Shown piece after piece: positions 1-64,000 of a stretch of DNA of 64,000 bases; position 1 is the first letter of the stretch, and the number at the start of each line of letters is the position of its first letter. The notes under the pieces are model-generated. The model was not told the origin of the DNA. It ran no database searches and worked only from the letters and a program-made list of their open reading frames with translations. A program made the translations under genes and the position numbers. Source of the DNA: Siphonodentalium dalli. Lineage: Eukaryota > Mollusca > Scaphopoda > Gadilida > Siphonodentaliidae. The stretch covers positions 130,125,605-130,189,604 of the forward strand of contig CP136064.1 of assembly GCA_032622095.1 (NCBI GenBank), given 5' to 3'.

Positions 1-36
1 CTCAAACTTGATTTTGACAAGTTGAGCTAATAATAA
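1..36 (+). repeat. 3' terminal hairpin of a pearl-like element (cut by window start)
   Basis: CTCAAACTTG and CAAGTTGAGCT form a hairpin followed by AATAAT. The same terminal hairpin closes the copies near 22602-22632 and 44795-44830. The rest of this copy lies before position 1, close downstream of the MYO7A stop. Confidence 0.55.
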
Positions 37-184
37 AATGACAAACCTATGACATCCAAGAAGACAAATAGTAAATTAAATTACTAGACTGGACTGGTTA
101 TAAGGCAGGGGAAATTTCTCTGTATATGGTACATATTAATAGACATGTTGATATGTTTAGTTTGAGCTTAACGCCAAATCACTG

Positions 185-271
185 TTATTTTGGTGGGACG
201 TTTCTCTGTCTGTTCATATTCGTGAGCAGAAGACTGATGTAAGAGGTCAAAAGGTCATCCATCTTATAGCC
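185..271 (-). CDS. MYO7A: MYO7A exon 26: C-terminus and stop
   Basis: 28 codons plus TAA at 187-185: [20 protein letters not shown] then RQRNVPPK. It matches human [29 protein letters not shown] up to the last residues. Acceptor TCTTCACAG after a pyrimidine-rich tract. No AATAAA on the minus strand is seen between 184 and 1, so the poly(A) site is probably outside the window. Confidence 0.95.
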
Positions 272-3200
272 CTGTGAAGAGAAAAAAAAAGATATAACTT
301 GAAGTGTGTATCATGATAACTAACAGATAATGTTCTAGAAGACAGTCACAACAATGGATTAGTAAAATCACGAAAAAGAATATTTACAACATTTTTTGGT
401 AGGACTACTATCTTTCAATTATATACAAAAATATATCTTAACTCTACTGTGTATAAACATAAATATAAACTGTGCAGTGGAACTGAATTTAAATCACCAA
501 TACATATGTGAACAATGATACATTCACACTATCTATATGCAATATTTGTGAAAAATTCAAAATAACTATGTTGACACAGGTTAAATATTTTTCAATTGTG
601 AACATGAACACCCCATTTATCAGATTAATAAACACAAATATTTCATTCAAATCTCTATTTCTGGCCATGATGTATGGTTATGTATATTGTCGTACAAGCC
701 TGTTCTGTTCTGAAAAATATGATAGATGCACCTTGAGATTTGTTACAGTTTAATGATACAAGCTTTTGACCATTCTAGTGGTGACTTCATCAAGTGAAAT
801 GACAGCACAACTAAGTTTTAAAATGAGATGACATCCCGGCCTCCATTGTTTAATACATATCATGTTGACGTCACCTTATTGGTTACATATATGACGTTCC
901 GACAAGGATGACAGGTTGATTATTGCATTAATTATGGTTCTATCTTACTGTTAACATAAGATTGTAGGATATCTTGGAAAGCAAAGAAATTAATTGAATT
1001 CTACTCAGATATCTCATAGATTTGAAAAAGTAAGAAAGAAATCTAGAAATAAACCATTGAAAATGTAACACCTACCAGCATAGTTTCGCACAGTAGCTTA
1101 CTTCCCCTGACAAGGTTGCCGATCGTCATGTGGAAGTATGTGTTACCACTGCTCCAATTAGATATCTTGGTGAATGGATGAACAGCAAGAATTTCCTGTA
1201 GAACAAAATTAAATCTTAATGTAAATTCCTACTTTATAATTTAAACCCAAACTAGAAGGCAACCAGACAAAAACATCGAATGTCCAATTAAATGTTTTAC
1301 ATCTGTTATTAAATTAATGCAAGGTTGACTCATTCATTGGGCATGCAGGGTAGCATGCAGGGTAGCTATTCAAACAATATCAGAAATGAAATTCGTCTGT
1401 AGAATTTGAACAACATATTTATTTTTAATGATACTGAAATTTGTTCAACAATATTGACTCAGTCTAGGATAATATAGCATAGATATAGTTCCACATTAAT
1501 GGCACCACACATATGGCTGTATAATGACACCACCATTTAATAATCATGTATGGTTATGCAAAGTAAATTTCCCATTTCTCAGGCCAAAACTTTTTGAGAA
1601 GCATGCGCTCATGCGATTTTTATATTTATTTTTGATTTTTGTGGGACATCAGTTTCAATGTCAAATCACCATGTTTAAATTATTTTGAGCACAAATTGTC
1701 ATTGTACTGAATTTAATGATAATAAAATGGGAGTTTTATTTAAAAACCACACATATATTTATGCTATATTCAACATGCTTCATTTTGTTTATCATTTAAG
1801 TTTGATGGATTTTATGCCTACAAAAAGGAGATCAATCTGACATTGATAATGGCACATACACCGTCCCGATATTCCAGGAATTGCTGTATAGTGGGTACGT
1901 AACATCATCCCGGTATTCAGGGAATAACCATTGAAAGAGTTAAGGGGTTTAGTAAAATTAAAAAGTGCATGTATTTATTTACCTTGGTGTTTGGGTGTAT
2001 TAAGTTCACTCCGTTCTTGTTAATGGCAATCAATAAGAATTCTGGGTAATTTGTCTCAGTTGATTGCTGCAATACAAAGGCATATTATTGTCAAGTGACC
2101 TAGACATAAAGCAATTATTACATTGTTGGCATGGAGTTTGCATATCCACTTGCCAACTGACTATATCAATGATCAAGCTGTGGATAGTTTGATACATGTA
2201 CTGTCCAGGGTCAACATCTAGCAATGTATAGATTATGCACCACAAAATCAGATGACTTTTACCCATGAAATTCATCTCTAAAACCATATACCATAGCAAC
2301 AAGTTACATCTGCATGTAGCTGTACCTGGTTATTAGGTGAGAATATCAACATGAAGGCCCAGAGAGAACGAGTGAAGGCCTGAGTCTTATTTCTGCTGTG
2401 ATCCTCGGTATGCTATTCCAGTTTTTAAATTGCCAGGCCATTCATCTTTAACCCATGGTAGGCTTCTTTAATGTGAACAAATTACACAATATAATGAAAG
2501 TTTCAGTGACACTGTAGCTCAACTTGGAATGGGGATAATGTGATACATTACAGTCAATGGAACGATAAGGATTGAAGAAAGTCTAAATGCAAAGAACCAT
2601 ATGAAGTTTGGGATCAATTGCATGAAAAATGTTGGCGGCAGGGTGTGCTGAAGTATTTAGTCAAGCAAAGAGTAAACGAGAGGCCGAACATGATTGGCAG
2701 ATGTTTAACCCATCCCTCGGCAATAGTCAATAGCTATGATCAGAATCATAATCTAGAGTTTTGATGTTGAATTATAGAGTATATTGTTATGTACTAAAGT
2801 TGTATAGGCAAATGTTTATAAGAACATAAATTCTTAAATTATTGGAATTTATGGGTCCTAGTGCCAATTTTGCACTAGTAGTGTCAATTTGACATCGGTA
2901 TGTATAGAATAACATTGAAACACCCAAAGACCCCTAACCTCAGATAAATGAACACAGTCCATACCTGGTGGTCAGTATAGCTCTCAAGAAAATAGTTTAG
3001 ACCATACAAAAGTGTTATCCATATAATGGTTATACAGCCATAATATGATGACGACGCTGGCCCCTATGACCCTAACTCGAAACAGATTACCACAGTTCAT
3101 ACATGGTAAAAGAGAGTAAGTAGCCCACAAATAAAATGGTTTTACACATTACAATGTTTTACAAGTAGATTGGATACTAAAATCCATAACCTTTAATGTT

Positions 3201-6200
3201 AATCTTCTAAGCGCTCTGTGGCCCCTAAAATTAAATCAACCATGAAGTATGAACAAATTGGAAACTACGATTCATGGCAATAATCCATACCAAGTATCAA
3301 CAACATCTGCCTACTTGGACTGTTGAAAAAGATTTTTGAAGTACTTATTTTATTCAGTGATATCTGACCCTTTTATTGCCTCCAAGAAGGATAGTCAAAA
3401 AGTTTCAGTAAATGGATTATATCATGTAGAAAAAATTATTTTCATTTCAAACATTTCTCCAATAAATGTGGATTGCATTCAAATGTGAAATCCAAGATGG
3501 CTACAAGCAGGCACGTTTTTTAACGAATTTCGGAAATAATTTATGGCTCCCATCTAGAGATACCCCAAAGATCCGTATATCGGATGAGGGATGTGGCATG
3601 CAGGCTGTGCCATAGGATTTAGTCATGCATGCAAAGAGTAAAATTCAAGCCCATCTTTTTCATTGAAATTTAGAGGTGATCTAGAGGTGATCCTAAGGGA
3701 GCGTCTCAAAAGTCTTTGCGGAATCCGCAAATATTTTCCGAAACGTCGAGATTTCCGCAACGCTATCGTCTGAATTTTTCCGCAAATGTTCCGAAAAACG
3801 CCATGAGTTTTCCGCAAAATTACCGAAACGTTACATAAAGATTTCCGCAAACGCCATGAGTTTTCTGCAAAAATTACCGAAACAAATTGAGTTTTCTGCA
3901 AAAATTACCGAAACGTTAAATAAAGAATTCCGCAAACATTCCGCTATTTTTCGCAAAGTCCGTAACGTCGACATTGAGAAAAGTAATTTTCCGAAAACAT
4001 TGAAAATTCATGATTGGGGACTGGACTCCTCGTCGGAAGTAAATTTCGCCGGAATGGACATTTCGCCGAAAGTCATTTTCGACGGAGTGACAGTTCGCCG
4101 GAATATTATAATCCCGTAATTAGTCATTAGTGAAGACTGATTGACATAGGTATTATAATCCTGCGAACTGCTAATTAGTCTTTAGTGAAGACTGTTTGAC
4201 ATGGGTACTATGAAAACAAACTTCGGGCTTCTTTCCTGGCACGTGTGATTATTACCATCATTTGTGTTTTACCGACAATACTGTTACCTGAGGTGTGTTC
4301 ATATTACAATTCACCCGAAGCCATTCTTCCTTCCTCGCACGTGTGATTATTACCATCATTTGTGTTTTACCGACAATACTGTTACCTGAGGTGTGTTCAT
4401 ATTACATATTACAATTCACCCGAAGCCATTGGTGATCCGTACGTTGTAAGTAGCCTATAGGCCTATGTTGTTTTAGCGGTGGTGATCCGTATAGTAACTA
4501 GGTTGCTTTAGCGACTTTCATATGGTATATATATCACTGGCTTTACAACATTTACCATATCCATCCAAGATGGATAGAACTACGAATGTTGAGTTGTGTA
4601 GGCTATTGCTTGTCATAAAACTGTGTATGCGCACAATAATGCAATAACTTGCGATAAATGTCAGAAATTTTCAATTGTCCCACAATACACCCACATATAA
4701 GTAAATTTATTTCGGCGAACAGTCGTCTATTCCGGCGAAAAGTCGAAAATCTCGGCGAAATGTCTTAAATTACGGCGAATAGTCCCGACCTTCGGTGAAG
4801 TTGTCGTCAGTTTCCGGCGAAGTACTGTCCCAAATCTCGGCGAAGTGTCCGGAAAATTGTTCCGGCGAAATATACTTCCGCAAATCGTCACGTCGCAATT
4901 AAATCTCGAGACAAGACGCATCACAAACGCGAACCTGACACACAAGGCATTAAAGGGATTGTTAATCAGCACTGTAAATATAATTGCTCGAACAACAAAC
5001 AAACGTGCTATATTTTAATATATTAATCAATACACTGTATCCACAGTTTTATAAACTCTTCTATCATTACGATAGTTTTTATCAGAATAGTGTTACTATT
5101 ATCGTTTATATACCCAATATACTGGGGTGCTTCTCACCTAAATGAGGGATTTCCATAACAAGCAATTAGCTACCACGCTGGACAAAACAAGTGTCCACTT
5201 AACCGCGGTGCGGTTTGTGTTTCCACCGCGGCCGAACTGCAACAACATCGCGGCCACACCGGCTAACTGCAGTTGGTCCGCGGTTTAATTGCCGTTGGGC
5301 CGCGGTGTAGGCCTATACTTGCCGTCCAGCCGCGGTATACTTGCCGTTCGACCGCGGTATACTTGCCGTTCGACCGCGGTATACTTGCCTTTCGGTCGCG
5401 GTGTACTTGCCGTTTTTAGAATGTGTTGAAAAACACAAAGAGTGCACTATAAATGTGGTTTGATTGAGCCCATTGTTTAGCCAGACGATCTATTCAGTGT
5501 CTTGGAGATCTGATACGTCAGGCGACAAGGTGTGATAATCTTATAAGTATATAGTCGACGTCCTACCGGTATACTAAATTAAATTACACAAATTTAAACT
5601 ATAATTATTTGGTTTGAAATTACATTGACTACATCCGTCCATGTGGGCCTCCTTTTGGAATTTACTGCCGGCCAGAATTTTCTTCACAATAAAAAATAAA
5701 GAGCGTTTGTGCGTGGTAAGGTATGTTTCGCCCGCGAACATTTTATGAACCTAAGGGGCTTGTTACAAGAGCCGGGACAATTCGGCTAGCCGAGTCAACT
5801 CGGTCTGCCAGGACAACTCGGTCGCGCTGTTAAATGAGTCGAGACAACTAGGTCAACCGGGACTACTCGGTTGACGTGCACAAAACTAGCTGTCAATCAC
5901 CGAGTCACGGCGTAATGTGGGTGGTCATTAGACGTCACTCACATGACGCGAACATTCTATTGGCTGACGTACGTCATGAAAGTCACAACGAATCGTGTAA
6001 CGTTCCATGTCTAGCCGGGATGACTCGCTGTTAGCATAGACTAAAAATCCTTCCTTCATCTATGCTGTTACATGGACCAAGTTGTCCCGGCTAACAGAGT
6101 TGTCCCGGCTATCCAATTCAATTCAATTAAGTTTATTCTGGTCGTCAATTATAGACATTACAATATATATGATTTCGGGAGTTAAATAGAGCGGCTAATT

Positions 6201-9200
6201 TATAAGTGTTTGGTCTCTGATAGAAGTCGGGTTTCAGATATTTTATTCCCTACAATTCAGTACCATGTGGTATTCATCGCCGATTTCGAGATTACAGAGA
6301 GTGCAGATTCTATCTGTCCGAATAATCCGTAGGCCTAGGCCTATTCGTCCAAGCGCCGAGTTCTTTTGGCAGTTTGTGGTTTCTAGTGCGGAAAGCTAAA
6401 TTATTGTGAACTGCTCTATTATCATCAGGGGATATAGGTAATTCTCTCGTTCGAATTTGACTTTATAATCCTGCAAAATGCGAATCTGCTTGTACAGCGT
6501 AAACCGGAACCGCCCAGCGCGCGGTGTATTATGGGAATTGGTGAATTCGAGCATTGTTGACCACCATTCTTGAATGTATGTTCAAATCTTTTCAATAGTT
6601 ACTATAAAGACAAAGTCGCGGGGCATCGTGCCAGTGGACTTTTGATTAAACTTGAATGAGAATATCGCCGAGAAAGTGACATACAATCATGTTTACTCAA
6701 ACAACGGTATACGATGTAGCAAACCATGTTCATTGCTACACAGTCCTCGTGCTGACGTAATTCGCGTGCACCTGGCATTTGAGAGATACAGATGCGCGCA
6801 AAAATAATGGCGATTAACAAGTTCCCAATCAGGGGTTTTATTCACTTTTTTTGGCAATGTTCGTAAGATTACTACTGTAAATGGGCATATAATAGGTTTA
6901 CCTCCTCTTAATGATATAAATATATGAATAATATGATATAGTTCATCAACTGACCACATTGGTAATCTTTATTGGCTTGTCAAAGTTACCCAAGTGTGTC
7001 GGTGTATGACCTGCTTATACTGAGATTTGTACTTAATTTCTACCCATGCCGTTTCTGACGGAATTATTAATTGAAGGTCACATTAATTTTCGCAGTTGAA
7101 TTCGCACAATAAGTCCAGAAAAAAAGTGGTCGGATTAATTTGAATGGACATGTCTTCCAATGCCAATCGCCTGAGTAAACGTTACAGTTGCAAATATAGT
7201 TGGGTGTGACTTAATAATGCAGTATTTGGAACAATACGTATTTATCTGGCTGAAGATACATAATAGAATGTTGGTCTATTTTTCAATTTAAAAAAAATCA
7301 AGTGTAGCCGTATTAAAGAAAACAACATTCATTTACAGCTACTTATAACTAGTAGCCCATATAGGCCTATGCACGTGTACACTTGTCTGTTAAATATGAC
7401 TGCTTCGCGTATAACCTTTGCACTGGAGATTTGTATCGAAATTTCCTGCGCTCTTTTAGTTTTTACTATCCATCAGGATTCATGAAAAAACTACGGAACG
7501 CTCTTTATTAAATTGTTAGGAGTAAAGCCGAATTAAAGACGGGACCTAATGTATCTAAAATGTAATATGCAAATAAGTGTTTCGGAAGATAACAAAATAT
7601 GTCATTCTATGGCGATAACTAGATTCGAAAATTGGCAGTATTATATACTATTACGACTGTATTAGGTTCCCCTACTTGCGAAAAGTTGGGGGGGGGGGTC
7701 CACAATAGGCAACATATATCATATATTTAAGTGAAATATAAAGGATGCATGCAGTCACACCTCATCGCATATTCTGGTCGTTAGCTAACGAAAACGGAAT
7801 CCACAAAAGACATGCACTTTGCATGGGCAGAGCTCGATTTAACCAATCAGTGGTAACTCCATTCAGACTGGGATAGAAGCCGGGTGGGAACAATGCCTGA
7901 AATACTATGATTGACGTCGGTGTTTGTTTGTTGTCTAACCAATCGCAATGCGACTATTAATGAAAGAAGTCAGTAGGCCTACACGCTTTGCACGGACTTC
8001 AATGGGGAGGACAGTGTTGACATTGCAAACAGTGTCAAACTGACATCATTGCTATAATTAACTAGGTCAGCCGTGAACTTTTCCAATGTCATGGAACTTG
8101 TTATACATGTAGCGATAATTGCGCACTCTCGTGTCAAATATATCTTGAGTACATGTCAGGAGGTTTATATAGGGTACCGGTACTCACTCCCTGCATGCCA
8201 TATACATGATTCGTGCTTGTGAATTAAAACACGTTTTGACTATATAGCTGTGGCAATGACTGCTTGATGAAGCCATACCAAGATTCGTCAAGGAAAAGTG
8301 TTTTAATTTCTGTATTGTTTTTATTAAGTTAATAAACACTGTAAACCTAATAAATAAACGAACCCAATAGCAATAGACCTTTATACTCTAGTATGCGGTG
8401 ATGTTTACGATTTTACCGGCCCGACACCCATGAATATATTCCGCAAATTTTCCGGTAACGTTGGGGTGAATTCCGCAATTATTTCCGCAAATTCCGAAAG
8501 AGGAAACTAAAATTCCGATAACGTTGGGGTGAATTCCGCAATTATTTCCGCAAATTCCGAAAACGTCGGACATATTCCGAAAAAAATCCACAAACGGCGT
8601 CTTCTTTTCCGCAAACCTTAGCGCTATTTTCCGAAAGAAGGAACGTAATTACCGAAAAATTTCCGCAATCAGTTTTCCGCAAAGTGTTCATAACGTCATT
8701 TGTTTTCGGAAAATACTTTCGGAATAATGTTTTGTTTAGTGTAAAAAACTCAGACTGTGCTTATCTTTGAGGATGGGTTTGCAGATGGGTGTATACTGTA
8801 TAGATATCTTCCACATATTTTTAATTTGGTAATTATAACCCCACTTTCGAAGAAAGTGGGGGGTATACTGGATTGACTGCGTCTGTCACGCTTTCTCAGT
8901 CCGTTTGTCCATCCGTCCGTCTGTCCGACCTCATAACTTGAACAACTATGAACCGATTTCAATAATATTTTGTATGCAATCTCCTTAGGACGGTCTCTCC
9001 GCATGCTAATTGCGGTTCGGTCCGACTTTTTTTTTTTCAAGTTACACCTCTTTTTCGACTTATTTTGACTTAGAAAATTCTGTCCGACTTAATAACTTTA
9101 ACAAATATGAATCGATTTCAATAATATTTGGTATACATGCTTCTCACAATACCCTCTCTACATGATGCTGCTAGGGATTGGCTCAGACTGTTTTTCTTAA

Positions 9201-12200
9201 TATTACACCTCATTTTCGACTTATTTTGACTTAGAAAATTCTGTCTGACTTAATAACTTTAACAAATATGAACCGATTTGAATCATTTTTTCTGTACAAG
9301 CTTCTTGTGACACCATATCGATATTATTAGTCCGAATTTTTCTTTAAAGTTAAAAATCTTTTTGGTTGAGTTTACGGATAATGCGGGTTGAATTTGCCAC
9401 AGTGGGGGTATGCTAGCACTCGAGTGCACACATCTTGTTGGATCATGTATTATATATAATAAATTTGGGAACCTGACATGTCAGTCACACCAAATAATGG
9501 TCTCAGCACACAACACAAGGAAGACGTATTTTCACATGCAAAGTAATGTGTCTAGATGGAATGAACATAGTTTGGCAACTCAGACATAATCTGAAACACT
9601 TTATGCAATTATCTCGAAAATTAACACTCTTCACTCCAGTTACATTCAAAATGGACAAATGTTACTCACCTTAACTTCAAAGAAGGCTGAGCCAAACGTT
9701 GGCCAGTTATAAATATTCTTTAAGAATTCCAACTTTGCATCAGTTGTATTTAGGCCTCCATCTTTATTATAGTGTGATACAATAGCCTGGAATATTACCA
9801 TATGTTTATGCGATTAGTTTATGCAAATTAGTTATATAAATTAATCCAACATCTATTTGAATTGTGTCTCAATAAACAGATAGAACTAACTTAATTAATC
9901 CAACATCTATCTGAATTGTGTCTCAATAAACAGATAGAACTAACTTAATTAATCCAACATCTATCTGAATTGTGTCACAATAAACAGAAAGAACTGACTT
10001 TCAAACCTGCTCACTTCTTTATAGTTTTGTCATAATGTTGGTTTGACAATGTGATTCATGTCATCCTTGACAGCAAAATAATTTATGATGAGAAAACTAG
10101 CTAAATGTATCGAAGATAATTGTACAAATTGATAAATAAAACACAAACAATATTTAGTAACCCATACTTGTATGTTCCAGGTCAATATATATTTTTAGTT
10201 AAAGGTATATCTGCTTTCACAGCATACAACCAAAATCCTGTTCGGCTGCCTATATGACTATTTCAGATGTTGAAATTCTTATATTTTTATATAGAATATT
10301 GGTTTTGTTCATGGTTTTGTTCATATCGCAACACCGTGTATTTTTTCTCTTTTCCTTGATGTTGGGGATATAAATATTCTATAGCTGTGTCATGGGGCAG
10401 AGCTTGTTTGTTGAATTCAAAATCAGGTCAAAACTAATTTTCATTCAAGAAATCTGTAAATAATTATAATTTTGGAATCATGTCAGGATAAATAGAGAAT
10501 ATTTATGGGTTTTGGTTGAATAGTCAGATTATCTCATGAGTTGCTACAAAGAAATACAGACATTCTGTATTTCCTTGTTGCCATAAATTAGATAATCATG
10601 GTATTCAACCTGTAGCTGTTATTTTTATTACATGTATATGCGCTACGTTATAGAATTCCCCGAAACTGCTAGTTTTGTTCTACAGTTCACTGTAAATTGT
10701 TAGAAAACTTAGAAGTGGCAATGTTTACATCCCATCGATTGATTTTCTCACAACAAAATGACAAATATCGAGCACACACGCCAAAAGAAATAGTCCCCAT
10801 TGTTTTATTCTGAAAATATGCAAAATATTTATCTCCTAAAAAGTATCTTGCACACTGAACTATTGGTTATATTCACAGAAGAGTTTACGTAAAAATCGGG
10901 CCGCGATTTCTTGCAAATTCCGTAGGTAATGAAATGGTATGAAATACCTATGGTACATTTATTCTGCGCACTTGTCAACTGAAAGTGACCTCGTGGTCCA
11001 TTCTATAAAGGCTTGCGCAAGTAAGTCAAGCTTTCTTTTTCTCATCCTGTTTTGATATGGTTGACTGAGTGCATGGGACAGGATGTTAGTTCCAACTTGG
11101 AGGGCGACTTGAATATTCAAATATGCGATTTATTTTCTCCTGTACTATCGAGGTACCCATTAGCCGGTGCTTTGTGATTTTTGTGTTCAGCATCTGTTTT
11201 CAAAGTTTTGGAACAGTGTATCATAGAATTGTGTATTATAATTGGAAAATATAACTTTTACCTGATCGATGGGCGTTGGAATTGTAAGAATTGGTTCAGG
11301 CTGTTATAATGGAGGAGGTATCTGATGGCATCTGATAAGTGAACTCCCTTATTAAATATGTATTGTTTATCGATGCACTTTTTAAAGTGGCGCGCTTGTT
11401 TTAAACTGACATTTGTTTTAATTTATATTGTACTTGTTTTAACGACACACCCCTGTGGAATATACCATGTAGTTCAGTATGTAACGTATCTTGAGGGGAA
11501 TACTTAATGTGATTCACTGCTATAAACCGGAAGTAATCTCCGAGAGAGTAATACTATTGTGTTATCCATCGCCTCGGCCCAGGTGATTGATACAGCCATG
11601 GCAATTTCCAATTATTTAAGGAAAGAATATAATAAAAATCAGTATTCTGTAGAAATTTTGTGGATGTACACACGTATCAATATGTAGATGACTGCCACAA
11701 AGAAATGACAATAATTGCTCATGTTGGCTAAGCCATCTTGAGCCAATTATAGACTTACCCGCTTCCAGTCATCGGGAGATTGAGTTTTGTGTAAGTTCAA
11801 GGGGACTAACTCAGACAGCATTCGACTGTAAAAAGAAGAAAAAATAGACTGAATGAAGGGATATATTTTGAATGTTGAAACATGTTGGTAAGATGTATAC
11901 TTTCATTTCCGAAGTAATTTAAAGCCTTGAATACTATATTTCTTGAAGCAAATACACGTAAGATATTGAGAAGTATGTAGATGTATATATCTATACTGTA
12001 AAAACAATATATACAAAAGAGTGATAGTATATATACATTCCAACACCCCTTTGGCCTTGTTGAGTGTATTAATTGACTGAATATACTTCCAACATGAATC
12101 ATGTATGCAGTTGTGATTGGCCAGATATATGCGGTGTCATTTCAAATTGTCTGGATATAGATTATTGACTGCTATTGGAGTAGAGTTATCTGTTGTCTAA

Positions 12201-15200
12201 TTTCATTGATGATTTTCAGCAAAGTATTAAAACAATCTAATAAGGAAAGGAATGGTGAATCCTCTGTATATGCATGTTTAGGTAAAACATGTCATAATCA
12301 CATGTCTATCGTTTGCTCCCCTTTGTTCATATTGGACGCTATGGTAGAAAACAAATATATCTGGACCAAACAACATATGCATAACACCCCCTTCCTTGTG
12401 ATCTTATTTCAGCTTTAGTAGTGACTATAATGTACAAATTTGTGGGAATTCCAGACCTTCATATTCAATATGTTTGGTCTGTTAACCCTTTGAACCCTGG
12501 CTCCCCACAACGATCGACGCCCTGACCCTGGGCTCCCAGGCGTATTTTCACTTATTGCAGACTGTGTTCAGGCGTATGGTGCTGTATTGAATGCATTCTC
12601 TTCTACCATATTATTTACACCATTGGAAAGATTATTAAATTCTGAATTCAGCACATCACAATCTATTTCAATATCTTAAATCCAGAAAAAGTTATAAAAA
12701 ATTGAAAACTTATTAGATTTATTATAGAATCTGCCAAAAAATGTTACGTAACGTCACAATCCCAACGTAAATACATGACGTCATATGGATTTTAGCCAAA
12801 ACAAACTCTGGGTGATCTCTGAATACCCCACCAATAACTAAAATGCGCGGCATTGTGCGGTCTATTGGCTTATGCCATCTTAAAGATTCTGAACTTTATT
12901 CTCGTGTAAATCTATATAGCGTGTACCTTTGCGCAAAAAAATTATGATTTAATGAACACAGAAGTTTGTTTATTCTTGAACAAAACTCGTATGACATGTG
13001 TTTACATCCGGCAATCGTTAGCGCGAATTATATAATTTAGCGGGAATTTCTTCACACACATTGTGAGTTAATACCACAAGAATACGTCACTAAAGTTTCT
13101 ACCTATAAATATATATTTTTAGATCTCATATGAGCCATATAAGGCGATATAACCTAACGCGAAACGAGAGGTCGCGAGAAGCAAAATGGCGGCGCCGTAA
13201 TTGCAGAAATGTGATGAAATGGAGACTGTATCCGGTTTTTAATCGGCTTATACTTCGTTATGTCAAACACAAACTCGATAATTTTGGGCAGCTAAAACAG
13301 TTATAGTATGAATGTTATGCAACACCATTTTATTTTTCTCAACATTGAGTATTTATCGAAATATAAAAAATAAAGTGCAACACTGCGACGCCGACGGTAG
13401 AATGAGATTACGTCATGGCCGGAATACTGGCCAGCCGAATTCAAAGGGTTAACTTGACTGTGATAAATCAAGCGAAGGTCATTTCTTGAGTTAACATGAA
13501 GAAAAATAATTGTAACCGGACGTTCATAGACGAGTGATTCATCAAAAACGGCGAAATGCGCAATTTGACCTTGAATTGTCCATTTTGAAGGTCAAGGTCA
13601 CGTGGGTTCACGATTTGACCCGTCCAAAACACTGCCCGGACAAAAGTACCCGACAAAAGTGCCCGTCGAAATCCATCCGGTTTTACCCGATTACCCGATT
13701 TGATCTTGAATTGACCCGATTTCAAGGTCACGTCGCACGGGCAAACGAATAGGATTACGACACTCCCCATAGGAAAGTATACCCAGACACTAATTTTTAT
13801 CGAAATCCCGTGATACTCGGGCGTTCGACCTTGAAATGACCCGATTTCAAGGTCACGTCGCACAGGAAAATTAATAGGCCGATGCCACTCCCCGGCCGAA
13901 AGTAACCCCACATACCAAGTTTCGTCGAAATCGGCTTGGCCGTTTTCGAGTCCATCGCGAACAGACAGACAGACACACACACACATATTTCCCAAAATAT
14001 ATAATAGATTTGTATCCGGGGCAAGATACATTCACATACCAAATTTCAAGTCGATAGCTCCACCCGTTTCCGAGATCTGGTCTGCGCGAAGCTGGCGTCG
14101 CACGGGCTCGGCGACCCGATAAAATTCGTATCCGGGGCAAGATACATTCACATAGCCATATTTCAAGTCGATAGCTCCACCCGTTTCCGAGATCTCGTCT
14201 GCGCATGCGCGAAGCAGGCGCCGCACGGGCTCGCCAATACGACGTTGACGACCGCCTGGTCAAACTACACACACGTACCAAGTTTCGTCCCGATCGGTCG
14301 AGAATCGTAGATTTGTATAAATGACATACAGACATACAGAGGTCTTCAAAATATATATGAGATACTCACGGTATATTTGGAATGTTGGTTTTATCTTCAC
14401 CGTATTTCACTCTAAATATAAGTGCACCCAGTCGAACTGCATCTTCTTTGCTGCACTTGTGGTAACCTCTAAGCAGTTTAGGAAGCTCCTGTGATGTAAA
14501 TCATTGATCAGTAACCTTCATTGTAATACAACATTACCTTGTCTAAAGCTGCTTACAAGACTCAATCTGATTGGCCAGTAGCATATATGTTCCCATCAAT
14601 ATGTTGACATTGTTTTAGTGGTACAATTCTAGAATGAACTGCAAAAATGCAATACTATCAATGCAACACCATTCATCACTCCAGTGCAAAATTCATTACA
14701 ACCATAACTAGGCTGAAGAAAGAGATAAGAAATTCCTATACTATTGCCGTATTCTCGCGGGTATAAGACCAGGGGGCCTAGGAAATAAATAGCTTGAAAA
14801 GGCATGGGTGGTCTTATACCCCGGAAAAGTTTAGCCCACCCCAAATTTTGTTCAATTTCAGCGGTGGTAAGTATTTGATATCAGCTTGTAGACAGAAAAA
14901 AAGATTGACGAACTCAAGAAATTCAATATTTATATTCAAAACGGAAAAGTATACTTCGTAGGCATGTTCGAGAATATTCAATAAAATAAAATAAAGTGAA
15001 TCTTAAAATCTTATATGTTTATTAAATTATACTTCCCGGGTTAACAAATCATTAACAGACACCAAATACAAAAGAACCGAGTCACTAACGGCGTATATAT
15101 GTAGCTTCATGTTCAAAAGCCATGCGCGGCTATGCGCGTGCAAAGCCACAGGTGTCTGTCCAACTACAGTACTGTAAAAACATATTTTTCGCGTTCAGTG

Positions 15201-18200
15201 ACAACGTCGGTATGTTCCTTCATGTAACCAAACACAGAGAACTGGCTTCCTGGTTATGTAAACACACAGTGGGTATAATAATGAAGCAGAAGGGGAACTT
15301 GTCATTGAACAACAATGTCTTCCAAACTACGTCAACGTTATAACCAAAATAAAGGTTATTGACATTAACATTTTTAACCTGCATTTTGTTCACGTTTTAC
15401 AGTATAAACAGTTTATGAGCGATAACTCTATTTATTAAAACACGTGCTTTTTTAGCAGAAATATAACTGTCTTTTGTCAGTACTGTTAGTGTTAAATAAT
15501 TACACTCACTGGCTTTTGTTAAACATGCAATTAGTCGCTATTGTAACATCTTCTATGTGGACAACGGGTCACGAATAAAGCGTCGGGTTTATTAGTTTCC
15601 TAATCAGATTAAGTCTGAACATTGATATAAACTATAGACTACTTTAGACTATAGATGCGGGATTTACCCACACTGCTTAGTACAAAATTTAATAGTGTCA
15701 TTTATGGCGTGAATTATGGGAATGTTGGGCAATAAAACAACAGGACAAGTGTTATTATAATATTTTAATGTTCACATTTAATTGAAAAATCACTTTCTTA
15801 AAGTAACTTATATATAACGCCTATTTACCTTTACTTAATCTGGAAGCCGGGGATATTCCCCAATACTCGGCTTTCATCTATTTTCAGTTTTACCCCGATT
15901 TTTGGTTTGCAAAGGCCCATATCCGAGTTTAAGCTGTTTTGGAGGGGTTATGATTAGGGCTAGGGAGGGGGTGGTCTTATACCCCGGAAAACTTACTGCT
16001 AGTGAAAATACTGGGGTGGTCTTATGCCCGAAATATTGATTATCATTTGAGCTGTAACTGAAATAAGCAGTACAAAACTTGCAGAGCATTTCATATTTGG
16101 AAAATCGGAATGTTTAGATTTGGAATTGACAAACAAACACTATTTCACTCTGGTGTCACATGAAGCTCTTTGTGTACGAAGTGCACATAAAAGTTTAGGT
16201 TCTGCATTTAAATAGGAAACATGATAAGTTATACTTACTTGGTGATAATGGAAGATAGTGTCGGCATTTACATCCTTTCCGGGTTGTGTATTTGTCCACA
16301 ATTTCCTCATGAAGAACACTTGGTAGGTAAATTGCATGGATGTACCTAAAATCAAAATGATTTAAAGTCAAATAATTTTAATATGATCATACGCTAGCAA
16401 AACAATGCAAATAAGATTCACATGAGCCTATTTCCTGGGTTGATTATCAGTAATTACACTCCGTACAGAACGGTTTGTCGAAAGAATGGACCCCAATTGT
16501 AATTTCGTCTTGATTGAAAGCTACATTATACATGGTATAAACAACCAACATCAAAGTCAAAATAGTTATACCTTGTCAAGAGGGGAACGGGAACATTTTT
16601 AATGAATTTAACCAATATATTTCTTTTCTTGATGCTGGGTGAGCGCTGCGGCTGAGATACTGTATGGAGAAGCGTGTCCATTTCACAGTTGTTCATTTCA
16701 TTCATAAGGTGTCACCGTGTCGATTTCAACGAAAATCGACGAACAACGTCATCGTGTAACTTTCCCCATTGACCGAGTTCGCCTGAACCTGCATGAATGT
16801 ATCTTCTGCTTTGTTCATAAATATGTGTTTCTTTTCGATTCCAGTAAATAGTATGATATTTATGGATTATCACATGCACGCAATGTACTATTTAGTCTTA
16901 TGATAACAATTAATTCCATATTAAATATATGTTATTTCGCTTCGCACAGTACCTACAGTACCAAGTGGTGTACATTCAAGCACAGTAGAACGGTAAATTT
17001 GTGATGTCATTCTAATTATATTTCACATCAAGAATTTCTATCACTTTTCACTCACCCCGATGGGTGTAGACTGTATTTACTATATAGTGTCATTATTTAT
17101 TGTGTCTTATTTTCTCAATAAAAGGTAAACTACCGCTACGAATGAACTTATATTTTAATTCAATACTCATAATTCTCATTTGCAATAAATTGTACCAGTA
17201 ATCGAAAGACACAGTAACAAGATTTTCTGATTACAACATTAATGCTTTAAGCCCACCGATCTACTCTGTGACAAAAGTGCTCACAAAAATTCAAAACAGC
17301 AACGTTATTATTAGTTAATAATTGGTGACGTCACAAAATCAGATATAGGCTATATATGACCCAAAGCGTCCAGCTTTTGTTCGTTATTACATAATATAAC
17401 ACCAAACATAGCATAATATGGTATCAACTTAAACACATACCTTGTGTGTCTATGGATACCGTAAAATAATATGACAATGAAAAAGAGCTGAAGTAAAATC
17501 TTTCAAACTAACACTTTGGAGGTAAAAAAAATCATTATCCTTTATAACAAATGTATGCTATAGTAATACCGGTATATAACAAATCCCTCACATGATATAT
17601 ATGTTCTAATTATGTAAAAAAAAAAGTGATTTAAACAAAATAACGAGAGGCCGATCACGATCGGCAGATGTTTAACCCATCCCTTGGCGATAGTAAATTG
17701 TTAAGATCAGAATCATAATCTTTTAATGTTGAATTATAGAGTATACTGTTATGATCTAAAGTAGTATATGACAAATGTACATAATAACCAGTAATAACAC
17801 AAATTATTGGAATGTATGAGTCAATATAGAAGGGTTAATATAACATCTAAACTCTAGAGCCTGTCACCACTATCATAGTGTGAGCAGTTCTATTCATGTT
17901 GTTGCAAATTGCCATGTGAGATATCAAAATAATATAATTATTTATTTAATGGAAAAGGTTAAAAGACATGGAATGGGTAAAAGGGGTTAAATCACCTATC
18001 TCTGCCCTGTTTGATCCAATGTAGTCCCATCATCCAAGGACTTAGAGAGCTCCATTGGTCTAGTTAAATAAATTCACCTGGCTAAGTTGTGGTTAAAAAG
18101 ATAGCTAAATCAATTTATCCAATAATTCACTGTGTCTCTTATACAGACCTAACATATGAGGGCTATAAATAACTCTCAAAGCAATAAACTATATTGTCTT

Positions 18201-21200
18201 TTATCTTGCTCACAGAGAAGCAGGTATTCATTAATTGTAAGTTACTTGGGTTATAATCTGGATAATTCTTAGTTTAAAAAGGGCCATATCTCTGGTATAA
18301 CAAATTGGATCTAACCCATATTCAAACTCGTTCTGTATTTTGAGTTGAGAAACTCACATACCAAATTTGGTTCCTATCAGATGAAAAATGGTTGATTTAT
18401 CGAAGTACATGTATGTGTGAATCATATGTCAAAGGACCATAACACCATTAAAAAAAATCCGATCAAACCCATATTCGAAATCAATCTGTATGTTGGTCTG
18501 AGAAACTCATACACCAAATTTGGTTCCAATCAGATAAAAAATGTTTGAGTTATGGCAGAATTCATGAATTCTAAGTCGAAAAAGGGCCATAACTCCGTAA
18601 AAAAAACTCCGATCAAACCCATATTCGAACTCGATCTGTATTTTGGGCCGAGAAACTCACATACCAAATTTGGTTCCGATCAGATAAAAAATTTTGAGTT
18701 ATGGCAGAATGCGTGAATTCTAAGTCGAAAAAGGGCCATAACTCTGTCAAAAAAAGTCGGATCAAACCCATATTCGAACTCGATCTGTATTTTGGGCTGA
18801 AAACCCCATATACAAAATTTGGTTTTGATCAGGTAAAAAATGTTTGAGTTATCGCATTACACGTAAAGTGTCTACGGACGGACAGACAGACAGACGGACG
18901 GACAGATGGACGGACGCACGACGAGTGGTCAATCCGGACAACGACACTATGTTTACCATACATGGTATGGGTAAACATAAAAACAATACTCCATGCTGGT
19001 CATTAGAGAGTTTGACAGGAAATATTTGCAACAAACACACTGCATTATCTAACTTATGAACCCAACTGGGGTATGCGCTCAGTCTTATACTATCTGAAAT
19101 CATGAACGTCTGCAAGAAAAAAAATTCATGCATATTTTAGTTTTTGGTGGCCATTTGCAGAACTATTTTTTTGTCGTGTGCAAGACCAAAACAACACAAA
19201 TATTATTTAACAATGTTTGCAATAATCTGACAGACATACGCTCAATACTGATTCATCTTTTCAGACATTATGTTGTTTTATGGTGACTTTTCCTTAAAAA
19301 AAATAGTTCTGCAAATGGCTGCCGAGAAACTAAAATATGCAATGAAAAACGTTTTTTTTTTATTTTCTCGCAGACATTAATGATTTCAGATAGTAAATTA
19401 TCGTTTATTGCATATATTTCCTGTCAAAAATCTCCAATAACCAGCATGGTAAATTGTTGTTTTTATTTTGTTTAAACCACTTTTTGAGGGTGAACAGGTG
19501 TTGTTATAGTACTATGGCATATACAGTTATAAAGGATTTTCCCCTTCAAATTGATAGTTTGAAATTGAGATTTAAAAAAAATTAATGTGGCGCCTCCTTA
19601 ATATCAAATACCAACCAACTCGACTCGCAATAAGTTAATAACGGTTAATACAACATGCTACTGCTGTGTATATTCAAGTCTTACCACTAAGGCGTCATCT
19701 CAAAACTACTATCGGGAAATCAGCCTATTTCCCGATAAATCCCGATAGCATATACAGTCATCGGGAAATTATTATCGGGAAATGACGCAACGTTTATCGG
19801 AAAACTATCGGAATATTTACATAGTCTATCGGGATTCTATCGGAGTTTACTTTCATTTCGGAGTATCATAATCCGAAAACAACACCGTTTGCTGTTTGGA
19901 AAGTTTCTGTATCGGGATTACTCCGGACTTTTATCGGGATTTTATGTTTTATAGGCCTATCTTTATAATTGATTTAATAGTTTCCTAATATGAGAAATCG
20001 TCAGTATAAAGTTATACAGTATCGGGGAACACGTGTCATAGAATTATTATATATATTTAGATATACTGTGGTGATCAGTGGGTGCTACAATATCGGTATT
20101 TTATCCGGACAATACACCCCCACGTATCGGGAAATCTTCAAAATCAAGTCGCGGGGATCATACCCAAATATATATGCAGTTGTATATACCATCTTCAGAG
20201 CTTGTGTTTGTAATATGTTTAAATACCTCCGACTTTTAAATAAAATTTATCTTATCTATCTTAAATAATCAGCGCTGCTCTCCGATCACAATTAATGCAT
20301 GCACAATCAAGTGCATGCTTTAGAAATAAACTGACAGATCTAGATTACGCAGTCTTAATATGAGATGTCGTATGTTCTATTTTTAGCCTGATTCCAGGAA
20401 TTGGGGTCATCCATATTTACGTTTCTGGGAACAACACATGTGGCATTATGCAGACTATAGGCCCATATATAATACATGCATGCAGTCATGCGTGAAGTCA
20501 CTTGATTGTGCTTGTCTTGAAGAAGACAAATCATTTTCAGATTTTACACAGTGAATGTAAAAACAATTTCAAACATGGGACAACTCCAGCTTAAAAAAAT
20601 ATTGGGCCTGTATGTATATTCCCAATATACAGTACATAGGCTTTATTGCAATTTGCGACAGAACATTTGATGTGGTCATTTTTGTTTACCAGCACATCGC
20701 AAATAACAAAACTCGCCAGTAGATAGAAAAATATGAAAGTGTCAATGACACTGTAGCTCAACTTGGAAAGGGAATAATTTAATGTGTTGCTGTCGATGGA
20801 GTGATTAGGAATGTGGAAAGTTGAATGTCTAATACTAGTTTATAAACTTGAAGAGATATATATATACATGTATATAAAAGTAAAATCTAAGATGGTTGCT
20901 GGCGGCTGTTTTCCAACAATTCAAAAACATTTGATAGCTTTAGTCATGCAAAGAGTAGAATCCAAGATGGCTGCTGGCAGCCATGTTTTAATGCCGAATA
21001 ACCCCAAAATGACTCATTCCCATCTACATGTCAATGTAAAAAGTCAAGACAAATTTCATAATGATCCGACCAAAGGTACGACCTGTAGCCCGTGCCAAAG
21101 AATTTAGTCATGCAAAGAGTAAAATCCAAGATGGCTGCTGGCAGCCATGTTTTTGGCCGAATGACCCCAAAATTACTTGTTCCCATCTACATGTCAATAT

Positions 21201-24200
21201 TAACATCCATGACAAATTTCATGATGATCAGATGAACAGTACGACCTGTAGCCCGTGCTAATGGATTGAATTTTGAAATCCAAGATGGCCACTGGCGGCC
21301 ATGCTTTTTGTCCGAATGAGCCCAAAATGACTCGTTCCCATCTATATTCCAATTTCAACAGCCTTGACAAATTTTATGATGATCAGACTAAAGGTACGAC
21401 CTGTAGCCCGTGCTAAAGGATTTAGTCATACAAAGAGTAAAATCTAAGATGGCTGCCGGCGGCCATGTTTTTTGGCCGAATGACCCCAAAATTACTCGTT
21501 CCCATCTACAAGTCAATATTAACACCCACGACAAATGTCATGATGATCAGATGAACAGTATGACCTGTAGCCCGTGCTAATGGATTGAATTTTGAAATCC
21601 AAGATGGCCGCTGGCGGCCATGTTTTTTTTCCGAATGACCCCAAAATGACTCGTTCCCATCTACATTCCAATTTCAACAGCCATGACAAATTTTATGATG
21701 ATCAGACTAAAGGTATGACCTGTAGCCCGTGCTAAAGAATTTAGTCATACAAAGATTAAAATCCAAGATGGCTGCTGGCGGCCATTTTTTTTTGGCCGAA
21801 TGGCCCCAAAATGACTCGTTCCCATTTAGATGTCATTGTTAACATCCATGACAAATTTCATGATGATCTGACCAAAGGTACTACCTGTAGCCCGTGCTAA
21901 AGGATTTAGTCATGCAAAGAGTAAAATCTAAGATGGCTGCCAGTGGCCATGTATTTTGGCCGAATGACCCCAACATTAATCGTTCCCATCTACATGTCAA
22001 TATTAACATCCATGACAAATTTCATGATGATCAGGCGAACAGTACGACCTGTAGCCCGTGCTAATGAATTGAATTTTGAAATCCAAGATGGCTGCTGGCG
22101 TCCATGTTTTTCGGCTGAATGACCCCAAAATGACTCGTTCCCATCTACATGTCATTGTTAACATCCATGACAAATTTTATGATGATCAGACTAAAGGTAC
22201 GACCTGTAGCCCGTGCTAAAGAATTTAGTCATACAAAGAGTAAAATCCAAGATGGCTGCTGGTGGCCATGTTTTTTGGCCGAATGACCCCAAAATTACTC
22301 GTTCCCATCTACATGTCATTGTTAATATCCATGACAAATTTCATGATGATCAGACGAAGAGTACGACCTGTGGCCCGTGCTAATGGATTAAATTTTGAAA
22401 TCAAAGATGGCCACTGGTGGCCATGTTTTTTGTCCGAATGACCCCAAAATGACTCGTTCCCATCTACATGTCAATGTCAACATCCATGACAAATTTCATA
22501 ATAATCGGACCAAAGGTATGAACTGTAGCCCGTGCTAAAGGAAATTGTTGATGAATCACGGACACACACACACACGCACGACAGATACCAAGCCATGGCA
22601 ATAGCTCAAACTTTACAAAGTAAAGTTGAGCTAATAATTCACAGTGGGTTAAAACTTTAAGCATGAAATTTTTCTGTTATGCCCACCACATTCTGCATGG
22701 TCATTCAGTTTCGGGGGGGGGGGGGGGGTGTTTTAGATCGATCATGCCATGAATCTCTACTATGTTCTCTATGCATTAGTCAAGAGTATAGAGATTCGCA
22801 ACATGACATATGTGGGTCCTGCTTTATATGTATACTTTCAGCATTAACAATTTAGTAGTAATTCCATAGTTTTTTCATGAATCCTAATATGGTAAATAAA
22901 GAGCGTCCACAGACCTGTGAAAATATGAATGGAAAATTCCATACAAATCTTCAGTGCAAAAGTTGACCATAGCCTAATTATGTTCCAACAGTGACAGTGT
23001 AAAATTTCATGATTGCATCATCAAGGTCAAGGTAACACCTGGGTCACGATGCGATTTATTCGTAGTATATTTCATCATCTTTTTAAAAAAGATGTCTTGC
23101 TTACTTTTAGTTAGTTTGATATCTCAAATGCGCGATGAGAAAGTACTTTTATCGACATCAATAGCCATTCCATCGTTTTCAAATGACTTGACGACAATAT
23201 TATGTCATATATGATGGGCATGATCGACGCATCGAAATGTGCAGAGATATATCGACCATAACTGGGTCAAGTATGAACATTAGGTGCATGAGGTTCTCGC
23301 AGGGGTAAACATTTTTGTCAGCGCTGATTATTTTGTTCTTGTGCGATTACTAATGTTCACATTCACTGCGCATTATCGCTTAGATAGCCTCCAGGAAATT
23401 CGCCAAATTGTGATGTGAAAAATTAAAGAATTGACTGCGTAAAACTTGTGTTATGTTTTATTTGAATTGCTTGTGTCAGTAGGCGGCGAGGCAATCCACG
23501 TGCTAGACGCGCCATTTTCAAAAATAATGATTCAACGCATTTTGTTATTTGTATTTTAAGAATTATCTGGTCAATTTTACATTGAGTATGATTGATAAAC
23601 AAATACACTGGGAGAAATTATATTTATTGGCCATTGTTTTGAGAACAAATTTATTCTTGAATGATAAATCAAAATCCTGGCAGCGCGAAATGTTTACTAG
23701 ACACTGATGGCGCCAAAAAATAAGTGCAAATCAGGTGGGGGAGGAAATCAGCAGAACAATATAGTTCTCAAATATTGTTTAAAGAAAGCTACCTGCGATT
23801 GAAAATCAACTATTTGAAACCAATGTGTAGTAAATAGATAGAACCGCATGAGCGTCTGGATTTTGATGAAATTATCGCACAAGATTTGTTGGCAGAGCGA
23901 TACCTCGAGTGCGGGATCCCGTCCCGCACAAGAGGTATCGCGTTCCGCCAACAAATCGAGTGCGATAATTCGTCAAAATCCAGACACTCATGCAGTTCTA
24001 TTTTTATTACTTATCTCCGTATCATAGTAAGTTGACTCACAATCGTACATCTCGGTACAGAAAATGTGAATTTAATCGAGTTTTAACGGCATTTTAGGGT
24101 TAACGCAACAATCAGACAGTCACAGGGAAGCCCGTCTATCCGCGAGTGACATTGACCCATCTTTAATGATGCATTTGAAATTAAATGCTGTGCCTCGACA

Positions 24201-27200
24201 AACATATTCTTGAAATGAAACTACTTGAATGAATCATCTCATCGATTGATCGCTTATTGTCGTGATTGAAAAAGTTAAAATAGTAACGACGAGAACCAGT
24301 CTAACAACACTGAATGAAATAGTTCCGTCGACAGATTGCACTAGTGCGATTATGAGAATTATCACACGCCTGGAAACTCGTGCGATCATGCGAATTACGT
24401 TGATAGATATGTAATAATTATCGTAATCTTATGGCATTTATTTCACATGTTTGGTAATTTATTCGATTTTTATCAAATATATATTTGATTGTTTTTCTCA
24501 CATTCACTTTGGACCAGTCTATAGCTAGTGTTGAAGGGAAACTACCTTTTTGAAACTATTCCTTTTGACATGTTCTCCATAGGATGTAGGAGATATGTGC
24601 AGTATGTATACATTGCAAAAATAATTCAATGGACAATTTAATAACTTCGAATCAATACTTGAAACGTGTAGAGTTTTAACTCTTTTAAACAAGCTTCCAC
24701 CCCCAACAAAAATGCGCTTACGAAGGATGCTATGGACGAATCCAAAAGTAAAGACAACACATTGAACCGGAAACAGAAACGTATATATAAACAAAACAAC
24801 ATGCTCGATTCATCGATTATCAAAACAGACATAGGCCTACATTTTCGTGAAATAAATGGTAAAGTCATCGAAAACACGCTGTATCACTTTCGGACTTTTA
24901 TCGGGAAATATTCGGGAAATCAGCGTGTTATCGGAATATTTAGATGCGGGATCGGAATATTTTCGGGAAATCGCGACCGCTCTATCGGGATCTATCGAGA
25001 AAGTTAGAAGATAGTTTTTGAGTTATCGGGATATTTATCGGGATCCCGATAGTAGTTTTGAGATGACCCCTAAAGAGTAAAGTCATCATGAATTGTTGTT
25101 ACATTTTCTCAATATAGCAAAATAGAAGAGCACAGCTAGGGTTTGGCAAAATATGCCTGTGCTAATTCCAACAAAGGGCCATAACTCTGGTGAAAATAGG
25201 TGGGCGGAACCCAAATTCGAACTTGACCTGTATTTTGGGTTAGTAAATCACATACCAAATATCTTCTGGACACACATTCATCATAATGAAGATATCGGAA
25301 TTTCTAGTGTGAAGGTTAAATTGACAGTTGATGAGCCTACTTGTGGTGAAGAGAGAAGTATCTGATAAAGTCAAATTAACATTCCTTGGCCTATTAAGTG
25401 TGATGATGCATTTTGTCACAAACATGGAGTTCTCAATTGTGTGCAAATTAGATGACTAACCATCTCTTGATGGCCTGGCCTTCTTAATCCAATCTGTCAA
25501 ATGGCGGACAAAGTCGAAGAAGAAATCACCTTCTGGAACACTGATAACTGCAATGTGGAGAAATAATTTGCATTAGGCATAACAAATTACTTAGATTATT
25601 ATAGGTTTTTGGAAAGTTGATGTAGGAGCATTTAATATTTTTAATTTCTGTGCACCATTCAATTAGTGCTGGGACGGTTGGGGTTTATTCCTAACCGGTT
25701 AACCCTTTGAGTTCCAGGGGCCGATCTCATCGGCCCTAAACCTACAAAATAAGTCTGTTAAAGAATATAAGAATAAATTATTAAAATTGTTAAAAAAAAA
25801 AAAAAAAAAAAAAAAATGTTAAGACAATGCATTCTCTTATATATGCGAGGCGACCTATGGTCGACTCGCATATATAAGAGAATGCATTGGCACAGGGTAT
25901 ATGGGTTGATACAAAAATCGACCTGGCACTAAAAGGGTTAACACAGGCATTAACCTAATCATAACCGGTTAACCACGACCATCATTACCCTAAGTACGAG
26001 ATTGAATACACTGGTCACTATATCGGCAAAACAAGTGTTTATTACGCATCCCGGAAACGTTGATATACATGCGATCACAAACGATGTCTTGGTCGTACAA
26101 TGCGGTCCCGTTACGGTGATCAAATAGTGGTAAATGTGTATGAATTAATTCAGTTTTGAGCCCAAACAAACTAAAATATAATATATATTAGTAATGCGCT
26201 AGTATATAGATGTTTACGGGAGTTCCGTATCGCATAAACAATGCTTGCTTGCAAAATCTTCAGCGACGAAATATAGTTCCTTCCTCGTGTATATTAGCCC
26301 AAACGTGTGCTACAAGGTACTGAAGGTAGGTAGGTATACTGTTGTTTAGTAATGTTTACTAGTGTTTGGGTATAGGTAGGTATGTATTAATCACAGTGGC
26401 TCCACGATGTTTCTTCAATTATTTAATAAACAAATTCAAACAGAATTAAATCGTCGTGATTCATTACACAAGCCCCAGCCAGTGTTTAGGAAATGAAGCT
26501 ATCGAACACATCACTAGATATACTCCCAGTAGGCCTATGTGTTTTTATGGATGTGCGACTTCATATTGGATGTTGATCCAGAATAAACGAATCGCGTTCG
26601 GCAGGCCTTGCATTCCACCCCATTTTTTTTTTTCGTCATCAATTAGGACTAAATGTCCCCAAACGTTCGAATTCCGTTTTTGTAGGTCTTCTGCCGTCGC
26701 TTTGAGACGAACTAATAATAATGACAAATGGGGGGGGGGGGGACAGTTTCATGAAAACAGACAGACTATTGATGACGTAGTAAAAGTCTAGACTTGATTG
26801 CTTTGATGTATGCCGCCAAAGGAAATTGGCATTGAACGTGTAGCAAGTGATTCGCAGACTGAGTGTAGTTGTTGGTTTCATTTCTGGAAAAGCCGCCGGT
26901 GATCAAACGGGTTTGTGTTGTGGGTTATATGAAGACACAATCAACTGTCCAAATCGCTTCTAAGCGGCTTCTTATTACTTACTCTCATCACCTAAACTTC
27001 TGTAAATGAATTCGGCAACATTTACTACGATGATAGTACGATCAATAGTACGGTTATCCGGTTGTGGCTTCCTCCAACCGGTTGACACGCGTAACCGAAC
27101 CGTAACCGGATATCCGGACAACCGTCCCAGCACTACATTCAATGACCAAGAAAGTGATCTAAGTTAAGGGACATCTAAATGTGCCATTCCGATCGATACA

Positions 27201-30200
27201 TGGCCAGTTTGATAAGATATGAGAATTTGTTCATGCTTACTGAAGCAAGCACACTTGAAGCAATGAACACTCATACTGAGTCTGTGCCGCCATTAATCTG
27301 ATATATAATTTCAGAATAGAATTATAAAGCCACTGTTAATAACTGAGTGTTATTACTGTAACTAGAATTTGTGGATCTATTCCGTGAAAACAAGCATATT
27401 GTTGCTATAGCTATACATTCATTATACATAATTGCATATATTGTACTAATAATTACACATGTCTGGAAATGTAATAGCTGTAAATAATCAGTGAAAATCA
27501 ATTATATTATTATTGCTCTCTACATGCCACATACATGGGTCAATATGAAGAATACAAAAGTTACACAGAGACAGGCCCAGTGTTAATTGTCTAGCTGCAT
27601 AATATTTTATGAAGCCCATCAAGATAGAGGGAATCTCAAATTATCTGGGATATTTTAGAATAAATAGTAATTATAGATTTTAAGTAATGTGAGAATACAC
27701 AAGTTACACAGAGACAGGCCCAGTGTTAATTGTCTAGCTGCATAATATTTTATGAAGCCCATTTGGGTGAAAAAGTTAGTTTATAAAAAAATCCTCAAAT
27801 GAGAAACAGCATTGTCATATTTGAATAATAATAATAATATTACATAAGATTTTTACTGTCAACAGAATGGCACTACCAGAGTTATATAGTTTCGGCATAA
27901 TAAATTGGAAAGTAGCAGAACTGAGAGAAATGGATAGCAAATGAGGAAATCGCTAAAAATGGGTGGTTTGCAAAACAGTCAGTCAGATGTGAACAGATTA
28001 AATCCTAGGAGGGAAGGTTTTAGGAGTCTTATAGAGATAAAGAGTACATTTAAAACTATGACAGTTAGCCTAGATAGTTATATGAACAGAAACAGAGATG
28101 AAAATATCAAATGTTTGAGAAAGTAAGAAACAAGTGCGACGTCACTGTAACGTCGTAGTATCAGTCGCCGATGAATAACCGATGAAATAGATAGAATGAC
28201 CGATGAAACGACCGATAGAATGACCGATGGAACTGATAGAATGACCGATGGAACTGATAGAATAACCGATAGAACCGATAGAATGACCGATGATGTGACG
28301 TTATTTTATTACAATCGGTTATCAGTCGGGATCGGTTATCAGTCGGTATCGGTTTTTCCATTAAGACACGACCCCTAACTGTTCTGATTGTCCAATGTAT
28401 CATGAGTCTACAACAACACGGTCGGTGTTTGGGTTCGAGGTTCGGTTCGATTCGAAACCGAGACGATGATTCGGTTTCAAGGTTCAGTTCGACCTAAAAT
28501 TTACAATGATGTGCATGAGACATTAATAAACATGAATAAATAATTATTGTCCACATTATTTACATTTGCAACTGCATTTTAAGTTTTGGAAAGCTCTTTG
28601 GAAAAGATAGCTCTTTAACCCATATTTGAAATCTTCAAATGATAGAGGGAATCTCAAGATAGAGCGAATCTCAAGATAGAGGGAATCTCAAATTATCTGG
28701 GATATTTTAGAATAAATAGTAATAATAGATTTTAAGTAATGTGAGAATACCTTTGTCAGCAATTTTCACAAACAAACTAAAGCCTTCTGATGATTTCAGT
28801 CGGAGCTTTTGTGATATGTTTGTACAGAAATCTTTGGCTCTTGTGCTCGATTCAACTTCAAATGCCTGGAAGTGATATACATAATTAGAACATGTTCAAT
28901 TTAAAAGCGCATGCAGACCTGTGAGTGGGACATTTTCTGTTTTTTTCTTCTGTTGAAGTCAAAACATGAAGTTGATCGTTATGTTGATCGAGTTAGTCAT
29001 ACTTCGGGGGTCGTGTTTTGTTTTGTTATTGTGTAGATGAAGTAACCATGTAGGCCGATACTCAATTTTACCAATCAGAAGTTAATTTGAAGCGATCACA
29101 ATGTTTACTTGAAGAGCCTTGACAGGTTAGACCCATTTCCTGCATCTATGCATGTCACTCTCAGTGATTATAAATGGTGGGACACCACATGCAATTAGGA
29201 CACATTCCTATTCTAGCGTTTGACACTTTCATCGTGAGTCACGAGCATAACAAGCTGGTATTGTACCGACATGACAGGGTTTTTATTTGATATTTCAAAT
29301 TCTCATGTACTTCACAAAATTAAGCAAATAAGGGGCAACAAATGAACAGCCCTTTTGAGGAGTTATATGCTTGAAAATTGATAGAGTATTTTGGTAGTTG
29401 AACATCTTTCCAAATGAATCCTTATAGTATATCCATGCCTGTCGTCTGTTTGTAGTATCTAAACATCCCTAACAGTGAAGAATGGATCATTTCATGTATG
29501 AAAATACATTCAGTAGAAAAATGGTTAATCATGTAAACTCACTGAATCTGTGTCATCAGGGAAGTACACCTTATGTAGTATCTGGGTTGTCTTTCTCTGT
29601 ATGGCTTCCACTTCAACTTGGTGGGGTGGATACTTTCTTGTTCCATTTCTAAAAAACAAATATTGTCACCCCAATGTATTGCTATCAAGTTTAACCCAAA
29701 AATGCAGAAAATAAGTTAAAAGATATATTCAGGGTGGCTAATTTTTGAAAAAAGAAGGGGGATAACTCTACAAAAAAGTCGGATACAGCTCATAATCTAA
29801 GGTGCCAATGTTCGCATAGTGTTAAATATTACTGAAATGGTCATTATCCAATGGTTTTGGGAAAAAATTTCCGAGGTTCGCTGAAACTGACATTTTTTTT
29901 AACATAGGTTAGACAAGTCATGTTTATAGAACATGTGACATCACCTTTACATGTCAACCACAAAAATCATCAAAAATCTATAAATTTTCGGTGCACCCAT
30001 TAATTGTCTAAAAATTCATAAACCAAACAACAGCTTTTAAACACACCAACTAATGTATATTACATTCACGTGATCGCAGGCGCCCACGCTTGCAATAGAA
30101 CTACAAAGATGCCGACAATTGGCTCAGATAACTCATTTGTTGCAGTGAATATATATGGCGTTTACTTTGACCACAACGATGCTACAGCACGCATGTTTTC

Positions 30201-33200
30201 TGAGGCCCTCGGTCCATCGCGCATCTACTTTTGATTCTGTGTGCGATATGGTGTGCAAGCATGCACCTCAAAATTGAAGGACTCCGATTTACAAACCTGG
30301 GTAAAAAAATTACTGAAACCATGGGATATCTGTGCCAAGTTTTTAAAAAATTGACCGGAAACTGTAGAAATACAAGCTCAGACAGAATTATGCTTGTTAC
30401 AAACAATTACTAAAAAAAAAGGGGGATAACTCAGCTAAAAACGTAAAACGGACCTCATAATCGCAGGTTCCCATCATACTAAATATATGTGCCTAGTTTA
30501 AAAAAATATAGGACTATATTAAGCTGGGACCAGACCTATTAATTTATCAAAATGGCAATCCGGGAGATTTTTTCAGGAAGCAGCCGAAATATGCTCATGT
30601 TCCAAAAAATTGTACATAAAATTGACCGTGTGGCATGGCAGTTTTGAGTATCTAACTTTTCGTTTTAGAACGTTCAAACGGAAAAACACGAGACCTGTAT
30701 AATCTCCTGTTTTGTCTGTGAGTCTCCCAATTTTATGCCTTAAACCCCTGCGCTCCAACAACCTCAATACAATCTCATGGTTTGGGGAAATGCAGGTAAT
30801 AAAGACATTTTATTTAAAAAATATTATCACTGGTAACAAGGAAGTAAATATAGGCATGTTTCGTTTGTAAGTCTCTCTAATGAGATGTCGGATGTGTTCT
30901 ATTGTCTCTCCGAATAGGTGCCTTATGTCAGGGAGGGTTTATTACATGCTATTAAATTACTGAGTTGACTTTACCAGCTTACCTTGTCGCGACTTACGTT
31001 TCGTATATGTTGAAGCTATTTTGTTGGATCATTACTCTAATATTACACTCGACACATATAGGTAGTGTTTTTTCACGAATAACAGACTATCAGATTTTGG
31101 GATTGACCTTTTTATAATCGTTTCATCACTATACTCGTCTCAAGGATTTACCTCAGACAGGAATGCACGTGCCCTGACATTGGCATTCATGCTCGCTTAT
31201 ATAATCATAAGTCGTGTTATTAAATCTATTGTCTATACTAGAACAGCTTGCATGGCTACGAAGAGTGTGAAAATTAATTAGTGTCAATTGACTCACTGCT
31301 GATAGTACTGAATGATGATGAATATGAAATTACTCTTGATGTTACAACATCTGCACATGCGGGAGAAATCGGTGCTCTTCCGTATTATGGATGATTTAGC
31401 TATGACAATCCGGGAGTCTCACGGACAATCCGTGAAACTTAACAGCTCTGGTTGGGACAAAGTTGAGTCCATGCGATCGATGAATGGACTGAAGGATGGC
31501 TAGACGCTGATTACAAGCTGATTCCTATATACCCCCCATAACTTCGTTGAAACTTTTAAGGGTTACTAAAAGTCGAATGCCATTCTGTGGAGGAATTGGT
31601 TTTCATTTTCACTCACAGTAACATGCATAAAAGTTGACTCACTACTTTTTAGCTCACCAGAGACGAAGTCTCCGGTGGAGCTAATAGTCATCATTCCTAG
31701 TCCATCCGTCCACCCGTCCGTCATGAATCGTCTTCTTCTCCAGTACCATAAGACCAAATGGGTTCATATTTGGTGTGGGTGTTCCCTAGGTGACTCACAT
31801 TCAGATTTGTTCAAATGAGGTCACCAGGTCAATTAGTTGCAAAACCAGGGCCATAACTCTATTCGTCCATAGTAATTCCATAGTAACGACTTCTTCTCAA
31901 TAACCATTGGGCCGATTTAGCTTATATTTGGTATGGAGGGGCCTTGGGTGACTGGGGTTCAGATTTGTTCAAATTGGCTCACTGGTTCAAATATGGATGG
32001 AGCCCGGGACATAACTTAAAAAAATTATGTTCAATTTAAAAAAAAAATATTCATTTTTATTTGAAAAAAAAAATTAATATATATATTTGTCATATGACTC
32101 AATCATTATTTACGTTGGAAACTATGTCATAAATCAATTTCATATCAATTACTAATTCATATCACCTTCCGATAATTTGATTGGTTTGTTGACAAAAAGT
32201 GTGTTCTGATTGGCTGAATGGCAGCCGGGGGCCGAGCCGCATCTCTGACTAAATGCAGGTCAAATTCGTGCGCGTCAATCAACGCGATGCCGAAATTCTC
32301 GCAATTATAATCTTGAAATATATAGTTTTGGACATTGTTATACGATAAATAGAATATGTAATTCGTATTTATCTAATAAACATACGATATAATGTCACAA
32401 ACTGAGAACAGAATAGCGCACTATATCTTCGCGTGCATATTATTTCTGCTAATTCACCAGGTGTAATTGGGCTTCCGGTGCAATGAAGTGACATCACATT
32501 AACCTTTTGCTGCCGATGTCATATAGCTATTTAGTGATTTGTGTGCGTTTTGGACATCATAATCAATTTATAGGTGTCATATGATAAATAGAATATGTAA
32601 TTCGTGTTTCTCTCATATGATATTTATGAAACTCGTCACAAATTTTCAGTTTTCTCTCGCTGGAGGCTCGAGAAAACTGAAAATTCTTAGACTCGTTTCA
32701 TAAATATCATATGAGATAAACACTCATTTCATATCCTCTATATATATTTTTTTTTATTTATTTTTTTAAAATATAATTTAGATTTAACTCCTTACTCAAT
32801 TTAACAAAATGTTTTTTTTATGAAAACATAAACACCTGTTATGAAACACTTGTACTGCACTGCACTGGAAAACTATTGTCAATATTATAAAGCATGCCTT
32901 ATTTATCAAATTAGTGGCTTTTTCGCTAAATGTATATAAATATAAGGATAACTGTCATGTGGACTGTTTTTTTATGGAGATGTAACCGTGAGGTAAATGG
33001 TCATAACTTGTATGTAAAACCCGAAAGACAAGTTATGATTTTTTAAACTACCCCCACCCACCCCAAATACTTTAACCCCTTCTCAAGACAAATTAATTGA
33101 GCTTTTGAATTCAAGTTGGGTACTGATACTAGTATATTGATTCCTGTGGTCTTATTTTTTATAAAGTATTAGTTGTAGATGTAACAGGTGTTACAATATT

Positions 33201-36200
33201 ATGTATATAAGGCTGTTATATCTTTATCTATGCTAATGATGTGTAGATCTATAATGCTGATAATGGCAAGGAAAAAGTATCAGTGGTGCCAGCATATGAA
33301 CCCTTCCCTAAATTTTGTAAGTACTTTTGAAGAAAACGAATTTACTTCAACTCTTAAAATGATATGAAACACTCTGGTAGGGTGATCAAATAGAAATGGA
33401 GAATAATCTTGCTCACAGTAGTAATGTTTACAAATATTATATCCAAATTGACAACAAACACCGTCATTCTTATATATTAATTAAATACAGTGACTCTCAA
33501 TGGCAAAATCGTTTTTGTTAGCTTATCGTAGATAGTTGCGTCCCGAATAGAGAAGTAAATATTTACAACTGCGCGTAGTTCTTACTATGTTTTCTACGGA
33601 GTGGTAAGGTCAATTTGTTTGAAATTTTCGGCGATGTTACTAGAATGCTATATTCCTCCAGTTGGCATAGTGCCTGAATACTAACTTACTAGTTTCACGC
33701 AACCGAATAAGTACATAATATGTCTTTAAAATATACCATTTGAAATTACTAGATGAATGGATCTAATTAATTGAGATTTGCATTGTTTCAAATAGGGGCA
33801 GAATAGGGCAGAGATAAGGGATTTAACTCTCACTAATCTGCCCTACCTGTATCTGTGCTGTTGAATTCAAGTTTGGTATTGGTATATTAATATATAGATT
33901 ACTAATGATTGCTAAGCTGACAGGTTGGGATGGGATATGGTGGCAATGTTAGAGACAATGGGAGGGAGTGTAGAGGGTCATTGTGGTCAAAATTTTCAAC
34001 AGTTGTAAAGTTTATGCCTGATACAACATTAGTTGTAAATTTGATTTTCACACCAAGCATAGGTTAGAATTGTTCTCATACATGTAGTTCGATTTTCCAA
34101 CAACAATGTTTTTAGACCAACAGTCAATATTTTCCTACTTCCTGTTAACTCTTTCAACCCGGCAGCCCGCCAAAGCGGGCACGACGTAATTTGCGTTCAT
34201 CCCGGCAGCCCGCTTTAGCGGGCGGAGCGCAATTGTCGGGAATAATACAATATTTCCAGAGATATACAAATGATTTTATTGGCTAGCGACTTATATATCC
34301 TTTGGGTGATATTCGGCATCAATACTAATTTAATTTACTAATAAATACTAATTTATCGGTGCGCACGAATACCTAGCATGAACGCGATTCAGAGAATTTC
34401 CGGTCCTATAAATATAGACAGCAGCTGTATGACGTCACGATTACTATTTTGGGTTTTCCTAAAAATCGATGACGCAATACTACCGACAGGTGTGCATGGT
34501 GTTTTGAGTCACATTTCGATTTTGGTTTATAGTTTATCACAAAAACTTACCGGTACAATTATTATTATTATGTTTATGAAATAAAGAAGATAATGTTGAC
34601 CTTTCTAACGATGTTTTATTTGTGGTATCCGTCTATAATGTCTCCTATTTTCGACGCAAAGTTACGGAAATCACCGTGCCGCACTACGGCGCGACTTTAA
34701 TAATATTAGCTGCACGTGCATATTATAAACATGAAATCGACATTCATAATCATTTTGGGAATCGAATCAGGACATTGGCAGTTGTTTTATTTGGAATGTT
34801 GCTCATAATTCCTCAGCATACTGACAAGTAAATCCCTGGGTCTAACATTGCTAGATGTGGGAGTATATGTTCGTTTCGGTCAAATAGCGTCTCTCTGACA
34901 AACTAACTGGGTTAGTACTGGTCTGCTCGTGCCTTTGATAATGCAATTATGTTCAATGAACCGATTGGTAAAACATTTGAAACCATGCACGGTGGCATCA
35001 CAACCAAGTGTATACACCACACTTGCAAAGAATGACACATTCATGTATGTATGTGGAAACATTGCTATGCGAATTTGATATTCCAGATACAGGTGATACA
35101 TGTATGCCCATATAGCATATGTTGGGATTCAATGTCCCTTCTCGGTTCTCACCTACACACACATGATATATTATTTAGATGTGACGCCCCCAATTGGTAT
35201 ATAACACATATTGAAGGTAATCTGTTAACGATCATAAAACATTCAGTTTGCCATAACCGACATCACTCTAAAGGTAGTGTTGAAGCAATATATCAGGGAC
35301 ACATCATTTTTTTTAGGCAAGCTGATAATCCAGGGTTCTGGGACATCTATATCTGTATATTCAGGGATGAAAGAGTTAAACTGTTGGACCAACATTCAAA
35401 ATTACCACATTTTTTTACTTTATGTGGGGGGGGGGGGGGGGGGGGGGGGTCGGGTTACCAATACATTTTAACTTTATGGGGATGTCAGGTCAGGGTGGAA
35501 ATTTCCAAAAGTTGGAGAGCTTGATGTACCAGTTGCAATATTCCAACCTAAGAGGGATGTGCAAAAGTCATTTTGTGAACTCAGGAATGTGGTCTGGTTG
35601 TCTTGTTTAAAAAAGAGTTGGGGGTTGAAGATTTGTCAGTGGTGTCCAATTAGAAATTTCAAGGTGCAGGCCTCTGCTCAACGAAGATCCTCCAGCTATG
35701 TCCCTGTTTAGAACTACTTGTCTTTAGTCATTTTGACAAGTACTGACTGTTGTAGTCTTCAGAGTCCAGGTCTTCTCAGTCTTTGCAGTCAGGTGAGCGA
35801 TTCCACAGTCATTGACTATCTTGTTTTTAACAATTTCAAGTTCAAATGTGAGAAACAAACCTCAGGGTTTTCTGTAATCGCAGAATACAATCAGTGGCCA
35901 CTGGACTACGCCCACCAGCAGTACTGTCATTCACACTCCGCCTAGTCTGGAGGAATCGCGTCAGTTCTTTTAGCAACATATTGCTTGGGGCAAAACAGCC
36001 GGTTGCCAACCACATTAGCTCCCATCCTTTCCTTTCACTCATGCTGAAACATTATGGTACTATGTTAAGATGCACACCTATATAGGCAATATAATTATAA
36101 CATAATGAACAATTTTGATTGATGATCTAAATTACCATCATTTTGAAAACTTTTTTTTCGGAACCTTTTAAAAAAAAAAAATAGGCAAACAAAGAAGAAT

Positions 36201-39200
36201 ACTTGCTGTTTGTGGTTTGCAAACTTCACAACAAGTAAAATTACTCAGTCCATTCACCAAATGATTTCCATTATTTGGTTTCCATCATTTTCAATATATT
36301 TTTGTTTCATATTGTTAAGGCAGAGGGGTAATATTTGTTGCCATGTTGCCATGGTAAATAAAATACAATAGATGTCTGAAAGAGCATCACTATGTGGTAA
36401 TTTACAGTTGCAGTGACAACAAACTATTAACAGACAGTAAACTGTGTCAGTTCCAGTCTCTCATATTGGCATCCTTTTTACTATAATTCAGCGTTATTGG
36501 TTCATATTTCTGTACATATCGATTATTTGTTACATTCTTTATAAATCTTCATAGAATGGACGAAATAAAGATATAATAATAAGATCTATAACACAATCTG
36601 AGATGTGATTATCCAGGGGAGAACATCACAAGAAAAAATACAAATATAAATCCTGAATTCTAGGTGAGAGTGGTTGCAAAACCAAGACAAGAATAATTAT
36701 CATAGTCTCTGTTATCTTTACCCAAATATATTTATTTGTTATTTGGGTTTGCAGGAGCAGAGGAGACAGGATGAAGATGCAATGGAAATTAGCTTTCAAA
36801 AATTTCTCCTAAAGTTACTTTCGTGTCTAAAAGGGGTATAGCATATATATTTTGTCCTCCATATTTCATCTACAGTATAGTGGGCCAGAATGGGATATGG
36901 ACTGACCTTGATTTGTTGTCCGCGAGCTGTTTCATTATCTGGCAGAAAACCTCATCCCTCAGAATTTCCTTTGAAATTAGAATTATTATGAAATTATTGA
37001 AATGTGAGCTCTTCGTTCGGCCATCAAAAAATTCATCACTAACATCCAACATATAGCTGATTGATTTTCATAATTCCTCATTAGTGGATATTTTGCACTA
37101 ATGTTTAATTTTAGCTGCTAAACCATGAGTATTCACTGCATAAAATTTAAAGAATATGTGAATGAATATTATAACCCTTTGTGTAGACCAGTCATCTTTG
37201 CATTCCAACTAAAATACATACTCATGCTTTATTTTGAGAAATGATTTCAGTATAGCCTTTAATAGATCATAGAAGTTATCACACAAGAGTATTCAAAATG
37301 TCTTATCAGCACCCTACTCACATTCTTCAGAGGAGGCTCAAATATCTGATCAGTCAGCTCGTTGGTTGTCCTATCTCTGCGGCACGGATGATCACCCATA
37401 TACTTCAGAATAGGTAAATATCATTAAGGAACTTAAGAGACACATAAATAGTCAAGTCTATACATGATGTGAATGTGTCATATTCCTGGAATGGAACTTC
37501 AACTAGAACTGTATATCAAGCCAAATCATGAATTCACAAATTGATGGAAGTCATTATTAAATTTCAAGACAAGGTCAAAAATTTCCGTTGGTATTGGTAA
37601 CATTTCCCCAAATAATGAGCATGTCATTGCAAGTTAGAACGGAAATGAAACTGAAAGTCTATTAAAATATTCAGATTTTGATGGATGTGATGTGGGCCAC
37701 ATTATTTTGTTGGCTGTTCTGTAGATTTTGGCACCCTTATGTCCATGATGTCATTTACCATACTCTATCCACCTGCATGTGAAAGAAGCAAACCACACTT
37801 TAAACAAGTGGCCATAGTGAACTAACTAGTCAGTGAAGCTGTTAGAAAGCGATACCTGAAATCTGGTATATTGGCTGGCTGTCTTAAAAGGCATAAGTTA
37901 TGCTTTCACAAAACCAGCTTTGGTGTGGGCATCTAAATTCAATGTACCCAGACCTTCATAACAGGTAAAATTTCCAAGAACAATTTACCTTAATTTCCAA
38001 GCACCATCTAACTAATATTGTACAGAATAAAAGGATATCCAAGAAGCTCATGCAGGCATCTTGACTGAGATCATCCTTGCCAACAAGTTTCTTTAGTAGC
38101 GGCTGTTTGATTGGATCCTTAGAATGGCTCCACAAATCAACTGGTTTTCGCTTACGAGCAGATTGCAATGTTTTAGTCAAGGTCATCTTTGGTGGTGGCC
38201 TGTCCAAAAAGAAAACATTCATAAGCTCAAATAACAGTGACAACATTGCACAAACCATGCTTTTGTATGCTATCTCTCATTAATATGAGTATGTTGCCTG
38301 GTGGAAGAAACTTCGGTCAAAGTTTCATACCATATGGATTCATTTTTACCATGAAGAAACACTCTGACTACCAAACTGATAACTGTAAACCTAGCCTATA
38401 TATTTACAATAAGCATGTTTGTATACCTGAAGTGGTCATATGAGTACTGCTCCAGTGTGTGGGCCTTTTCTCCGGTATCTACGTAACCATTGTCTATATG
38501 GTCTGTTGCATTCTCTATTTTAGTATGTTCTCCAGAATTCATGAATAAATTCTGAAAGAAAGACATTAAAGGCTTATTAAGGAATTTGTGATGAGTATAG
38601 GGTATAATTGATAATCCTTCATCAGTGACAAAAGCAAGCACAAGTTAGTGTTTCATTCACATAAATTTTATCAATTTGAGAACAAATAAATCAATAAATA
38701 GTATTAACCTTTTAACTGCTAAAAGATGGCATTATGTCAGTGTTGACCTGTTGACTTTATGCAGTCAAAGAATGTAAAGGAAATATGAAAACTCTACACA
38801 TATGAGTGCAGGTGGACATATTATTGGGAATTTTCCTGACACATCTAACAGTTTAAAATTTTGAAATAGTCATTCAAATACACTCAATGCTTGGAATTAA
38901 TAACGACAGATTGCGATTACTTTGAAATAGGTCTGCGCTCACTACTAACATATATTTACACTAATACATGCTTTCTCCTTTAAACATTGCAAAATAAAGA
39001 CATTAGTAAAAGTGAGTTCCTATAAGCTGGAACATCTCAAAATATTTAACTGAAATAGCAAGACATACAAGAATATCACTTGGAGGTTTTGTAATTGTTG
39101 GTAAGACATAGACACATTCTGCTGGAAAGTCGCCCTTCTGTTTCGACCTGATACACTCTCCATAGCACCAGCCAGAATTCATAACGGTCTCTCCTGTATG

Positions 39201-42200
39201 TTCAAGCTCTATGAGGTCACCCTTCTTGAAGTTGAGGAATGATGATCCTGGGCCTAGCAATGATAAGTTGTATGCATGATTATGAGAGAGCAAATATCAG
39301 AGTCTCACTTCAAGGTACGTATCACTAAAATATATCACATTTTTCAACAAGCCATTCAATGTTAACAATAGTCATATTTCTTAAATTGTCTAAATATTAA
39401 TTTAGTGATTATTGACTAAGCTGCAATACACAATACCAATAAATCCTTTTAATATTGACTGGAATTTAAGATATATTTATGCTATGTAAATGTTAATGTT
39501 TCCAGCAACCTAATTCCCAACGACCAGAATACATGTCTGGAGGGTTTGATGCTATATTTATCCCTAAATTCCAATGAACAGTTTCAATAAAAGTAATATT
39601 ACATAACATAGAGATATATAATGAGTCTCAATATAATTATGATCACTTTATTTAAAAAATCATTCATATGCTATGTACAATGAAAGAAGAGCTATTGGAA
39701 TTGTGATCATACTTTATGCAACAACTGTTATAAGTAATGCAAAACAACATGTATACAAATTTATTATATGCTCTATAGTGAAACAGCTAACAACGTATGA
39801 ATTGCTTGTCCCAGCAAGCTAATACCAAAATGTTATTTGCTCTTTGTATTAGCCTTCATTACATTGTTATCGATGACATCATTTACTTTTACAGTGGTGA
39901 TAGTCCATACTGATCTCTTATGAGAATGCACATTACAGAGCCATATCGAGCTTCATGTAGTGTTTTATCTATGAGCCAGAGACAAGTCAATCAGTTGACG
40001 ATCACCTGATTTGTTTTCGTCTGCATTTAATTTGGCAAAACAATCGCCTAATAGAAATAATTGTAATTGATATAGCAAAACCACATGTAATAAAAAGAAA
40101 ACTTACGGCTTTTGACTGAACAAAAGAATTGTCATTCGTGGGTGCAAGCAAATGTTGATTTTCCACGAGCGGCTTGTACCCACTCATGATAATTCTCTTA
40201 TTCAGTCAAAACCCATAGGTATCCTCTATATATCAGAATCTCATCAATAAAAATTATTTAAAAAAAAAACATAGATATATAAACAAACCTGGTGAGTTGT
40301 AATCTTGTAAAGCAATCACATATTTTGATCTTGTCTTGAGTCCTTCTAGGAAGGTAACAACTAGGTCTCTGATGTCTTCGGCATTCGGAGACGTGAAGGT
40401 GTACTCCTCACCCTTTACAGTTGCCAATGTAAAACTCTGGCCGTGGAGCTTGCCAGTCCTGTAGAGAAATAATTACTCTATCACAAGAGTCACACGATCA
40501 AGTGCATACAATTGTAATCAACATTACCAGATGCTCAGCACTGTGATAATCTGTGCCAATCAATTTTCAAACCAAATTCTTCATCAAGGTTTGGTTTTGG
40601 TTCATTTGTATTTATTGTCGTTTCAGTTGCTATAGGCTATAAATTACAAGTGGAGGAAAGACCTTTCAGAGGATTAATTTCATCAGATTACTGACCCCCA
40701 GAAATCTACTGTCCAAACTTGTTCTGATACATAACTAACATGTGTACAAATCCAAATCTGCGCTTATAGGGATTTAAACCAGTTTCGCCAATGCTGGATG
40801 GTTTATGTTGACCTAAAATTCCATCTACAAACTGAGCCACGAAGGACCCCTTATAGTGAATCAAGAATTTTTTTTAGACTTGTCATCTAGAAGAATCATT
40901 AGCACACACAATCTGACCATCATATGCATTCTGTGTCGAATTTGTTGGATCAAATATGATGTCTTTTTCAAATTCTGGTATAAGCTCGTCACAAATGACA
41001 CAACGCTAAGCATGTATTGTCTGCTTTGAATCATTGGGAGTTATTGTTACGAAGACTCAATCCAAAATTATGGCGATGGGAATGTTAAAAATATAATCAA
41101 AATTTTCACATATATTTCTAACTTTGGTCATAAAAAAGTGACATTTATCACATATAACACAAGTCAGATTTATATCCATATTCAAACCTTTATTGAATAT
41201 GTGATAACATTTCACGAGTCCGAAAACATGTCAATCAATCAAATCGGTGAGGTGTATGGGTGTACAAGGAACAGCTGTGACCATCGGCGGGGTGTATTGG
41301 TATACATGAAGATGTATGGTTATGAGTGGGGTGTATGGGTATATTTGGAGTGGCTATATTGCCATGGGTTGGTGTGTATCATACAATGTATATATGTGTT
41401 GGCAGTATGGTCATGGATTTGGTGTACGGATAAAGAGGGAGTGGCTTTATGGTCATGTGTGATTACATATGTGTACTGTGTGGGCATGGTTCAAGTATAT
41501 ATGCATACCTAGAGTAGGTGGGTGGTCATTGGGGGGGAAGTATAGGTATATAGCGAGTGTCCTTATGGTCATGGGTACATGTACTTGACACTAAACTGGA
41601 GCAAATTCGCGGGCGTTCCTGTGCTGCAGTTTTCATTTATAAAAACCTTCCTTATGACTCATATTGATTGTGAATAAATTCAACTGACATTTTGTGAATG
41701 TATTCAATGACACTTCCAACATTTTGTGAATCTTGACGTCACTGGAACCGAGTGTGTGTTCTTTGGAGGGTTGGCGACATAATAATAGATTCTGCAGGAT
41801 CTCCGATCTATCCTATTATTGCCTCAGATCCTGCTGTGACAACACATTCTGCCTTGTGTGTACAAAAACAGAGGTGTCTTCCTGTACATCACTCACATGC
41901 TCCTAAATACATTCGTACAATTTAACTGCTACAAATTAAGAAAGGACAATTCCATCAGAAAATTGCAAAACTGAAAAGGAGAATGCATTCAGTAAAGGAA
42001 GGCTTAAAGCACATGGTTGGGGTACGTTCTCACAGAATAAGACCTACCTGCTACTTGATACAGCTGTGATCTCAGGGAAAGACAATTCTAATAACACTTG
42101 TTCTTGGTCATCAACAACATACACACCAGTCCAGTTCACTGCAATAATCACATCATTCTTGGGTAAGCTTGGTCCAGCAAACTTGTATGCCTCATAAAAC

Positions 42201-45200
42201 CGAGAGAACAACAACGGCCACTTGTACTTGGCATATCCAACAATATCATTTTTCACAGTGACCTGTTTAATTTGTTCATGTGCAAAGTATGACTTGTTTT
42301 TCAGTTTTGTTGTGATAGTTGTCAGCCAATAGTTAACTCCCTTTGAGTTAAGGCTATTGTCCGGAATGTAAGAAGGAATTAAAGTCTGTAGTCTCTCCAT
42401 CACAATATTGAGTCCGTATTCGATGTAGTATTGTTGGGCAGATATCATTGCCATGTCATCATCCTGTGAAAATGAGATAAAACAATAGATTATTATAAAA
42501 ATATAACGGGATTATCACATGAACCATAAAACTGGCTCAGTTGAAAGACTATTATCGTTCACAATCATGGAACATCATACACTGTTTGAAACTTCGAGAT
42601 ACAGTTATTCCGATGCACCAATCTCTGAGTTGCAGTTATGAATAATGGACTACTGCTTGTGTGCTGAAGTAGGTTTATAGTAACTACGGACCATATAGCA
42701 CACAACGTGCACTTTTATGTCCGTAATAGTTACGGACGTAATAGCAGCGAGGAGTTTAATACAAACAACCAATATTACTTAATGTGAACGAAATAAATTT
42801 GTGATGAAGGGGGAGGGCAATAACTGCCAAAAGGCAACAAAGTTATTACCCATATTCATATACTATAAATATATATATAACAAGCAGTCGCAGACGGCGG
42901 TATCCCCCGCTGAATTGTGCAGTTGGGGAAGTGCATTCTCAATAATGTTTGCGTTCTCAGTATGTGCTAAACAAGAGGTGGGATTTTGTCAAAAAGCCTG
43001 GCTTGCGAACTAATTTTAACTACTGGTCATGGGAACGAATATACCAAAAATCTTTGAAATCCATTGACATTTGTGGAAATGAGCCCTGTGACGTCGTCCA
43101 TTTGCACACAAAAAAATAAACAAAGTCCAATAAGTCCGGTTAAAATATCAGGACGGACCTGGTTTGCGAACTCGTTCTAGATACTGGTCAAGTGAACTCA
43201 TATACCAAATATTTTTGAAATCTGTTGAGATTTGTGGAAATGAGCCCTGTGGCGTCGTCTATTTGCTATTTGGTAAATTCGACAAAAATAATAAACAAAG
43301 TCCAATAACTCCTGTAAAAATATCTGGCCGGACCTGGCTTGTGAACTCATTCTAGGTAATGGTCAGGTGAACTCATATACCAAAAATCTTTGAAATCCGT
43401 TGACATTTGTTCAAGTTATGACTCTTACAAAATCGGGACGGACAGACGGACGGACGGAACCCATTCCTATATCCGCCGCAAATTTCATTTGGCAGGAGAT
43501 AAAAAAAAATTTGCCATAACATCAGTCATCAAAATAAAAACGCCTATCACAGCCCTTTTTATTCAATGCGGTGGGGCCTGAGAACCAGATCCCTTTTGTA
43601 TTGCCTTATTAGGAATTAAAAACAAGGTTCTGATTGAGCTGGAGGTGCAATGTTTCGACACAAGCTGAAGCTGTAAAGTGTTACCACATGTAAATCTGAT
43701 TTTTCCCAAAAAACAACTTACTGGTACATCCTTTTGACTGTAAAAGTGACAATATGTGAGGTTTTATAATTAGAATTTAGACAGTATTGTCTTTGCTGGA
43801 ATAATTAGTGTATATGTACTTATCTAGATATCTCTTGAATTTGTGGGGCACTGTTTCAGAAAGAGAGGGGTCCATATTACCTCATTGAGTGCATGATCAT
43901 TTCTCTCTTTTTGTAGAAATAGACCAATTTTGACGAGATTGCAAAGCTGATATGGATTTACCTTATCACATCTGTATTCACCAAATTTGATTCCTCGCAC
44001 CACCTGCTGGTATATCAGATTTGTTGCAGTAGAATCATCACCAGCTTCATGCCACGGAGCAAATATTTCCTTACGGAAGAATAATCTCCAGGGTGCGTTC
44101 CTTTCCTGGGATCCCTGTTCCTTTGCATACTGTTCACACTGAGATATGGCATCCATGACATGATCTCCACCGCTACCTAGAGACGACACCTGCATATATA
44201 TCAGTCACAAATTATATTAACATTACAATGAAGGGACCAACCTAGGGTAGAAACACGTGAGATATCATCTAAACTGAAAATTGCCAGTAGCCAAAATGTA
44301 TCAATTAGGAATCATCTCCATACTAATATCGAGGGAAATCATAGAGATCGCCAAATGACATGACGTATTTTGGAAAAGTTTTGGAATAATTTAGAACTAT
44401 AGGGATTATTTTGGTAATATATTGGGATATCACTTTATTTTTTGACAATAGTATTGGCAAATTGTTGATATATTAATTTTTATTCTTCATCGGGAAGTGA
44501 CATTCATCATTAAAATACTGATTTGTCACAATTTATTATTTTTTTAAAACAATTTTCAATGTCTATTGCTTTCAACTAGATGCTTTCATACAATTATTTT
44601 TGGTATCTACAAGCTCATGTTATGGCCGCACATATATTTGGTTATATGTTTGTCAAGAAGAATTTCACCATGGAACCCTGTCAACATAGCTGTATCTTCC
44701 ACAAGAAAAAAATATTAATTATCATGCACATTGTTTATGTTATTGTGTCTTATTGAGTTTTATAAGGATATGTGGGAAATTTTGGACACCAACCAATGGC
44801 AATAGCTCAAACTTGACATTGTCAAGTTGAGCTAATAATTCACCAAGTGAATAGGCAGGGTTTACGTTAGGGATCAAATGTTGGGGCCCCTTTTCTTTTT
44901 GCTAGGGGAACGAGAGGCCGATCACAATCGGCAGATGTTTAACACATACCTTGGCGATAGCGATTAGCTATAACTGATAATTGGTCAAAGATATGATCAC
45001 AGTAATCCATATATCAGTACCCAACTTAAAATAAAAAGCTCAAATAATTTGTCTTAAGAAGCGGTCAAAGTATTTGGGGTGGGGGAGGAGTCATTTTATA
45101 ACTCATAACTCTCAAACTCGATCTGTATTTTGGGCTGAGAAACTCGCATACCAAATTTGGTTCCGATCAGATAAAAATTGTTTGAGTTATGACAGCATCA

Positions 45201-47351
45201 GTGTTCGCGCTGTCGGTAGCCAAATTAGCCAATGGCTAATCTTTTTCGAATTTGGCTAATAAAAATTTCATTTGGCTAAACTTTTGGCTAAACTTTTTTT
45301 TACCACAAATGGAGACGGAAAGCATGGTGTCAAAAAGCTAATTAATAAAAGCGCTCAATAGATCGACATTCAGGACAAAGTTAGGTGACGAAAGTATTTC
45401 GTTATTTTCGTACTTATGAAATATCGTTCCGCTGTTGTTTTAACTGACTGACTTTTTCAGACAAAGAAAGACATTGCCTTCTATACCAAAGATTGAGTGT
45501 CCTCTAACGGACATACAAAATGATGATAGTAGATGAGAGGAAGTTACTGAACAGACAAACGAACCTGACGAAGCACTACTGAATACGAAGAGACCGAAAG
45601 ACATTAGTTTACTGACACCTAAAAGACTTCTGATGTTCAGACATTGGGCTTTCCGTTAAGATCCTAACCAGTCTAATCGTCAAAATTTATAAGCTGTATA
45701 CTGGTTATGTAATTGATTAAGCCGTCTGTAAGATCAAATACCTAAATGCTTTGTTCGTTATAAAAGAGCGGTTCTTAACTCAATGGTTACGTAATGGGTG
45801 TTTTTTATGTTGTATTAATTATGTTTTCATTCTGAGTATAACAAATAAAGTTTAAAACAAATATTTTAGTCATTAATTGTGAACCGACCAGAAAACGATG
45901 ATTTAATTTGGCCAAAGTTTTTTTTTAATTTGGCCAAAAAACATTTGCCTAAAGTTTTTTTCATTTTGGCTAACAAAATTTTCATTTGGCTAAACTTTTG
46001 GCTAAAGTTTTTTTTCGGTCCAGCGCGAACACTGGACAGCATGCATGAATTCTAAGTCGAAATAACTCTGTAAAAAAAACATGGATCAAACCCATATTCG
46101 AACTCGATCTGTATTTTGGGCTGAGAAACATATATACAAAATTTGGTTCTGATCAAATAGAAAATGTTTGAGTTATCACATAATGTGTAAAGTGTCTATG
46201 GATGGACAGACAGACAGATAGATGGATGGACGGACGGACGAACGAACGACGAGTGGTCAATCCGGATGTTGACACTATGTGTACCAAACTATGGTACGGG
46301 TACACATAAAAAGTTTTATCTCATGCAGAGTACAAGAAAAATGTATCAAACCTGGTGTGCCCCTTTAATATTTGTAATCAATTGAAATCAATGTCGAAAA
46401 AGTTTTCCATTAATATATAAATGAAACAAACTAGACCTACAGTTCTAAATGTGTAATATGAACAATTATTTTGTTCTCATAGACTGATACAGAGCTCTCA
46501 AGTTTTTAAAAATTTGAAAACCAAAGTTGTCTTCCCATGCAACCAACAAAATTCCAACGAATCTACTAAACACAATCACATTATTAACCTCCAATAGTAA
46601 TGCTATTAAACAATAGAACCAGATTATGCCTTTAAGATAAAGATTTAAATAACCATGCATATAAAATATAATAGTACAGACATTCCATCTATGATATCTC
46701 ATCATATGGCCAACACAGCTCCCTGCAGTTAATTAACTCAATGCCAGAGTCATGTGACTGGATACTGTCTCTGTGAGAAGAGAACTTCATGGCATTGTAA
46801 ACCTGATTTATTAGATTCTATCTGGACAGTACAAACTGTGTATCTTTGATATATTTTAGATGAAAACTTCCATAGGGTTCATTGTTAAAGTGTCATGTTA
46901 CCCCCTAAAAATCAACCCGAGCGTGACACCTTGAACAAGTTATGAACTAGGTGTCATAGCAATGGTCCACAGTCCACACCAAATATCACTCCCAACACCA
47001 AATTGTCATTTTTAAATAATTAATACAGTTAATTAAAATAATCAAAGGGCCATAACTCCATTAAAAAATATCCGGATCAAACCCATATTCGAACTCGATC
47101 TGTATTTTGGGCTGAGAAACTCGCATACCAAATTTGGTTCCGATCAAATAAAAATTGTTTGAGTTATGACAGCATGCATGAATTCGAAGTCGAAAAAGGG
47201 CCATAACTCCGTAAAAAAAACTCGGATCAAACCCATATTCGAACTCGATCTGTATTTTGGTCTGAGAAACTTGTATACAACATTTGGTTCCGATCGGATA
47301 GTAAATATTTGAGTTATCGCACCATGGTAAAGTGTCTACGGACAGACAGAC

Positions 47352-47383
<32 letters not shown>

Positions 47384-49208
47384 GGATGGATGACGAGTGG
47401 TCAATCCGGACGTCGACACTATGTTTACCATACTATGGTATGGGTAAACATAAAAACACAATTGCCATCACCGCCAACGTTGACAAGGAATTAAGATACA
47501 CCAACACTTACAGTATACATGTAACTGGCTTCTAGTAAGTTATCTACTCTGTTTATGTCATAGTTCAAATGATGTGCCCAATGGACTATATAGCCAATGT
47601 GCATACAAACAGATAAACGATGGCAATCAGCGGCGACTGCAGATGATTTCACATGCTTTCCGCATTCCTTAACTCTTGAGCTCCAAGTACGGTACAGAGA
47701 TCATGACAAAACATTCTGGGAAGGGCGTTATCCTCGTTTAGGCTCATTTATAGTATTTTGGGACCAAAAAACATGCACTGCATGAGCTTAAAGCGGCTCT
47801 ATATGGTAGTAAAGAAAGAGCAAGAAAGATTTTGGGAAAAACCTTAAATCCTATAGATATTAAATTACAATCTGATCACTTTCAATTTATATGCTATAGA
47901 TAAGTGCATTTTATATTCAATAAGCTCATGTGATGATGGTAACATATGTGTATGTGATTTAAAATCTAAATATATTCACACCTTGTCATAGAGTGCAATG
48001 TAGAGTGAGAAGCCGAACTGGTCTTTGAGACCTATCTTTTCTGAGAGTTGCTGACATAACTCCCTCGCTGTGGTGGCAGAATCGGCCAGCAACGTCTTTG
48101 TGTTGCCATCCATGAAAGTTATCGGAAGCATGATAGGTTTCTTTGATTTGGTCGCCTGGAAAATAAAAAAACAACAAATGTATGATTCCCTTAGATATGA
48201 CACTATTAAATGTCACCTAATGGTGTCTAGCATGTAATATGAATTGTCTGCGGCAACTAAAATGGGTTGCCCTGCCCCATATGATTATCCACTATAAAAC
48301 ATCCATATTGTGAATCACAGCTACAGTGAGCTCATTGAAGTGTTGTGGTTGGTACCCACAATTTAGTCTATAGGAACCTTTTTATAAGTTTACATTTATG
48401 TTCAATATTGGTCGAGGAGACTGTCATTTCAGCAGAAAATGGATAATGTTTGGGCTGAAAACAATATTTTCCTAAAAAAGTCAAATATATATCTCCTAGA
48501 AGTATCTTGCCCACTGAACTATATGGTATATTATCCCAAGTAGGAGGGGTTAACTCTCCGAGTTGAAAAAAATGTACGAAATTCTATGGTACATATCTTC
48601 TGTCATGTTCATGACCCGTGTAATCACGTGATTTCTGACACGTAGTGAAAGAATCGCCATATTTTTTATCCCCAGTAGGACATTCCTCGTGAGCGGGGTG
48701 GGTGCGAAACCCTGGGAGGGAGCTCAGCGTTCAGTGGGCAAGATACTTCTAGGAGATATATATTTAACTTTTTTAGGAAAATATTGTATCTCCGTCAAAG
48801 GTATCTTGCCCACTGAACTATATGGTAAAGCATAGAATTTTCTAACAGGTGGAGGCCACGAGGAAACAAAAACACCGCTATGCATCTGAATCAAAGAACT
48901 GGATTGACCTGATAACCTACAATATATACATACACATGCACAGACATATAGATATATATGTATATACATATATATATATATATATATACACACATGCACA
49001 ATAGGACCATAAGCCAATGTAATATTCCATCCTAAACTAATACCTGTCAGCACTCTCAAACGAACAAAAAGTGGCCACTTAAGAGTTTAAGACCCCTGCA
49101 AGTAAAGTAAATAGCTTCAGAAGACCTGGAGATGGATACGACATTCGCATCGGAACTTAGGGCTAATAATGTATCAGCCGAGTACTTGCCGGGAAAGGTA
49201 CGGGTAAC

Positions 49209-49248
<40 letters not shown>

Positions 49249-52200
49249 AAAGGGGAGAAGCATCCATGTTCTATGGAAATGGAAATAGAAAAATACCCGT
49301 TGACAAGAAATCCCCAGCCGGGTATTATAAACCCAGGGATGGCTAAATACTAATACCGCACCTAACAGGCTAACCCAGGCAGCAAAAGCCGCAAGTAATA
49401 ACGAAGACCCCCCTTAAAAACAATAGAACCAACCCCCGAACCAAATCTTGAGTGGGTTGGGCCGTGTCCCAGTACACGATGAGAGCCCGATGAAAAACCA
49501 GCTGCAAGCTCCCAAGAAAGGGCCCGACACCAACTACTTGGAGACATGCCATTGTCGATAAGGAGGAGGTATCATTGACCAATAGTCTGACCGGGAAGCG
49601 AATGGGTATTACACAGACATACGTTGCAAGGCTCAGGCCGTATGAAGAACAGGGCTCAGAATTGGAGTTTCACAGCACAAAACTTAGTTTGAAGCCTGGA
49701 GTTCGAGATATGACCGACTAAGATGTAATAAGCCATGACATTTTTCCCCGATGACGTTCCCAAATGTGGAAATGCCCACCAACACAGTTAAATCCAACTG
49801 ACCAATCACAGGCTACTGAATCCATGACAGAAAGGCAGCCAGGAACCGAAATTCCAATGTCGTTAAGGTGGAAATCCACAAAAACAAAAATTGGACTAAC
49901 AATGCATCAGGATTGTGGCACAAGCCCAAAACCAGCACAAACCGACGGCAGGTATGTAATGAAAAGCAGACCAAGGGCCACCGCGCCCCAACTGTTCGAG
50001 CTCTGCTGACTGGTCCCCGACGAGTCGATGGCGCAAGATATCCCTTCTGGTAAGGATGGGGTGCCCCTCCAATGGGACCCTGTTCCGGAGACAACCATCG
50101 CCCGAAGTGCGAATCGAGAGGGCGGATCATATGATCTGGCATCCGACACCCAATGCTAATGAATCTCGCACGAGGAGAAGCATCTGGCAAGAATTTTCAT
50201 CCGGCTTTATGAATTGTGCCCAACACGATTCATATGCTGCCCCACAGGTGCAACATTATCCTGCATTGGCAATCGCTGAGGTCAGCAAAGGACCGAGTGG
50301 GGTGCTGAACTAGACCTCATGTCAACAGTGTTCTGAAATTGAGCATATGTCGAACCATGGATAATGGACTCATCTATGTATGACTGGACAACAAAAGTGA
50401 AATCCATGTTGAGTTAGCACTGAAAGCAACCTGAAGACAAAATATATGTCATTCGTATCTATTACGGAAACACCGCGAGGTCGGAGATAAAGCATGTATG
50501 CTTGTTTATCTCTGATTCTTGCGTCCCAAATCGAGATGTAAATATTTACCCTATCGAGCACCCGAACCAGTCCAGAACACGTCTTAAAAAGTCAGGAAAA
50601 TGAAAGGGCGAGAGTCATATACTAACGTAGTATCCGACTTGGGAGTCCCTGTCGATAGTCCAGAAAGCCCACCAAATGCGGCCAATGGGTTCGATGGGTA
50701 GCCCCAACCCGCGACCTGTTTGGTGGGACTATCATCCTGAGTGCTAATTACACCAATGAAGGGAACACTATACATCGACAAGTGACAGTGTCCTGGTCGT
50801 AAAGGTTTCTATCTCTTCCTTGGAACCCTCGAAACAAGGGAAAGCACTCTGATGTTCTGTTAAATTGTAAATGATTGTAGAACAATGCTATCAAATCATG
50901 TCAATCTGAGGTTATTTGCTAATCAAAATTTGACATTAATTTTCTTCCTGCGCTTGGCTGCATCAGAGAACACTGAACAACTAACTGAGCTCCCTCGTAA
51001 GCGCATGTAAAGGTGACCCGAAAGGAATGTCGAAAGCCCTTTCACCTCGTGCTGGAGCGACTGCTCGATCTGATCCTGATCTCCATCCGTCGATGGAGTG
51101 TTAACAGCACAATACACCACGACAAGCTTCATTTCTAATTGCATGTGAGGTCTGGTCATTGGGGACCCCGGAAGAATGTCCAGAGCCTGTACATCTCAGG
51201 GTGGAGCAGCAGCAGGACCGATATCGATATCCAACCGACCGAACTGGCGATGGGAGGTTAGTAGGTACCAGTTCCCAAGCAAGCTTCCTGCTATAATGGC
51301 GTCAGGGAATAAGATCTTTTGTTTTCATTTCAAATCAAACCCGAAGTTACTGGCAGCTGTTGGCCAGAATGCGGCCAGTAACCTGTCTGCCAAGCCCCCG
51401 GAAGTGGTGACTTATAATAAGGAGGAAACAAGCCTGTGAACTGTGATCCCATTCCAAGCCCAGCTGGGGCAGAAGGCATGGAGGATAAACTTTCAGGTGC
51501 CAAATAATTGCGTAAATGTAATAATTTTAGAAAAAGTCTCCTAATTTGAATTGAGACAAAGTAAAATGGCCATTCGACTAGTAATTTTAGCCCAAATTTC
51601 CACACACTATGATCATAAGGCACCGGAGAGCATGGTCAGGGATCACCGAGGGTGTATCCACCAGCCGCGCTGACCCCGAGATGACGACTTGTAGCGATGG
51701 ACGGCGTGTGTCGAGTGTTTTAGTAGAGCTCAGTGGTCACAGCCGTCCGGGGCACGTCAACAGCCAACGGTCGACCCGCAGAAGCAGATTGACGTCCCAT
51801 TCGATAGTCCAGGGAGCGCACCAATGTGACTAATGGGTTCAATGGGTAGCCCCAACCCGCGCCCTATTTGGTGTGACTATCGCCCCCGAGTGCTAATTAC
51901 GCCAATTAGAGGAACACGATATATCGGCAAGTCAGAGAAGGATACAGGGATGTTTTGATACCTGTTACAGGTTTGGGTGCCCAAACTATAGAGACCCAAA
52001 TGTCCCCAAATTCCATGTAGATAGTATTTATTCCAGTTGTTCTTCCATATTTTCAAGGAATTTTTCTACAATTCAACAAAATGTCCTAGTAATGCAAATC
52101 ATCAGCCCGCAGATGATATATAGTCTATAATATGGAGCCTTTATTTGCACAATCAAGTATCCAGTACTGAATATTTTAACATCCAAATTTATATGGGCAC

Positions 52201-55200
52201 ATACTCAAATACAGAACAGGTGTCCTTCTTCCCAAACAAAAATTCTCTGGATCCTTCCCCGCGAGTTTGTCCGTGTCCTAGGGGAAGCAACTCGTGTGAG
52301 CTACGGGTTCGATGGGTAGCCCCAACCCGCGTCCTGTGTGGTGTGACTATCGCTCCGAGTGCTAATTACGCCATTAGAGGAACCCTATATATCGACTTTC
52401 GTTCTCTACTCTTGGGACCTCGAAACGAGGGAAGCGACTTCAAGGGGAGCTACGGGGAAGGCGATTCATGAACCTGGTCTTACCTCGATTAGCAGTCCTG
52501 TGAAAGTAATTAATGTGATTGCGAACAATCACAAATACACCTGTTGTGTTATGTTACCATGTGGCAACCAAGGCAGTAACGGCCCCATTGTTAATCATCC
52601 AGGGTGAAAAAGGTTCAAAGTGACATTCAGGATTTTACAATCCTATCAGCCTATTTCACAAGCGTTTAAACACTGCTTTTTCCGTCAGTTGTACACCAGA
52701 CGATGATTGTCAACGTATAAAGAAAGCCGTCAAACGAAAAAATGAACTCGAAAATAAGTCACCTAATTTCGTGATACAATTTAACCACCGTCAACGCACG
52801 TTGTAACTTAAATAACACGTCACCTGTATGCCATAGATTTGTTATAAAGAAAACAATCAGCGTCTTTAGTCATATCCAATGGTGCCTCGAATGTTCTGCC
52901 TTTAATAGGCCAGAAACGTTGCATATTGTCTGCACAGAAAAAGGATATTAAATCATTGACCGATTAAAATTATGGAAGACAAAGTCGGTTAAAACGAAAC
53001 GAGTCATCCGATTCCGATATTATTATATTCGGAACAAACCGTCGTAATCTTTATGTGAATCGTTACATAATTTTCAACTATAAGCAAAGAAATAATGTTG
53101 TTTGTATAAAACAAAAACAAAACTGTTTTTGCTATACAAACTGCAACTTAGCTTCGTATTCTTTGTGAGAGATTCTTTTTGCACCCGTCCTGGTGATGAG
53201 GGAAAAAAAATGGCGATTCCTTCACTACGTGTCAGAAATCACGTGATTACACGGGTCATGAACATGACAGAAGATATGTACCATAGAATTTCGTACGTTT
53301 TTTTCAACTCGGAGAGTTAACCCCTCCTACTTGGGATAATATACCATATAGTTCAGTGGGCAAGATACCTTTGACGGAGATACAATGATTCTGACACCCA
53401 ACATAACAATTTTATGGGATGAAATGGTTTTCTCTTTAAGGGGTCATCTCAAAACAAAAATCGGTAAAATGGACAAAAACACCGATTTATCCGATTGACA
53501 ACGCATTGTGGTTAAAATAACGATTACAACGGATCAATCGGTGAAATCGGTACCGATTTTTCCGATTATGTCAATTTGTGATGGTCACAATCGGTACCGA
53601 ATCTAACGAACATACTCAAATATAACGTCGCTAGCTACTGGTCGCAGCACCTGAGTAATTTACTATTGGTCTGGCAACACATGATTTCATTTTTTTATGT
53701 ATTTATTTTCAAGTTAATACCGGTACCACGTAGGCCTGTATTATATATATACTATAGTCACAGTTACTGGACATATAGTCCCAAAATAAGGGTTTAATCG
53801 ACTCTGCAACTCTGCAGCAATAAAATCATTCCGGACGCCAAATTAACGGAGCTTAAAACATTTTTCACCATTAGCGAGTAGCGACGAGTGACTCGTCGCC
53901 ATCCATGTTTTCAATGTTTTCCTATACTTATTCAATCGGTAATTTGAAACACCGGTTCCGTTTACACGATGCTTAGAAACAAAATTACCGATTGAATAAG
54001 TATATGAAAACATACTGCATACCGTCGGCTCACTGCACGTGCCAGGTACCTCGAATCTGTTTACTTTTTTACAAACACACGCTTTCGAGCGTCTGTGTTA
54101 GATTACTATTTATAATTGAAAACAAAAGGACAGAACGGCTTTTTGTCTTTGTTAAAAAATAAAATATAAATAATAATTTAGTTTGATGTGCGTCGATTCA
54201 CCTTAATTAAGTTGATAATGTTTCGAACTTCGAAACCCAAAACGTCACATTGACTTCAAAAATGACAGAATGCCCACAAAACAATACGAGAGAATTGGTC
54301 AAAATAGTGCCGAAAAAAGTACTGTTTAGCTTAGATTTAACATTAATCCATTTGCATTTTGAATAAAATATTATTCACACAGTAGGCGGATTTTATAATG
54401 GTCATATAAGATGCACATTGGAAAATATTGTTTTTTAATTTGGAATTTAAGTGCGTGCAAAGTAAAAGTAGTGCACAGAGTTGATCCAGGATTGTCCCAT
54501 TGTCGTTAATGTGTAGGGGTCGTAGCGTAGTACAGGATTTTTTCCGGGGGAATCCCCGATGATCTATGTTCTCGGGTAAACAACGACAGGTACGTGTTGC
54601 TTTCATACAACGACGATACAATGTAAAACATGTCAATCAGTACCGATTTCACCGATTGTCTTACTGACTGTGGCGTTCACTCTTTCATCCAACAAAAATA
54701 GAAAGTTAAACGTCTTAATCGGTACCGATTTCACCGATTGTCTTACTGACTGGGGCGTTCACACTTGTGCATTGATCGGTAGAATCGGTACCGATTTTAC
54801 CGTTCATGACGCTCTAAACGTATATGTAATTACGCTATCCGACTTACCGATTGTTTTCCAATTCAAAAGGCTTGATTACAATCGGTAAATGGCAATTGGT
54901 ACAGATTACAGTTTTGAGATGACCCCTAAGAGTCAATTAAACTTATGTAATAGTAATGATAATGATAAAACTCACCTGAAGTTCAAGCCATGATGGGGGC
55001 TGATTTCTGGTGCCATTAGCAAATGTTCTTCTTAACCTTTCTTCACAGTATGGAGCATAACCTGGTGGTCCATCATGGATAAAATTCCGCAGATACTTTA
55101 CAAACTGTAAAACAAGTGTGGAGAATAGATTGCAGACAAGGGGAGTATATGTCGCTAAAATAAACATCACTTTATAGGTATACAGTAAAACCAGTCATGG

Positions 55201-58200
55201 AAAAAATGGTCTTTCAAGAAAGGTGCATGGTCTTCCAGTGGGGTGGAATATCAAAAAAGGTCAAATTCTGTAAGATGTTATATCTTTTACTAAAACACTT
55301 CAAGCACCTATTAGAAGCGAAACAATATTACCAAAATAAAACAAGAGGCCGATTCCCATCGGCAGATGTTTAACCCTGCCCTTGGTGATAGTAAATAGCT
55401 ACGATCGGAATCATAATATAGAGTTTTGATGTTGAATTATAGAATATACTGAACATTATGTGCTAAAGAAGTACATGTAAAGACAAATGTACATAATAAC
55501 ACAAATTCTCAAATTATTTTTGACAAGCAACATTGGAATACCTTAGGATCTCTAACGTGAGATAACTGAACACAGTCCGTACCCTGGTGATCAGTCTCTC
55601 AAGAAAAAAAGTTTATACAGCCATAATATGATGAGGATGCTGGCCCCAATGACCCCTAATTCGAAACAGATTACCACAGTTCATATAAAAGACATTAAGT
55701 AGCCCTCAATAAAATGGTTTCACACATTACAACATTTTACAAGTAGTTTGGACGCTGAAATTAATTAACTTCAATGTTAAACTTCTAAGCACTCTGTGGC
55801 CACTAAATTTCAATCAACCATGACAATATGAACAAATTGGAAATAATCCACACATCTGCCATCGTGGACTGGAGAAAAATATTTTTGTATTTTAGTATTT
55901 GAGAAGATTGAATTAAAAATGAATTGAAAACAGTCCTTTTTTATAAATCATTTAACTCTTTGATTGCCAGGGGCCGATATTATCGGCCCAAATGTCCGGT
56001 CGGTAAATTGCCAGGGCCGATATTATCGGCCATAATTGTAACCGTAATTATTTTGATCACAACTGTATGACAATAATAAAAAAGTTTTTCAAGTTTCATA
56101 AAATTATTGTTTTAATTGTTTCTAATTAAATTCTGCAGTATATATCTGATTTTTAATCCTTTTTAAGACGTTTGAAAATTAAAATAATGAAAAAAGTTTG
56201 TAAACAAAATGTAAGATCCGCAGTCGGAAATCCAAAATGGCCAACAATTTCAGAAAAATATTTTTAGACAATTATTTATATGAAAGATCTGCATTTTACC
56301 AATGCATTAACTAATTTAAACATGATAGTATGACAACCTGACATTACAATAAAGATTATGTGTACTTTAGATTGTTTTATTAGTTTTTTTAATAGTCAAA
56401 ATTGCCGTTTTTGCTGAATGAATCACCTATTTTTCAAGGTAAAAATGTAATTCACTAAAACAAACGGCGTGATTATAAACTCCCACAGGCCCCAGCGTGC
56501 CTCAGTAACAGTTTAGACCACATACATATGTGTCATTTTTGCTATTTTATTTATAGCACAATGATGATAAGCTTGTAGTTAGAGATTTAATTATATATCA
56601 CAATTTTTGTTTTGTTTTTTGACAGTCAAAATTGACATTTTCCTCAATTAAAAACCTAGCTATTTTCGTAGTAAACTGTCGCAACTAAAGTCTAAATCGG
56701 CTCCTGCATTGTGTAGCTCCTCACATATGGTCCAGCTATACCAGAACTAGACCCTAATTTATTCTTACAAGTTTTTAAATGAGAAAGACAGTAGAAAGAT
56801 TTATCAGATCATCATCGTTGGAATACTGTCTCAGAAAACCAATATTGAATATAGCAGGTTGTGGGCCATTTTTCAATTGGATTATTGCAAAAAAAATCCT
56901 TATTTGGAGTTATTTCCCTTGGGTGACAAGGAGTTATGCCCCTTAATTGTCGTGAATATTCTTCGGCAAAATATTCACCTGCAATTCTTTGGCTAATCAC
57001 CTACATACATGTCCTTGATATTTGAAACATTATTTCATAAGAAGACTATTATTGTATCATACTTTTCCACAATAAAATCAGTTTTCTCATAAATTCTCCG
57101 GCAATTTAGGTGTAAAATTAGCTCGGCAACGAAAGAGTTAAATGAAATAAGATATCATTGCTATCCCATATTCCTCACGTTGAAGAATGCACAGATAGAA
57201 CAAACCTTTTCTGAAGGTGAGAAACAGCCGACACACAGCGACAACAGGATCCATCCTCTGGCATGGCTGCTCCTACCGGGATTCTGTGTTAACTGCTTAC
57301 ATATCTGATTGTAAATCTCATCCCTGCACAGAACAGATATAATCAGCATAAATAGTAATTAATTCAAGTCTGAATTTAGTGTGTCTGACATGTGCAGAAT
57401 GAGGTCCCCAGAGGGTGAATTTAGTGATCATGCTATTCTTCGTAGCGGGCTAGCATCACCTAATTCACCCTCTGTGGACCTCATTCTGCTTAGGCCTCAT
57501 CTTCCGGGAAGTATCTAGTCTCAAATTAACATTGTGTTTAGTTACTTTTTCCTTTCTGTTGAGTCTCTATATCCCCTAATTTGCAGAAGATAAAATGCAT
57601 AATGGGTGAATATCACCAGCTTCAACTGGGGAACTTCAATCTGATCCTAGGTTTCCCATATCAGTTGAGGCCTAAGCAGAATGAGGTCCCCTGAGGATAA
57701 ATTTGGTGATGCTAGCCCATTGTGTGGGTCATATAGCATCACTAAATTCACCCTTGGGGGACCTCATTCTGCAAAAGTCAGACACACTAAATTCAGACTT
57801 GGAGCCTCACATTGCACCTAATAATTATAATATTGACACATCGTGTGTCTGGTAGTGTCCATTGCTGGAAAGTTGTCTTTGTAGGGAGTTCTGAGAATAA
57901 AAAAAAAGTTTTGGCTAAATTTAATTTAATAGTCAACGAAATATCTAATATTTGTCCGGGAAACATGAGTCGGAACTGATAATTGATATGGTTGACTGAT
58001 TATGTATAAAAACTAGGTGATTGCGTATGAACTGTATTTTACCTCAGGTCGGGTCTCAGAATACCATGTCCAATAATGAAGTGTAGCTTCTCTAAGTTTG
58101 ACATTGGGCGGTTGTCAAGAAGAGCATTTCCACCTCCGCCATTAGGAGAATCATATCCATGTATGAGTTGTTGCTGCACGTCTTCAGTGATCTTTGACCT

Positions 58201-61200
58201 TTTTTTCAGAGTAAGGGAGACAATTTTCTTCATGTTTCTTTTACTGAGACTGGAATGTTTAATCTGGTTAACAGCCTGCTGCGTTTCCTGGAACATATTG
58301 TGATGATTTCAGAGTGACATAATCACAAAGCTTTATTGAAAATGGCTTTTCTATGACATTTGTAAAAAAAATTTGAAGGATAGATTGAATTCTTCCCAGT
58401 AAGATAAACTGTGTTGAGTCAACTGTCTCTGGGTTATTGTGTCTATCCATATTGAATCCGGGCCAAATGAAGGAATAAATATTCACATATATTTGTAGTT
58501 TAGGCATTCTTAACTCATTACCACTCTGACCGCAGCGGACTACAACCCCCAGGTTACTTTGACGTTGTGACGTTAAAAACTCAGCGCACCTTGCCACGGC
58601 GACGTAATTTACGTCCCATTTCCTCAGAGATTTTGATGTTTTAGTCGGCTTTAGCATGTTTTTACCTTAGTTCTGTGATGGCTGTCATTCTAATTTCTAA
58701 ATTCTAGAAATGGCCTTTCGTGGTTTCGCTATTTAGTATTTGTTCAGGATTTGTTGTTTCAAACTACCAATTGAATAGACTGTGCCACCTTTCCATAATG
58801 TCACAATTCCAAGTTTAAATGTTAAAATGTTGCAACAGTTATCAAAAGCAATCATCGTTTTTATTATTTTTTAACAAATGTACTTTCGAGCAAGGTAAGG
58901 TGTGAATGGAATAAAATGTTCTGATTGGATAGAATATACTTCAACCTTCAAAATCAAAACAATCATGACTATTAATGGAGAAAGCCACGAAAATTTGGTT
59001 TTTACTTTTATTAAATAAAAAGGTGTCAAAAGGTGCTTCTGAGGAAATGACATAAGGTGACAAAAGGTGCCTCTGAGGAAATGACGTAAGGTGACAAAAT
59101 GTGCTTCTGAGGAAATGTTGTAAGGTGTCAAAAGGTGCTTCTGAGTGATAATGAGTTAATTGGTACAAAGAACGTGTTAATAGTTTTGAGCAATAATAGT
59201 TGAATTCTATATTCTTAAAAATATTAAATGAATTTATATAGGCTCATTCTGATATGGCTAATCGCCAATGCACATCAGGCAGATATACTAAATTGACACC
59301 ATAATACCAATTTTCAGCACTATAATAAGCACTTAATTACATGAATATGTTTATATTATTACCATAGCCTCTCCCATTAGCTGAGCCTCTTGAAGTTCTT
59401 TCTTTCCAAACTTTCTTCCAAGTGTTGAATAGATTTTGTTCATGACTGGTGTGTTATCCTGGTAAAATAAAGCAAAAGCACTAATCAGATGATCTTATAT
59501 TTTTCCAGTGATTCCCCCAGCACCTATTAAAAATTCTAATCAATTCATAATATTCACCTTTTCCTGAATAATTCTGCTGATCTCAATAAATAATAACTAA
59601 GCAGTACATATTCATCATTGATTGGCTGAGCTGATTTCTGTGTTATTTGGTAACAGCTAATGTAGATATTAAGGCTTCATAATTAAAATATGTGAAGATA
59701 TATCTCATTATTTTCAAATCTTAAAATTAAACCTAACATTAAATCTCTTGCTTTTGCAGCATTCCTATGATCATCATAGGTCGATAAATAGCTCACTTGG
59801 TGTCCATCAGAAATACTTTAAGAAGTCATAAGATATTATCAATCTTGTTCAATGTTTTGCACAGAAGTTAGAATGCTACTTATTTTTACTGTATAACAAA
59901 AATATCTAACAGAGAACAACTGTTGGTTGTCACATGTGCTGGACGCGAAAGGCGATGATACCTATGACTTTTTCAGGCATGTATAGGCAGACCCCTTATA
60001 AGTATTTCATGTATCAGCCCATTTTGTTATAAGGATCTTGTTAAAAGGAAGTGATTACTGGGTTCAGTTTAATACTCATGATGCTGCTGATATTCTGCTG
60101 TTATATTTGGACAGATGACGTAAATGACATCACCTTCTTCAAAAGGGAAGATAGTCTGTACTGGTCTGTTAGGTGTGAGCATTTTAGTATATTGCTGTGA
60201 TGTAGAGTGTCACTTGTCACTAAGGGACTAGTCAAGTCAATATTTCTGAGGTAACAATGATAGTTGCTAGATTTATGTGCTCACCCGATCAGTTGCAGCA
60301 GTAACATATCTCGGCTCTGGAAGATCTCCCATGAATCTGAGAATAATAATCCATACAGCAAGGGCAGCCTGTCATAAAATAGAAACATATTGTTCAGCGA
60401 ATAATTTTCACACAGAAAGGCAGCCTGTCATAAAATATAAACATATTGTTCAGCAAATAATGTTCACAAAGAAAAGTGAGCCTGTCATAAAATAGAAACA
60501 TATTGTTCAGAGTATAATGTTCACACAGAAAGAGCAGTCTGTCATGAATTAGAAACACATTGTTCAGAGAATAATGGTCCACACAGAAATAGCAGCAGTT
60601 AAAAAATAGAAACACATTTAGGTTATTAAATAAATGCATATAAATAATAATAAATAAAAACATTACAGGCAAGTTTTATTTGTTTTTGGTCTTATTCATT
60701 ATATATTGTATACATTGTTCATTCTGCTTTATTTATACAAAATACATTACAAATAATCTCAATTTAAACTTCAGAATGCTTAGGTCATGGATGACCACCA
60801 TGTATAATTTCAGAATCTGATCAGACAGAAACATTTGCATTAGATCCATATCCAGATAGGCACAAATGCTTAGTTATATATTATCTTTCTATTGCATTTA
60901 TGAAGGAGGCTGGCAGCCATTTCTTAATAGAAATTTAACTGATAGAAATGTGACTGAACTGTGGATGTGCTGCATTGCAAGTGTTTTAAGCCTTTGGAAA
61001 TTTAATACTCACAGATGAGCAGTTACACAATTTCTATTTATTTGTTTGTAAGGATGATCAGCTAATAAATTCATCAAACACCCATAAGCTGTTGAAATTA
61101 TTAGCTGAACATTCCAACAAATGAATCCCTCTGATTGCCGTCTACTTATAGTATCTGAACATCGCTATAAATGAAGAAGGGACCTTTATCATGTATACCT

Positions 61201-61532
61201 TTAGAACAGAAAGGGAGAATTCATAAAGTAATCAAAGGGCGTACAACACAATTTATTGCAGGGCTCATGGCCTGATCAAGCAAAGAAAAGAATTGACAAG
61301 CAATTTTCTGAAATATACAACCACAGCAAAAACTTACAATTTGATCGCCTTCACTTTTCAGTGACAGAAGGGGGTGTCTAATGGCTTTCTTTAAGAATGT
61401 GTGAGAACTGTTGTCCTGGAAGTATGTGGCTGCAAATTTGGTGAACTTGTAGTCTGAGATATCCTCCTCATCCTCAGGAACGGGCAAGGAAATCTCTGTG
61501 AAGTCTGTCTCACTTAAGTGTGATGGAAGGTC
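185..61532 (-). CDS. MYO7A: Myosin VII heavy chain tail (3' half, 26 exons, partial at 5' end)
   Basis: Class VII unconventional myosin, an actin motor of stereocilia, microvilli and filopodia-like protrusions whose tail binds cargo and adaptor proteins. The exons from 61532 down to 185 join in one continuous frame: 3672 nt, 1223 codons plus TAA. Approximate domains in the joined fragment: MyTH4-1 residues 20-265 ([36 protein letters not shown]), FERM1 290-590, SH3 605-672 ([27 protein letters not shown]), MyTH4-2 718-885 ([31 protein letters not shown]), FERM2 900-1200. The order and near-collinear length match the human MYO7A tail. Motor, IQ and coiled-coil exons are absent and should lie above 64000. 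Every junction keeps phase; 24 introns are GT-AG and one looks AT-AC (U12). The terminal residues NVPPK differ from the human C-terminus. MYO7A rather than MYO7B is inferred; many invertebrates have a single class VII gene. Confidence 0.95.
272..1075. other. Intron between exons 26 and 25
   Basis: AT-rich intron sequence with no recognisable repeat end or conserved coding segment. Confidence 0.5.
1076..1195 (-). CDS. MYO7A: MYO7A exon 25: FERM2 F3 lobe
   Basis: 40 codons, phase 0: [40 protein letters not shown]. Almost identical to the human sequence over this stretch. Acceptor TTCTACAG; donor GTAGGT. Confidence 0.96.
1983..2066 (-). CDS. MYO7A: MYO7A exon 24: FERM2 F3 lobe
   Basis: 28 codons, phase 0: [20 protein letters not shown] then NLIHPNTK. 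It matches human [28 protein letters not shown]. Acceptor TTGCAG; donor GTAAAT. Confidence 0.95.
2495..3655 (+). mobile_element. Pearl-like element (family P3), interrupted by another copy
   Basis: It starts like the copies at 20733 and 63830 (hairpin-like GTGACAC then TGTAGCTCAACTTGG). Core-repeat sequence (AAATCCAAGATGGCT, GGATTTAGTCATGCA) returns at about 3487-3650. Between them, 2679-3345 is a second family starting GAGGCCGA and GGCAGATGTTTAACCC, so the two are nested. The element has no coding capacity. Confidence 0.6.
2679..3345 (+). repeat. GAGGCCGAT-family repeat, copy 1
   Basis: Closely similar along its length to 55344-55905, including the 5' start GAGGCCGA, the TTTAACCC block and a segment CATAATATGATGA..GCTGGCCCC. 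The 5' start is shared with the pearl-like elements at 17642 and 44909, but the body differs. It lies inside the P3-type element. Confidence 0.65.
3690..4016. repeat. TTTCCGCAAA short-motif array
   Basis: It starts after TAA with GGGAGCGTCTCAAAA, which resembles the terminal repeat of the Harbinger-like elements at 19691 and 53441. The body repeats TTTCCGCAAA and CCGAAACGT about every 20-30 bp. A second array of the same motif stands at 8430-8730. No matching right terminus was found. Confidence 0.5.
4030..4882. mobile_element. MITE with TTTCGCCGGAA-motif ends
   Basis: The left end (CGGAAGTAAATTTCGCCGGA) recurs inverted at the right end (CGGAAGTATATTTCGCCGGA as reverse complement), giving inverted termini. 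Both flanks are arrays of TTCGCCG/CGGCGAA motifs in opposite orientation (4030-4110 and 4715-4880). A 97-bp direct duplication lies inside. Non-coding; family unknown. Confidence 0.5.
4231..4431 (+). repeat. Direct tandem duplication, about 97 bp x 2
   Basis: The block from CACGTGTGATTATTACCATC through CACCCGAAGCCATT occurs twice with very few differences. Just before it, a pair of diverged copies of TTAGTGAAGACTG-x-TTGACAT is seen at about 4130 and 4190. Confidence 0.8.
5190..5415 (+). repeat. CCGCGGTATACTTGCCG minisatellite
   Basis: An imperfect array, about 20-22 bp per unit, of CCGCGGT-x-TACTTGCCGTTCGA. It is clear from 5290 to 5410 and more diverged from 5190. It is GC-rich against AT-rich surroundings. 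Confidence 0.75.
5770..6110. mobile_element. AGCCGGGACAA inverted-repeat MITE
   Basis: A 341-bp element whose left end AGCCGGGACAATTCGG and right end (reverse complement AGCCGGGACAACTCTG) remain similar over about 36 bp. The interior carries further GGACAACTCGGT-type motifs. The tail of a LINE begins immediately beyond its right end. No target duplication was recognised. Confidence 0.6.
6111..6425 (-). mobile_element. LINE 3' end fragment (C-terminus of reverse transcriptase ORF)
   Basis: On the minus strand, two frames give [19 protein letters not shown] and [20 protein letters not shown] followed by LNC. This is the C-x2-C...H-x4-C C-terminal motif of many invertebrate LINE reverse transcriptases (HKLP ... 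C-LC ... GDEYH). A frame change and in-frame stops show that it is a dead copy. After the coding end comes about 180 bp of 3' sequence ending in an (AATTG)n-type tail at about 6132-6116. The LINE clade cannot be fixed from this much sequence. Confidence 0.7.
6426..8380. other. Intron sequence with no recognised gene
   Basis: No conserved coding segment was found. It contains a G run at 7687-7696 and a taggcctat-type repeated word. The rest is unassigned. Confidence 0.45.
8430..8735. repeat. TTCCGCAAA short-motif array, second copy
   Basis: Repeats of TTCCGCAA, CCGAAA and a duplicated ~65-bp block (AACGTTGGGGTGAATTCCGC at about 8457 and 8520). It is related to the array at 3690-4016. Confidence 0.65.
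8832..9445 (-). mobile_element. Pearl-like element with 159-bp core units
   Basis: The plus strand shows the reverse complement: terminal hairpin CCCCACTTTCGAAGAAAGTG at 8839, then a CCGTCCGTCTGTCC microsatellite, then three core units starting CTGTCCGACTTAATAACTTT at about 8920, 9079 and 9238 (period 159). The far end carries TGCTAGCACTCGAGTGCAC. Non-coding. Assignment to the pearl/Helentron-associated type rests on this layout. Confidence 0.65.
9670..9786 (-). CDS. MYO7A: MYO7A exon 23: FERM2 F2 lobe
   Basis: 39 codons, phase 0: [39 protein letters not shown]. It matches human [22 protein letters not shown]. Acceptor TATTCCAG; donor GTGAGT. A three-copy 54-bp intronic tandem repeat begins about 55 bp beyond the acceptor. 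Confidence 0.95.
9841..10000 (+). repeat. 54-bp tandem repeat x 3
   Basis: Three copies start TTAATCCAACATCTAT at 9841, 9895 and 9949; the first two are nearly identical and the third carries a few changes. It lies about 55 bp into the intron from the exon 23 acceptor. Confidence 0.9.
10829..11503. mobile_element. MITE related to the 48461 and 48783 elements
   Basis: The left end TATCTCCTAAAAAGTATCTT, followed by GCACACTGAACTA, recurs inverted at 11461-11503 (TAGTTCAGTATGTAACGTATCTTGAGG). The words GTATCTTGC and CACTGAACTA are shared with the elements at 48461-48787 and 48783-53386. Non-coding and diverged. Confidence 0.5.
11759..11825 (-). CDS. MYO7A: MYO7A exon 22: FERM2 F2 lobe
   Basis: A small 67-nt exon completing [21 protein letters not shown] then WKR. 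It corresponds to human [23 protein letters not shown]. Acceptor TTTTTACAG; donor GTAAGT. Confidence 0.93.
12486..13448. mobile_element. piggyBac-like MITE (TTAA, CCCTTTGAA ends)
   Basis: 963 bp between TTAA at 12482-12485 and TTAA at 13449-13452. The ends CCCTTTGAACCCTGGC and GCCGAATTCAAAGGG are inverted. TTAA duplication and CCCTTT termini are the piggyBac signature. No transposase frame is seen. Confidence 0.7.
13500..14345 (-). repeat. Complex tandem repeat family beside exon 21
   Basis: The first half has repeated blocks of GACCCGATTTCAAGGTCACG (about 13703 and 13840). The second half has two units of about 118 bp starting GTATCCGGGGCAAGATACAT at about 14013 and 14131, each with CAAGTCGATAGCTCCACCCG. 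A GACAGACAGACACAC microsatellite lies between. This is the same layout as the pearl-like elements. Long open frames on the minus strand here follow the repeat period and show no conserved protein. Confidence 0.7.
14370..14488 (-). CDS. MYO7A: MYO7A exon 21: FERM2 F2 lobe
   Basis: 119 nt, two bases (CC) out: [20 protein letters not shown] then [19 protein letters not shown]. It matches human [29 protein letters not shown]. Acceptor ATCACAG; donor GTGAGT. The repetitive DNA of 13500-14345 comes within about 20 bp of this donor. Confidence 0.95.
14748..16037. mobile_element. Probable MITE with GGTATAAGACCA ends
   Basis: The left end (TATTCTCGCGGGTATAAGAC) and the right end (reverse complement ATATTTCGGGCATAAGACCA) are inverted. 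Internal GGTCTTATACCCCGGAAAA copies lie just inside each end. Target duplication not resolved; non-coding. Confidence 0.5.
16239..16345 (-). CDS. MYO7A: MYO7A exon 20: FERM2
   Basis: 107 nt completing [21 protein letters not shown] then [16 protein letters not shown]. It matches human [20 protein letters not shown]. Acceptor GATTTTAG; donor GTAAGT. The upstream intron (16346-25460) is the longest in the window. Confidence 0.95.
17642..18981 (+). mobile_element. Pearl-like element P1 (GAGGCCGATC family), apparently complete
   Basis: It begins GAGGCCGATCACGATCGGC, itself a hairpin, then TTTAACCC. From about 18290 come core units of about 120-130 bp: GGATCAAACCCATATTCGAA, then CATACCAAATTTGGTTCCGA, then GGGCCATAACTC. 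A GACGGACAGACAGACGGACG microsatellite follows (18877-18915), and the element ends with the hairpin TATGTTTACCATA/TATGGGTAAACATA (18948-18979). Non-coding. Related copies stand at 44909, 47040 and 25150. Confidence 0.75.
18972..19480. repeat. Large foldback, arms about 180-200 bp
   Basis: Left arm 18972-19174 and right arm 19300-19480 are inverted diverged copies (CCATGCTGG, TTTGACAGGAAATAT, CTATCTGAAATCAT, CATTTGCAGAACTATTTTTT). The left arm overlaps the 3' hairpin of P1. The loop is about 125 bp. Confidence 0.75.
20733..22636 (+). mobile_element. Pearl-like element P3 with 11-unit core array
   Basis: It opens GTGTCAATGACACTGTAGCT (a hairpin). Core units begin AAGATGG at about 20889, 20964, 21128, 21282, 21446, 21601, 21765, 21930, 22085, 22249 and 22404. 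Spacings of 164-165 and 154-155 bp reflect two unit types: one entered by TTTAGTCATACAAAGAG, the other by ATTGAATTTTGAAATCC. It closes with an ACACAC tract and the hairpin AGCTCAAACTTTAC/GTAAAGTTGAGCT (22602-22632). Inserted in the Harbinger-like element. Non-coding. Confidence 0.8.
22713..22728 (+). repeat. G16 homopolymer
   Basis: Sixteen consecutive G about 80 bp after the end of the pearl-like element. Confidence 0.9.
23837..24003. repeat. Near-perfect palindrome, arms about 80 bp
   Basis: AGAACCGCATGAGCGTCTGG on the left pairs with CCAGACACTCATGCAGTTCT on the right. The centre is near 23918 (GTGCGGGATCCCGTCCCGCAC region). The arms include ATTATCGCAC, TTTGTTGGC and GCGATACCTC. No tandem units or coding potential. 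Confidence 0.85.
25150..25270 (+). repeat. Fragment of the P1-type pearl-like repeat
   Basis: GGGCCATAACTCTGG, ATTCGAACTTGACCTGTATT and CACATACCAAAT match the P1 core unit. Only about one unit is present, next to the Harbinger-like right end. Confidence 0.6.
25461..25547 (-). CDS. MYO7A: MYO7A exon 19: FERM2
   Basis: 87 nt: [20 protein letters not shown] then IKKARPSRD, with one base carried into the next exon. It matches human [26 protein letters not shown]. Acceptor TTGCAG; donor GTTAGT. Confidence 0.95.
25664..27135. mobile_element. hAT element, non-autonomous (8-bp target duplication)
   Basis: 1472 bp with 17-bp terminal inverted repeats TAGTGCTGGGACGGTTG, flanked on both sides by CATTCAAT (25656-25663 and 27136-27143). 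Eight-base duplication and TAGTG start are hAT features. No transposase frame is seen. Inside it sits a piggyBac-like MITE. Its edge is about 110 bp from exon 19. Confidence 0.88.
25703..25937. mobile_element. piggyBac-like MITE nested in the hAT
   Basis: 235 bp between TTAA at 25699-25702 and 25938-25941. Ends CCCTTTGAGTTCCAGG and CCTGGCACTAAAAGGG are inverted. The interior has a 25-bp A run (25792-25816) and a palindrome built on TGCATTCTCTTATATATGCG. Confidence 0.8.
27554..27763 (+). repeat. Duplicated intron segments including an exon 18 donor flank copy
   Basis: AGTTACACAGAGACAGGCCC through ATTTTATGAAGCCCAT occurs at about 27554-27620 and 27697-27763. Between them, 27618-27694 copies the intron flank of exon 18 (28668-28750), including AGTAATGTGAGAATAC, the reverse complement of the donor sequence. 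Confidence 0.85.
28160..28360. repeat. ACCGAT/ATCGGT short-motif array
   Basis: Repeats of GACCGATAGAATGACCGATG and its variants, turning to ATCGGTTATCAGTCGG on the right. It ends GACACGACCCC next to TAA, similar in form to a Harbinger-like terminus. No left terminus was recognised, so it may be truncated. Confidence 0.55.
28751..28865 (-). CDS. MYO7A: MYO7A exon 18: FERM2 F1 lobe
   Basis: 115 nt, one base out: [20 protein letters not shown] then [18 protein letters not shown]. Nearly identical to human [38 protein letters not shown] in sequence order. Donor GTATTC; the donor and about 80 bp of its intronic flank are duplicated near 27618-27694. Confidence 0.95.
29543..29648 (-). CDS. MYO7A: MYO7A exon 17: start of FERM2
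   Basis: 106 nt completing [21 protein letters not shown] then [16 protein letters not shown], the F1 lobe of FERM2. Acceptor TTTTTTAG; donor GTGAGT. Confidence 0.95.
29649..31650. other. Intron sequence, part of intron 16
   Basis: Two diverged blocks starting GGGGGATAACTC stand at about 29758 and 30420, both followed by a CATAATC segment. They look like two units of an unclassified repeat. No conserved coding segment. Confidence 0.4.
31649..32015 (-). mobile_element. Pearl-like element, hairpin type AGCTCACCAGAGACG
   Basis: The plus strand shows the reverse complement: hairpin AGCTCACCAGAGAC/GTCTCCGGTGGAGCT at 31651-31682, then CCATCCGTCCACCCGTCCGT, then two diverged units with CATATTTGGTGTGG and TATATTTGGTATGG. 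The far end is unclear. Hairpin-plus-CCGTCC repeats of this form are common in molluscan DNA. Confidence 0.6.
32593..32733. repeat. Palindrome, arms about 65 bp
   Basis: TCTCATATGATATTTATGAA and TTCATAAATATCATATGAGA are inverted, as are TTTTCAGTTTTCTC and GAGAAAACTGAAAA. The centre is near 32662. A diverged extra copy of the left part (GATAAATAGAATATGTAATT) stands at about 32344. Confidence 0.8.
32734..34140. other. Intron sequence with no recognised gene or element
   Basis: AT-rich, part of intron 16. No inverted ends, tandem units or conserved peptide could be picked out. Confidence 0.4.
34149..35375. mobile_element. piggyBac-like element (TTAA, CTCTTTCA ends)
   Basis: 1227 bp between TTAA at 34145-34148 and 35376-35379. 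Ends CTCTTTCAACCCGGC and, as reverse complement, CTCTTTCATCCCTG are inverted. The left end carries two copies of CCCGGCAGCCCGC. No transposase was recognised in its frames. Confidence 0.6.
35426..35449 (+). repeat. G24 homopolymer
   Basis: Twenty-four consecutive G about 50 bp beyond the piggyBac-like right end. Its true length is uncertain in any assembly. Confidence 0.9.
35861..36043 (-). CDS. MYO7A: MYO7A exon 16: end of MyTH4-2
   Basis: 183 nt. It encodes [35 protein letters not shown], a short extra loop (VNDSTAGGR) compared with human, and [14 protein letters not shown]. Acceptor GTTTCAG; donor GTTTGT. Confidence 0.94.
36044..36906. other. Intron between exons 16 and 15
   Basis: AT-rich with A runs near 36170; nothing else recognised. 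Confidence 0.5.
36907..36968 (-). CDS. MYO7A: MYO7A exon 15: MyTH4-2
   Basis: 62 nt, two bases out: [20 protein letters not shown]. It matches human LKDEAYVQILKQLTDN. Acceptor TTTCAAAG; donor GTCAGT. Confidence 0.92.
37322..37413 (-). CDS. MYO7A: MYO7A exon 14: MyTH4-2
   Basis: 92 nt starting CT, which completes the alanine codon across the AT-AC intron. It encodes [20 protein letters not shown] then [11 protein letters not shown]. The acceptor is AC (TTTAC), preceded by a U12-type branch motif TTCCTTAAT at 37423-37431. Donor GTGAGT. Confidence 0.92.
37414..38038 (-). other. U12-type AT-AC intron
   Basis: A 625-bp intron between exons 13 and 14. On the minus strand it begins ATATCCTTTT, the consensus U12 AT-AC donor, and ends TTTAC. 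TTCCTTAAT (37431-37423), one base from the consensus TTCCTTAAC, places the likely branch adenosine about 10 nt before the acceptor, the distance expected for minor-spliceosome introns. These limits restore the conserved SFLAILKYMG sequence in frame. Confidence 0.88.
38039..38199 (-). CDS. MYO7A: MYO7A exon 13: MyTH4-2
   Basis: 161 nt, leaving one base (G) of an alanine codon. It encodes [20 protein letters not shown], then [20 protein letters not shown] and ends SQDACMSFL. The GT-AG rule gives no join that keeps the conserved sequence. The exon is followed by ATATCCTTTT, a near-perfect U12 AT-AC donor, and using it restores SFLAILKYMG (human AFIAVLKYMG). Confidence 0.92.
38427..38551 (-). CDS. 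MYO7A: MYO7A exon 12: variable linker and start of MyTH4-2
   Basis: 125 nt, phase 0 in, two bases out. It encodes a poorly conserved linker ([20 protein letters not shown]) then [14 protein letters not shown], matching human KPYTLEEFSYDYFR. Acceptor CTTTCAG; donor GTATAC. Its direct join to exon 11 (DIL-NLF) gives a linker of about the human length, so no missing exon is required. Confidence 0.88.
39069..39253 (-). CDS. MYO7A: MYO7A exon 11: SH3 domain
   Basis: 185 nt completing the split glycine. It encodes [20 protein letters not shown], then [38 protein letters not shown] and SDIL. The VMNSGW and GDFPxxxVYVxPT landmarks match the human myosin VII SH3. The donor chosen is GTATGT after DIL; the frame remains open beyond it, but that continuation has no match. 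Confidence 0.93.
39254..40288. other. Intron between exons 11 and 10
   Basis: AT-rich, no recognised element or conserved peptide. Confidence 0.5.
40289..40458 (-). CDS. MYO7A: MYO7A exon 10: end of FERM1, start of SH3
   Basis: 170 nt, beginning with the base that completes R and leaving one base of a glycine codon. It encodes [20 protein letters not shown] then [20 protein letters not shown] and IALQDYNSP, the first strand of the SH3 domain (ALYDY-like motif). Acceptor CTACAG; donor GTTTGT. Confidence 0.95.
41230..41590 (+). repeat. Degenerate G/T-rich minisatellite
   Basis: Loose repeats of GGTGTATGGGTATA, GGAGTGGCT and TATGGTCATGG spaced about 55-65 bp apart. The plus strand is strongly G/T-rich. 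It lies in the intron between exons 10 and 9 and creates a 124-codon open frame with no conserved features. Confidence 0.6.
42048..42463 (-). CDS. MYO7A: MYO7A exon 9: FERM1 F2/F3
   Basis: The longest exon here, 416 nt, ending with two bases of a split arginine. It encodes [20 protein letters not shown], a variable region ([20 protein letters not shown]), then [40 protein letters not shown] and [14 protein letters not shown]. The second half is almost identical to human MYO7A. Acceptor TTTTCACAG; donor GTAGGT. Confidence 0.96.
42800..43505 (+). mobile_element. Pearl-like element, ATACCAAAAATCTTTGAAAT type
   Basis: Three core units of about 160-175 bp, marked by TATACCAAAAATCTTTGAAA at about 43040, 43200 and 43376 and by GAGCCCTGTG-CGTCGTC. 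The microsatellite GGGACGGACAGACGGACGGA at 43434 follows. A terminal hairpin is not clear. Confidence 0.65.
43962..44189 (-). CDS. MYO7A: MYO7A exon 8: FERM1 F1/F2
   Basis: 76 codons, phase 0: [57 protein letters not shown]. The donor chosen is GTAAAT directly after CDK, because joining to exon 9 then gives [20 protein letters not shown], collinear with human [20 protein letters not shown]. The frame stays open 27 codons further to an alternative donor (GTAATA, exon limit 43881) that would add residues absent from the human protein. Confidence 0.92.
44779..44840 (+). repeat. P3-type terminal hairpin, isolated end
   Basis: GGCAATAGCTCAAACTTGAC then GTCAAGTTGAGCTAATAATT, the same 3' end as at 22602-22632. 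No core units precede it, so it is a solo end or a heavily deleted copy. Confidence 0.6.
44909..46312 (+). mobile_element. Pearl-like element P2, split by a hAT
   Basis: Same 5' start as P1 (GAGGCCGATCACAATCGGC) and same core phrases (GATCTGTATTTTGGGCTGAG, CATACCAAATTTGGTTCCGA). Its microsatellite is GACAGACAGATAGATGGA and its 3' hairpin TATGTGTACCA/TGGTACGGGTACACATA (46277-46308). A hAT at 45199-46034 interrupts one core unit. Confidence 0.75.
45199..46034. mobile_element. hAT MITE copy 1 (8-bp target duplication)
   Basis: 836 bp with perfect 14-bp terminal inverted repeats CAGTGTTCGCGCTG, flanked by GACAGCAT at 45191-45198 and 46035-46042. Just inside both ends are arrays of TTTGGCTAAA/TTTGGCCAAA. 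Non-coding. The target site lies in P2, so P2 is older. Confidence 0.92.
46320..47035. other. Intron sequence between repeat elements
   Basis: AT-rich stretch of intron 7 without a recognised element. Confidence 0.4.
47040..47455 (+). mobile_element. Pearl-like element P1 family, 5'-truncated copy
   Basis: Two core units (GGATCAAACCCATATTCGAA at about 47079 and 47224), a GACA microsatellite (47341-47382) and the terminal hairpin TATGTTTACCATA/TATGGTATGGGTAAACATA (47420-47452). The GAGGCCGAT 5' end is missing. Confidence 0.75.
47982..48155 (-). CDS. MYO7A: MYO7A exon 7: start of FERM1 (F1 lobe)
   Basis: 58 codons, phase 0. It encodes [20 protein letters not shown], then [20 protein letters not shown] and ends [12 protein letters not shown]. 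This is the ubiquitin-like F1 lobe of FERM1 and is closely collinear with human MYO7A. Donor GTGTGA is weaker than its neighbours; acceptor TTTTCCAG. Confidence 0.95.
48461..48787. mobile_element. MITE with 60-bp terminal inverted repeats
   Basis: 327 bp. ACAATATTTTCCTAAAAAAG and the following TATATCTCCTAGAAGTATCT are mirrored at the right end with one clear difference. The inner part (ATTATCCCAAGTAGGAGGGG onward) is homologous, in inverted orientation, to 53205-53340. It lies immediately left of the 48783-53386 element. Confidence 0.75.
49210..49247 (+). repeat. C38 homopolymer
   Basis: Thirty-eight consecutive C within the GC-rich element; true length is likely variable or misassembled. 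Confidence 0.9.
50654..50733. repeat. Hairpin segment, copy A
   Basis: GATAGTCC and GCCCACCAAA on the left pair with TTTGGTGGGACTATC on the right, enclosing GGGTT...AACCC. It is paralogous to 51803-51881, where the same stem is kept although several bases differ. Confidence 0.6.
51803..51881. repeat. Hairpin segment, copy B
   Basis: GATAGTC and GCGCACCAA pair with TTGGTGTGACTATC, enclosing GGGTT...AACCC. Relative to copy A, one C-G pair of the stem becomes G-T, a paired change. A third related segment (52304-52351) keeps only the right arm. Confidence 0.55.
53441..54926. mobile_element. Harbinger-like MITE with ATCGGTACCGAT array
   Basis: 1486 bp between TAA at 53438-53440 and 54927-54929, with 16-bp inverted ends GGGGTCATCTCAAAAC, the same as the element at 19691-25070. 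The interior repeats AATCGGTACCGATT-type words and includes a 78-bp direct duplication (54636 and 54714: ACCGATTTCACCGATTGTCT). Non-coding. Confidence 0.78.
54976..55104 (-). CDS. MYO7A: MYO7A exon 6: end of MyTH4-1 and link to FERM1
   Basis: 43 codons, phase 0: [20 protein letters not shown] then [19 protein letters not shown] and LELQ. Nearly identical to human [28 protein letters not shown]. Acceptor TTTTACAG; donor GTGAGT. Confidence 0.95.
55344..55905 (+). repeat. GAGGCCGAT-family repeat, copy 2
   Basis: Homologous along most of its length to 2679-3345, starting AGAGGCCGATTCCCATCGGC and TTTAACCC. No core tandem units, microsatellite or 3' hairpin are evident. Confidence 0.65.
55956..57137. 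mobile_element. piggyBac-like MITE (TTAA, CTCTTTG ends)
   Basis: 1182 bp between TTAA at 55952-55955 and 57138-57141. Ends CTCTTTGATTGCC and GGCAACGAAAGAG are inverted. The left end carries two copies of GGGCCGATATTATCGGCC, a perfect palindrome also seen in related form at the 25703 element. The right edge is about 70 bp from exon 5. Confidence 0.75.
57206..57323 (-). CDS. MYO7A: MYO7A exon 5: MyTH4-1 core
   Basis: 118 nt, starting with the single base that completes the split arginine. It encodes [20 protein letters not shown] then [20 protein letters not shown], very close to the human sequence. Acceptor GTGCAG; donor GTTTGT. Confidence 0.95.
57365..57801. repeat. Two-level palindrome, 437 bp
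   Basis: Outer arms start CAAGTCTGAATTTAGTGTGT and are inverted over about 75 bp. Nested inside is a second inverted pair built on GCAGAATGAGGTCCCC and GAGGCCTAAGC. All four arms therefore carry a version of GCAGAATGAGGTCC...AATT.GGTGATGC. Located between exons 5 and 4. Confidence 0.85.
58043..58287 (-). CDS. MYO7A: MYO7A exon 4: MyTH4-1 core
   Basis: 245 nt, entering in phase 0 and leaving with two bases (AG) of a split arginine codon. It encodes a basic stretch ([20 protein letters not shown]), a glycine run ([15 protein letters not shown]) and [19 protein letters not shown], the hallmark of this MyTH4 domain. Acceptor CCAG; donor GTAAAA. Confidence 0.95.
58514..59155. mobile_element. piggyBac-like MITE (TTAA, CTCATTA ends)
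   Basis: 642 bp between TTAA at 58510-58513 and 59156-59159. Ends CTCATTACCACTC and, as reverse complement, CTCATTATCACTC are inverted. Near the right end a 36-37 bp unit (AAAGGTGCTTCTGAGGAAAT) is repeated about four times (59020-59145). Confidence 0.65.
59363..59458 (-). CDS. MYO7A: MYO7A exon 3: MyTH4-1 segment
   Basis: 32 codons, phase 0: [20 protein letters not shown] then [12 protein letters not shown]. It corresponds to [21 protein letters not shown] of human MYO7A. Acceptor TTTTACCAG; donor GTAATA. Confidence 0.9.
60285..60368 (-). CDS. MYO7A: MYO7A exon 2: MyTH4-1 helix segment
   Basis: 28 codons, phase 0, encoding [20 protein letters not shown] and YVTAATDR. It matches [19 protein letters not shown] of human MYO7A. 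Donor GTGAGC. The acceptor (ATGACAG) lies inside a 56-57 bp tandem repeat, so near-copies of this 3' splice site follow at about 60424, 60481 and 60538. Confidence 0.93.
60361..60620 (+). repeat. 56-57 bp tandem repeat x 4-5 across the exon 2 acceptor
   Basis: The unit CAGCCTGTCATAAAATAGAA...CATATTGTTCAG...TTCACACAGAAAG begins at about 60365, 60421, 60478 and 60535, with a diverged partial fifth copy. The first copy contains the true 3' splice site of exon 2. Confidence 0.92.
60621..61337. other. Rest of intron between exons 1 and 2
   Basis: AT-rich; nothing recognised. Confidence 0.45.
61338..61532 (-). CDS. MYO7A: MYO7A exon 1 of window: acidic linker and start of MyTH4-1
   Basis: 65 codons, phase 0 at both ends. 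Acceptor TTTACAG lies just above 61532 and donor GTAAGT below 61338. It encodes an acidic stretch ([15 protein letters not shown]) then [19 protein letters not shown] and ends EGDQI. Human MYO7A has the same order ([18 protein letters not shown] ... EGDQL). This is the most 5' exon visible; no further exon was found in the 2.4 kb upstream. Confidence 0.93.
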
Positions 61533-61994
61533 CTGTAAACAGGAAATACAATGAACTGTTTAGATATTGTGTATGGGTCAATCTTGAATTCATCATGCTT
61601 AATCAGTTTGGTACAATTACACCTATATATTTGGTTGAGTTTTTCAAAACACTCGACCTATAAATGTACAATACCTATAATTTGGTAAGGTCAGTTCATG
61701 GGCAGCGGCAGTCATCTACAGATCGCTTTCAGCCCTTAATTAGTTCATTATTTTTGAATTTTTATTACATATCAAATATCAACCGATTTCTTTGATATTT
61801 GGTTTATGAGACTTGATTGTTTGAAAACCGGCCAGGTCTGCATACTGTGGGCGGAGTTACGGACCCAATTAGTTCATTTTCATGAGTTTTGTTCGAATTA
61901 GCATGATATTAAACTTGAACAAATATAGCCTAATATGACATCATATGAGTTGAATAAAACACAGAATTGGAGTTTACCAGTATGACGTCACCAG

Positions 61995-62946
61995 CAGTGT
62001 TCGCGCTGTCGGTAGCCAAATTAGCCAATGGCTAATCTTTTTCGAATTTGGCTAATAAAAATTTCATTTGGCTAAACTTTTGGCTAAACTTGTTTTGACC
62101 CCAAATGGAGACTGAAAGCATGAATTTTTGGCAAGTGAGTTTTCAATTCTATGATGTGAACGATCTACATGTAGTCCGAAAACATCGTAAGTGGGAATAA
62201 ATCGCCGACTGTACAAAGGGAAACCCGATCGCGGACAGTACAAAGGGAAACCCGTCACTCTGCACGAAACAGCATTTGACATTTAATCCGCTAATCCCCC
62301 ATTGTCTCATGGGTCTCCTGCACAATGCATGTTTATGATGACATTGTATTTATGACGGTCAAGGTTTATGAGCACCATATGTAAGACAATAGATTAATCA
62401 GCCAAATGTGAATCACGACAGATATTTTGTGGCTATTTGTCGTCAATGCCGATACATTCAAAATAATATGCATGCTTTCATGACAGACTGTAATTTGATA
62501 ATGTCGTAACAATATTAAGTTATTAGTTTCCAGATGTCACTTAGATATTTTCGCAAGGATGTTTAATATTTAATGATTTAAAAAAAAGATATTGATATAA
62601 AACAAAAAAATAATGACATTAAGAAGAACAATCCCGGGTTACCCCCCCCCCCCCCCCAATCACTCTTTCACATAAAGATTAATAAATTTTTAATAAATGA
62701 TATATATAAAAATATTTCTAGTTCATCAAAATTAGTAAAAATTATTGTGTATTTTACCTGTGTCTGTTAGTTTTGAAGTTTTAGTCATTAATTGTGAACC
62801 GATCAGAAAACGATGATTTAATTTGGCCATAGTTTTTTTTAATTTGGCCAAAAAACATTTGGCTAAAGTTTTTTTCATTTGGCTAATAAAAGTTTCATTT
62901 GGCTAAACTTTTGGCTAAAGTTTTTTTCGGTCCAGCGCGAACACTG
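61995..62946. mobile_element. hAT MITE copy 2 (8-bp target duplication)
   Basis: 952 bp with the same 14-bp ends CAGTGTTCGCGCTG as copy 1, flanked by GTCACCAG at 61987-61994 and 62947-62954. The first and last 100-150 bp closely match copy 1, including TTTGGCTAAA arrays; the middle differs and contains a C run (62643-62657). Non-coding. Confidence 0.92.
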
Positions 62947-62954
62947 GTCACCAG

Positions 62955-63825
62955 TCCTGTTAAGTTAGATAAATTTTTGCGGGAGTCATTTGTCATGTTG
63001 TGATTTCAGACAAATTTTTTAATTTGTTTCAAATATACTTATTTTTTAATTTGTTTCTAATATACTTATTTGATCAACCAATTGGAATTCAAAATTTAAT
63101 AAACCTAAAGAAAATTATTATAATTTTATTTTTAAATTTATTGGGGTGATTAATAGAGAACACTAAACATATCATGAAAGTTGGAAATGTGACTAGCTAG
63201 AGTCGCATCAATCTCTGCATAACTGACATCGTTTCACATATTTCTAACACAATACCGTGTCATTGATAGTCTCCAAACAGCATCGGGAATTAAGAAACAT
63301 TTTAATGATACTAGAATCCAAAAAGGTATTGGACAGTGTAAAATTCCATAGTTATTTCAATATATGAAATACATTCATAAAAAAACAAGCATGTGTACAT
63401 GCATCGATTTCATACAATGGAGATATTAAAGGCAGGCACTGGAGCAAACTATATCGAGGGTTCGTCATATTGGGGACTATGAAGTATTCAAGAGGAACAT
63501 AGTCTCCTACTTTTCCATACCGTAACTTCAGGAAGTTTTTAACCGCACCACATATGTAATTACATTTTTAAATTGCACACAAAGCTTGTTTTGTATAGAT
63601 TTTGTAACAGATTTGAATATATGAAGATGCTTTAATCAAATAAAAGTGTGCTGAATTATAAAAAGAAAAGCAACACAGGACAATCTTATAGATGATCTCT
63701 GATTGTTTATAATAAATATATGAAGCAAGACAGATGGGCCATTAATTTAGATCTTCTAAGAACATGAATGTAGCAGTGTAAGCATGTCTTGAAAATAATG
63801 AAAATGACATGGATCCCACCCTGTT
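62955..63825. other. Intron sequence upstream of exon 1 of the window
   Basis: AT-rich, with no myosin exon or repeat end recognised. The next upstream MYO7A exons (coiled coil, IQ, motor) are expected beyond the window. Confidence 0.45.
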
Positions 63826-63829
63826 AACA

Positions 63830-64000
63830 AAAATGAAAGTGTCAATGACACTGAAGCTCAACTTGGAAAGGGGCTGTTATCAAATGTTACAGTTAATGAA
63901 GCGATAGGGAATGCAGAAAGTTAGTATGTCTATTTAATACGAAACACCCAACAGATTTAGTCATAAAAAGAGTAAAATACAAGATGGCCACTGGCAACCA
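63830..64000 (+). mobile_element. 5' start of a P3-type pearl-like element (cut by window end)
   Basis: GTGTCAATGACACTGAAGCT then CAACTTGGAAAGGGG, matching the start at 20733. The first core phrases (GATTTAGTCATAAAAAGAG, AAGATGGCCACTGG) follow directly. Confidence 0.7.

Follow-up and report, generated by a model that had tools for sequence, protein, structure and literature searches.

An AT-AC intron with U12-type signals in the MyTH4-2 region of a Siphonodentalium dalli myosin VII gene

The myosin VII gene and its AT-AC junction

The window (the whole 64,000-nt stretch of S. dalli DNA analysed here) carries a gene that is identified as myosin VII, with a MyTH4-FERM-SH3-MyTH4-FERM tail behind the motor, because its tail exons match Myo7a and MYO7A and because, further upstream, the same strand carries an exon of a motor (C4:130241844). 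The tail exons gave E values of 1e-212 against mouse Myo7a (3pvl_A) and 7.6e-66 against human MYO7A (5mv9_A), the last part of the second FERM domain lying outside the aligned part. The following features of the window are referred to below, each with the evidence on which it is placed.

35845..48158, minus strand: myosin VII tail stretch with six other introns called (class-penalty spliced alignment; first exon start by eye)
38039..38199, minus strand: upstream exon, myosin VII MyTH4-2 region, ending ...ATGAGCTTCTTGG (translation, alignment to 5mv9_A; start by eye from the AG at 38201-38200)
37414..38038, minus strand: AT-AC intron, almost certainly U12-type, 625 nt, phase 1 (sequence, pair scoring, spliced alignment)
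38029..38038, minus strand: 5' splice site ATATCCTTTT (sequence; predicted pairing with the genome's own U11 and U6atac)
37423..37431, minus strand: branch-site motif TTCCTTAAT, its last A 10 nt before the intron end (sequence; predicted pairing with the genome's own U12)
37414..37415, minus strand: AC acceptor (sequence)
37322..37413, minus strand: downstream exon, CT ATT CTG AAG TAT ATG GGT ... (translation, alignment to 5mv9_A, spliced alignment)
60285..60368, minus strand: MyTH4-1 exon of the same gene, with no intron at the homologous site (translation; exon ends by eye)

Read as the reverse complement, the 625-nt intron starts with ATATCCTTTT and ends with TTCCTTAATGATATTTAC (in longer reads, ATATCCTTTTATTC and AAGTTCCTTAATGATATTTAC), and the last A of TTCCTTAA lies 10 nt before its last base. 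The upstream exon ends with ...AGC TTC TTG G and the downstream exon begins with CT, so that the intron is in phase 1 and the junction G|CT yields the joined codon GCT (Ala); the joined flanks read SFLAILKYMGD. The branch motif TTCCTTAAT differs from TCCTTAAC at one position, where the last C is replaced by T. Position +5 of the intron is C, and its AC acceptor sits at the junction set by the protein, as found by sequence, pair scoring and spliced alignment. The donor ATATCCTTTT is an exact match, at positions +1 to +8, to the consensus ATATCCTT given in a portion of PMC2831892.

Across the junction, the joined protein shows no gap in its alignment to human MYO7A (5mv9_A, E 1.9e-37) or to the MYO7B chains shown. 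Splice pairs that were in frame and free of stops were scored over a broad interval, combining GT, GC and AT donors with AG and AC acceptors (GC-AC left out). Among the 73 pairs, AT-AC at 38038/37414 ranked highest with a score of 265, followed by a GT-AC pair (247), while the best GT-AG pair reached 237. A spliced protein-to-DNA alignment with class penalties placed the junction at 38038/37414, and so did an equal-cost alignment in which all end dinucleotides were treated alike. In the equal-cost run, the two adjacent junctions were also displaced by 1 to 4 nt and one spurious intron appeared; on five paralogous stretches it gave fragmented fits in 20 of 20 cases; its support is thus confined to the window junction. 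The original prediction of an AT-AC intron at this place in the MyTH4-2 region, giving SFLAILKYMG in agreement with the human protein, is borne out by sequence, frame, the gapless protein match and the pair scores.

Under class penalties, the other six introns of the tail, starting at 47981, 43961, 42047, 40288, 37321 and 36906, are all GT-AG; these calls cover two aligned pieces, with the gap from about 39072 to 38199 left out.

How often such signals would meet by chance depends on the anchor. For a single junction whose place the protein sets, the joint first-order expectation for the donor 8-mer, the branch motif (at 8 offsets) and AC is 4.5e-10. When the exon anchor is dropped, 0.28 donor-acceptor pairs are expected in the 64 kb on both strands, and the one observed is 38038/37414. 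Three other ATATCCTT or GTATCCTT sites occur on the minus strand (52948, 51945 and 44771), at no exon end recognised by eye. By these estimates, the U12 signals alone would not decide the matter, but at an exon junction they do.

The minor spliceosome and competing readings of the junction

Rfam searches of the same genome (2.23 Gb in 9 contigs, with the gathering score as cut-off) found U12 at two places, U11 at four, U6atac at four and U4atac at three. The sequence GAGTAAGGAAA is present in both U12 copies and TAAAAGGGCC in all four U11 copies; AAAAAAGGAGAG is present in three of the four U6atac copies, the fourth, lower-scoring one being different. Two exon matches were also obtained for the family of PDCD7, a minor-spliceosome protein. 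Judging by these four minor-class snRNAs and the PDCD7-family matches, the genome encodes a minor spliceosome. With the signals of the window intron, the predicted duplex energies are -8.7 kcal/mol for U11, -7.8 kcal/mol for U6atac and -7.4 kcal/mol for U12 and the branch motif. The claim that the 5' site, a branch motif about 10 nt upstream of the end and the AC end all fit the minor spliceosome therefore stands, on the strength of the snRNA genes and the predicted pairing. As a positive control for AT-AC introns, the PHB2 gene was sought with Band_7, which gave six matches, one of them PHB2-like by eye, with no AT-AC intron recognised within about 3 kb.

The four U11 copies are nearly identical and lie within about 8 kb of each other, at C5:33341765-33350092.

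The junction might be read in other ways. The real intron could have GT-AG ends and be removed by the major spliceosome, pairing 37403 with a donor either at 37988 or at 38012; the frame would be kept, with 13 extra residues in the first case and five in the second. The donor at 37988 (AAG|GTAAAT) has a predicted U1 duplex of -6.8 kcal/mol, and the frame of 37988/37403 stays open. Against this, both GT-AG pairs interrupt a segment that is gapless against human MYO7A and MYO7B, score 28-29 below AT-AC and leave the U12 signals unexplained; moreover, in a second, myosin-VII-like gene of this genome (gene B, described below), read-through past the donor meets a stop after SDILLT. A GT-AG intron is, on balance, very improbable here. 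The earlier statement that the conserved sequence is kept by no GT-AG pair is true of a gapless match; these two pairs do keep the frame, with their extra residues. Even less probable is an intron with AT-AC ends that would be spliced by the major spliceosome, as are the AT-AC U2-type introns of sodium channel genes. The window donor is predicted to pair with U1 at only -1.5 kcal/mol, against the value given above for U11, and a U12 branch motif is present. AT-AC U2-type introns do exist and have G at +5, according to the relevant part of PMC2831892, whereas the window intron has C.

The sequence from 38038 to 37414 on the minus strand is thus, with little room for doubt, a U12-type AT-AC intron in the second MyTH4 domain of the myosin VII gene, because three signals stand at a junction set by the protein, minor-class snRNA genes are present, the predicted pairing agrees and the arrangement is repeated in the paralogous gene B. 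In such an intron, U11 would bind ATATCCTTTT and U12 would bind TTCCTTAAT, U6atac would then displace U11 from the 5' site, and joining of G to CT by the minor spliceosome would restore the alanine codon.

A separate feature of this region is that the fair U2-type donor at 37988 lies 50 nt inside the intron and the AG at 37403 lies 11 nt past its end; together they form a possible nested or alternative site.

The homologous site in other MyTH4 domains of the genome

A search of the same genome for MyTH4 domains gave 24 matches, weak ones included, and the site homologous to the junction was examined in nine domains. The count leaves out a copy at C9:148.29, the first MyTH4 domain of gene B, two matches below cut-off and the four weakest matches; the remaining matches are further exons of domains already counted. 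The nine domains are as follows.

Domain 1, window gene MyTH4-2, 38038..37414, minus strand: AT-AC, phase 1
Domain 2, gene B, myosin-VII-like, C4:169258550-169257552: AT-AC, same codon and phase
Domain 3, gene with MyTH4 then RhoGAP on the same strand, C7:161665229-161667752: probable AT-AC, same codon and phase
Domain 4, in a MYO15-like gene that has two MyTH4 domains, C5:154022497-154020574: GT-AG, exactly the same codon and phase
Domain 5, the other MyTH4 domain of the MYO15-like gene, C5:154.11 Mb: GT-AG, phase 0, 2 nt downstream (4 of 4 references)
Domain 6, C6:77.22 Mb: GT-AG, phase 0, 1 nt upstream (by eye)
Domain 7, C6:9.93 Mb: GT-AG, phase 0, 1 nt upstream (donor in 3 of 4 and acceptor in 2 of 4 class-penalty runs)
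Domain 8, window gene MyTH4-1, 60285..60368, minus strand: no intron at the site
Domain 9, C6:77.25 Mb: no intron at the site

The site is accordingly occupied by a U12 AT-AC intron in two domains (firm) and probably in one more, by a U2-type intron at the identical position in one and within -1 to +2 nt in three, and by no intron in the remaining two of the nine.

The two MyTH4 domains of gene B are on one strand and separated by about 55 kb, and over one exon the gene is 42% identical to the window protein. Its junction reads GTG|ATATCCTTTT ... TTCCTTGACAATTTCTTCAC|CTG. The AT-AC pair was the best of 51 with both references tried: with the window gene (gene A) as reference, AT-AC scored 86, GT-AC 80 and GT-AG 61, and with human MYO7A the scores were 77, 68 and 54, respectively. 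In the class-penalty alignment, AT-AC was taken with three of the four references, the Dictyostelium reference missing the junction. The two introns have their first 10 nt in common, and no blastn match with E < 0.9 was found between them. No motor exon was listed near gene B among the candidates scored (65 of 513), and the upstream exon of its first MyTH4 domain was not found in the stretch read. On this evidence, gene B is a firm second case of the window gene's AT-AC intron, matching it in codon and phase.

The gene on C7 is described as ARHGAP39/Vilse-like, from its MyTH4 and RhoGAP domains on one strand; we take this pair to be the mark of ARHGAP39/Vilse, which presumably has WW domains as well. 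In the AT-AC reading its junction is AAAC|ATATCCTTTG ... ATCCTTAACTGTATCAC|TG, with the donor ATATCCTTTG, ATCCTTAAC with one mismatch, and AC. A GC-AG pair (donor TTT|GCAAAT) outscored AT-AC by 47 to 41 when the two MYO7 proteins served as reference and by 45 to 40 when the Dictyostelium one did, and the class-penalty alignment took GC-AG with all four references. Thus the protein alone slightly prefers GC-AG, but the signals favour AT-AC at the same codon and phase, which we regard as probable. The protein of the AT-AC version gave weak MyTH4 matches in the PDB (best E 1.4e-4) and no NCBIfam match.

The label "MYO15-like" for the C5 gene rests on motor exons and two MyTH4 domains on one strand; a scan downstream of the gene found no family. 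At 154.02 Mb its junction is GTCG|GTATGT ... TTCCAG|CT, taken with 4 of 4 references under class penalties. The gene at C6:9.93 Mb comes with a PH match on its upstream side and, on the downstream side, a FERM match that falls below cut-off; its protein has weak matches that include myosin X (E 0.0052).

The copy on C9 (148290449-148290785) consists of the MyTH4 exons of the C6:77.22 gene without introns and with a broken frame, and looks like a processed pseudogene.

Age of the intron and relation to known minor introns

The window gene and gene B have codon, phase and subtype in common while the interiors of their introns give no blastn match at E < 0.9, and therefore the AT-AC intron is best explained, with moderate confidence, as predating the split of these two myosin-VII-like genes. 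If the AT-AC reading of the C7 gene is right, the intron would also be older than the split of MyTH4 between myosins and RhoGAP. Taking the four genes together, it is probably older than the separation of the window gene, gene B, the C7 gene and the MYO15-like gene. A MyTH4 domain would already have carried the intron when the two myosin-VII-like genes, and probably also the ARHGAP39-like gene, parted, and the intron may have turned into GT-AG at the same spot in the MYO15-like gene, both steps being less certain. The GT-AG intron at C5:154.02 is thus a possible candidate for U12-to-U2 conversion. Such conversion is described in parts of PMC2831892 and PMC7367187, and a passage of the former reports it to be less common in the AT-AC subtype (5 of 79 single-subtype clusters with conversion).

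The other genes could also have gained their introns at this site independently, in which case the window intron would say little on age. The site is often interrupted, GT-AG introns lying within -1 to +2 nt of it in three further MyTH4 domains, and two of the nine domains have no intron there at all. U12-type AT-AC introns are rare, however, and codon, phase 1 and subtype agree in two firm cases and a probable third; no pathway is known by which AT-AC introns would arrive at one codon again and again, which counts against independent gain. We therefore consider independent gains unlikely. The fuller account, in which the ancestral MyTH4 domain already carried an AT-AC U12-type intron before its dispersal to genes of the myosin VII, RhoGAP and myosin XV types, AT-AC being kept in the first two and replaced in the third by a U2-type GT-AG intron at the same codon and phase, is offered tentatively, its chances falling a little short of even. 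If true, both states of the conversion would be present at homologous sites in one present-day genome. Since minor introns are scarce and slow to change, one that occurs in genes with nothing but a domain in common could serve to date the duplication of that domain and to test U12-to-U2 conversion within a single genome. Annotation pipelines that accept only GT-AG would misread this exon junction.

Known U12-type AT-AC introns, such as those of PHB2, STX6, KCMF1 and the T-type calcium channel genes in the part of PMC2831892 concerned, have the same ATATCCTT donor, TCCTTAAC-type branch and AC acceptor, and the window intron differs from them in lying in a myosin VII MyTH4 domain. Its phase 1 is within the usual bias of minor introns away from phase 0, which a section of PMC10639083 describes; molluscs are reported there to be relatively rich in minor introns. 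Gene duplication in the families of voltage-gated sodium and calcium channels (PMC2831892, in part) likewise left minor introns in place, whereas in the present case the intron seems to be shared beyond the myosins, with a RhoGAP gene, through one common domain. Mouse Myo10 is also a myosin gene with a minor intron according to an excerpt of PMC6558932, a likeness at the level of the host gene.

Literature on the window intron itself is sparse. Searches for MYO7A with minor intron and U12 found nothing in the open-licence literature, supplements being outside the search, and MyTH4 and U12 were mentioned together only in a single-cell methods paper. This absence is weak evidence of novelty, and counterparts in vertebrates may already be on record in minor-intron databases. 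Myo10 presumably has a MyTH4-FERM tail. Splice variants of human MYO7A named at c.5327, if confirmed, would put a human intron at the same codon, on the assumption that residue 88 of 5mv9 is MYO7A residue 1776, counted from a length of 2215. A literature search for a human intron at MYO7A c.5327 gave no confirmation. Neither PMC2831892 nor PMC7367187 uses the words myosin, MYO or ARHGAP in its main text. New in the present sequence analysis are the probable case in the C7 gene and the firm one in gene B, a second, myosin-VII-like gene whose AT-AC intron agrees in codon and phase with that of the window gene.
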